Shown here: in pieces, positions 1-37,024 of the stretch
Numbering within the stretch: the stretch's first letter is position 1
How the letters are laid out: every line of letters begins with the position of its first letter
DNA from: Candidatus Nealsonbacteria bacterium
GTDB taxonomy: Bacteria; Patescibacteriota; Minisyncoccia; Minisyncoccales; JAGGXC01
Direction of reading: 5' to 3'
Assembly: GCA_026396195.1 (NCBI GenBank)
Contig: JAPLXH010000012.1
Span: forward strand, 1-37,024
Length of the DNA: 37,024 bases
Program-made: the position numbers and the translations under genes
Notes under the pieces: generated by a model
The model's input: only the letters and a program-made list of their open reading frames with translations
The model's database searches: none
What the model was told of the DNA's origin: nothing

Positions 1-1
1 A

Positions 2-97
2 GAAGGGGATGCTGTAATTTCTCAAACCATTACTCAAACCTCACAACAAAGTGCGCAATCAAGTCAAAACGAGGGATTTCGTATGTTTGGTATGTAA
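2..97 (+). CDS. C-terminal end of a probable efflux periplasmic adaptor (MacA-like), partial
   Basis: An open frame enters from the left edge and stops at TAA 95-97. The visible 31 residues begin with E-G-D-A-V-I-S and end in a Gln/Ser-rich tail. A Gly-Asp-x-Val turn followed by a short polar tail is common at the end of membrane-fusion (HlyD/MacA) adaptors. The gene lies 28 bases before an ABC ATPase and a MacB-type permease, the usual adaptor-ATPase-permease order. The assignment rests mainly on that context, because the fragment is too short to carry a diagnostic motif. It could be another secreted protein of the same operon. Confidence 0.5.
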   Translation, partial: EGDAVISQTITQTSQQSAQSSQNEGFRMFGM

Positions 98-125
98 ATA
101 GTCCTTATTGAAACAATTAATAAAA

Positions 126-839
126 ATGATTCAAGTTCAAAATATCACTAAAATTTATAAAAGTGGAAATGTTGAAACCAAAGCCTTAAACAATGCTTCT
201 TTCACCATAAAAGATGGTGAATTTGTAGCTATTATGGGACCTTCCGGTTCCGGCAAATCGACCTTAATGCATATTTTAGGATGTTTAGATGTGCCAACCA
301 GCGGAAGTTATTTTTTAGATAACCAAGATATATCAAAACTTTCCGATGATGAATTGGCGGATATTCGAAAAAATAAAATTGGTTTTGTTTTTCAATCTTT
401 TAATCTTTTACCGCGGGCGACAGTTATTCGTAATGTCGTTTTACCGCTTGTTTATGCTGGAATTGAAAAAGAGGAAAGAGAAAAAAGAGCAAGAGTGTCT
501 TTAAAAAACGCAGGACTTGAAGAGGCTCGTTTTAATCATCTTTCCAATCAGCTTTCGGGCGGACAAATGCAAAGAGTGGCCATTGCCAGAGCTTTAGTTA
601 ACAATCCATCTTTAATTTTAGCCGATGAGCCGACTGGCAATCTTGATACAAAAACAGGAGAAATTGTTTTAGAAACATTTCAAAAGCTTCATTCTGAATA
701 TAAACGTACTATCATATTTATTACTCATGAGCCTTACGTAGCTGAGCATGCAAATCGTATAATTCATATCCGCGATGGCGTTATCATGGAAGACGGTAGA
801 AATCATAAACAACGCATTATTAATAATCATAAAATATGA
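126..839 (+). CDS. ABC transporter ATP-binding protein, MacB/LolD type
   Basis: Cytoplasmic ATPase that would power the permease encoded next. From the ATG at 126 the protein starts [11 protein letters not shown], the standard start of this family. Walker A (GPSGSGKS) is at residues 38-45, followed by a Q-loop ([10 protein letters not shown]), the signature LSGGQMQR, Walker [13 protein letters not shown] and the switch histidine in ITHE. The set is typical of the MacB/LolD/FtsE group, which drives mechanotransmission instead of substrate passage through the membrane. A TTG at 108 is in frame and would add six residues, but the family start favours 126. The stop overlaps the permease start by 4 bases (ATGA), implying translational coupling. 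Confidence 0.9.
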
Positions 840-2059
840 TTTTTTCAGATTTATTACAAGAAACTTATTCAGCAATATCTATGAATAAAGTTAGGTCAGG
901 GCTTACCGTTCTTGGTATTGTTATTGGTATCGGTTCAGTAGTAGCCATGGTTTCTATTGGCCAAGGCGCTCAAGGACAAATTCAATCAAATATCGAGAGC
1001 ATAGGGTCAAATTTAATATTGATATCGCCCTCTTTTCAAAGAGGAGTGGGGACCGAGGTACGTTCCTCCAGGGGCTCTGCTCAGACTTTAACTCAAGAAG
1101 ACGCCGATGCCATTCAGGAACAAGTTTCGCTTATTAAAGCGGTAGCCCCGGAAAATTCAAGAAATTATCAAATTGTAGTTAAGGGTAAAAATACCAATAC
1201 TCGGGTTGTCGGCACGGTTTCTTCATATTCGCAGGCAAGAAACGTTGAAATAGATATAGGAAATTTTATTTCTGACCAAAATGTTCAAAACTTAAAAAAG
1301 GTAGCGGTCTTAGGACCCACAACCCGCGATGATTTATTTGGATCGAGTTCAAATCCAATAGGCCAAAAAATTAAAATAAATAAAATTGATTTTACAATTA
1401 TCGGCGTCACCAAAGCCAAGGGTGGTACGGGATTTGGAAGTCAGGACGATGTAATTTATGTTCCTATTTCTACTGCCCAGCGTTTTTTAGCCGGCGGAGA
1501 TTATGTAACTACCATTAGCGTGCAGGCTCAGGATCAAAATTCAACAGCTCTTGTCAAACAACAAATTACAACGCTTTTGTTGAGTCGTCATAATATTTCT
1601 GATTCCACGCTCGCGGATTTTAGCGTATTAAATCAGTCCGATATTTTAGCCACCGCTTCTTCTATCACCAATACCTTTACCACGCTTTTGGCGGCAATAG
1701 CCGGCATTTCTTTACTTGTTGGCGGCATTGGAATTATGAATATGATGTTGACAACAGTCACTGAAAGAACAAGAGAAATCGGGCTTCGCAAGGCCATTGG
1801 CGCTAAAAACAAAGACATTAGCCTGCAGTTTCTTGCAGAAGCTACTACCCTTACTTTTATTGGCGGAGTTTTTGGTGTAATTTCAGGTTGGGTTATTTCT
1901 CTTTTGATTGCTAAGTTTGGAGGTTTAACTACAACTATCTCTCTTTCTTCTATTATTTTGGCTTTCGGAGTATCAGCGGCAATTGGAATTGGTTTTGGCT
2001 ATTATCCCGCCCGAAGAGCGGCAGCATTAAATCCAATAGAAGCATTGAGATATGAATAA
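836..2059 (+). CDS. MacB-type ABC transporter permease (FtsX family)
   Basis: Membrane partner of the preceding ATPase. The 407-residue chain has an N-terminal membrane helix at about 18-42 (LTVLGIVIGIGSVVAMVSIG), a large extracytoplasmic MacB core domain at about 45-265, and three C-terminal helices from about 278 that form the FtsX domain. It ends with the conserved Y-x-P-A-R-x-A-A-x-L-x-P-I-E-A-L-R motif of MacB permeases. In E. coli MacB the ATPase and permease are one chain; here they are separate genes, as in Gram-positive YknYZ-type systems. The substrate cannot be read from the sequence. Family members export peptides or lipoproteins or respond to envelope stress. Confidence 0.9.
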   Translation: MIFSDLLQETYSAISMNKVRSGLTVLGIVIGIGSVVAMVSIGQGAQGQIQSNIESIGSNLILISPSFQRGVGTEVRSSRGSAQTLTQEDADAIQEQVSLIKAVAPENSRNYQIVVKGKNTNTRVVGTVSSYSQARNVEIDIGNFISDQNVQNLKKVAVLGPTTRDDLFGSSSNPIGQKIKINKIDFTIIGVTKAKGGTGFGSQDDVIYVPISTAQRFLAGGDYVTTISVQAQDQNSTALVKQQITTLLLSRHNISDSTLADFSVLNQSDILATASSITNTFTTLLAAIAGISLLVGGIGIMNMMLTTVTERTREIGLRKAIGAKNKDISLQFLAEATTLTFIGGVFGVISGWVISLLIAKFGGLTTTISLSSIILAFGVSAAIGIGFGYYPARRAAALNPIEALRYE

Positions 2060-2101
2060 AAAATTTGTCGAAAAATTTATTAATCTAATAAAAAAATAAT
2101 T

Positions 2102-2539
2102 ATGAAAAAATATTTATTATTTCTAGTCATATTAACAATAATTGGAGCAGGAGCATTTTTTGGCGGAATGAAATATGCGGAAAGCAAAACCTCACAAAGA
2201 TTTCAACAAATGGATGCAAATGGTTTTGGCAATCGAACAGGAGCAGGAGCTATTAATCGAACCGGTGGAAACAATAGTAATAATGGTTTTGTCACCGGAA
2301 ATATTATCTCCAAAGACGATAAAAGTATTACAGTAAGTATTCGAGACGGCGGCTCGAAAATTATTTTTTATTCAGACACGACAGAAATTAGTAAATTTGT
2401 GAGCGGTGTTTTTAATGACCTTGAAGTTGGCAAGGTAGTTAGCGTGACTGGCAAGACAAATCAAGACGGTACTATTACCGCCCAATCAATCCAAGTAAGA
2501 CCGGAAATGCCAAGCTTTTCATCAACAACTCAAAAATAA
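2102..2539 (+). CDS. Membrane-anchored DUF5666-like protein
   Basis: A 145-residue protein with an N-terminal membrane segment or signal anchor (residues 4-22), a Gly/Asn-rich linker at about 40-62, and a small all-beta domain at about 63-135. That domain has the G-x-I-x-x-x-D-D-x-S-I-T-V start and the V-G-x-x-V-x-V-x-G-x-x-x-x-D-G-T-I-x-A-x-x-I-x-V end typical of DUF5666/OB-like domains. It lies 42 bases after the permease and is probably the last gene of the efflux operon. DUF5666 proteins often accompany MacAB-type exporters in CPR genomes; their function is unknown. No catalytic motif is visible. Confidence 0.7.
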
Positions 2540-2633
2540 ATAATTAAAATTTGTTTTTCGAAAACGATTCTCAGACTAAACTGAGGTTGCTAACTTTTAC
2601 AGATCAATTTAGGTGGTTAAGCAGTATTGAGTT

Positions 2634-2642
2634 TGATATAAT
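2634..2642 (+). promoter_or_regulatory. Extended -10 promoter before the HtrA gene
   Basis: TGA followed by a perfect TATAAT at 2637-2642, about 30 bases before the ATG at 2673. No good -35 lies at the right distance, so the TG extension would have to compensate. The surroundings are very AT-rich, so chance is possible. Confidence 0.4.
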
Positions 2643-2672
2643 ATAAAATATAAAAATAAAATATAATTTAAT

Positions 2673-3986
2673 ATGCCTAACAACAAATTAAATTCCTCTA
2701 AATCTTTTGACCCAATCAAAAATTTTAAATCTAAAATCAAAAGTAAATTAAAAAAATTTATATTAGTTGTTTTTTTACTCGTTTTATTTTCTTCTCTTTT
2801 TGGTTTTTGCGTTGGAATCGTTGCCAGCGGTTATTATTATTCGGAAATTAAAGATTTCCTTTCTAAGCTTAATATAGAAATTCCGGAACGCCTTATTACC
2901 TACAACGCTTCAACCACTTCTTATTTGCCCCAAACAACTCAAGAGGAAGCAGTGATAGATGTTGTTAACAGGGTTTCGCCGGCCGTGGTCAGCATTGTTA
3001 TCAGCAAGGATGTTCCCATAATTGAGGAATATTATGATAATCCTTTCGGCGATTTTTTTGGAGAAGATTTTGGCCTTAGAATTCCTCAGTATCGTCAGAA
3101 AGGCACTGAGAAAAAAGAAGTTGGCGGAGGAAGCGGATTTATTATTTCAGAGGACGGAATGATTTTAACCAACAAGCACGTGGTTCTGGACGAAGAAGCC
3201 GAATATACTGTTTTAACCAATGACGGCGGTAAGTTTTCTGCCAAGGTTTTAGCCAAAGACCCAAATCAGGATTTGGCTATTATTAAAATTGAAAAAAAAG
3301 ATTCTTCTTTTCCTAAGGTTCAACTGGGAGATTCTTCTAATGTAAAAATTGGCCAAACAGTAATAGCAATAGGCAATGCCTTAGGGGAGTTTCGGAATAC
3401 CATTTCAGTTGGAGTTATTTCCGGCTTAGGCCGGACGGTGACTGCCGGCGGCGGGAGCTTTGTTGAAACAATTGAAGATGTTATTCAAACTGACGCCGCC
3501 ATAAATAAAGGAAACTCCGGAGGGCCATTGTTAAATTTAAAAGGAGAGGTGATTGGAATTAATACGGCAACAGTTTTAGACGCCCAGAATATCAGCTTTT
3601 CCATTCCGGTTAACAAAGCTAAAAGAGATATTGAACAAGTAAAAAGTTCAGGAAAAATTGTTTATCCTTTTATAGGGGTTTACTACACTTTGATTACCAA
3701 AGAGCTTAAAGAAAAATATAATTTGCCTTTTGACTATGGCGCTTGGATAGGAAGAGATAAAACCGGCAAAGAAACCAAGGAAGTTGTTTTAGCCGGTTCT
3801 CCGGCCGAAAAAGCGGGCTTGAAAAAAGACGACATAATTTTAGAATTAAATAACGAGAAAATTACAACAGAAAATTCTTTAGCTGAGATTATTTTAAAAT
3901 ATAATCCCGGCGATAAGGTTACTTTGAAAATTTCAAGAGACAACCAAGAAAAAAACATTGATATCGTGCTGGGAGAGAATAAGTAG
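2673..3986 (+). CDS. Membrane-anchored HtrA/DegP-family serine protease with PDZ domain
   Basis: Extracytoplasmic protein quality-control protease (S1C family) of 437 residues. A basic N-terminus leads into one membrane helix at about 29-55. The trypsin-like domain spans about 92-325 and keeps the full triad: His169 in ILTNKHVV, Asp200 in DPNQDLAIIKI and Ser282 in NKGNSGGPLL. A single PDZ domain follows at about 330-435 (GSPAEKAGLKKDDIILELN). An acidic, aromatic insert at about 113-147 lies between the first strands, where DegP-like proteases have their LA loop. The length and one-PDZ layout match DegS/HtrA-type anchored proteases. A catalytically degenerate relative is encoded at 6808-7518. 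Confidence 0.93.
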   Translation: MPNNKLNSSKSFDPIKNFKSKIKSKLKKFILVVFLLVLFSSLFGFCVGIVASGYYYSEIKDFLSKLNIEIPERLITYNASTTSYLPQTTQEEAVIDVVNRVSPAVVSIVISKDVPIIEEYYDNPFGDFFGEDFGLRIPQYRQKGTEKKEVGGGSGFIISEDGMILTNKHVVLDEEAEYTVLTNDGGKFSAKVLAKDPNQDLAIIKIEKKDSSFPKVQLGDSSNVKIGQTVIAIGNALGEFRNTISVGVISGLGRTVTAGGGSFVETIEDVIQTDAAINKGNSGGPLLNLKGEVIGINTATVLDAQNISFSIPVNKAKRDIEQVKSSGKIVYPFIGVYYTLITKELKEKYNLPFDYGAWIGRDKTGKETKEVVLAGSPAEKAGLKKDDIILELNNEKITTENSLAEIILKYNPGDKVTLKISRDNQEKNIDIVLGENK

Positions 3987-4039
3987 AATTTTAATCAAGA
4001 TTTCTGAAATTTTTAACCCGCTAAACAATTTTAACGGCG

Positions 4040-4068
4040 TTGACTTTTGAGGGTAGCTTTGATACAAA
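4040..4068 (+). promoter_or_regulatory. Sigma-70-type promoter for clpB
   Basis: TTGACT (4040-4045), a 17-base spacer ending in TGA, and TACAAA (4063-4068), so an extended -10. The predicted start lies about 22 bases before the ATG. No CIRCE inverted repeat is visible, so HrcA-type heat-shock control is not supported. Confidence 0.5.
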
Positions 4069-4097
4069 GAAAATGAAACTAACTCTCAATTTTTTCT

Positions 4098-6800
4098 ATG
4101 TACCAATTCATGAACGGTTCTGATTTTACTCATAAAGCCCAGGAAGCGATAGTTAACGCCAGATTTATCGCTCAAAAAAAGGGGCAGCAACAAATTGACG
4201 CTCTTCATCTTTTGTCCGCTTTACTTTCCCAAGAGGAAGGAATAATTTTAGTTTTGCTTCAAAAATTAGGAGTAGACATCGATAATTTAAAAAAAGAAAC
4301 CGAAAAATCAATCGAAAAAATTCCGATAATCGCCACTCCCCGAGAACAAAACCAATTTTATTTGACCCAAGATATGGCTAAGGTTTTAGACAGAGCCAGG
4401 CAGGAAGCCGTTAAGATGGGAGACGAGTTCGTTTCAGTGGAGCATTTGTTTTTATCTTTGGTGGATAGCGAAAACAAAGCCAAAGAAATTTTAAATAAAA
4501 CAGTTTTATTAGGTGATAATTTGGATTTTAAAAAACTGGACTACGAAACGGTTTTAAGAATTTTATCTCAAATCCGGGGCGGCCAAAAAATTACAGACCC
4601 GGAGCCGGAATCCAAATATCAAATTTTAGAAAAATACTCCCGTAATTTGACTCAATTGGCTCAAAATAGAAAATTTGACCCGGTTATAGGCAGAGAGGCT
4701 GAAATCAGAAGATTGATGGAAGTTTTGTCGCGCCGGACAAAAAACAATCCCGTTTTAATCGGAGAAGCCGGCGTCGGAAAAACCGCCATTGTTGAGGGAT
4801 TGGCTCAAAAAATAGTCAAAGGATTGGTCCCCGAAAGCTTAAAAAGCAAACAAATCATTTCTTTAGACTTGGGGTCTTTGGTTGCCGGCACCAAATATCG
4901 GGGCGAGTTTGAAAACAGAGTTAAAGCTTTTTTAAAAGAAATTGAAGCTGCCAAGGGAGAATATATTTTATTTATTGACGAACTTCACACATTGGTGGGA
5001 GCGGGAGCGGCCGAAGGAGCAATTGATGCCTCAAATCTATTAAAGCCGGCTCTATCCAAAGGAGAGTTGAAAGCAATCGGGGCGACTACCTTGAAAGAAT
5101 ATCAAAAATATATTGAAAAAGACCCGGCATTGGAAAGAAGATTCCAGCCGATTTATGTGTCAGAACCTACGGTGGAAGACACCATCGCAATTTTAAGGGG
5201 CATTAAAGAAAAATATGAAGTTCATCACGGCGTCAGAATAAGAGATGCGGCGATAGTGGCGGCGGCGGAATTATCTTATCGTTATATTTCCGACAGATTT
5301 TTGCCCGACAAAGCCGTGGACTTGATGGACGAAGCCGCTTCCGGCTTAAGACTGGAAATTGAATCGGAGCCCATAGAATTGGAAAATCAAAAACAAGAAA
5401 TTACTAAATTAGAAATAGAAAGAGAAGCTTTAAAGAGCGAAAAAGACCAAAAATCCAAAAAAAGATTAAAAGCCATTGCCAGATTTCTGGCCGATTTAAA
5501 AGAAAAAGCCAAATATATTGAAGGCCAGTGGTTGTCAGAAAAAGAATTGATTTTTAAGATTAAAAATTTTAGAAAAGACATTGATTTATTTTCTTCCCAG
5601 CTGGATATGAGCCAAACTTTAGACCTTCAAAGGATAGCCGAGATAAAATATGGAAAAATTCCGGAATTGGAAAAAGCATTAAAACTTTCTGAAAAAGAAT
5701 TAATCAAGGTACAAAAAAAGCATCATCTTTTAAAACAAGAAGTAACCGAGGAGGACATTGCCGGAGTTGTTTCCCGCTGGACGGGAATTCCCGTAATCCG
5801 CCTTATAGAAGCTGAGGCTCAAAAACTGGTTAGAATGGAAGAAATATTGGCTCGCAGGGTTATTGGCCAAGGAAACGCGATTAAAGCGGTTTCCGCCGCG
5901 ATCAGACGTTCAAGGGCCGGCATTGCCGAAGAGAACAGGCCCTTGGGTTCTTTTATGTTTTTGGGCCCTACCGGTGTTGGGAAAACAGAAACCGCCAAAG
6001 CTTTGGCTGATTTTTTGTTCAACGACGAAAGCTCTTTGGTAAGGTTGGATATGTCCGAATATATGGAAAAGCATACTGTTTCCAAATTAATAGGTTCCCC
6101 GCCCGGTTACGTAGGGTATGATGAGGGCGGACAGTTGACCGAAAAAATAAGAAGAAGGCCTTATGCTGTAGTGTTGCTGGACGAGATTGAAAAAGCGCAT
6201 CCGGAAGTTTTTAACATACTTTTGCAGATTTTAGAAGACGGCCGCCTGACTGATGCCAAGGGCCGGGTAGCTTCTTTTAAGAATACAATTTTTATTATGA
6301 CCTCAAACGTCGGTTCAGAGGATATTCGAGAGATGAGTTCTTTGGGTTTTGCCACGAAGTCTAACCAAGAAAGCCAAGAAAAATTAAAGGAAAAAGTTAT
6401 GGAAGCCCTAAAACAAAGTTTCCGCCCGGAATTTTTGAATCGAATCGATGAAGTTATTATTTTTAATTATTTAAGAGAGGAACAGATTAAAGAAATTGTT
6501 GAATTGGAGCTGGCAAAAGTTGAAAAGAGGCTTCAAAAAAAGAATTTAAAAATAAAGATTTCAAAAGAAGCCAAGGATTTATTGGCTAAAAAGGGGTTTG
6601 ACCCTCAGCTAGGAGCGAGACCACTAAAAAGAGTAATTCAGCAGGAAATTTTGGATCCCCTGGCTTTAAAGATAGTTTCTCGAGAAGTAAAGGAGGGAGA
6701 CAGGGTGGTAATCGGGGCTGATAAAGAAAAAATCATCTTTCAAGAACCGAAAGAAATTTTTAAAATTGCGATAAAAGAAGAAAAGCTTTTAACAAAATAA
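4098..6800 (+). CDS. clpB: ATP-dependent disaggregase ClpB
   Basis: Hexameric AAA+ chaperone that threads aggregated proteins through its pore, normally with DnaK. The 900 residues show a Clp N domain (about 5-145), AAA1 with Walker A GEAGVGKT (222-229), pore loop KYRGEF (266-271) and Walker B LFIDE (291-295), a long coiled-coil middle domain at about 415-548, and AAA2 with Walker A GPTGVGKT (623-630), pore loop GYVGYDEGG (670-678) and Walker B VVLLDE (691-696), then the D2 small domain. The full-length middle domain separates ClpB from ClpC/ClpA, and no ClpP-binding IGF/LGF-type loop was noticed. The Met at 4110 is an equally good start. The next gene is 7 bases downstream, probably cotranscribed. 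Confidence 0.93.
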
Positions 6801-6807
6801 TTTTTAA

Positions 6808-7518
6808 ATGGCCAAAAACGCTTTTAAAATTTTAATTATTTTTATTATCGGAACAGCCGGCGGTATTTTCGCCGACCAAATTTTCTGGCCTTATTTTATA
6901 GAAAGGCCTCTTTTTTTTGAATATAAACTGGATAAGCCTCCGATTTATATCAATGAAACCAAGCAAGTTTTTGTCCAAGAAAATGTTGCTCTTCAAGAAG
7001 CAGTGGATAAATTGGAAAAAGTCGTGGTGGGAGTCAGGACCGAAACTAAGAGCAAAAAAATACTCGAGGGCTCCGGTTTAATCATAACTTCCGACGGATT
7101 GATAATTACCTTGGCCGAGCTTTTGCCCAAAGAATCAAAAACTACAATATTTTTTGACGGAAAGGTTTTTTCTCCGAAAGTTCTTTTAACAAAAGATAAA
7201 TTCGCCTTATTAAAAGTTAATGAAAATAATTTGCCGACCACCGGATTTGCTGATTTTGAAAAAATAAAACTAGGCCAAAGAGTTTTTTTAATCGGAGTAT
7301 TTTTTGAAGGAATAAAGCCTCAAAAAATTGTAAACGAAGGGATAATCAGGTATTTGAATGAAGAAGAAATTAATACCAGTATTTTCGATAAAAAAAACTT
7401 ACAGGGCAGTCCTATGTTTAACATTGAAGGTAATGTTTTAGGACTAAATATCTTTGACGAAGAGGGAAGAGCAACTTCTATTCCTATCGCAAAAATTAAA
7501 GAATTTCTCGGTTTTTAA
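6808..7518 (+). CDS. Membrane-anchored HtrA-fold pseudoprotease
   Basis: A 236-residue protein with an N-terminal membrane segment (about 6-30) and a trypsin/HtrA-like core at about 60-236. It aligns by eye with the active protease at 2673-3986: GSGLIITSDGLIITLAELL matches GSGFIISEDGMILTNKHVV, and LQGSPMFNIEGNVLGLN matches NSGGPLLNLKGEVIGIN. In this alignment the catalytic His is Glu104, the Asp position is Lys131 and the nucleophilic Ser is Gln199. The PDZ domain is absent. It should therefore be proteolytically inactive and may serve as a binding or regulatory subunit. It sits between clpB and an acylphosphatase gene with gaps of 7 and 3 bases. Confidence 0.8.
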   Translation: MAKNAFKILIIFIIGTAGGIFADQIFWPYFIERPLFFEYKLDKPPIYINETKQVFVQENVALQEAVDKLEKVVVGVRTETKSKKILEGSGLIITSDGLIITLAELLPKESKTTIFFDGKVFSPKVLLTKDKFALLKVNENNLPTTGFADFEKIKLGQRVFLIGVFFEGIKPQKIVNEGIIRYLNEEEINTSIFDKKNLQGSPMFNIEGNVLGLNIFDEEGRATSIPIAKIKEFLGF

Positions 7519-7521
7519 AGC

Positions 7522-7803
7522 ATGAAAGAAAAAGCAAGAGTTCATCTTTTTATTTCCGGAAAAGTGCAAGGAGTTTTTTTTAGATTAAACGCCAAAAAAA
7601 AAGCGGAAGAATTGGGAGTTTCAGGCTGGGCCGGAAATTTATCGGACGGAAGGGTTGAAATTTTAATTGAGGGAGAAAAAGAAAACATTGAAAAGCTAGT
7701 TAAATGGGCCCAAAAAGGCCCGTTATTTGCTAAAGTCGATGAATTGGAAATTGAGCAACAAGAGTTTAAAGGAGAATTCCATTCTTTTGAAATCAAAAGA
7801 TAG
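7522..7803 (+). CDS. acyP: Acylphosphatase
   Basis: Small cytoplasmic enzyme that hydrolyses acyl phosphates such as acetyl phosphate or carbamoyl phosphate. The 93 residues cover the whole family fold. The substrate-binding loop GKVQGVFFR carries the catalytic Arg21, and GWAGNLSDG carries the catalytic Asn39, followed by the usual RVEILIEG strand. Only 3 bases separate it from the pseudoprotease gene, so it probably ends the clpB operon. Acylphosphatases are standard housekeeping genes with no particular link to ClpB. Confidence 0.92.
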   Translation: MKEKARVHLFISGKVQGVFFRLNAKKKAEELGVSGWAGNLSDGRVEILIEGEKENIEKLVKWAQKGPLFAKVDELEIEQQEFKGEFHSFEIKR

Positions 7804-7884
7804 TACAGCGTTAGAAAAGGCAAGCAAATAAAATTTTTCAGGAGATTTTCAAAAAATCGGATTTACAATAAAATAAATTAAAGC

Positions 7885-8730
7885 ATGAAAAATCTTTATG
7901 TTTTAAATATCAATAAAGAGAAGGAGCCGTTTTCTTTTAGGAAAATATATAAATCAGCCAAGAAATCCGGCGCTTCTAAAAAAACAGCTCAAAAAATAGC
8001 AAGCATTATTGAAAGAGAGGCTTTTCCCGGCATAAAAACGATTGAAATTTTCAAAAGAGTGAGAGAGCTTCTTTCCGAGGAATCCTCTCAAACCGCTGTT
8101 TTTAAATTTTCCCTGAAAGAAGCAATGAGAAAGCTGGGACCAAGCGGTTTTCCTTTTGAGCAATATATCGGAGAGGTTTTTGAGAAACAAGGATTCAGGA
8201 TAAAGCTTAACCAAATAGTGCCCGGTTTTTGTTGCAGTTATGAAATAGATTTTTGGGCCGAGAAAAAAAACCTGATTTATATCGGAGAATGCAAATATCG
8301 AAATTTATCCGAAGGCAAGGTTCATTCGGATATCGCCCTTTCATCTTTCGCCCGTTTTTTGGACATTCAAAAAGGAGGATTTTTTAATAAAAACGGATTT
8401 AGAAGTTTTAATATAAAAAACCTGATAGTTACCAATAATAAATTTACCAGCAAAACCATAAAATATGCCAAATGCACGGGAATTGAACTTTTAGGATGGC
8501 AATACCCAAAAAAAGCCGGCTTGGAAAAAATAATTGATAATCAAAAATTATATCCAATAACCATTTTGCCTTCTTTTAAAAAAGAGCTACTGGAGCTTTT
8601 GGTCCAAAAAAGAATGATGTTGGCCCAAGATATTTTTAGAAACGATTTTAAAAAGATTGTTCAAAAAAACAAAACAATAATGAGAAATTTTGAGCAGTTA
8701 AAGAGAGAAGCTGAAATATTGTTGGAATAA
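7885..8730 (+). CDS. ATP-cone domain fused to a restriction-endonuclease-like (PD-(D/E)XK) domain
   Basis: A 281-residue protein. Residues about 12-85 look like an ATP-cone, the nucleotide-sensing domain of ribonucleotide reductases and NrdR (FSFRKIYKSAKKSGASKK, then IKTIEIFKRVRELL). Residues about 90-215 look like an Mrr/RecB-type nuclease core: the helix FEQYIGEVFEKQGF, then YEID with Asp122, then YIGECKYR with Glu135 and Lys137, a clear D...ExK motif. The C-terminus is a helical tail rich in Lys. The likely role is nucleotide-dependent DNA or RNA cleavage; the substrate is unknown. It stands alone, with no methylase nearby, and ends in a strong terminator 18 bases after the stop. Confidence 0.75.
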   Translation: MKNLYVLNINKEKEPFSFRKIYKSAKKSGASKKTAQKIASIIEREAFPGIKTIEIFKRVRELLSEESSQTAVFKFSLKEAMRKLGPSGFPFEQYIGEVFEKQGFRIKLNQIVPGFCCSYEIDFWAEKKNLIYIGECKYRNLSEGKVHSDIALSSFARFLDIQKGGFFNKNGFRSFNIKNLIVTNNKFTSKTIKYAKCTGIELLGWQYPKKAGLEKIIDNQKLYPITILPSFKKELLELLVQKRMMLAQDIFRNDFKKIVQKNKTIMRNFEQLKREAEILLE

Positions 8731-8747
8731 ATTTTTAAAAAAACAAA

Positions 8748-8780
8748 CCCCCTGTTTTTTAAAAAACAGGGGGTTTTTAT
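8748..8780. terminator. Bidirectional Rho-independent terminator
   Basis: A perfect 13-base inverted repeat (CCCCCTGTTTTTT 8748-8760 / AAAAAACAGGGGG 8761-8773) flanked by an A-run on the left and a T-run on the right. It sits between the convergent ends of the plus-strand nuclease gene (8730) and the minus-strand acidic gene (8791), so it can serve both. Confidence 0.9.
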
Positions 8781-8790
8781 TTTTCTTTAT

Positions 8791-8997
8791 TTATTCGCTA
8801 AATTCATCATATTCATCTTCCATGTTTTCTAATTCATCAACTCCTTCTTCCTCCTCCTCTTCTAGCCCTTTTTCCTTTTCCCCGGGTTCTTCTGTCGGTT
8901 CCTCGGGGCTTTCTTCCGGCACGTCTTGTTCCAATCCTTCGTCCAAGTCAAAATCATTTTGGTTAACGAAAGGGTCGCGCGTTTTCTTTTTTTGCAT
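8791..8997 (-). CDS. Small highly acidic protein
   Basis: A 68-residue protein starting M-Q-K-K-K-T-R-D-P-F. After the basic start nearly every other residue is Glu or Asp, with Pro-Glu repeats (EESPEEPTEEPGE) and a run of Glu near 48-53. It has no membrane segment and no recognisable domain, and is probably disordered. Support for a real gene comes from its own consensus promoter on the minus strand (9084-9111) and the terminator 18 bases past its stop. Acidic tails like this occur in nucleic-acid mimics and RNA polymerase delta-like proteins, but I cannot assign a function. The Ser-rich plus-strand frame over it is the antisense of the Glu-rich codons. Confidence 0.65.
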   Translation of the reverse strand: MQKKKTRDPFVNQNDFDLDEGLEQDVPEESPEEPTEEPGEKEKGLEEEEEEGVDELENMEDEYDEFSE

Positions 8998-9033
8998 ATT
9001 AGGTTTTAACCCTCAGCATTTTTTTAAAAAAAG

Positions 9034-9044
9034 TTTCGACCTTT
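9034..9044 (-). promoter_or_regulatory. Leader motif AAAGGTCGAAA, copy 1
   Basis: The 11-mer reads on the minus strand inside the predicted 5' leader of the acidic small gene, about 36 bases before its ATG. The same 11-mer occurs only twice more that I could find, at 18046-18056 and 24713-24723, each upstream of a gene on the sense strand. Confidence 0.45.
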
Positions 9045-9083
9045 TTTTATTGGTTTTTGAAAAATATTCAACCAATTTGTTTT

Positions 9084-9111
9084 AGTATAATTAGTCAAAA
9101 GCTCTTGTCAA
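9084..9111 (-). promoter_or_regulatory. Sigma-70 promoter for the acidic small gene
   Basis: On the minus strand TTGACA (9111-9106), a 16-base spacer, then TATACT (9089-9084). The predicted start near 9077 gives a leader of about 80 bases to the ATG at 8997. On the plus strand the same spot contains TATAAT (9086-9091) with no good -35, so a divergent promoter for the beta-propeller gene is possible. Confidence 0.7.
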
Positions 9112-9136
9112 GACCCAAAACTCGGGATAAGTTTTA

Positions 9137-11212
9137 ATGGCATTTTTTAAAAAATATGATATAAATAAGAAACAATTAATAATAAAAAAATTTATGCAAA
9201 AACAAATCAATCCTTTTTTAGCTTTTTTTATTTTAATACTTTTAGCTTTTATTGCGGGAGGATACATTCTTTTAGAGATTAATTATCCCGATGCTTTTAG
9301 TTTAGAAAATTTTTTATTTAAAAGAAATCCGCCTCCTGTCGCGACAACCACTCCAATTGTTTCTAATTTGGAAGAATTGAAAAAATTTGCCTCAGAAGAA
9401 GATTTTAAAAAATATTTGGAAAAATCAGAAATTAGCTATGGCTATTTAGGTTCTGCCCGGGCTATGGGCATTGGCGCAAGTGATGAAAAAATATCTTTAG
9501 AAGCGCCGTCGGCCATTAACGGGCTAGGAGGCGGAGGAGAAGCGCCGGAAAGAGTTTCCGAAACCAATGTTCAGGTTTTAGGAATTGACGAGCCGGACAT
9601 TGTAAAAACCAGCGGCAAGGAAATTTATTATTCTTTGTCTGGTTATTATTCGGGGCCTGTTTTTTTTGAAGAAAGGTATATTGTTCCGCCAAAAGATACG
9701 GGAAAAACAAAGGTTATAAAAGCCTTTCCCCCGGACGAACTGGGTTTAGATTCTGATATAAAAGAAACGGGAAGCCTGCTTTTACACAAAAATATTCTGA
9801 TAGTTTTTTCCAATAATAAAATTTTCGGTTACGATGTTTCAGACCCCAAGTCTCCAAAGAAAAAATGGACAAGCGAAATAGACGACAAAAGTTATTTTAA
9901 GGATGCCCGGCTTTATAACGATAAAATTTATTTAATCACTCAAACCATAATTAATGCTTCCAAGCCTTGTCCAATAGAGCCCTTAAGGGCCGAGGGGGTT
10001 GCTTTAACCGTAAAATGCGACCAAATTTATCATCCGACAGTTTCTTTCCCGGCTGATGTTACTTATAATGCTTCCGTTATTGACCCTGTTTCAGGGAAGA
10101 TAGAAAAAAATATTTCTATTGTTGGTTCGTCTTATTATTCAATACTTTATATGTCAGATAAGGGAATTTATTTGACATATTCTTATTCCGGTAATCTTAT
10201 CGAATTTTTCTCCAAGTTTTTCAAAGAAAAATGCCAGGACTTGGTGCCGAGCTGGTTTATTGAAAAACTGGAAAAATTATCAAGCTATGATATAAGCGAT
10301 TCGGCGAAACAAACCGAACTTGACGTTATATTCCAAAAATATCAAAATTCCCTGAGTAATGATGAAAGCTTAAGAATAGAAAATGAATTCAGCAATCGGA
10401 TGTCGGACTACTACAAAGAACACAAAAGAGAATTGGAAAAAACCGGCATCGTGAAAATAGGACTTGAAGATTTTTCAATCTTAGCTTCCGGCAACGTTCC
10501 CGGAAAGCTTTTAAATCAATTTTCTTTGGATGAATATAAGGATTATTTAAGGGTTGCGGTTACTGTTGGCGAGGGATTTTGGGGGATGGGAGGAATGGGC
10601 AGTGTCAGAGAATCGGCTAATGATATTTATGTTTTAGACAAAGACCTTAATATAAATGGCGAAATTAAAGACTTGGGACTGGAAGAAAAAATTTATTCAG
10701 CTCGTTTTGTCGAGGACAAGGGATATTTAGTTACTTTCCGCCAAATTGACCCGTTTTTCGTGCTTGATTTGTCTAATCCCCAGAAACCGAAAATGAGCGG
10801 GGAGCTAAAAATCCCGGGGTATTCTTCTTACTTGCACCCGATTACCAAAGATAAAATTTTAGGAATCGGACAAGAAAGTTCTCAAGTAAAAGTTTCCTTG
10901 TTCGACGTGAAGTCAGCTGAAAACCCGAAAGAAGTATCCAAGTACAATTTAAGCGAATATTGGTCTGATGTTCTAAGCACCCACCACGCTTTCTTGTTAG
11001 ACACAAAACATCAGATTTTCTTTTTACCCGGAAGCAAAGGCGGTTATATATTTTCTTATAAAGATGACAATTTGAAAATGATAAAAGCCATAAGCGACAT
11101 AAGGGCAAAAAGAGCGGTTTACCTTGATGATTATCTTTATATAATCGGAGAGGATAAAATCGTTGTTTTATATGAAATAAACTGGGAGGAAGTCAATGAA
11201 TTGGATTTTTAA
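9137..11212 (+). CDS. Secreted/anchored beta-propeller domain protein (PF09826-like)
   Basis: A 691-residue extracytoplasmic protein. One hydrophobic helix lies at about 26-46, followed by a Pro/Thr-rich stalk and a large all-beta region from about residue 140. The hallmark of the family is present: N-V-Q-V-L-G-I-D-E-P-D-I-V-K-T-S-G-K at 144-161, matching the 'secreted protein containing C-terminal beta-propeller' group. Later blades show repeated IYLITQ, GYLVTFRQIDPFFVLDLSNP and YLYIIGEDKIVVLYEI strands. The ATG at 9194 (M20) also precedes the membrane helix and may be the real start. The biochemical function of the family is unknown; adhesion or protein binding at the cell surface is a reasonable inference. 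Confidence 0.82.
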   Translation: MAFFKKYDINKKQLIIKKFMQKQINPFLAFFILILLAFIAGGYILLEINYPDAFSLENFLFKRNPPPVATTTPIVSNLEELKKFASEEDFKKYLEKSEISYGYLGSARAMGIGASDEKISLEAPSAINGLGGGGEAPERVSETNVQVLGIDEPDIVKTSGKEIYYSLSGYYSGPVFFEERYIVPPKDTGKTKVIKAFPPDELGLDSDIKETGSLLLHKNILIVFSNNKIFGYDVSDPKSPKKKWTSEIDDKSYFKDARLYNDKIYLITQTIINASKPCPIEPLRAEGVALTVKCDQIYHPTVSFPADVTYNASVIDPVSGKIEKNISIVGSSYYSILYMSDKGIYLTYSYSGNLIEFFSKFFKEKCQDLVPSWFIEKLEKLSSYDISDSAKQTELDVIFQKYQNSLSNDESLRIENEFSNRMSDYYKEHKRELEKTGIVKIGLEDFSILASGNVPGKLLNQFSLDEYKDYLRVAVTVGEGFWGMGGMGSVRESANDIYVLDKDLNINGEIKDLGLEEKIYSARFVEDKGYLVTFRQIDPFFVLDLSNPQKPKMSGELKIPGYSSYLHPITKDKILGIGQESSQVKVSLFDVKSAENPKEVSKYNLSEYWSDVLSTHHAFLLDTKHQIFFLPGSKGGYIFSYKDDNLKMIKAISDIRAKRAVYLDDYLYIIGEDKIVVLYEINWEEVNELDF

Positions 11213-11221
11213 TTTAATAAT

Positions 11222-11470
11222 ATGTTTGAAAAAATAAAACAATTAAAACAACTGAAAGACCTTAAAGATTCTTTGGAAAAAGAAAAATTTGAAATTGAAA
11301 AAAACGGCACGAAAATAACAATGAATGGAAAAATGGAAATTGAAGAAATCAAATTGAATCCGGCTTTGGCAAAGGAGGAGCAAGAAATAATTTTAAAAGA
11401 TTGTTTCAACGAGGCTATGAAGAAAATTCAGATGATAGCCGCCCAAAAAATGATGCAAATGCAAGATTAG
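11222..11470 (+). CDS. YbaB/EbfC-like nucleoid-associated protein
   Basis: An 82-residue protein with an N-terminal helix rich in Lys and Leu (residues 1-27), a short beta segment (KITMNGKMEIEEIKLNP) and a C-terminal helix ending in a Met/Gln-rich stretch. This matches YbaB/EbfC DNA-binding dimers, which bind DNA and are usually encoded near dnaX/recR. It is shorter than the usual 100-110 residues, and its family neighbours recR and dnaX are absent here. It starts 9 bases after the beta-propeller gene, so the two may share a transcript. Confidence 0.75.
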   Translation: MFEKIKQLKQLKDLKDSLEKEKFEIEKNGTKITMNGKMEIEEIKLNPALAKEEQEIILKDCFNEAMKKIQMIAAQKMMQMQD

Positions 11471-11547
11471 CATCTTTGATTTTCTCGGGTTTTTATTTAT
11501 GGTAAAATAAAAATTGAAATCATTAAAATTATTGAAAAATTAATTTT

Positions 11548-12267
11548 ATGTTGGAAAAATTAAACATGGGAGTGCCGACTCCCATAGGGCTAGCCATAAT
11601 TTCTCTTCTTGCTATGTTGGTGGGCGGGCTTAGTATTTCCCAGTATTTTGATGTAAAAAAAGAGCAAACTTTTGAGGAGGAATTAAATTTTTTACAGACA
11701 AAAATTCAAGAAAAGAGGTTCGGGTGGGAAATTTATAAAAATGAAGTTTTAAAAATCCAGCTTGAATATCCCAAAGAAATTGTTTCTCTTTTGGAAGAGC
11801 AAAATAAAATATCTTTAAATCATTTTGTTGCTTTTGAGCATAACGACCCCTGTGATTTTAAGGGAGACAGTTTAAAGCTTAAAGAATTGGTTGATTTTAA
11901 GGTTAATTTTGAAATTTTTAAGGGAGGACTGGAAGAAGCGGTCAAGAACAATGAAAGCAAGGAGTTCTTTTCTGATTATTTTTTAAACAAAAAACTTAAG
12001 TTAGAACCCGGATTCATTGATGAAATTACGATTGGTAATTTGAATGGTTACCTTATAACTGAGGGAATCGAGGGTTGCGGCCAGTATGTTTATTATTTTC
12101 CGTTAAATTCGAAAAACACCTTGATTGTTTGGAGAGCCTTTGTTCCGGAGTTCCAGCCGATAATTGCGGATTACCAAAATAATTTGCAAATACCCGGCAT
12201 TATTTCTCCGGAAAAAGAGGAAAGCCTGTTTAAACAAATATTTTCTACTTTTAAATTAATTGATTAA
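11548..12267 (+). CDS. Membrane-anchored hypothetical protein
   Basis: Not recognised. The 239 residues start with a short cytoplasmic end and a membrane helix at about 12-32 (PIGLAIISLLAMLVGGLSIS), then a charged helix (about 38-58) and a soluble mixed alpha/beta region. Two Cys residues (CDFKGDSLKL and GIEGCGQYVYYF) lie on the outer side and might form a disulfide. The segment WEIYKNEVLKIQLEYPKE resembles the start of small extracytoplasmic domains common in CPR hypotheticals. It is followed by the minus-strand RNA region. There is no convincing terminator for this gene other than the hairpin at 12291-12312, which reads better on the minus strand. Confidence 0.65.
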   Translation: MLEKLNMGVPTPIGLAIISLLAMLVGGLSISQYFDVKKEQTFEEELNFLQTKIQEKRFGWEIYKNEVLKIQLEYPKEIVSLLEEQNKISLNHFVAFEHNDPCDFKGDSLKLKELVDFKVNFEIFKGGLEEAVKNNESKEFFSDYFLNKKLKLEPGFIDEITIGNLNGYLITEGIEGCGQYVYYFPLNSKNTLIVWRAFVPEFQPIIADYQNNLQIPGIISPEKEESLFKQIFSTFKLID

Positions 12268-12280
12268 TTGATTGTTTTTT

Positions 12281-12312
12281 AAAAAAATAGCCCAAGTATA
12301 ACTAATCTTGGG
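12281..12312 (-). terminator. Terminator of the candidate small RNA
   Basis: On the minus strand CCCAAG (12312-12307), a 10-base loop, CTTGGG (12296-12291), then CTATTTTTTT. On the plus strand the same stem is followed by ATTTTTG, so it might weakly end the 11548-12267 transcript too. Confidence 0.65.
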
Positions 12313-12452
12313 ATTTTTGATTTCAGAAGAATACTAATTTATAAGGTGCTGGAGAGTGAGATAATGGGCCAGAAAAAGGGCCGGCTCGAGATGGGATTCA
12401 TAACTACCAAGGATGGGATGCACACTTTAAAAAACCTTCCCTTTTCTAGCCC
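12281..12452 (-). ncRNA. Candidate structured small RNA of about 170 nt
   Basis: No protein frame of note lies here. On the minus strand a consensus-like promoter points to a start at G12452. The first 14 bases (GGGCTAGAAAAGGG, 12452-12439) pair with CCCTTTTTCTGGCCC (12380-12366), giving 14 base pairs with one G-U and one bulged U. The enclosed loop holds two near-identical 11-mers, TGCATCCCATC (12422-12412) and TGAATCCCATC (12400-12390). After a linker of about 50 bases the unit ends in a terminator (CCCAAG/CTTGGG then CTA and seven T). It does not match 6S, SRP, tmRNA, RNase P or a riboswitch that I recognise. The exposed AUCCCAUC copies could act as seeds against G-rich ribosome sites. Confidence 0.6.
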
Positions 12453-12459
12453 GGATATA

Positions 12460-12487
12460 ATATTATATAAATTTTATTTTTTGTCAA
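12460..12487 (-). promoter_or_regulatory. Promoter of the candidate small RNA
   Basis: On the minus strand a perfect TTGACA (12487-12482), a 16-base spacer, and TAATAT (12465-12460), with a perfect TATAAT overlapping it at 12467-12462 (14-base spacing). The first G of the stable 5' stem lies 8 bases after the -10, the expected start-site distance. Confidence 0.6.
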
Positions 12488-12523
12488 TAAGTTCGTTGTA
12501 GGAGCTATGAGGCGCGAGTAAAG

Positions 12524-12563
12524 AAAAAAGGCCTTGGTGTTTTAATAAAAAACAACCAAGACC
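12524..12563 (-). terminator. Rho-independent terminator of the 41-codon gene
   Basis: On the minus strand GGTCTTGGT-T-GTTTT pairs with AAAACACCAAGGCC: 14 pairs counting one G-U, one bulged T, 5-base loop. It runs straight into TTTTTTCTTT. It starts 14 bases after the stop codon of the small gene. Confidence 0.75.
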
Positions 12564-12577
12564 ATGTGTTCGAAGTG

Positions 12578-12703
12578 CTATTTGAAGAAAAATTTCCCGT
12601 TTCTTTTTTCTACATAGCCTTTTTTTGCCAGCTCATCGGCTCTTTCTTCTGTTGTTACTCTTCCAATACCTTTACCTTCTCCTCTTAAGATTTCTACTTC
12701 CAT
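12578..12703 (-). CDS. 41-residue small protein, unknown function
   Basis: A short minus-strand gene. The product starts M-E-V-E-I-L-R-G-E-G-K-G and ends K-R-N-G-K-F-F-F-K; it is charged and soluble with a predicted helix at about 18-30 (TEERADELAKKGYVEK). It has one of the clearest Shine-Dalgarno sequences in the window (GGAGGG, three bases before the ATG), its own consensus promoter at 12856-12883, a leader of about 145 bases, and a strong terminator just after the stop. I do not recognise a family; similar short Lys/Glu-rich proteins with an 'A-x-x-L-x-x-K-G-Y' pattern occur in phages. The signals make chance unlikely, but no homolog check was possible. Confidence 0.6.
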   Translation of the reverse strand: MEVEILRGEGKGIGRVTTEERADELAKKGYVEKRNGKFFFK

Positions 12704-12849
12704 TTTCCCTCCATTTGTGTAGGGAAGAGAGAGGGTTTTAGTTGTTCATTGAAAACCCCCTATCCTTATCCTACAGTTTGTAGAGAAATGATGGCAAATG
12801 AAGGCAAGCTCTGCTACAAGCTCTATTAATAAACCACCTCTTTCTCCAC
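12704..12849 (-). promoter_or_regulatory. Structured 5' leader of the 41-codon gene
   Basis: Read on the minus strand. A 10-pair hairpin (AGGGGGTTTT 12762-12753 with AAAACCCTCT 12738-12729, one G-U) contains a minimal ATG-AAC-AAC-TAA frame in its loop. Right after it, TTCCCT (12726-12721) can pair with AGGGAA (12710-12705), which covers most of the Shine-Dalgarno sequence. Further upstream GAGCTTG is repeated after 5 bases (12823-12805 region) and CTACA/TGTAG form a small hairpin. This layout would suit translational control by an RNA switch, a thermosensor or a bound factor. Confidence 0.5.
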
Positions 12850-12855
12850 GTTTCT

Positions 12856-12883
12856 AATATACTGTTTTATCAATTTTTGTCAA
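12856..12883 (-). promoter_or_regulatory. Sigma-70 promoter for the 41-codon gene
   Basis: On the minus strand TTGACA (12883-12878), a 16-base spacer and TATATT (12861-12856). It diverges from the lamin-tail gene promoter, which begins 17 bases away at 12900. Confidence 0.7.
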
Positions 12884-12899
12884 TAAACAGAATTTCCAC

Positions 12900-12928
12900 T
12901 TGTGGTAATTTTTTTAAATTTGTATCAT
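12900..12928 (+). promoter_or_regulatory. Promoter for the lamin-tail protein gene
   Basis: TTGTGG (12900-12905), 17-base spacer, TATCAT (12923-12928), 13 bases before the ATG. The -35 is part of the short inverted repeat CCAC-TT-GTGG (12896-12905), located between two divergent promoters. Confidence 0.45.
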
Positions 12929-12940
12929 TAAAAAATATTT

Positions 12941-15622
12941 ATGAAAAAGGTCATTTTACCGGCGGTTTTTGTTTTACTCCTATTTTTAGCGGGAGTTTTT
13001 TTGTTTATCGAGTTTAGGGAAGAAATCAGCGATAAAATAAAAAATTTTGTTTTTCAAAAAAACATTTTTTCTCCGGCAGCTTTAATATCAAGCTCTCTTT
13101 ATTTTTCTGATAAATTTCTGCCAGAAGAACAGCTTTATTTTAAAGAATCAAAAATCAATGACTCAAGAGAAAAACCGTCAAAGGTAAAAACAGAAATTAA
13201 TGATGAAGAGTTGAAATTATTAGAACTTCAGGAAATTTTAGACGATTTAACCGAAAAAGCCGATTTAATTGCTCGAGAAATAGAAGAAATGACAAAGAAA
13301 GAGATACTTAAAGACGAAGAACAAGAAATTTTAGAAAAAGAGATTGAAGACGAAAAAGATAAGGATAAGGAGCTTAAAGAAGAGCCGGAAAAAGAAAAAT
13401 TTGAAAAAGAACAAAATAAGGAAATTGTTTTTTGCAATAAAATACCGGGAATCGGTTCTTTAAGAAAAACAATTATTTTCAACGAAATTGCTTGGTCGGG
13501 CACAAAGACTTCGGCTAACGACGAATGGATTGAGCTAAAAAATATTTCCAATTCTCCGGTTGATTTAAAGAATTGGCAAATTTTAGACAAAGCCGGACAA
13601 ATAAAAATAGTTTTTGAAGAAAATCGGATTTTGTTCCCTCAAAGCCTTTATTTATTGGAAAGAACCGATGATAATTCAGCGCCCGGAGCAGCAGCTGATT
13701 TTATTTATCAAGGAATACTTAACGATGACGAAGAAGAACTGTATCTTTTTAATGATAATTGCGCCTTGGAAGATGAAATTATCGCAGTTCCTTATTGGCC
13801 GGCCGGTGATAAGATTGAAAAAAAATCAATGGAAAGAGGAGCAGATTTAAATTGGCACTCTTACTGCGGAGGACTTCAAAATGGAATTTCAGGAACGCCA
13901 AAAAATCAAAACAGTTTTTGTTTTTCAAATTCAGCCGGAGTTGGTTCAAATCCGCAGGCGCCCTTAGTTCTGGAGGAAAAATTTCCAAAAATTTTGATTA
14001 CCGAAGTCCAAATTGAAGGCAATGAATCTTTTTTTGATTTTATTGAGATTTATAATTCCAGCACTTATTCTGTTGATATTTCCAGCTTTCAATTAAAGAG
14101 AAAAAGCTCCAGCGGAACAGAATATTCAATAAGAATTTTCCCGGAAGGCAGTGTTATTTTGGCTAAAGATTATTTTTTGTGGATAAATTCGGATTACGCT
14201 TCTTTCAGTCAAATTTTAGCTGATGTTTCTTCTACTCAAACCTTAGCCAAAAATAATAGCATTGCTTTACTTGATAAGGAAAAAAATATCATTGATTCTT
14301 TGGCTTGGGGAAGCAGCAGCAATCCATTTTTAGAGGGAATGGCCTTTGTGGAAAACCCTGTGGAAAACCAAAGTTTAGGAAGAAAATGGGATAAAAAAAG
14401 TCAGAACTATCAAGACACGGAAAATAATTATCAAGATTTTGAAATTCAAGATTCAAGCCCTAGACTAATAAATGAATCTCTAAACCAAGCGCCAACATCT
14501 TCTTTCGTTTTTTATTCTTCTTCTTCGGTCTTGGAAATAAATCAAGAAATTATTTTTGATGCTTTGTTTTCCACTGACTCTGACGGGGAAATCAGTATTT
14601 TTTATTGGGATTTTGGCGACAATAACTCGGCTACTACCGCTTTAGCTACAACTTCCCATTCTTATTCTACTTTTGGGGATTATTTGGTGAACCTGATGGT
14701 CGTTGATGACAAGGGCAAAATCAGCTTGCCCGCTACTCTTAGTTTGAGTATAGTTTTTTTAGAACCGATTTTAGAGATAGAGCCTGATTTTTTTGATTTT
14801 CAAATTGAAAAAGGGGCAACTAGTTCAGAAATTAAAAATTTAATAATAAAAAATTCGGGGAAAGGCGATTTAAATTGGTTTATTTTTATTGCCTACGCAA
14901 CAGATACAACTCAGGTTGAATGGCTTTCAATAAGCTCAACCAGCAATATTCTTTTAGCCTCATCCTCTTTCAGTTTGGAAATTTCAATAATTCCCGATAG
15001 CTTAAAGGCCGGAGTTTATAGTGCGAAAATAAAAATAGAAAGCATGGAACTTGTCCTTAAATCAGTTTTGATTAATCTGGTTATTTTTAAAAATTTTTTA
15101 GCTCAAGATGTGGTAATAAATGAAATTGCTTGGATGGGGACAGAAGCCAATGCCAGTGATGAATGGATAGAGCTTTTTAACAACACCGAAGAAGAGATTG
15201 ATTTAACCGGCTGGAAGATTAAGTCATCGGAAGGAAGTTCGGAAATCGAGCTTTCCGGGAAAATCTTAACCCAAAATTATTTTCTTTTGGAAAGAACCGA
15301 CGACCAAACCATTTCCAATATTAAGGCTGATCAGGTTTATACCGGTGCTTTGGGAAACGACGGAGAAAAATTAGAACTAAGAGATGCTAGCAATAATTTA
15401 ATTGATTTTATTGATTGTTCTTCGGGTTGGTTTTTTGGCCAGAATCAGAAAATAGGGGACGAGTGGACGAGAGCGTCTATGGAAAGAAAAAATCCAAAAA
15501 ATTCCGGAAACGATTTATTAAATTGGGCAACAAACGATGGATTAAATATTATTGGCGAAGACGCGGAAAGTAATTATATTTTAGGCACCCCTAAGCAGCA
15601 AAACAGCGCTTATCTTCCCTGA
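12941..15622 (+). CDS. Surface protein with three lamin-tail domains and a PKD domain
   Basis: An 893-residue exported or anchored protein. A membrane helix at 4-24 is followed by a charged coiled coil (about 85-162, nearly all Glu/Lys). Domains in order: lamin-tail domain (LTD) 1 from about 178 (IIFNEIAWSGTKTSANDEWIELKN), a divergent LTD2 from about 350 (ILITEVQIEG...DFIEIYNSS), PKD domain about 518-604 (FSTDSDGEISIFYWDFGD), a BACON/Ig-like domain about 610-712, and LTD3 from about 723 (VVINEIAWMGTEANASDEW). LTD1 and LTD3 share many residues, suggesting internal duplication. Such proteins are surface-exposed in CPR bacteria and may bind DNA, glycans or other cells. There is no C-terminal sorting motif, so the N-terminal helix probably anchors it. 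Confidence 0.85.
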   Translation: MKKVILPAVFVLLLFLAGVFLFIEFREEISDKIKNFVFQKNIFSPAALISSSLYFSDKFLPEEQLYFKESKINDSREKPSKVKTEINDEELKLLELQEILDDLTEKADLIAREIEEMTKKEILKDEEQEILEKEIEDEKDKDKELKEEPEKEKFEKEQNKEIVFCNKIPGIGSLRKTIIFNEIAWSGTKTSANDEWIELKNISNSPVDLKNWQILDKAGQIKIVFEENRILFPQSLYLLERTDDNSAPGAAADFIYQGILNDDEEELYLFNDNCALEDEIIAVPYWPAGDKIEKKSMERGADLNWHSYCGGLQNGISGTPKNQNSFCFSNSAGVGSNPQAPLVLEEKFPKILITEVQIEGNESFFDFIEIYNSSTYSVDISSFQLKRKSSSGTEYSIRIFPEGSVILAKDYFLWINSDYASFSQILADVSSTQTLAKNNSIALLDKEKNIIDSLAWGSSSNPFLEGMAFVENPVENQSLGRKWDKKSQNYQDTENNYQDFEIQDSSPRLINESLNQAPTSSFVFYSSSSVLEINQEIIFDALFSTDSDGEISIFYWDFGDNNSATTALATTSHSYSTFGDYLVNLMVVDDKGKISLPATLSLSIVFLEPILEIEPDFFDFQIEKGATSSEIKNLIIKNSGKGDLNWFIFIAYATDTTQVEWLSISSTSNILLASSSFSLEISIIPDSLKAGVYSAKIKIESMELVLKSVLINLVIFKNFLAQDVVINEIAWMGTEANASDEWIELFNNTEEEIDLTGWKIKSSEGSSEIELSGKILTQNYFLLERTDDQTISNIKADQVYTGALGNDGEKLELRDASNNLIDFIDCSSGWFFGQNQKIGDEWTRASMERKNPKNSGNDLLNWATNDGLNIIGEDAESNYILGTPKQQNSAYLP

Positions 15623-15643
15623 AAAATAGACAGTTTTTCACAA

Positions 15644-15672
15644 TTGACTTTTAAGCAAAATCCCATTAACAT
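15644..15672 (+). promoter_or_regulatory. Promoter for the winged-helix regulator gene
   Basis: TTGACT (15644-15649), a 17-base spacer and TAACAT (15667-15672), 23 bases before the ATG at 15696. Confidence 0.5.
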
Positions 15673-15695
15673 TACTCAGAAAAGGTTTTTAAAAA

Positions 15696-16427
15696 ATGGA
15701 CAAAAATTATTTTATTAAACTTACTTTAAATCTTTATCGGTTGACTTTGCTTTTTCCCAAGAAGGACCCTTTGAGATATAAAATGAGGGAGTTGGGCGTT
15801 GAAATTTCGGCCAGCTCCATTTTAATTTTTGAAAAAGATTTTTTGTCTTTCGAGGATTTGCTTTCAGAAACAAAAGAACAAATCGAAATTTTAGATTGTT
15901 TTTTCGAGGTGGTAAAAAATTTAAACTGGGTGAGTGTTGAAAAAATCTTTGAGATTCAAAAAGAATATGATAAAATAAAAAAAGAGTTAACCGAATTTTT
16001 ATTTGAAAAAGAAAAACAGCTGAATTTTGATTTAGTAAAAAATATACAATCAGAAGAAAAAACGATCGAGGATAGGGCTGTGGAAAACTCTTTTTTTAAT
16101 TTAGAAACAAAAAAGGAAAAAGATTTAGAAAAAAAAATAATCTCAATGGATAAGGATTTGATTGGAGCTGAAGAATTTGTTAAAATTGAAGATTCTGTTT
16201 CTTTGGCAGAAAGAAAAGTTTCTTCTTTTGAAAATCCTTTTCAGGGCAGAAAAGATAAAATTTTGGAAATTTTAAAACAAAGAGAAAAAGCCCAGGTCGG
16301 TGATTTTAAAGAAGTTTTTCCCGAAGTCAGCAAAAGGACATTGAGAAGAGATTTTAAATCTTTGATGGAAGAAGGATTGGTAGAGAGAATGGGTGAAAAA
16401 AGCGAAACATTTTATAAGATTAAGTGA
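15696..16427 (+). CDS. Winged-helix (DeoR-like HTH) regulator with a helical N-terminal domain
   Basis: A 243-residue cytoplasmic protein. The N-terminal part (about 1-110) is all helical and resembles the helical modules found with HTH domains in CPR hypotheticals. A charged linker spans about 110-180. The C-terminal 60 residues form a winged helix: GRKDKILEILKQREKAQVGDF, then the recognition helix VSKRTLRRDFKSLMEEGLV, ending EKSETFYKIK, close to the DeoR-type HTH. The family ligand domain of DeoR proteins is absent. It is encoded directly before a sigma factor gene, and four copies of TAGGACA lie just after its stop, making autologous or sigma-gene control plausible. Confidence 0.75.
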   Translation: MDKNYFIKLTLNLYRLTLLFPKKDPLRYKMRELGVEISASSILIFEKDFLSFEDLLSETKEQIEILDCFFEVVKNLNWVSVEKIFEIQKEYDKIKKELTEFLFEKEKQLNFDLVKNIQSEEKTIEDRAVENSFFNLETKKEKDLEKKIISMDKDLIGAEEFVKIEDSVSLAERKVSSFENPFQGRKDKILEILKQREKAQVGDFKEVFPEVSKRTLRRDFKSLMEEGLVERMGEKSETFYKIK

Positions 16428-16479
16428 TAGGACAGATAGTTAGGACATAAAATATATAGGACAAAAAGATTATGTCCTA
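16428..16479. promoter_or_regulatory. Cluster of four TAGGACA sites, candidate operator
   Basis: TAGGACA occurs at 16428-16434, 16441-16447 and 16457-16463, and inverted (TGTCCTA) at 16473-16479. Copies two and four are part of a perfect 10-base inverted repeat, TAGGACATAA (16441-16450) / TTATGTCCTA (16470-16479). The cluster ends 11 bases before the -35 of the sigma gene, a typical activator position, and lies right after a winged-helix regulator gene. Confidence 0.6.
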
Positions 16480-16490
16480 TGTAAATTAAA

Positions 16491-16519
16491 TTGTTTTTTG
16501 AGAAAAAATTTCGTATAAA
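16491..16519 (+). promoter_or_regulatory. Promoter for the sigma factor gene
   Basis: TTGTTT (16491-16496), 17-base spacer, TATAAA (16514-16519), 12 bases before the ATG at 16532. The imperfect -35 fits a promoter that needs an activator. Confidence 0.55.
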
Positions 16520-16531
16520 ATAAATAAACAA

Positions 16532-17032
16532 ATGCAAAACCCAAGAAAAGAATTTAGTCAGCTTTACGACAATTATATAGACAAAATTTATAGGTTTATA
16601 TTTTTAAAAGTCAGTTCAATAGAAGTGGCTGAAGATTTAACTTCAGAAACCTTTTTGCGGGGTTGGGAGGTTTATGAAAACAGGGCCGATACCTTGGAAA
16701 ATCCCCAGGCATTTTTGTATCAAATTGCCCGTAATTTGGTAATTGACCATTATCGGCAAAAAGGCAAGAATCAATCAATTTCAGCCGACCAAACTCCTTT
16801 AATCGACCCAAGAATGAATTTAGAAAAAAGCGCTGAAAAAAACTCGGATTTAATGAATATCCGCCACGCTATCACTGACTTAAGAGACGACTATCAAAAC
16901 GTTCTTATTTGGCACTATTTAGATGATTTTTCAATAAAAGAAGTGGCTAAATTAATGGATAAATCCGAGGAAAATACCAGGGTTTTGCTTCATCGGGCAT
17001 TGAAGTCCTTAAAAAAAACCATTCAAAGCTAA
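16532..17032 (+). CDS. ECF-type RNA polymerase sigma factor
   Basis: A 166-residue sigma-70 family factor with only regions 2 and 4. Region 2 is at about 8-80 (YDNYIDKIYRFIF, then VAEDLTSETFLRGWEVYEN and PQAFLYQIARNLVIDHYRQK). Region 4 is at about 108-165 (AITDLRDDYQNVLIWHYLDDFSIKEVAKLMDKS then NTRVLLHRALKSLKK), the -35-binding helix-turn-helix. It directs RNA polymerase to specific promoters. The next gene encodes a membrane DUF5667 protein, which occupies the usual position of an anti-sigma factor. The nearest downstream targets are the large surface-layer-like gene and its secreted neighbours. Confidence 0.92.
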   Translation: MQNPRKEFSQLYDNYIDKIYRFIFLKVSSIEVAEDLTSETFLRGWEVYENRADTLENPQAFLYQIARNLVIDHYRQKGKNQSISADQTPLIDPRMNLEKSAEKNSDLMNIRHAITDLRDDYQNVLIWHYLDDFSIKEVAKLMDKSEENTRVLLHRALKSLKKTIQS

Positions 17033-17040
17033 ATTCGGAC

Positions 17041-17062
17041 ATCCGATATTATATCCGATATT
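17041..17062. repeat. Tandem ATCCGATATT repeat
   Basis: ATCCGATATT at 17041-17050 and again at 17053-17062, separated by AT. Together with TCGGA just upstream (17035-17039) it also forms a short inverted repeat. It lies in the 78-base gap between the sigma factor and DUF5667 genes and could be a protein-binding site. Confidence 0.45.
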
Positions 17063-17110
17063 CCTTTAAAATAAGTGTAATAAACAGCACTTTTTTCCGT
17101 CATAATTATA

Positions 17111-17932
17111 ATGAGGTCTGATATTCAATTAATTAAGAAAATAACCGAACTCAAGGCCATAAAACCCAGAAATGAATGGGTTATTTTGATGAAAAAAAAT
17201 ATATTGGCAGGGGAGCCGAATGCTCAATTAATCAAGAAAATAGTTGGGCTTAAAGCTATAAAACCCAGAGAAGAATGGGTTGTTTTGACTAAAAAAAATG
17301 TATTGGGATGGGAGCCGAAATTTGGTTTAAGTTTTATTTTTAAGCCCGCTTTTGCGAGCTTGGTTGTGATTTGTATGCTTGGAGGAATAGGGGTTTTTGC
17401 TAAGAGTTCCTTGCCTGGCGATTTACTTTATCCTGTTAAGAGAGTCGGGGAAAAAGTCGTTGTTTCTTTAATGCCGGAAAAATCAAGGTCAAACATCCAG
17501 CTTACGATTGCCAATGATAAATTAGAAAATATAGTCAAGGCGGTGGAGACTAATCAACCTAAAAAGATAATTCCCATAGTTAAGGAATATCAAGCAAATG
17601 TTTCGGAAGCAGCCCAGAATTTGAAAAAAGTAGCCAAAGCTGACATAAAAGACATAAAAGAAATTGTTCAAACCAATCAAACATTAGAAGAAAATAAGAA
17701 AAAAATAGAAGAGGTTTATGGAGTTCTCTTGGGAGACAACAAAGACCTAAACGAAGAAATAGACAGAGAAATGAATGATTTGGTTGAAACTTTTAATAAT
17801 GCTACTTTTTCTCAGTCCCAACAGGCAATTTTAGATCAGCTTAAAGAAGATTTGAAAAATAAGAATTATCCGGAAGTTTTCGATAAAATTGAATTATTGT
17901 TGCAAGCATTGCCAAGCAATCAGGAGAAATAG
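17111..17932 (+). CDS. DUF5667 membrane protein, probable anti-sigma factor
   Basis: A 273-residue protein probably controlling the sigma factor before it. Residues 5-37 and 38-70 are two copies of the same 33-residue unit (L-I-K-K-I-x-x-L-K-A-I-K-P-R-x-E-W-V), so the cytoplasmic part is a tandem duplication. A membrane helix follows at about 78-97, then the DUF5667 domain from about 100 (LPGDLLYPVKRVGEKVVVSL, then IQLTIANDKLENI), continuing as long helices outside. The topology, short N-terminal part inside and sensor outside, fits a transmembrane anti-sigma factor. No zinc-binding HxxxCxxC (ZAS) motif is present, so any sigma binding uses a different fold. The duplication also shows at the DNA level. 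Confidence 0.75.
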   Translation: MRSDIQLIKKITELKAIKPRNEWVILMKKNILAGEPNAQLIKKIVGLKAIKPREEWVVLTKKNVLGWEPKFGLSFIFKPAFASLVVICMLGGIGVFAKSSLPGDLLYPVKRVGEKVVVSLMPEKSRSNIQLTIANDKLENIVKAVETNQPKKIIPIVKEYQANVSEAAQNLKKVAKADIKDIKEIVQTNQTLEENKKKIEEVYGVLLGDNKDLNEEIDREMNDLVETFNNATFSQSQQAILDQLKEDLKNKNYPEVFDKIELLLQALPSNQEK

Positions 17933-17941
17933 AACGAATTC

Positions 17942-17970
17942 TTGAAACTGAAAGAACATTTTGGTATCAT
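17942..17970 (+). promoter_or_regulatory. Extended -10 promoter of the surface-layer-like gene
   Basis: TTGAAA (17942-17947), 17-base spacer ending in TGG, TATCAT (17965-17970). It starts 10 bases after the DUF5667 stop. A start near 17977 gives a leader of about 220 bases before the ATG at 18200. Confidence 0.6.
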
Positions 17971-17990
17971 TTTCATTTAACCATTGGAAA

Positions 17991-18164
17991 AATCGCTTTA
18001 CTCTTCGCGACTATTAGCTAAAGTCGTGAAGAAAAAGTCGTTATAAAAGGTCGAAAAACAAAAATACGACTTTGGCGATTAGAGTAAAATAATTAATAAG
18101 AATTCCTTGTTCTCTAGGACAAAAAAATAATTAAAAATTCCTAGAGAGAGGTCGACATAGGAAT
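17991..18164 (+). promoter_or_regulatory. Structured 5' leader of the surface-layer-like gene
   Basis: Two folded blocks. Block 1: TTTACTCT (17997-18004) pairs with AGAGTAAA (18081-18088), or alternatively AATCGC (17991-17996) with GCGATT (18075-18080); these cannot nest, so they are mutually exclusive or form a pseudoknot. Inside are AAAGTCGT at 18020 and 18034, its inverse ACGACTTT at 18066-18073, and a CGACT-TTAG/CTAA-AGTCG hairpin at 18011-18029. Block 2: TCTCTAGGA (18111-18119) pairs perfectly with TCCTAGAGA (18139-18147), below it ATTCCT-TGT (18102-18110) with ACA-AGGAAT (18155-18164). Long stable leaders are known to protect S-layer mRNAs. Confidence 0.6.
18046..18056 (+). promoter_or_regulatory. 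Leader motif AAAGGTCGAAA, copy 2
   Basis: Same 11-mer as at 9034-9044 (minus) and 24713-24723. Here it lies in the loop between AAAGTCGT and ACGACTTT of the leader fold. Confidence 0.45.
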
Positions 18165-18199
18165 CAATAAAAATAACATTAAATATATACGAATAAATT

Positions 18200-21100
18200 A
18201 TGCCTAAAAAATTAATTGCGATTGCTTTAGTTTTAGCCGCGTCATTTGTGATTGCTGCTCCTACTAAAGCCTTAACATTGCAAGAACAAATCAATGCTTT
18301 ATTGGCTCAGATTCAGTTATTGCAAAATCAATTAGCTCAAGCTGGCGGAGGAACTGGTGCTGTTAGTTGTTCAATTACCAGTTTTACCAGCAACCTTAGC
18401 CAAGGAGCAACAGGTGATAGTGTAAAATGTTTACAAATCATCTTGAACGCGAGTGCTGATACCCAGGTAGCTCAAAGCGGAGTTGGCGCTCCGGGAAGCG
18501 AAACCACTTACTTTGGTGCTTTAACCAAGGCAGCGGTTGTCAAATTCCAGAATAAATACGCCAGCGAAGTTTTGACTCCATTGGGATTAACTTCAGGAAC
18601 AGGTTTTGTTGGCGCTGCAACCAGAGCCAAATTAAACACCATGATTGGAACCAGTGGAACTGGTGGAATAGTTATACCGCCAATAACCGGATCTGCTCTC
18701 GGTGTATACTTGGCCGCTGACACCCCTGCTTCTGTTAACGTTGCTGCCGCAGCTAATGCTTACTTCACAAAGTTAAGCCTTTCTGCCGGAAGCAATGATG
18801 TGTCAATCACGAAATTATATGTAATTCATTCAGGTTTAAGCGCTTATACTGACCTTGAAAACGTCAAGATTGTTGACATGAACGGCGTTTACCAGGGAAG
18901 CGTAGGTAGCTTTAATACTGACCATCGAGCAGTCATAACTTTCACTCCTGCTTTAGTAATAAAAGCCGGACAAACCCAGAGTTATTATATCAGAGCCGGG
19001 TTTATTACCGGAACTACAGCCGGTAAAACAGCAGCCTTAGGCATTGCCGCTAAAGGCGACATTGTTTCTAATGCTGCAGATGTAACGGGTAGTTTCCCAG
19101 TTACGGGAAATGCCATGTCTGCTATAAGTTTGACTATCGGTAGCGTTGTTTTTTCTCAGGATGGCACTGTTGCCGACTCTAAACCCGATGCAGGCGACAC
19201 AGATGTAGTGCTTAACACCTTTAAAGCAGAGGTAGGCTCCACGGAAGACGTTACCATTGAGCAGATTACTGCTATAAAAGCAGGTACTGCTGCTTTAAGC
19301 GATACTAATAATATAGAATTATACGATGTTACGGCTGGAAAGACCTTGGGCACAGTAGCTGCTTGGAATGCCGAGGGCAGAGCCAGTTGGTCTAATTTGG
19401 GAATTGTTGTGAAGAGAGGAGAAACCCACCGATTTAAAATAATGGTGGACATTATCAGCGGATCCAGTTTAACCGTAAACGCTGATATTATTGATGGTAC
19501 TGATGTGTTGGTAACTGTTAAGGGAAATTCCTACGGTTTCTATGTAACGCCTACTGGTCCTGCTGCAAACTGGACTACAAGTTATAGAGGTATGGGTGGA
19601 AACAACCAGACCATTAACGCAGGCGCACTTACTATATCTAAATCCACAGTTACTCCAGCTACGGGCAATATTGCTCCATCCAGCGACCAAAAATTAACAG
19701 TTTTTGACTTTGCAGCCAAAGGCGAAGAAATTAAAATTTCTAGTCTTACTCTTACTTTCACCACTACTACTTTTGATTCTGATCAAATTACCAATATTAA
19801 AGTTTATGATGAAAATGATAATATCGTAGCTGGCCCCAAAGACCTTGCCGGAGTAGCTGCAGTAGCTTTCACTGATACTTTTATTGTTCCTGTTGGAACT
19901 CATAAGTATACAGTAAAGGCTAAAATAGCCAGCGATTCGAGCACAGGAGACACCGTAAAGGTTGGAATAGCTGCTCCCGGCACCGATGTTGTTGCTACAG
20001 GAATGACCACCCATGACTCAATTACTCCTACTCCTGCTGCGACTGCAGTAAACGGCAATGTTCAAACAGTTGCTGCCGGCGACTTAGTAGTAACTACTCT
20101 TTCTCAGCCTGTTGCCAGAACTATAGCAATAGGGATACACGACTTTGTCTGGATGACAGCCAATTTAAATGCCGGTGCTTCCGGTGAAGATGTTTCAGTT
20201 ACTGCTATAACAGTATTAGATACTGCATCTTCTACTGATGGTTTAAGCGATATTGACAATGCCGAGCTTTGGGCTGATTTGACTTCAGCTAATAGTGAGC
20301 GCGGTGATATCTATGAAACCAAGATAACCGATACAGAACAGCCAGCCACCACTTCTGCTTCAACTTATGCCTTTACTTTGACTAGCCCTCTTAAGATTGC
20401 CAAGGGCACCTTTGTAAAGATTGCTTTTGTGGCTGACTTATCTACCGGTGCAGCTCAAAAGGATGAACACACAATAAATGTAAACCCCGCAGAGAATAGT
20501 GTAACTGCCGCCGGAGTTGATACTGGCGCGACAATTACCGTTGCCGCACCTACTGGTGGCGGTCAGAAGATGACCACGAAAACAAGCGGTCTTATAACAC
20601 TAACGATTGACCCCTCTTCACCTTCGACTGATATTGTTCTTGACGAAACCGATATGGTAACCTTAGCTGTCTTTAAATTAGCAGCTGATAATGTTGAAAA
20701 CTTTGACTTAGACGCTGTTAAGATTAATAACGCTGGTGTACACGACGGAATAGATACTTTCTACTACTATGCCGGTAAAAGCACTCTTACCTTACTTGGA
20801 ACAGCCGTAGGCGGTGAGACAGCTGAAATACAAGTACCCGATGGTTTGGTAACCATTCCCGCCAACGACTATACTTTACTGACCATAAAAGGTAAGACCG
20901 CTAATGTTGACGGAACAGCTGTTGTAAACGGCGACGACATCAACATTTCCATTCAGGCACTTGCTGACATAGACTTTACTGGTTTAGCTTCTGGTGCAGC
21001 GGTCAACCCATCCGCGACTACAGTTACTACTGTTGCCGCTGTTCATAACTTATACGAGAGTTATCCGAAATTCAGTGTTGACGCCGCTTCTCCTTCAGGC

Positions 21101-21541
21101 ACTTTAATCCCAGGCGCTCAGACCTTGCTAGCCATTTTTGACATTAAAGCCATGGGAAACAAAGACATAACCTTTACTACAACCACAGTAAGCAACGCGT
21201 TATACTTCCAAGTAGCCAACTCCTTAAATAATAGTGTTTGGCTAACATTTAAAGATCAGGATGGTAACCTGTTAGATCCGATTATCTGGGCTTCTAACAC
21301 TAATGTTACGTTAAACTTTGCTACCAAAGACTTTGTTATTCCAGCCGGAGAAACCAGAAAATTGTATGTTTATGGAAGTACCACAGAATATACTGCCGCA
21401 GGAAAAAGTTTGCAGGTTTGGCTAGATGATGGCGGAACACAGATAGATTGGAGCATTAACTACGATGCTGTCGGAGGTTACGGTGAAGAAGCCATACTCT
21501 TCAAGGGTGATATCTATGCCGGTGCTCTAGTAAAGCCTTAA
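18200..21541 (+). CDS. S-layer-like surface protein with N-terminal peptidoglycan-binding domain
   Basis: A 1113-residue secreted protein and the largest gene here. A signal peptide (1-24, ending PTKA) is followed by a short Gln/Leu coiled coil (26-47) and a PG_binding_1 domain at about 58-147 with CLQIIL, YFGALTKAAVVKFQNKYASE and GTGFVGAATRAKLN. The remaining 950 residues are Ala/Thr/Val/Asp-rich, low in Cys and Lys, with successive beta-sandwich-like units of about 100-200 residues (for example TLTISKSTVTPATGNIAPSS-type starts). Composition and size fit an S-layer protein. The gene is visibly richer in GC and C-ending codons than its neighbours, suggesting codon bias for very high expression. 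It has its own promoter, long leader and strong terminator. Confidence 0.8.
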   Translation: MPKKLIAIALVLAASFVIAAPTKALTLQEQINALLAQIQLLQNQLAQAGGGTGAVSCSITSFTSNLSQGATGDSVKCLQIILNASADTQVAQSGVGAPGSETTYFGALTKAAVVKFQNKYASEVLTPLGLTSGTGFVGAATRAKLNTMIGTSGTGGIVIPPITGSALGVYLAADTPASVNVAAAANAYFTKLSLSAGSNDVSITKLYVIHSGLSAYTDLENVKIVDMNGVYQGSVGSFNTDHRAVITFTPALVIKAGQTQSYYIRAGFITGTTAGKTAALGIAAKGDIVSNAADVTGSFPVTGNAMSAISLTIGSVVFSQDGTVADSKPDAGDTDVVLNTFKAEVGSTEDVTIEQITAIKAGTAALSDTNNIELYDVTAGKTLGTVAAWNAEGRASWSNLGIVVKRGETHRFKIMVDIISGSSLTVNADIIDGTDVLVTVKGNSYGFYVTPTGPAANWTTSYRGMGGNNQTINAGALTISKSTVTPATGNIAPSSDQKLTVFDFAAKGEEIKISSLTLTFTTTTFDSDQITNIKVYDENDNIVAGPKDLAGVAAVAFTDTFIVPVGTHKYTVKAKIASDSSTGDTVKVGIAAPGTDVVATGMTTHDSITPTPAATAVNGNVQTVAAGDLVVTTLSQPVARTIAIGIHDFVWMTANLNAGASGEDVSVTAITVLDTASSTDGLSDIDNAELWADLTSANSERGDIYETKITDTEQPATTSASTYAFTLTSPLKIAKGTFVKIAFVADLSTGAAQKDEHTINVNPAENSVTAAGVDTGATITVAAPTGGGQKMTTKTSGLITLTIDPSSPSTDIVLDETDMVTLAVFKLAADNVENFDLDAVKINNAGVHDGIDTFYYYAGKSTLTLLGTAVGGETAEIQVPDGLVTIPANDYTLLTIKGKTANVDGTAVVNGDDINISIQALADIDFTGLASGAAVNPSATTVTTVAAVHNLYESYPKFSVDAASPSGTLIPGAQTLLAIFDIKAMGNKDITFTTTTVSNALYFQVANSLNNSVWLTFKDQDGNLLDPIIWASNTNVTLNFATKDFVIPAGETRKLYVYGSTTEYTAAGKSLQVWLDDGGTQIDWSINYDAVGGYGEEAILFKGDIYAGALVKP

Positions 21542-21605
21542 TAGATTATCAGGAATGAATCCATCCGCGCATTCTTTCTTGTGGGAGATTGCGTGAGGTG
21601 AACTG

Positions 21606-21639
21606 GAACTCCCCGATTTTTATCGGGGAGTTCTTTTTT
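21606..21639 (+). terminator. Rho-independent terminator after the surface-layer-like gene
   Basis: Perfect 12-pair stem GAACTCCCCGAT (21606-21617) / ATCGGGGAGTTC (21622-21633) with a TTTT loop, then TTTTTT. Confidence 0.92.
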
Positions 21640-21641
21640 AT

Positions 21642-21670
21642 TTGACAGGATTTTTTTTATTTTAGATAAT
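21642..21670 (+). promoter_or_regulatory. Sigma-70 promoter for the 350-residue secreted protein
   Basis: Perfect TTGACA (21642-21647), 17-base spacer and GATAAT (21665-21670), directly after the preceding terminator and 32 bases before the ATG. Confidence 0.7.
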
Positions 21671-21702
21671 TAAAGCAATATAAATTAATTTTAATATTTA
21701 AA

Positions 21703-22755
21703 ATGTTTCATAAAAAAATATTAATTTGTTTTTTTGTAATTGTCGCGGTATTTTTATTTTTTTCAATTTTAAAAACTGCGGAAGCAACAGTTGATACGAC
21801 CGGAGAAGTTTTTGTCACGGCCCAAGACGGCGGGAAAACCAGCGTTATGACTGATGAAGAAACAGGGGCTTCAATAGAGTTGCTGCCCTTTGCCATAGAT
21901 TCCAACGCTACCTTAAAAATTAATTTAAAATACAGGACAGACCCCTTGTTTTCCAGCCAAATAAGCGCAATTCCGTTAGAAAAAAATATTATCGGAAGAT
22001 ATTTTTATAGTTTTACCGCCATTGTTTGGGGCACGGAAATAGAAAGTTTCAACAAGCCGGTTATTTTAAATTTAACTTACAAGGACAATCAAATCGAAAC
22101 GCTTGATGAGTTAACTCTATCTATAAATTATTGGGACTCAATTTCTTCTAAGTGGGTCGCTTTGGCTAGCGCAGTTGATTCCAGTAATAATATTTTAACT
22201 GCCACTACCACCAATTTGAATTATTTCCGGCCGACCGCCACTGCCGATAAAATATCTTTATTTACTATTTTTGGCGAAGCTAAAAAGCCAGAATCAACAA
22301 CAACTGAAGAACTGGTTCAAGAAAAAGAGCCGGAAATTCCGCCAACCAGCCAAGAGAAACCAATCAGCCAGATGACCATTGAAGAATTACAAAAAAAGAT
22401 TATTGAAGTTTTGAATCAGGTCAATGTTTTGAAAACCCAGCTCTCTGAAATTAAAGTCAAAAGTATTTATGAAGGAATTCCCGATAACTTTGCTTTTAAA
22501 AATAATCTTAAATACGGCCAAAATTCAGAGGAAATAAAATATCTCCAAATTATTCTTAAAAAGGAAATCGGTTCTCCTGATTATCCCGAAAGTCTCTCTG
22601 TTACCAATTGGTTCGGTCCCATTACCCGCCAATGCGTTATAAGATTTCAGGAAAAATATTCTTTTGAAATTTTAAAACCTTTGTTTTTGGAAAAAGGAAC
22701 AGGATTGGTGGGGGAAAAAACAAGAGAAAAACTCAATTATTTATTGGGGAAATAG
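21703..22755 (+). CDS. Secreted protein with C-terminal helix plus peptidoglycan-binding module
   Basis: A 350-residue exported protein. The signal peptide spans about 1-28 (KTAEA end). Residues about 29-195 form an unrecognised beta-rich domain (VFVTAQDGGKTSVMTDEETGASIEL; NKPVILNLTYKDN; WDSISSKWVAL), with a ZU5-like feel in the way it describes fixed strands and a W-x-x-L ending, but this is not certain. A Glu/Pro/Thr linker is followed by the helix QMTIEELQKKIIEVLNQV and a PG_binding_1 domain at about 265-349 (NWFGPITRQCVIRFQEKYSFE; GTGLVGEKTREKLN). The same helix-plus-domain module recurs in the genes at 22874 and 25266. Confidence 0.78.
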   Translation: MFHKKILICFFVIVAVFLFFSILKTAEATVDTTGEVFVTAQDGGKTSVMTDEETGASIELLPFAIDSNATLKINLKYRTDPLFSSQISAIPLEKNIIGRYFYSFTAIVWGTEIESFNKPVILNLTYKDNQIETLDELTLSINYWDSISSKWVALASAVDSSNNILTATTTNLNYFRPTATADKISLFTIFGEAKKPESTTTEELVQEKEPEIPPTSQEKPISQMTIEELQKKIIEVLNQVNVLKTQLSEIKVKSIYEGIPDNFAFKNNLKYGQNSEEIKYLQIILKKEIGSPDYPESLSVTNWFGPITRQCVIRFQEKYSFEILKPLFLEKGTGLVGEKTREKLNYLLGK

Positions 22756-22784
22756 TCTTTTTTAAAAAAGAAGGGAGAAAGCAG

Positions 22785-22807
22785 CTTCTTCAAGAAAGAA
22801 GATTTTT
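22785..22807 (+). terminator. Weak Rho-independent terminator
   Basis: CTTCTT (22785-22790), 5-base loop, AAGAAG (22796-22801), then ATTTTTT and another T-run. The stem is only six pairs and AT-rich. Confidence 0.5.
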
Positions 22808-22873
22808 TGTTATTTTTTTAAAAAATATGTTAATATAATTTTAATAAGTTTTCGGCAGTTTATTTTTTATTTT

Positions 22874-24664
22874 ATGGCAAGAAGCAATTCTTTTAAAAAA
22901 ATTTTATTTTTAGCATTATTTTTGGTTTTTTTAAGTTTACCTTTTTTTAGCTTTGCCGACGACTCTTTGGGACAGAAGAAAGAGTTTTTTATCGAGCCTT
23001 CTTATGACATTAACAACAGAGATAAAATAAGCGCAACTTTGAGAGTGAGTACAAACCAAATTTATTTTTATGTTGAAGATGAATGGTGGGATAAATTCGG
23101 AACAAGCAAGGAAGCAGAAATCAAATCGGCTCTTATTTCTCTTTCCCAGTTTTTTCAGGATAAAACTTATCCCATTTTAACTTCAACTTTCGGTTCGGAA
23201 TGGAAACCCGGAATAGATAAGGACAATAGGATTGCTGTTCTTTTTCACTCAATGAAAGAAGAGGCGGCCGGTTATTTTAAAGCCAACGACGAATATCCCA
23301 AGTTACAGGCCCAGAATTCTAATGAGAGGGAAATGGTTTATTTAAATACAAAAAACATTATAAGCCCTTTGTCTAAAATTTTTCTTGCTCATGAATTTTT
23401 GCATTTGATTACCTTTAACCAAAAAGAAAAAAAATACGGCGTGACAGAAGATACTTGGCTGAATGAAGCCAGGGCCGAATATACTCCAATGCTTATTGGC
23501 CCTGACAGCGATTACCAAAAGAGCTATTTGGGAGAAAGAGTAAATATTTTTTTAGACAATCCTTCAGATTCTTTAACTGAATGGAACGGAGGTGTTGCTG
23601 ATTACGGGGCCCTGAATCTTTTTACTTATTATTTAGTTGAGAAATACGGCGTTAAAATTTTAATAGACTCTCTCAATTCAAAGGAAACCGGCATAAAAAG
23701 CCTAGATGAGGTTTTAATCAAAAACGGCTTTAAAGATAATTTTTCCCGGATTTTTACCGATTGGACCCTTGCAGTGTTCGTTAACGATTGTTCTTTTGGT
23801 GAAAAATATTGTTACCAGAATAAAAGCTTAAAATTTATCCGAGTAATGCCCTCGATTAATTTTTTACCTTTTGGGTCCAAAAGTAATTTAATCGTTAACC
23901 AAAGCACGAAAGATTGGTCGGGCAATTGGGTCAAGTTTATTGGAGGAAAGGGGATTCTGAAGATTGAATTTATCGGAAAATCAGATAAATTATTTAAAAT
24001 TCCTTATCTTTTAAAGGATATCTCCGGCAAATATATTCTTAACTTTTTGCAGCTTGATGAAAATCAAAAAGGGGAGATTTTAATTCCAGGATTTTTAACG
24101 GAAATCAGCTCAATTACTTTGATTCCTTCAGCCCAAAGCAAAACTTCAGGGTTTTCAAACACTGAACTTGAGACTTATTTTTCCTGGTCTGCCTCCATTG
24201 TCAGCGAACAAGAATTAAAAGAAGAATCAGACTCAATATATTTGGAAAAACCCCTTTCAAGTATGACTAAAGAAGAAATTTCAAATAAAATAGTCGAACT
24301 TGTTGAATTAATAAATCAGCTTAGAAGCCAGCTCGCCACCCTTGGGACGGATAAAGAAACAGAATCCGAGGTTCCTGTTCCTTTTCCCTGCGGAAGATTC
24401 GAAGAAGACCTTTCCTATGGATTAATAGATAGTCCTAAAGTTAACTGTCTTCAAGAGTTTCTAAAATCTCAAGGAGATGATATTTATCCCGAAGGCTTGA
24501 TAACAGGAAATTTTCTTTCTTTAACCAAGTCTGCTGTTATTCGCTTTCAGGAAAAATATGCTGACAGTATATTAATTCCCTTAGGATTAAAAGAGGGGAC
24601 TGGTTTTGTAGGAGTTGCAACCCGCGCCAAAATCAATGAACTTCTTCAAAATAAAAATTTTTAA
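22874..24664 (+). CDS. Secreted putative zinc metalloprotease with peptidoglycan-binding module
   Basis: A 596-residue exported protein. Signal peptide at about 1-28 (SFFSFA-type end). Residues about 30-300 resemble secreted gluzincin-like peptidases (M6/M30-type): HEFLH at 173-177 is an HExxH zinc site, followed 20 residues later by NEARAEY with Glu198 and Glu202 as candidate third ligand. W-x-x-G-V-x-D-Y-G-A-L-N-L-F further on is typical of such domains. Residues about 330-450 look like a beta-sandwich. The C-terminus has SSMTKEEISNKIVELVELI plus PG_binding_1 at about 505-590 (LTKSAVIRFQEKYADS). It may process surface proteins of the cell or of a host. A perfect AT-rich -10 (TATAAT 22834-22839) lies upstream. 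Confidence 0.75.
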   Translation: MARSNSFKKILFLALFLVFLSLPFFSFADDSLGQKKEFFIEPSYDINNRDKISATLRVSTNQIYFYVEDEWWDKFGTSKEAEIKSALISLSQFFQDKTYPILTSTFGSEWKPGIDKDNRIAVLFHSMKEEAAGYFKANDEYPKLQAQNSNEREMVYLNTKNIISPLSKIFLAHEFLHLITFNQKEKKYGVTEDTWLNEARAEYTPMLIGPDSDYQKSYLGERVNIFLDNPSDSLTEWNGGVADYGALNLFTYYLVEKYGVKILIDSLNSKETGIKSLDEVLIKNGFKDNFSRIFTDWTLAVFVNDCSFGEKYCYQNKSLKFIRVMPSINFLPFGSKSNLIVNQSTKDWSGNWVKFIGGKGILKIEFIGKSDKLFKIPYLLKDISGKYILNFLQLDENQKGEILIPGFLTEISSITLIPSAQSKTSGFSNTELETYFSWSASIVSEQELKEESDSIYLEKPLSSMTKEEISNKIVELVELINQLRSQLATLGTDKETESEVPVPFPCGRFEEDLSYGLIDSPKVNCLQEFLKSQGDDIYPEGLITGNFLSLTKSAVIRFQEKYADSILIPLGLKEGTGFVGVATRAKINELLQNKNF

Positions 24665-24712
24665 AGTTATCCACAGCGTAAATTTTTCGTAGATAAACTA
24701 AAATAAAGCCAT

Positions 24713-24723
24713 AAAGGTCGAAA
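24713..24723 (+). promoter_or_regulatory. Leader motif AAAGGTCGAAA, copy 3
   Basis: Same 11-mer as at 18046-18056 and 9034-9044 (minus), here 28 bases before the ATG at 24752. It is preceded by CATA and followed by AGACTAAAT. Confidence 0.45.
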
Positions 24724-24751
24724 AGACTAAATATTTTTTAAATTAGGTTTT

Positions 24752-25237
24752 ATGAAAAATAAAGGTTCTTTATATTTGGGACTAACAGTTATTTCTTGTG
24801 TTTTTTTGATTACCTTGGGTTGGGTTTATTGGGTTTATGGAACCGCGATTGGAGCAAATATTAGTACCGTTGATTTTACTGCTTCCGGCAATGCCACTAC
24901 TAGCGGTAATTTTGCAGTTACGGGATCCACTGTTTTGGCTACTACAACAATTGGACATGATGGAACAGCCATTAATACAATTCTGCATGGAACAATAGCC
25001 ATAGACCCCCCTTCAATTGCTGCTTCTTCAACTGGAATAGGAACCGCTGCTTTAGCCAGTGCTACAGCTGATATGCAGTGTTTTATTCAAGCTCCCTGGA
25101 ATTTAAATGATGATTTGGTTCCTAAGGGGTGTACAACAACTGCTGATGTAATCGGAGTTTATCTTTATAATTCTGATCAACTTAACGCGGCAATTAATGA
25201 CACTTCAAAGACTTGGGGATATATTTTGGTAAAATAA
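24752..25237 (+). CDS. Small exported hypothetical protein
   Basis: Not recognised. The 161 residues start with a signal peptide or anchor (about 8-33, LGLTVISCVFLITLGWVYWVYG), then a Thr/Ser/Gly-rich stretch of short repeating strands (ASGNATTSGNFAVTGSTVLATTTIGHDG) that resembles the beta-solenoid-like repeats seen in surface fibres and phage tail proteins. The C-terminal half (about 75-161) has two Cys (MQCFIQAP and KGCTTT) that may form a disulfide, and ends TWGYILVK. It has no peptidoglycan-binding module, unlike its neighbours, and may rely on the one encoded by the next gene 28 bases away. Confidence 0.65.
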   Translation: MKNKGSLYLGLTVISCVFLITLGWVYWVYGTAIGANISTVDFTASGNATTSGNFAVTGSTVLATTTIGHDGTAINTILHGTIAIDPPSIAASSTGIGTAALASATADMQCFIQAPWNLNDDLVPKGCTTTADVIGVYLYNSDQLNAAINDTSKTWGYILVK

Positions 25238-25265
25238 AAATTAGATAAAAAAATCTAATAAAATA

Positions 25266-26282
25266 ATGAAAACAGTCAAAATTCCCTTTTATATTCTAGG
25301 AGGATTATTTCTTCTGCTTATTTTCCCTGGTCAAATCCAAGCAGCTAATATTAGTTTTGCTTCCGATACAGAAGTCAGTTTTACCGGCGTATCGCCAATT
25401 GTTTATATTAATTCCGGTTCCGCCTGTGATTCTCTAATAGTTACCGCATCTGCCCTTAATGCTGATATTTCAGACGCTAGCAATTTTACTCTGGAAACAA
25501 CAGCTCATACTATTTTAGGAGCAACTGCGTCAGGCGGAACAATAAACGTGGCTATAGATACCACTTATTTAGGTGGCGGTTATATCAGCCAATGGACAGC
25601 GAGCAGTACTCTTGCTGCAGCTACAGCAGCTTTTAGCGTAGGAGTTTCTTCTGATTCGGATTTTTATACAATAAAAGTGGACGGCTCTGTATTTAGTAAT
25701 TATCAAGCTGTTGGCGGAACAGTAAGTTTTACTTATAATGGTGGTTTTTCCAGTAAGACCTTTACTATAAACTCTTTACCTAGGGGTGGTTTAGTGGGAG
25801 GCACGACCGCTCCATCTACCACCTCAGCTACAACAGCTACAACCACAACAGAGACAACAACGGTTCCAACAACCAAGCCTGTTTCTGAAATGAGCATTGA
25901 AGAGTTAAAAGCAGAAATTACAAGAATTACCGCTTTGATTCTCCAGCTTCAATCTCAATTAAGTGGTATTTCGGGAGAAGTGATTAACTGGGATTCAAGT
26001 GATTTTACTTTCAAGAACACCTTGAAATTCGGGATGGTTTTACCTGAAGTCAAATACTTGCAGCTTTTTTTGAATTCTGATTCTCAGACCAAACTTACTG
26101 ATGTAGGAGTTGGTTCACCGGGAGATGAAACAAATTTTTTTGGTGTTTTAACCAAAGCCGCGGTTGTCAAATTCCAGGAAAAATACGCTTCTGAGATTCT
26201 GACACCGTTAGGATTAACCAAGGGTACTGGAATTGTTGGCAAAGCGACTATAAATAAAATAAATTCACTTCTAGGGAAATAA
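25266..26282 (+). CDS. Secreted protein with Thr-rich linker and peptidoglycan-binding module
   Basis: A 338-residue exported protein. Signal peptide about 1-26 (PGQIQA end). Residues about 27-180 form a beta-rich domain of unknown family (FASDTEVSFTGVSPIVYINSG; FYTIKVDGSVFSNYQ). A Thr/Ala linker at about 180-210 is followed by the helix EMSIEELKAEITRITALILQLQSQL and a PG_binding_1 domain at about 245-337 (FFGVLTKAAVVKFQEKYASE; GTGIVGKATINKINSLLG). This last domain is the closest in the window to the one in the S-layer-like protein. It probably shares a transcript with the preceding gene and ends at a good terminator. Confidence 0.75.
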   Translation: MKTVKIPFYILGGLFLLLIFPGQIQAANISFASDTEVSFTGVSPIVYINSGSACDSLIVTASALNADISDASNFTLETTAHTILGATASGGTINVAIDTTYLGGGYISQWTASSTLAAATAAFSVGVSSDSDFYTIKVDGSVFSNYQAVGGTVSFTYNGGFSSKTFTINSLPRGGLVGGTTAPSTTSATTATTTTETTTVPTTKPVSEMSIEELKAEITRITALILQLQSQLSGISGEVINWDSSDFTFKNTLKFGMVLPEVKYLQLFLNSDSQTKLTDVGVGSPGDETNFFGVLTKAAVVKFQEKYASEILTPLGLTKGTGIVGKATINKINSLLGK

Positions 26283-26311
26283 AAATAGATAATATTTAAT
26301 TAAGACGATCC

Positions 26312-26340
26312 AATAACCCCTCATTAGGGAGGGGTTATTT
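26312..26340 (+). terminator. Rho-independent terminator ending the surface-protein block
   Basis: AATAACCCCTC (26312-26322), a 6-base loop and GAGGGGTTATT (26329-26339), an 11-pair perfect stem followed by TTATTTT. The 100 bases beyond it, to 26442, show no gene or strong signal. Confidence 0.85.
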
Positions 26341-26442
26341 ATTTTCCAAACTTAATACTTTTTTCGCTAAAAAGGGGACGAAGTTTTTTTAGTTCGTTTA
26401 GTGGGAGCTGTGGAAAACCCCTTATTTTTATCTATATTCGAA

Positions 26443-26485
26443 CCTATTGACACCTATTGACACCCTTTGAAGGGTGCTTTATTAT
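26443..26485 (+). promoter_or_regulatory. Promoter with embedded inverted repeat for the glycan operon
   Basis: CCTATTGACA is repeated in tandem (26443-26452, 26453-26462), giving two TTGACA boxes. The second (26457-26462) stands 17 bases before TATTAT (26480-26485), a near-consensus promoter. Between them CACCCTT-TG-AAGGGTG (26461-26476), a 7-base inverted repeat, fills almost the whole spacer, where a bound dimeric repressor would block polymerase. The HTH protein encoded first in the operon is an obvious candidate binder. Confidence 0.7.
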
Positions 26486-26515
26486 AAAGAAGTATATCAT
26501 AATTGGTAATTGAAC

Positions 26516-26560
26516 AACTAACGGCGCCAGTTCTTTAATAATGGCAGTCGTTAGTTTTTA
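26516..26560 (+). terminator. Terminator-like hairpin in the glycan operon leader (possible attenuator)
   Basis: AACTAACG (26516-26523) pairs perfectly with CGTTAGTT (26549-26556), with an inner GCCA/TGGC stem, followed by TTTTA, only 13 bases before the first ATG. Located after the promoter, it could stop transcription early (an RNA of about 70 bases) or mask the start region. Confidence 0.5.
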
Positions 26561-26572
26561 TAAATAAAAATT

Positions 26573-26818
26573 ATGCCTGAAATAAAACCAAACGAAATTT
26601 ATACAACCAAAGAAACCCAGGATTTTTTGAAAATTAGTGAGAGCACGATTAAGAGAATGTTAAAACGAGGAATTATAAAGGCTTATAAGGTAGGCGGAAC
26701 TTACAGAATTTGGGGAAGCGAGATATTGCAGTTAATTTCTCCAAAAGTTGAATCAAAAGTTTATAAGGCCTACGATCATCTTAGGGAAAAAACGAGAAAA
26801 ACAATTGAAAAATGGTAA
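26573..26818 (+). CDS. Excisionase/MerR-type helix-turn-helix protein
   Basis: An 81-residue DNA-binding protein. Residues about 8-55 form the HTH_17 type domain: YTTKETQDFLKISESTIKRM (helix-turn-helix), then KRGIIKAYKVGGTYRIWGSEI (wing), the pattern of excisionase-family and BldC-like regulators. The C-terminal 25 residues are a Lys-rich helix. There is no sensor domain. It is the first gene of the glycan operon, 6 bases before the next, and downstream of a promoter with an inverted repeat, so autoregulation is likely. No integrase or attachment site is nearby, so an excisionase role is unlikely. Confidence 0.82.
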   Translation: MPEIKPNEIYTTKETQDFLKISESTIKRMLKRGIIKAYKVGGTYRIWGSEILQLISPKVESKVYKAYDHLREKTRKTIEKW

Positions 26819-26824
26819 GCTGCT

Positions 26825-27316
26825 ATGCCAAGAAATAAAAATAAAAAAACAGTTGTTGCAGTTTCCGGAGGATTTGACCCTATTCATATAGGGCATATTC
26901 GTTTATTTAACGAGGCCAAAAAGCTTGGAGATGAGCTGATGGTTATTTTAAATAACGACAACTGGCTTATGGAAAAGAAGGGTTTTTTATTAATGTCTGA
27001 AAAGGAACGCAAAGAGATTATAGAATCATTAAGTTCGGTTGATAGAGTTATAATTTCTAAGCATCGCAAAGGTTTTAAAGACAGAAGCGTGTGTGCAGAA
27101 CTGGCGAGCTTGAAGCCTGATATTTTTGCAAACGGGGGAGACAGAGATAAAACAGATGCTCAAAAAAAATCTTCTTCTTTAAGTCCGGAACAGGCATTAT
27201 GCCAAAAATTAGGAATTAAAATGGTTTTTAACGTCGGTCGAGGCGGAAAAATCCAATCGAGTTCTTGGTTGGCAAAAAAATTTCCTAAATCAATAAAAAA
27301 AATTTTTGAAATTTAA
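26825..27316 (+). CDS. Adenylyl/cytidylyltransferase family protein (HIGH-type)
   Basis: A 163-residue nucleotidyltransferase that would join a nucleotide to a sugar phosphate or polyol phosphate. The N-terminus has VAVSGGFDPIHIGHIRLF with the H-I-G-H nucleotide-binding motif (about residues 22-25), followed by GDELMVILNND and, near the end, GRGGKIQSSSWL, corresponding to the K-x-S-S/T-type loop of the family. It is closest in pattern to RfaE/TagD-like enzymes, such as heptose- or glycerol-phosphate nucleotidyltransferases; the substrate is not resolvable. The stop overlaps the next start by one base (TAATG), a sign of coupling. Confidence 0.8.
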   Translation: MPRNKNKKTVVAVSGGFDPIHIGHIRLFNEAKKLGDELMVILNNDNWLMEKKGFLLMSEKERKEIIESLSSVDRVIISKHRKGFKDRSVCAELASLKPDIFANGGDRDKTDAQKKSSSLSPEQALCQKLGIKMVFNVGRGGKIQSSSWLAKKFPKSIKKIFEI

Positions 27317-28074
27317 TGAAACAATATATAGGTAAAAAAATCGGCATTTTGGGGTATGGGGAAGTTGGCCAGGCAATAGCTGAATTTTACCGGAATCCTC
27401 GAGTTAAGGATCTAAAAAGAGACGACGGACTAAAAGGCGTGGAAATTTTAAATATTTGCATTCCATGGAATGATAATTTTGTAAAGATAGTTAGTAAAGA
27501 AATAAAAGAAATAAAGCCAAAATTAACAATCATTCATTCTACTGTTGCTCCGGGCACTACCCAAAAAATTATTTCTGGCTTGCCCCGAGCTTGTCGAAGG
27601 GTTGTTCATAGCCCCATCAGGGGAATACATCCTAATCTTTATAAGGGGATTAAAACTTTTGTAAAATATATCGGAACCGATGATGAAAAAGCGGGAGAAA
27701 CTGCAAAAAGACATTTAGAAAGTTTAGGAATTAAAACAAAAATATTTCAGCCTTCAGTAACCACTGAAATAGGAAAACTTTTTGATACGACTTATTACGG
27801 GCTTTGCATCGCTTGGCACGGAGAAATGAAAAAAATGAGCGATAAATTAGGGATAAACTTTGAAGAAGCGGTAACGAATTTCAATGAAACTTATAACGAC
27901 GGCTATAAGGCGTTGGGGAAATTGAATGTTATTCGTCCCGTTCTTTATCCTCCGGAAAACGGAGTCAAGGGACATTGCATCCTTTCTAACGCGGAGATTC
28001 TTAATAAAAATTTTAAAAGCGAAGCATTGGATTTAATTCTAAAATACAAACCGAAAAATAAAAATAAAAAATAA
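27316..28074 (+). CDS. Compact UDP-sugar dehydrogenase-like protein
   Basis: A 252-residue NAD-dependent enzyme related to UDP-glucose/UDP-ManNAc dehydrogenases (typically about 430 residues). It has the Rossmann motif [13 protein letters not shown] (about 8-20), [11 protein letters not shown] matching the family S-T-V-x-P-G-T-T, [12 protein letters not shown] with the expected Lys, and GVKGHC matching the G-G-H-C segment that carries the catalytic Cys. The first domain is shortened and the C-terminal UDP-binding domain is missing, so the function may differ. Residues SGLPRACRR are encoded by an inserted repeat (27582-27601). It lies between the nucleotidyltransferase and gmd with overlap of 1 base and a gap of 1. 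Confidence 0.75.
27582..27601 (+). repeat. Copy of the widespread GAGCTTGTCGAAGGG repeat inside a gene
   Basis: GCCCCGAGCTTGTCGAAGGG matches, with one change, the dispersed repeat usually written GCCCTGAGCTTGTCGAAGGG, which is common in metagenomic and some bacterial genomes. It adds about seven in-frame codons (L-P-R-A-C-R-R) between the strand that ends ISG and the conserved HSPIRG strand. No second copy was noticed in this window. Confidence 0.7.
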
Positions 28075-28075
28075 T

Positions 28076-29140
28076 ATGGAACAGGGAAAAACAAAAAAAG
28101 CTTTAATTACGGGAGTTACCGGCCAAGACGGTTCTTATTTGGCCGAACTTTTATTAAAAAAGGGCTACGATGAGGTTCATGGTATAATTCGCAGGTCAAG
28201 CAGTTTTCATACCGGTCGGATAGAACATATTTATCAAGACCCTCACGTTGAAGGAATAAAATTATTTTTGCACTACGGGGACCTTACTGATACGGGGAAT
28301 ATTGAAAAATTGGTTAACAAAATAAAACCCGATGAAATATATCATTTAGGGGCAATGTCTCATGTCAGGGTCAGTTTTGATATGCCCGAATATACCGCCA
28401 ACACTTCAGGACTGGGAACATTAAGGATTTTGGAAGCCATAAAAAATTCCGGCTTGCCGATAAAATTTTATCAAGCCAGTTCCAGCGAGATGTTTGGTTC
28501 CTGTCCGCCTCCTCAGAACGAAAAAACTTCTTTTCATCCCAGAAGTCCCTATGCTTGTGCCAAAGTTTTTGCTTATCATACGGTCAGACTTTACAGAGAA
28601 GCTTATGGAATATTTGCTTCTAACGGCATTCTTTTTAATCACGAATCTCACAGAAGGGGAGAAACATTTGTCACCAGAAAAATAACCCGAGGAATTGCCA
28701 GAATTAAAGCCGGATTAGACAAGAAGATTTATTTAGGTAATTTAGAAGCGAGGAGAGACTGGGGTTTTACTCCGGAATATGTTTATGCAATGTATTTAAT
28801 TCTTCAACATTCAACGCCCGATGATTTTGTTGTTGCTACCGGAGAGAGTCATTCCGTAAGAGAATTTTTAGAAGAGGCCTTTAATTACTCCGGCTTGGGA
28901 GACTGGAAACAATATGTAGAAATTGACCCCAGATATTTCAGGCCATCTGAAGTTGAAGTTTTGATTGGCGACGCCAGTAAAGCAAAAGAAAAAATCGGCT
29001 GGGAATCAAAGATTAAATTTAAAGATTTGGTTAAAATTATGGTTGATGCTGATTTGAAATTTCATAATTTGGCGCTTCCTGGAGAAGGAGAAAAGGTTTT
29101 AAAAGAAAAATTTCCCGAGAAATGGTGGGGAATAGATTAA
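28076..29140 (+). CDS. gmd: GDP-mannose 4,6-dehydratase
   Basis: Converts GDP-D-mannose to GDP-4-keto-6-deoxy-D-mannose, the branch point to fucose, rhamnose and perosamine. The 354 residues form an extended [22 protein letters not shown] with the NADP-binding TGxxGxxG at about 12-18, the GDP-mannose-dehydratase signature [27 protein letters not shown] with Ser136/Glu138, and SPYACAK with Tyr159 and Lys163. [18 protein letters not shown] and [13 protein letters not shown] are characteristic of this enzyme. The start follows the dehydrogenase stop by 1 base. No GDP-fucose synthase is nearby; a DegT aminotransferase is, favouring a 4-amino sugar product. Confidence 0.93.
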
Positions 29141-29187
29141 TTTTTTTGAAAGCGAATTTTAAAAATATCTTATCAGTTAATAAAAAT

Positions 29188-29715
29188 ATGATCAAAGCAT
29201 CAAAAACAAAATTAGATAACGTGCTGTTATTCCAGTTTGAGCATTTTGAGGACCATAGAGGGACATATGCGCCGGTCTATCATAAAGAAGATTATGCTGC
29301 GGTTATGAAAAAGGAACTGGGCAAGGAAGTAGAATTTATAGAGGACGATTATGCTTTCTCGCGGAAAAATGTTTTGAGGGGAATTCATGGAGATAATAGA
29401 ACTTGGAAACTGGTGACATGCATGTTTGGTAGTTTTTATATTGTGGTGGTCAATTGCGATGAAAAATCGGATAATTTCGGGAAATGGGAAAGTTTTGTTT
29501 TATCAAGAGAAAACGGTAAACAAATTTTGATTCCCCCGAAATATGGTAACGCCTACTTGATTTTAAGTGATGAAGCAATTTTTCATTATAAGCAGTCCTG
29601 TTATTATCAGGGGTCAGAAAAACAATTTACATATAAATATAATGATCCTCGATTTAATATCCGATGGCCGGTCAAAAACCCAATACTTTCCAAAAGGGAT
29701 GAAACAGGGATATAA
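29188..29715 (+). CDS. RmlC-like dTDP-sugar 3,5-epimerase family protein
   Basis: Cupin-fold sugar-nucleotide epimerase of about 175 residues. Diagnostic segments are FEHFEDHRGTY, the strand SRKNVLRGIHGD with the family His, KLVTCMFGSFYIVVVN and PPKYGNAYLILSDEAIFHYK. An upstream in-frame ATG at 29122 overlaps the gmd end by 19 bases and would add 22 residues unlike the family, so the ATG at 29188 was chosen. RmlC normally acts on dTDP-4-keto-6-deoxyglucose, but rmlA, rmlB and rmlD are absent from this window, so it may act on a related keto sugar from the Gmd branch. This last point is inference. Confidence 0.82.
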   Translation: MIKASKTKLDNVLLFQFEHFEDHRGTYAPVYHKEDYAAVMKKELGKEVEFIEDDYAFSRKNVLRGIHGDNRTWKLVTCMFGSFYIVVVNCDEKSDNFGKWESFVLSRENGKQILIPPKYGNAYLILSDEAIFHYKQSCYYQGSEKQFTYKYNDPRFNIRWPVKNPILSKRDETGI

Positions 29716-29724
29716 ATTAAAATA

Positions 29725-30381
29725 ATGAAAATAACAATAGAAAAAATTAAAAGAAAATCTATTGAAATGCCGAGAAATTTTTTCTTATTTAAAGTAGGGC
29801 CTATTCTTCGTTTTTTAAAAAAACGTCCGTTACCCGAAAATTCCGATAGAAAAATTTTAATTCATATAGGTTGCGGAGATTTTAACGATTCAAGATATAT
29901 CAATGTGGATACCAGGTCGGGATGGCATATTCATCATAAAGATTCAGTCGAAAATATCAATAAAATATTTCCCGAAAATTATGCCGATTTGATATATGCC
30001 TGCATGGTTTTGGAGCACGTGTCTTACTTGAAGCTTTCTGAGGTTTTCAAAAATTTATACAAATCATTAAAAACCGGAGGAGTTTTACGGGTGTCCGTTC
30101 CGAATTTCGATGTTATTTTAGAAATGTATAAAGAAACAAAGTCCATCGAAGGAATCACGCCTCCTTTGATGGGAGGACAAGGATATGCCGATAATTTTCA
30201 TTATTCGGTTTTTAATGAAAAATTTCTAAGAGAACTATTTGTAAAAAACGGCTTTAAAGATGTAAAGAGTTGGATTCCGGGCGCGGCTCTTTATCATAAT
30301 TTTAACGATTGGTCAGGAAGAAGGTTTCCCCTCGGAGGCAAGGAATGGGAAATCAGTTTAAATATCGAAGCTGTAAAGTAA
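29725..30381 (+). CDS. SAM-dependent methyltransferase (class I)
   Basis: A 218-residue enzyme probably methylating a sugar or glycan. Motif I is ILIHIGCGDFNDSRYINVD (about 49-67), with the G-C-G loop and the acidic end of strand 2. YADLIYACMVLEHVSY is motif II-III with the L-E-H typical of this group, and LYKSLKTGGVLRVSVPNFD is the post-motif region with VPNFD, common in methyltransferases of polysaccharide clusters. The C-terminus (GAALYHNFNDWSGRRFPLGG) is less conserved. It lies between the epimerase and aminotransferase genes with gaps of 9 and 27 bases. Confidence 0.85.
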   Translation: MKITIEKIKRKSIEMPRNFFLFKVGPILRFLKKRPLPENSDRKILIHIGCGDFNDSRYINVDTRSGWHIHHKDSVENINKIFPENYADLIYACMVLEHVSYLKLSEVFKNLYKSLKTGGVLRVSVPNFDVILEMYKETKSIEGITPPLMGGQGYADNFHYSVFNEKFLRELFVKNGFKDVKSWIPGAALYHNFNDWSGRRFPLGGKEWEISLNIEAVK

Positions 30382-30408
30382 TAATTATTAATTTTTCATA
30401 TTTTTATT

Positions 30409-31509
30409 ATGCAAAAAAAAATCATACCCCAAACCGAACCCTTTTTGGGCAAAGAGGAGTTAAAAGAAGTTTCCGATTGCATAAAAGCCAAATGGATAAG
30501 CGGAGGCCCTAAACTGAAAAAGTTTCAGGAAAAAATTGCAAAAATTTGTGGTGTAAAACACGCAATCGGGGTCTGCAACGGAACCCAGGCTTTATATGTG
30601 GGATTAAAAATTTTGGGGATTGGTTCCGGAGACGAAGTAATCGTTCCCGATTTTACCTTTATTGCTTCGGCGAACGCGGTAATTTGGGCCGGAGGAACGC
30701 CGGTTTTTGTCGATATTGATGCAAAAACTTTTAACATTAACCCTGAAAAAATCGAAGAAGTTATAACCCCAAAGACAAAAGCCATTATGCCGGTTCATAT
30801 TTACGGCCAGTCGGCCGATATGGGCAGGATTATGGAAATTGCCAAGAAACATAATTTATTTGTGATTGAAGATGCGGCTCAGGGGATTATGGTAAGTTTT
30901 CAGGGGAAACCGGTGGGGGGATTTGGCGATGTCGGCTGCATGTCTTTTTATGCCGATAAAGTTCTGACAACAGGCGAGGGTGGAATGGTTCTGACAAATA
31001 ACGATGAATTATTTAAAAAAGCCACCATTCTTTTAAACCAGGGCAGAACCGGCCGGGGATGGTATATCCACGACTACATGGGTTATAATTTTCGTTTAAC
31101 CGACCTTCAGGCTGCTGTCGGCTTGGCTCAGATAAAAAAGTTGCCTGACATTATCAGTAAAAGAAATAAAATAGAAAAACTTTATCAAAAATATTTGGCC
31201 GGAGTAAAAGGCATTAAATTTCCATATGTTGATCCTAGGGGGAAAAGAGTTCCCTGGAGAATGATTATTTTGGTTGAAAAGCCAAAAGAGCTTTCGGAAT
31301 TTTTAGATAAAGAAGGTATTAAAACCGTCAGGACTTTTTATCCGTTGCACCTTCAGCCTTGTTATAATATCGCCGGTGATTTTCCTAATTCTTTTTTTGC
31401 CTACGAAAAAATTTTGCGGTTACCTTCCGCGACCGCTTTGACCGAAAGGGAAGTTCGGTACGTTTGCGATAAGATTAAATTATTTTTTAAAAAAACCGGT
31501 AAAAAATAA
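30409..31509 (+). CDS. DegT/DnrJ/EryC1/StrS aminotransferase, perosamine-synthase-like
   Basis: PLP enzyme of 366 residues that turns keto sugars into amino sugars. Asp155 in FVIEDAAQG and Lys184 in SFYADKVLTTGEGGMV are the expected PLP-binding residues, and GVCNGTQALYVGLKILGIGSGDEVIVPDFTF and YNFRLTDLQAAVGLAQI are family hallmarks. With Gmd encoded in the same operon the likely product is GDP-4-amino-4,6-dideoxymannose (perosamine), made from GDP-4-keto-6-deoxymannose and glutamate. That link is contextual: other 4-keto sugars are possible. It overlaps nothing and is followed 4 bases later by the flippase gene. Confidence 0.88.
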   Translation: MQKKIIPQTEPFLGKEELKEVSDCIKAKWISGGPKLKKFQEKIAKICGVKHAIGVCNGTQALYVGLKILGIGSGDEVIVPDFTFIASANAVIWAGGTPVFVDIDAKTFNINPEKIEEVITPKTKAIMPVHIYGQSADMGRIMEIAKKHNLFVIEDAAQGIMVSFQGKPVGGFGDVGCMSFYADKVLTTGEGGMVLTNNDELFKKATILLNQGRTGRGWYIHDYMGYNFRLTDLQAAVGLAQIKKLPDIISKRNKIEKLYQKYLAGVKGIKFPYVDPRGKRVPWRMIILVEKPKELSEFLDKEGIKTVRTFYPLHLQPCYNIAGDFPNSFFAYEKILRLPSATALTEREVRYVCDKIKLFFKKTGKK

Positions 31510-31513
31510 TTTT

Positions 31514-32986
31514 ATGAAATTAGAGGCTTTAAGCAATGTTAAAAAATTTTTATTTGACAACACCACGGTCAGGCAGACGATTTCCAAGAATTATTTCTGG
31601 CTGATAGCTGGAGCGGGAATTAATAAATTATTGAAAATGGTTTTGATAATTTATGCCGCCCGAATTCTCGGAGTTACCGAATACGGAAAATTCAGTTTCG
31701 CATTGGCTTTTGTTTCATTGTTTATCGTTTTTCATGATTTCGGTTTGCCGGCTACCATTACCCGAGAGTTTGCCAGAGAAAAAGAGAAAGAAAAAGAATT
31801 TTATTCCGTTCTTTCTTTCACGGCTTTACTGGCGGTGGTGGCGTTGACTTTAATTTTATCGGGTTCTTTTTTTATAACTCAAGACCCGGGCATAAGGATA
31901 ATAATTTTAATTCTAGCTCTTTTTAGCCTGATCAACGGTTTCGCAGTGGTTTTCTACGCTTTTTTTCAGGCGCGGCAAAGAATGGAGTATCAAATGTGGG
32001 CTGAAACATTGCAATCGATATTGGTAGTTGGAATGGGTTTATTCGTTCTTTTTAAAATGCCTTCGGTTGAAAATTTCAGTTACAGTTATCTGTTCGCGGC
32101 GATTATTTCTTTTATTTTTGTTTTGTTTTTTTTCAATTTTAAAATTTTTCCGTTAAGAATTTGTTGGGAAAAATCAGTTTGGAAAAAATTTTTTATCATG
32201 GCTTTGCCTTTAGGTTTAGCGGGCTCTTTTGGTTCCCTTTACAGTTATACCGATTCGGTAATCATGGGTTATCTTGGCATGATTAACGAGACGGGCTGGT
32301 ATAACGCGGCGTATAGAATTTCTTTTACAGCATTCATTTTTATCGGCTTAATTTCTTCAAGTTTTTATCCCGTTTTGAGTGAAAATTTTAGAAAATCAAA
32401 AGAAATGCTGCAAAAAGTCTGGAATTATGAGATAGAAATAATAATTATTTTGGTATTTCTTTTTGTTACCGGCGGGATAGTTCTCGCTTCAAAGATTATT
32501 AATTTTGCTTACGGGCCGGCCTTTTTCCCTTCAATCTTAGCTTTTCAAATTTTAATTGTTACTACGGGGATAACCTTGTTTTACACAACCTTGAAAGATT
32601 TATTAATCGTCGCCAATTTGCAAAAAAAGTTTTTTATCGCCATCGCCGCGGGGGCGATAATAAATATTATTTTAAATTTAATTCTAATTCCGCGTTACAG
32701 CCTTTACGGTTCGGCGGTTGCCACAACAATAACCCATTCTCTGATTTTAATTACGTTGGCCATTTTCATTTTAAAATATACTTCTATTCGGCTTTCCATC
32801 AGGAAAGTCGGGTTGACCGCATTAATTTCGTTAATTTCAAGTTTTGCGATGTATTTTATTATTTCCCGACCCGAAATTTATAATCTTAATGTTTTTATTT
32901 CTATTATTATCGGGGCTGCCATATACTTCTTGGCATTTTTTTCTTTAAGGTATTCATTTAAAAAGTTACTTTTATGTCTAAACTAA
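31514..32986 (+). CDS. Wzx-type oligosaccharide flippase (MOP superfamily)
   Basis: A 490-residue polytopic membrane protein, about 12-14 helices, which would move lipid-linked glycans across the membrane. It begins with a family-typical segment, NYFWLIAGAGINKLLKMVLIIYAARILG, followed by YGKFSFALAFVSLFIVFHDFGLPATITREFAR. Later helices include MALPLGLAGSFGSLYSYTDSVIMGYL and SLYGSAVATTITHSLILI. Charged residues lie mainly in loops. No Wzy polymerase was seen in the window, so the repeat unit may be polymerised elsewhere or not at all. The 3' end overlaps the next gene by 13 bases. Confidence 0.88.
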   Translation: MKLEALSNVKKFLFDNTTVRQTISKNYFWLIAGAGINKLLKMVLIIYAARILGVTEYGKFSFALAFVSLFIVFHDFGLPATITREFAREKEKEKEFYSVLSFTALLAVVALTLILSGSFFITQDPGIRIIILILALFSLINGFAVVFYAFFQARQRMEYQMWAETLQSILVVGMGLFVLFKMPSVENFSYSYLFAAIISFIFVLFFFNFKIFPLRICWEKSVWKKFFIMALPLGLAGSFGSLYSYTDSVIMGYLGMINETGWYNAAYRISFTAFIFIGLISSSFYPVLSENFRKSKEMLQKVWNYEIEIIIILVFLFVTGGIVLASKIINFAYGPAFFPSILAFQILIVTTGITLFYTTLKDLLIVANLQKKFFIAIAAGAIINIILNLILIPRYSLYGSAVATTITHSLILITLAIFILKYTSIRLSIRKVGLTALISLISSFAMYFIISRPEIYNLNVFISIIIGAAIYFLAFFSLRYSFKKLLLCLN

Positions 32987-33720
32987 AAATTATTACAATA
33001 GTCGGTGATTCACTGTCTATGGTCAGGTCCGGCAAAGAAATTTTTAATTTTTATCAAGACACGTACCCTTTTTTATTACAAGAATTGCTTTGGATTGATA
33101 ACTATCTTGTGGTTTTAAGAAGCCGCATAAGAAATAATGTTTTAACCGAATCCCTGAAGGAAAATCTCGAAGAAGATGTTTTGTTTAATAACTCCAGGTA
33201 TGTCGTTTTGCACTTGGGGATTGTCGACTGCGCACCGAGGGCGTTTAGTCTAATGCAGGAAAGAATTTTATACGTTTTCAGTCAAACATCGGTTTTAAAA
33301 TATTTTTCAAGATTAGCTTGGTGGTTTCAGTCAAGATACAGAAGATTTTTTACAAAATATTTTCCAAAAACTTATGTTTCAGAAGAAGAATTCAGGGAAA
33401 AATTCAGTTTTATTGTTCGGGAAATTAAAAATAAGGCAAAGCCTAAAAAAGTTTTTGTTATAAATATCGCCGACACAAACGACAAGAATAAATTAAAATC
33501 TTTTAATTTTGAGAAAAATATCTTAAATTACAATAAAATTATCGAAGATTTGGTTGCGGGAAATAAAGATTTCTGTGAACTAATAGACTTATACTCTCAA
33601 ACAAAAAATAAAAAAGAATTTCTTTGGGAAGACGGCATTCATTTGATGAAGGGAGCGCACGATTATTTGGCGCAAACTTTATGCGAAAAAATAAAAAAAG
33701 AAGAGCAATTAAATCAGTAG
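32974..33720 (+). CDS. SGNH/GDSL hydrolase family protein
   Basis: A 248-residue esterase-like protein, likely removing or adding acyl groups on the glycan. Block I is G-D-S-L at 11-14 (Ser13 nucleophile). HLGIVDCAPRAF at about 80-91 takes the place of block III (usually GxND), with Asp85. W-E-D-G-I-H at 218-223 is block V with Asp220 and His223. There is no signal peptide, so it is cytoplasmic or a peripheral protein. The gene starts inside the flippase end (13-base overlap), suggesting coupled translation. The substrate is unknown. Confidence 0.78.
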   Translation: MSKLKIITIVGDSLSMVRSGKEIFNFYQDTYPFLLQELLWIDNYLVVLRSRIRNNVLTESLKENLEEDVLFNNSRYVVLHLGIVDCAPRAFSLMQERILYVFSQTSVLKYFSRLAWWFQSRYRRFFTKYFPKTYVSEEEFREKFSFIVREIKNKAKPKKVFVINIADTNDKNKLKSFNFEKNILNYNKIIEDLVAGNKDFCELIDLYSQTKNKKEFLWEDGIHLMKGAHDYLAQTLCEKIKKEEQLNQ

Positions 33721-33779
33721 ATTTTTTAAAGATGAAAAAAACTATAAAAAAATGATAACATCGTAATATAATTAAGGCC

Positions 33780-35195
33780 ATGAATAAAAAAACAAAAGGC
33801 AAGGTATTGCTTGTATATCCGAATTGCGAAGGTTCCGGCGGTATTCCTAACGGTTTAGCGCTTCTTTCCGGGTGCCTGAAAACAGCCGGTTTTGAAATAA
33901 AATGCTTTGACACCACTTTTTTAAATTCACCTCCGTTAACTTTTTTTTACAGAGAAAAGCATGGAGGAATGATGAAGGCCGAGTATAAAAAATTTTGGGG
34001 AGAATGGACTCCTGAGCTTGCCAAGCAAATACCCGATTTATTTAAAAAAACTATTGAAGAATTTCAACCCGATTTGATTGCCGTTAATATTATCGATGTA
34101 ACTTATAATTTTTCCAAAAAACTTCTTAATGGAATCAATAAAAAATACGGCATTCCGGTTGTAGCCGGCGGACCCACTCCGACATTGGCACCCGAACTTT
34201 TTGACCATGATGACTGTTTTGATATTATATGCGTTGGCGAAGGGGAAGATGCTTTAGTGGAATTGGCAAATTCTGTCGTTGAACATAAAAACTACAGCCA
34301 TATTTTAAATTTGTGGGTAAAAAATAATAATGAAATTATCAGAAATAAATTACGCCCTTTGAAGAATTTAGACGAGATATCGTTTCAAGATTGGTCTATC
34401 TTTGATGAAAGGCATTATTATAAGCCCTATTGCGGTACCTTCAGGAGAACGGGATTTTTTGAACTTGCCCGTGGCTGTCCATTTAATTGCACTTTTTGCT
34501 GTACGGCCAATTTAAGGAAAAGATATGATGGGCTCGGAAAATTTTTACGGCAAAGAAGCATAGATAAAACCTTTGATGAAATTTGTTCAATTAAAGATAA
34601 TTATAAACTAGAACTCGTCTTCTTTATTGATGATAATTTCTTGGGAATGTCCGAAGAAAGATTTAATTATTTTTGCGAACAATATAAAAAAAGAATTAAC
34701 CTGCCTTATTATATTCAGACGCGCGCGGAAACTGTAAGAGAAGATTATATAAAAAAATTATTGGAAACCAATATATCAACAGTTGCCATTGGCATCGAAA
34801 ACGGCAACGAGGAATTTAGAAAAAAAATAATGAATCGGACCATGTCTAATGCTGTTCTTGAAAAAGCTTTCAATATCGTTCATAAATATAAAATTCGTTC
34901 AACTGCGAACTTCATAATTGGAATGCCCTACGAAGATGAAAAAACATTTTATGATTCAATACGCCTTATACAAAAAATTAAGCCCTCAAGTTATTCAATT
35001 AATTATTTCCAGCCATATCAGGGGACAAAGATGAGAGAAATTGCCATTGAACTGGGTTTTATACCAAAAGACCATATTATCAATGAATCAAATACTTGCC
35101 TTGATATGCCTCAGTTTAAACGGGAAAGGATAATACATTGTTACGAAAATTTTAAAAAATATATTGAAAATGAAATTCCTATGCCAAAAGAATGA
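33780..35195 (+). CDS. B12-binding-domain radical SAM protein
   Basis: A 471-residue enzyme. The N-terminal part (about 5-165) is a cobalamin-binding-like Rossmann domain (KVLLVYPNCEGSGGIPNGLALLSG; AGFEIKCFDTT; VVAGGPTPT; ICVGEGEDALVEL), without the classical D-x-H-x-x-G, so it may bind B12 base-on or not at all. The radical SAM core has ARGCPFNCTFCC with Cys233, Cys237 and Cys240 (CxxxCxxC) for the 4Fe-4S cluster, then VFFIDDNFLG, TRAETVRED and STVAIGIENGNEE. It may methylate or rearrange a sugar or lipid in the glycan pathway. TATAAT at 33767-33772 lies 7 bases before the ATG, possibly a leaderless promoter. Confidence 0.86.
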   Translation: MNKKTKGKVLLVYPNCEGSGGIPNGLALLSGCLKTAGFEIKCFDTTFLNSPPLTFFYREKHGGMMKAEYKKFWGEWTPELAKQIPDLFKKTIEEFQPDLIAVNIIDVTYNFSKKLLNGINKKYGIPVVAGGPTPTLAPELFDHDDCFDIICVGEGEDALVELANSVVEHKNYSHILNLWVKNNNEIIRNKLRPLKNLDEISFQDWSIFDERHYYKPYCGTFRRTGFFELARGCPFNCTFCCTANLRKRYDGLGKFLRQRSIDKTFDEICSIKDNYKLELVFFIDDNFLGMSEERFNYFCEQYKKRINLPYYIQTRAETVREDYIKKLLETNISTVAIGIENGNEEFRKKIMNRTMSNAVLEKAFNIVHKYKIRSTANFIIGMPYEDEKTFYDSIRLIQKIKPSSYSINYFQPYQGTKMREIAIELGFIPKDHIINESNTCLDMPQFKRERIIHCYENFKKYIENEIPMPKE

Positions 35196-35252
35196 CAGTG
35201 TTTTTTTTAAAATTAAAAATTTATAGTTAAACATTATAATCAAATAAATATC

Positions 35253-37024
35253 ATGGAAGACATTAATATGAAAAATAAAGAAATAGATAATAAAAAAAGA
35301 GTATTTGTTATGGCAGAAATGGCCGCTTCTTATGAAGGCGACCCTAAGATTGCCGAATTTATCATTGAAAAATCGGCGGAAGCTAAGGCGGACGGAATAG
35401 AGTTTCAAATGAGAGATTTGGATACTTACATAATTCCTTCGGACGTGGACTATCAGCAAACTAAAGACTTATGTTTAAGCCAGGATGATTGGGGAAGACT
35501 TATCGAAAAAGCATTTTCTTTGGGTTTAGACGTTTGGGCTAATGTTTATGATTTAGCCAGCGCTAAATTTTCTAAAGATAAAAAAATTAAAGGATTTAAA
35601 TTCCACTCATCGGTTTTAGAGAACGAAGATTTAATTAAAGAAGTAATTCAAACCAAAAAACCCCTGCTTTTATCGATTGGCGGCATAGAGGAAGAGGAAA
35701 TTAAAAAAACACTTGATTTTATTTATTCAATTGATAAAAAGGTGGAAATTTACTTAATGTACGGATTACAAAATTTTCCGACAAAACCGGAAGGCGTTAA
35801 TTTAAATTTTATTAAAGAATTATCTGAAAAATTTAATCTTCCGTGGGGTTATCAGGACCATTCAGAGCCAACTTCACCAGCCTCCAATTATATGTCAATT
35901 TTAGCTATTGGCAGGGGAGCTTCCATTATTGAAAAACATATTACCCACAATCGAGCTTTAAAGGGCGTAGACTATGAAGCAGCTTTAAATCCGGATGAAT
36001 TTGCCGATTTTGTTAAAGACATCAGAATTGTTAATAATATTATTAACAAAAAACCGGAAGAAGTTTCTTCCGACGAATTACAATATAAAGAGTATAAAAC
36101 CCTGATGAAAGTCGTGGCCACGGCCGAGATTAAGCCGGGAGATAATTTTTCTAAAGATAATATAGCCGTAGTTCGGGCAAAAAAAGGAGAAATAAAAGGT
36201 AAAAATTTAAAATTTTTACTTAATAAAAAAGCAAAACAAAATTATCAAAAATTCGAGCCAATTAAAAGAAATGAATTTTTTAAAATAGGAATATTTATTA
36301 CGGCCAGATTAAAATCAAAAAGACTTTCTTTAAAAGCTATAAAACCAATCTTAGGCAAACCAATGATTGATTGGATGATAGAGAGATTAAGACATTGTAA
36401 CATTGAGCCGATAGTGATGATGACTTCAACCAATCCTCAAGACGACCCGTTGGTTGAAATTGCGAAGAAACAAGGAATAGATTATTTCAGGGGCAGCGAA
36501 GAAGATGTTTTACTGAGAATAAGAGATTGTGCCAGAAAATTTGATGTTGATTTGATTGTCAGTACTCCTGCCGATAACCCTTTGGTTGAACCTATTTTTA
36601 TTGAAAAAATGATTGAGAGAAATTTTGAGAAAAATTTTGATTTTTGTGAAGTTGAAGGATTGCCAATCGGTTGCGGGACGTACGGTGGAGCTTATGTTAT
36701 TTCAAGAGAAGCGGTGGAAAAAGTTTGTCAAATAAAAAAAGACTCAGATACGGAAATCTGGGGACGTTTTTTTAAAGAATCGGGCAAGTTTAAGTGTGAA
36801 GTTCTTAAGGTCCAAGACCCGAATATATACCGGCCTCAATATCGCTTGACCGTAGACGAAGAAAAAGATTTTGAATTAGTTTCTGAATCCCTTAATAGAA
36901 ACAAAATGAAAATTTACGTGTTGGATAAGGGGGTATATGGCAGCATTGTGGTGACGGCAAAGACGAGAGAGGAAGCTGTTAAGATAATCAAAGCGGAGGA
37001 TGAATTCATAAAGGAGGAAAGAAT
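35253..37024 (+). CDS. NeuB-SAF-SpsF fusion: nonulosonate synthase joined to a cytidylyltransferase (3' end outside window)
   Basis: The frame is open from ATG 35253 (or 35268) to the right edge: 590 codons with no stop, so the true end is unknown. Residues about 16-270 are a NeuB-type synthase (MAEMAASYEGD, WGYQDHSEPTS, IEKHITHNRALKGVDYEAALNPDEF), which condenses phosphoenolpyruvate with an N-acetyl sugar. Residues about 281-337 are a SAF domain (VVATAEIKPGDNFSKDNIAVV). Residues about 344-590 are an SpsF/NeuA-like CTP transferase (IFITARLKSKRLSLKAIKPILGKP, TSTNPQDDPLVE, FRGSEEDVLLR), which would activate the product as a CMP sugar. The two steps are normally separate proteins. It follows the radical SAM gene by 57 bases. 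Confidence 0.88.
   Translation, partial: MEDINMKNKEIDNKKRVFVMAEMAASYEGDPKIAEFIIEKSAEAKADGIEFQMRDLDTYIIPSDVDYQQTKDLCLSQDDWGRLIEKAFSLGLDVWANVYDLASAKFSKDKKIKGFKFHSSVLENEDLIKEVIQTKKPLLLSIGGIEEEEIKKTLDFIYSIDKKVEIYLMYGLQNFPTKPEGVNLNFIKELSEKFNLPWGYQDHSEPTSPASNYMSILAIGRGASIIEKHITHNRALKGVDYEAALNPDEFADFVKDIRIVNNIINKKPEEVSSDELQYKEYKTLMKVVATAEIKPGDNFSKDNIAVVRAKKGEIKGKNLKFLLNKKAKQNYQKFEPIKRNEFFKIGIFITARLKSKRLSLKAIKPILGKPMIDWMIERLRHCNIEPIVMMTSTNPQDDPLVEIAKKQGIDYFRGSEEDVLLRIRDCARKFDVDLIVSTPADNPLVEPIFIEKMIERNFEKNFDFCEVEGLPIGCGTYGGAYVISREAVEKVCQIKKDSDTEIWGRFFKESGKFKCEVLKVQDPNIYRPQYRLTVDEEKDFELVSESLNRNKMKIYVLDKGVYGSIVVTAKTREEAVKIIKAEDEFIKEER

Follow-up and report, generated by a model that had tools for sequence, protein, structure and literature searches.

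In Listeria monocytogenes, the small RNA LhrC has three CUCCC(...)UUUU sites, which mutation and probing showed to bind the SD region of the lapB mRNA, and RNAIII, RsaE, SprD, and FsrA are named as proven users of the UCCC motif (PMC4132741). The sX13 RNA of Xanthomonas has three hairpins with C-rich loops, its targets are enriched in G-rich motifs near their starts, and its host is without a consensus ribosome site (PMC3771888).

Here we analyzed a window of 37,024 nucleotides, which is one contig (C12) of a Candidatus Nealsonbacteria genome of 792 kb in 13 contigs with 35% GC. On the minus strand of this window, a first-pass annotation had proposed a novel structured small RNA and had likened its repeated C-rich motif to the UCCC seeds of small RNAs that block G-rich ribosome sites. 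To our knowledge, little has been established about the regulatory RNAs of Patescibacteria. We are not aware of any trans-acting small RNA that has been characterised in this group, and our literature search for such RNAs turned up none. If it is transcribed, the locus would be a concrete candidate for a regulatory RNA of this group.

Transcription signals at the locus

The candidate (12281 to 12452, minus strand, about 172 nt) lies in the gap between a plus-strand gene for a 239-aa protein, whose stop is at 12267, and the gene for an 893-aa lamin-tail/PKD protein, whose start is at 12941. Judged by a neighboring beta-propeller protein, the closest named relatives are mostly Parcubacteria and other Patescibacteria MAGs, which agrees with the CPR origin assumed in the first-pass annotation. 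The promoter-like site claimed for the minus strand (12460 to 12487) is present as described, is of the sigma-70 type, and scores 10/12 against the consensus, with TTGACA at 12487-12482, a spacer of 16 nt, and TAATAT at 12465-12460. Based on the spacing from the -10 element, the RNA would start near 12452, and transcription would run from there to about 12281. The intrinsic terminator at that end (12281 to 12318, minus strand) has a CCCAAG/CTTGGG stem with pair probabilities of 0.98-0.99 in the folding model, an extension of A/U pairs, and then the clean run of seven T that had also been claimed. T runs flank this hairpin on both sides, seven on the minus side versus five on the plus side, and the hairpin is about 20 bases past the stop of the plus-strand 239-aa gene, so it possibly serves this convergent gene as well.

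Genes of the genome were called greedily, contig by contig, and intergenic DNA of at least 100 bases was scanned for such signals, with dinucleotide shuffles as controls. Promoter-like sites scoring at least 10/12 numbered 140 in the real sequence and 24 in the shuffled, promoters with a perfect TTGACA 82 versus 2.25, and terminators 115 versus 6.4. A promoter and a terminator in the right order and 50-300 bases apart were found 8 times, compared with 0.125 times after shuffling. A slightly looser genome-wide list holds 18 distinct promoter-plus-terminator sites, the candidate included, of which 6 are tRNA genes, 1 is the leader before the 23S rRNA, and some others are genes for small proteins or gene starts that were called wrongly. 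Because the rule recovers true RNA genes, we believe from these signals that the candidate is very probably a real transcript. More generally, promoter-plus-terminator statistics can find RNA genes in such a genome without recourse to homology.

We also noted several other units of this kind. A 41-aa ORF at 12578-12703 on the minus strand (MEVEILRGEGKGIGRVTTEERADELAKKGYVEKRNGKFFFK) has a strong coding score, 0.60, which exceeds the median for real genes. It is preceded by a promoter of its own, TTGACA-16-TATATT (12883-12856), and by a leader of roughly 150 nt, and a hairpin terminator lies at about 12563-12530; no family matched it, and 147 relatives yielded no convincing homologue. Its long leader (12704-12850, minus strand) could hold a cis-regulatory RNA, and nothing in Rfam matched it above chance. 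At 8791-8997 on the minus strand there is a very acidic small ORF of 68 aa with the promoter TTGACA-16-TATACT and a strong terminator, and C7:66203 has another acidic small ORF like it, with a promoter scoring 12/12. On the minus strand at C10:33039, within the locus L192, a promoter-terminator unit of about 338 nt has no called gene and a strong predicted fold of -81 kcal/mol; when L192 was compared with Rfam, only a tRNA elsewhere in it matched. The tail GGTTTTTTGGTAGA directly behind the stem is common to several terminators, including that at C10:33039 and those after several tRNA genes.

Predicted fold and the repeat in the loop

The pairing proposed for the first 14 bases of the RNA proved exact apart from one bulged U. 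In the folding model, the 5' arm GGGCTAGAAAAGGG (12439 to 12452, minus strand, RNA positions 1-14) pairs with the 3' arm CCCTTTTTCTGGCCC (12366 to 12380, minus strand, RNA positions 73-87), with pair probabilities of 0.95-1.0 at both ends of the stem and 0.57-0.81 in its slipping A/U middle. The duplex that the first 14 nt form with the remainder of the RNA reaches -24.2 kcal/mol, compared with -8.7 +/- 3.0 kcal/mol for dinucleotide shuffles, none of which (0/1000) was as low. The 88-nt hairpin as a whole folds at -30.9 kcal/mol (z = -2.5), and the fold of the entire 172-nt unit is near chance (z = -1.3). When energy and GC were compared within the genome, 60 of 1188 intergenic windows of similar GC folded as well as the hairpin. 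The hairpin has a GC content of 0.49, versus a median of 0.30 for the intergenic DNA of this genome, and raised GC is typical of RNA genes in AT-rich genomes. The 5' stem would shield the 5' end of the RNA from decay and would present an open loop of about 58 nt. Taken together, the promoter and terminator enrichment and the strength of the stem support the prediction that the minus strand is transcribed here into an RNA whose 5' end is structured.

As had been claimed, the stem encloses two copies of an 11-mer, GATGGGATTCA and GATGGGATGCA, at 12390 and 12412; they are identical at 10 of 11 positions and are spaced 22 nt apart. The accompanying suggestion that the C-rich motif is probably unpaired holds for copy 2 (TGAATCCCATC, 12390 to 12400, minus strand), which the model leaves mostly open, with unpaired probabilities of 0.71-0.94 over AATCCCATC, but not for copy 1 (TGCATCCCATC, 12412 to 12422, minus strand), where the CCC is predicted to be 84-94% paired. 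Among shuffled loops of 58 nt, 0.25% had a comparable repeat, versus 21% among shuffled units of 172 nt; the repeat therefore stands out only when the loop is taken as given. No other two ATCCCATC lie within 60 bp of each other anywhere in the genome, and the candidate unit itself is single-copy. In viral contigs, the exact 18-mer of the motif had no matches and the twin motif at fixed spacing had 9, a number that in our judgment is close to the chance expectation with 17 fixed bases.

Homology, coding potential, and competing explanations

Rfam bore out the statement that the candidate matches no RNA family: a search of the window at the gathering score gave no match, and in a search of the candidate region at E values up to 10 the best match was chance. 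A match of NsiR1 (RF02399) to the 3' part of the unit was rejected as chance, with 14.2 bits against a gathering score of 39 and E = 5.8. In the genome as a whole, the small SRP RNA (RF00169) and 6S RNA (RF00013) were not found, and tmRNA is present; the first two are either missing from the assembly or divergent.

With blastn, neither the 147 relatives nor the 384 genomes sampled across the class gave more than short chance matches, and the two genomes of the same family had no homologue; the genomes searched included no other member of the genus, so the search could have overlooked an RNA confined to the genus. Phage and plasmid records gave no blastn match. A covariance-model search of related genomes had been proposed as a check, and a model built from the single sequence of the candidate found no homologue in the 147 relatives and 384 class genomes, with nothing above 25 bits outside the self-match of 224 bits. 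The best foreign match, at 24.9 bits (genome G165), was spurious: it joined two unrelated hairpins and skipped the loop. In 80 GTDB loci around the neighboring beta-propeller gene the RNA was absent, and the nearest syntenic locus (L071) has a different gene order and no such RNA. Given that no homologue was found in relatives, there is no sign of selection on the candidate. Thus the description "novel structured RNA" fits in that the 5' end is structured and no known family matches, but status as an RNA family does not follow, since with no homologue there is no covariation.

The unit had also been said to hold no gene, which is true for ORFs of at least 60 aa, but smaller ORFs exist on both strands. 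We scored these with a dicodon model trained on the genes of this genome, for which wrong frames have a median of -0.49 and a 95th percentile of 0.13, and genes have a 5th percentile of 0.005. Inside the unit, the 28-aa minus-strand ORF scores -0.59 and the 29-aa one -0.43, like non-coding frames. A plus-strand ORF of 51 aa that starts with GTG (12346 to 12501) scores 0.00, and the ORF taken only as far as 12453 scores 0.06 to 0.12, with 0.12 for 12346-12453, an ambiguous position between wrong frames and genes. Our expectation is that the candidate, if transcribed, is in all likelihood non-coding.

The plus-strand ORF could nevertheless be a small protein gene (12364-12501, 45 aa), with the minus-strand signals partly incidental. 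Its ATG at 12364 stands behind a well-placed GGAG with a spacing of 9 nt, and the intermediate score up to 12453 is compatible with coding. However, SD motifs are seldom used in this genome, there is no plus-strand promoter upstream, and toward its end the ORF runs through the AT-rich promoter of the minus strand. Pfam and NCBIfam gave no match, and what weakly matched in relatives was either an unrelated gene (glycosyltransferase-like, release-factor-2-like) or a stop-containing frame. We consider this reading quite improbable. Alternatively, the unit could be a short minus-strand mRNA for the 28-aa hydrophobic peptide (GTG 12425, MCIPSLVVMNPISSRPFFWPIISLSSTL), its ribosome site partly locked in the 5' stem in a manner that recalls type I toxin messages. 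The putative site, GGGAAGG, ends 9 nt upstream of the GTG and lies partly within the stem, but the peptide has the dicodon score of a non-coding frame, the spacing of the twin repeat is not divisible by 3, no antisense antitoxin was identified, and NCBIfam gave no match, so that we find this very hard to believe.

We also regard it as unlikely that the transcript is functionless, arising from a chance promoter in a gene gap and ending at a bidirectional terminator whose actual role is to end the convergent 239-aa gene; this reading and the plus-strand ORF are the main competitors. The two-sided T runs so close behind that gene and the lack of conservation in the genomes searched fit such an origin, but it needs neither a strong 5' stem nor high GC, and the longer T run is on the minus side. 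As for a divergent 6S or SRP RNA, both models fail to match anywhere in the genome while controls do match, which leaves a place for one. Still, the candidate matches neither model even at E = 10, its ends do not pair as in the long rod of 6S RNA, and it is without the AGG...GGAA...AGCAG element of SRP domain IV. A housekeeping RNA would be expected to be conserved in relatives, which the candidate is not, and this explanation is barely credible. On balance, we favor the candidate as a predicted orphan small RNA gene, intergenic and restricted to a single lineage of Patescibacteria (CPR). Nearly every bacterium has orphan small RNAs, and because they are so widespread, the candidate is ordinary in kind unless it is shown to act.

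Possible targets and known C-rich small RNAs

Trans-acting antisense is the usual default guess for RNAs of this type. For the orphan small RNA proposed here we make the same suggestion only tentatively: one mRNA, or a small number of them, would be bound by base pairing with the loop, chiefly with its second AUCCCAUC copy. We think it rather doubtful that the twin AUCCCAUC, held in one stem-closed loop of a lineage-specific regulatory RNA, binds two mRNA sites or a protein dimer.

The more specific analogy to a UCCC seed that blocks a G-rich ribosome site is unsupported, whether by the SD count, target pairing, or motif search, and the CCC of copy 1 is predicted to be paired. SD-like 4-mers precede 55 of 552 ATG genes, compared with 60 for a control window, although those before the starts show a small positional peak at -11 to -15. 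When the loop was paired with all start regions, the best duplex, at -29.9, was reached by 12% of shuffled queries, and the tenth-best was matched or exceeded by 87% of them; the gene starts in these tests are from a simple ORF caller, and real targets may be few. GATGGGA and GGATGGG occur in no -30..+10 start region of the genome.

With the UCCC-type small RNAs, the candidate has in common an independent promoter and an intrinsic terminator, both as sequence signals, but not complementary G-rich targets at ribosome sites, and no sequence relation was found to LhrC, RsaE, RNAIII, SprD, or FsrA. Like LhrC, the candidate has a terminator of its own and more than one UCCC-bearing site in a loop or single strand; in the candidate, however, one of the two CCC is predicted to be paired, its host makes little use of SD motifs, and no target emerged clearly. 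The candidate differs from sX13 in having one large loop with AUCCCAUC and no GATGGGA or GGATGGG among the start regions of its host, but the two RNAs share C-rich loop sequence, and both of their hosts do without a consensus ribosome site.
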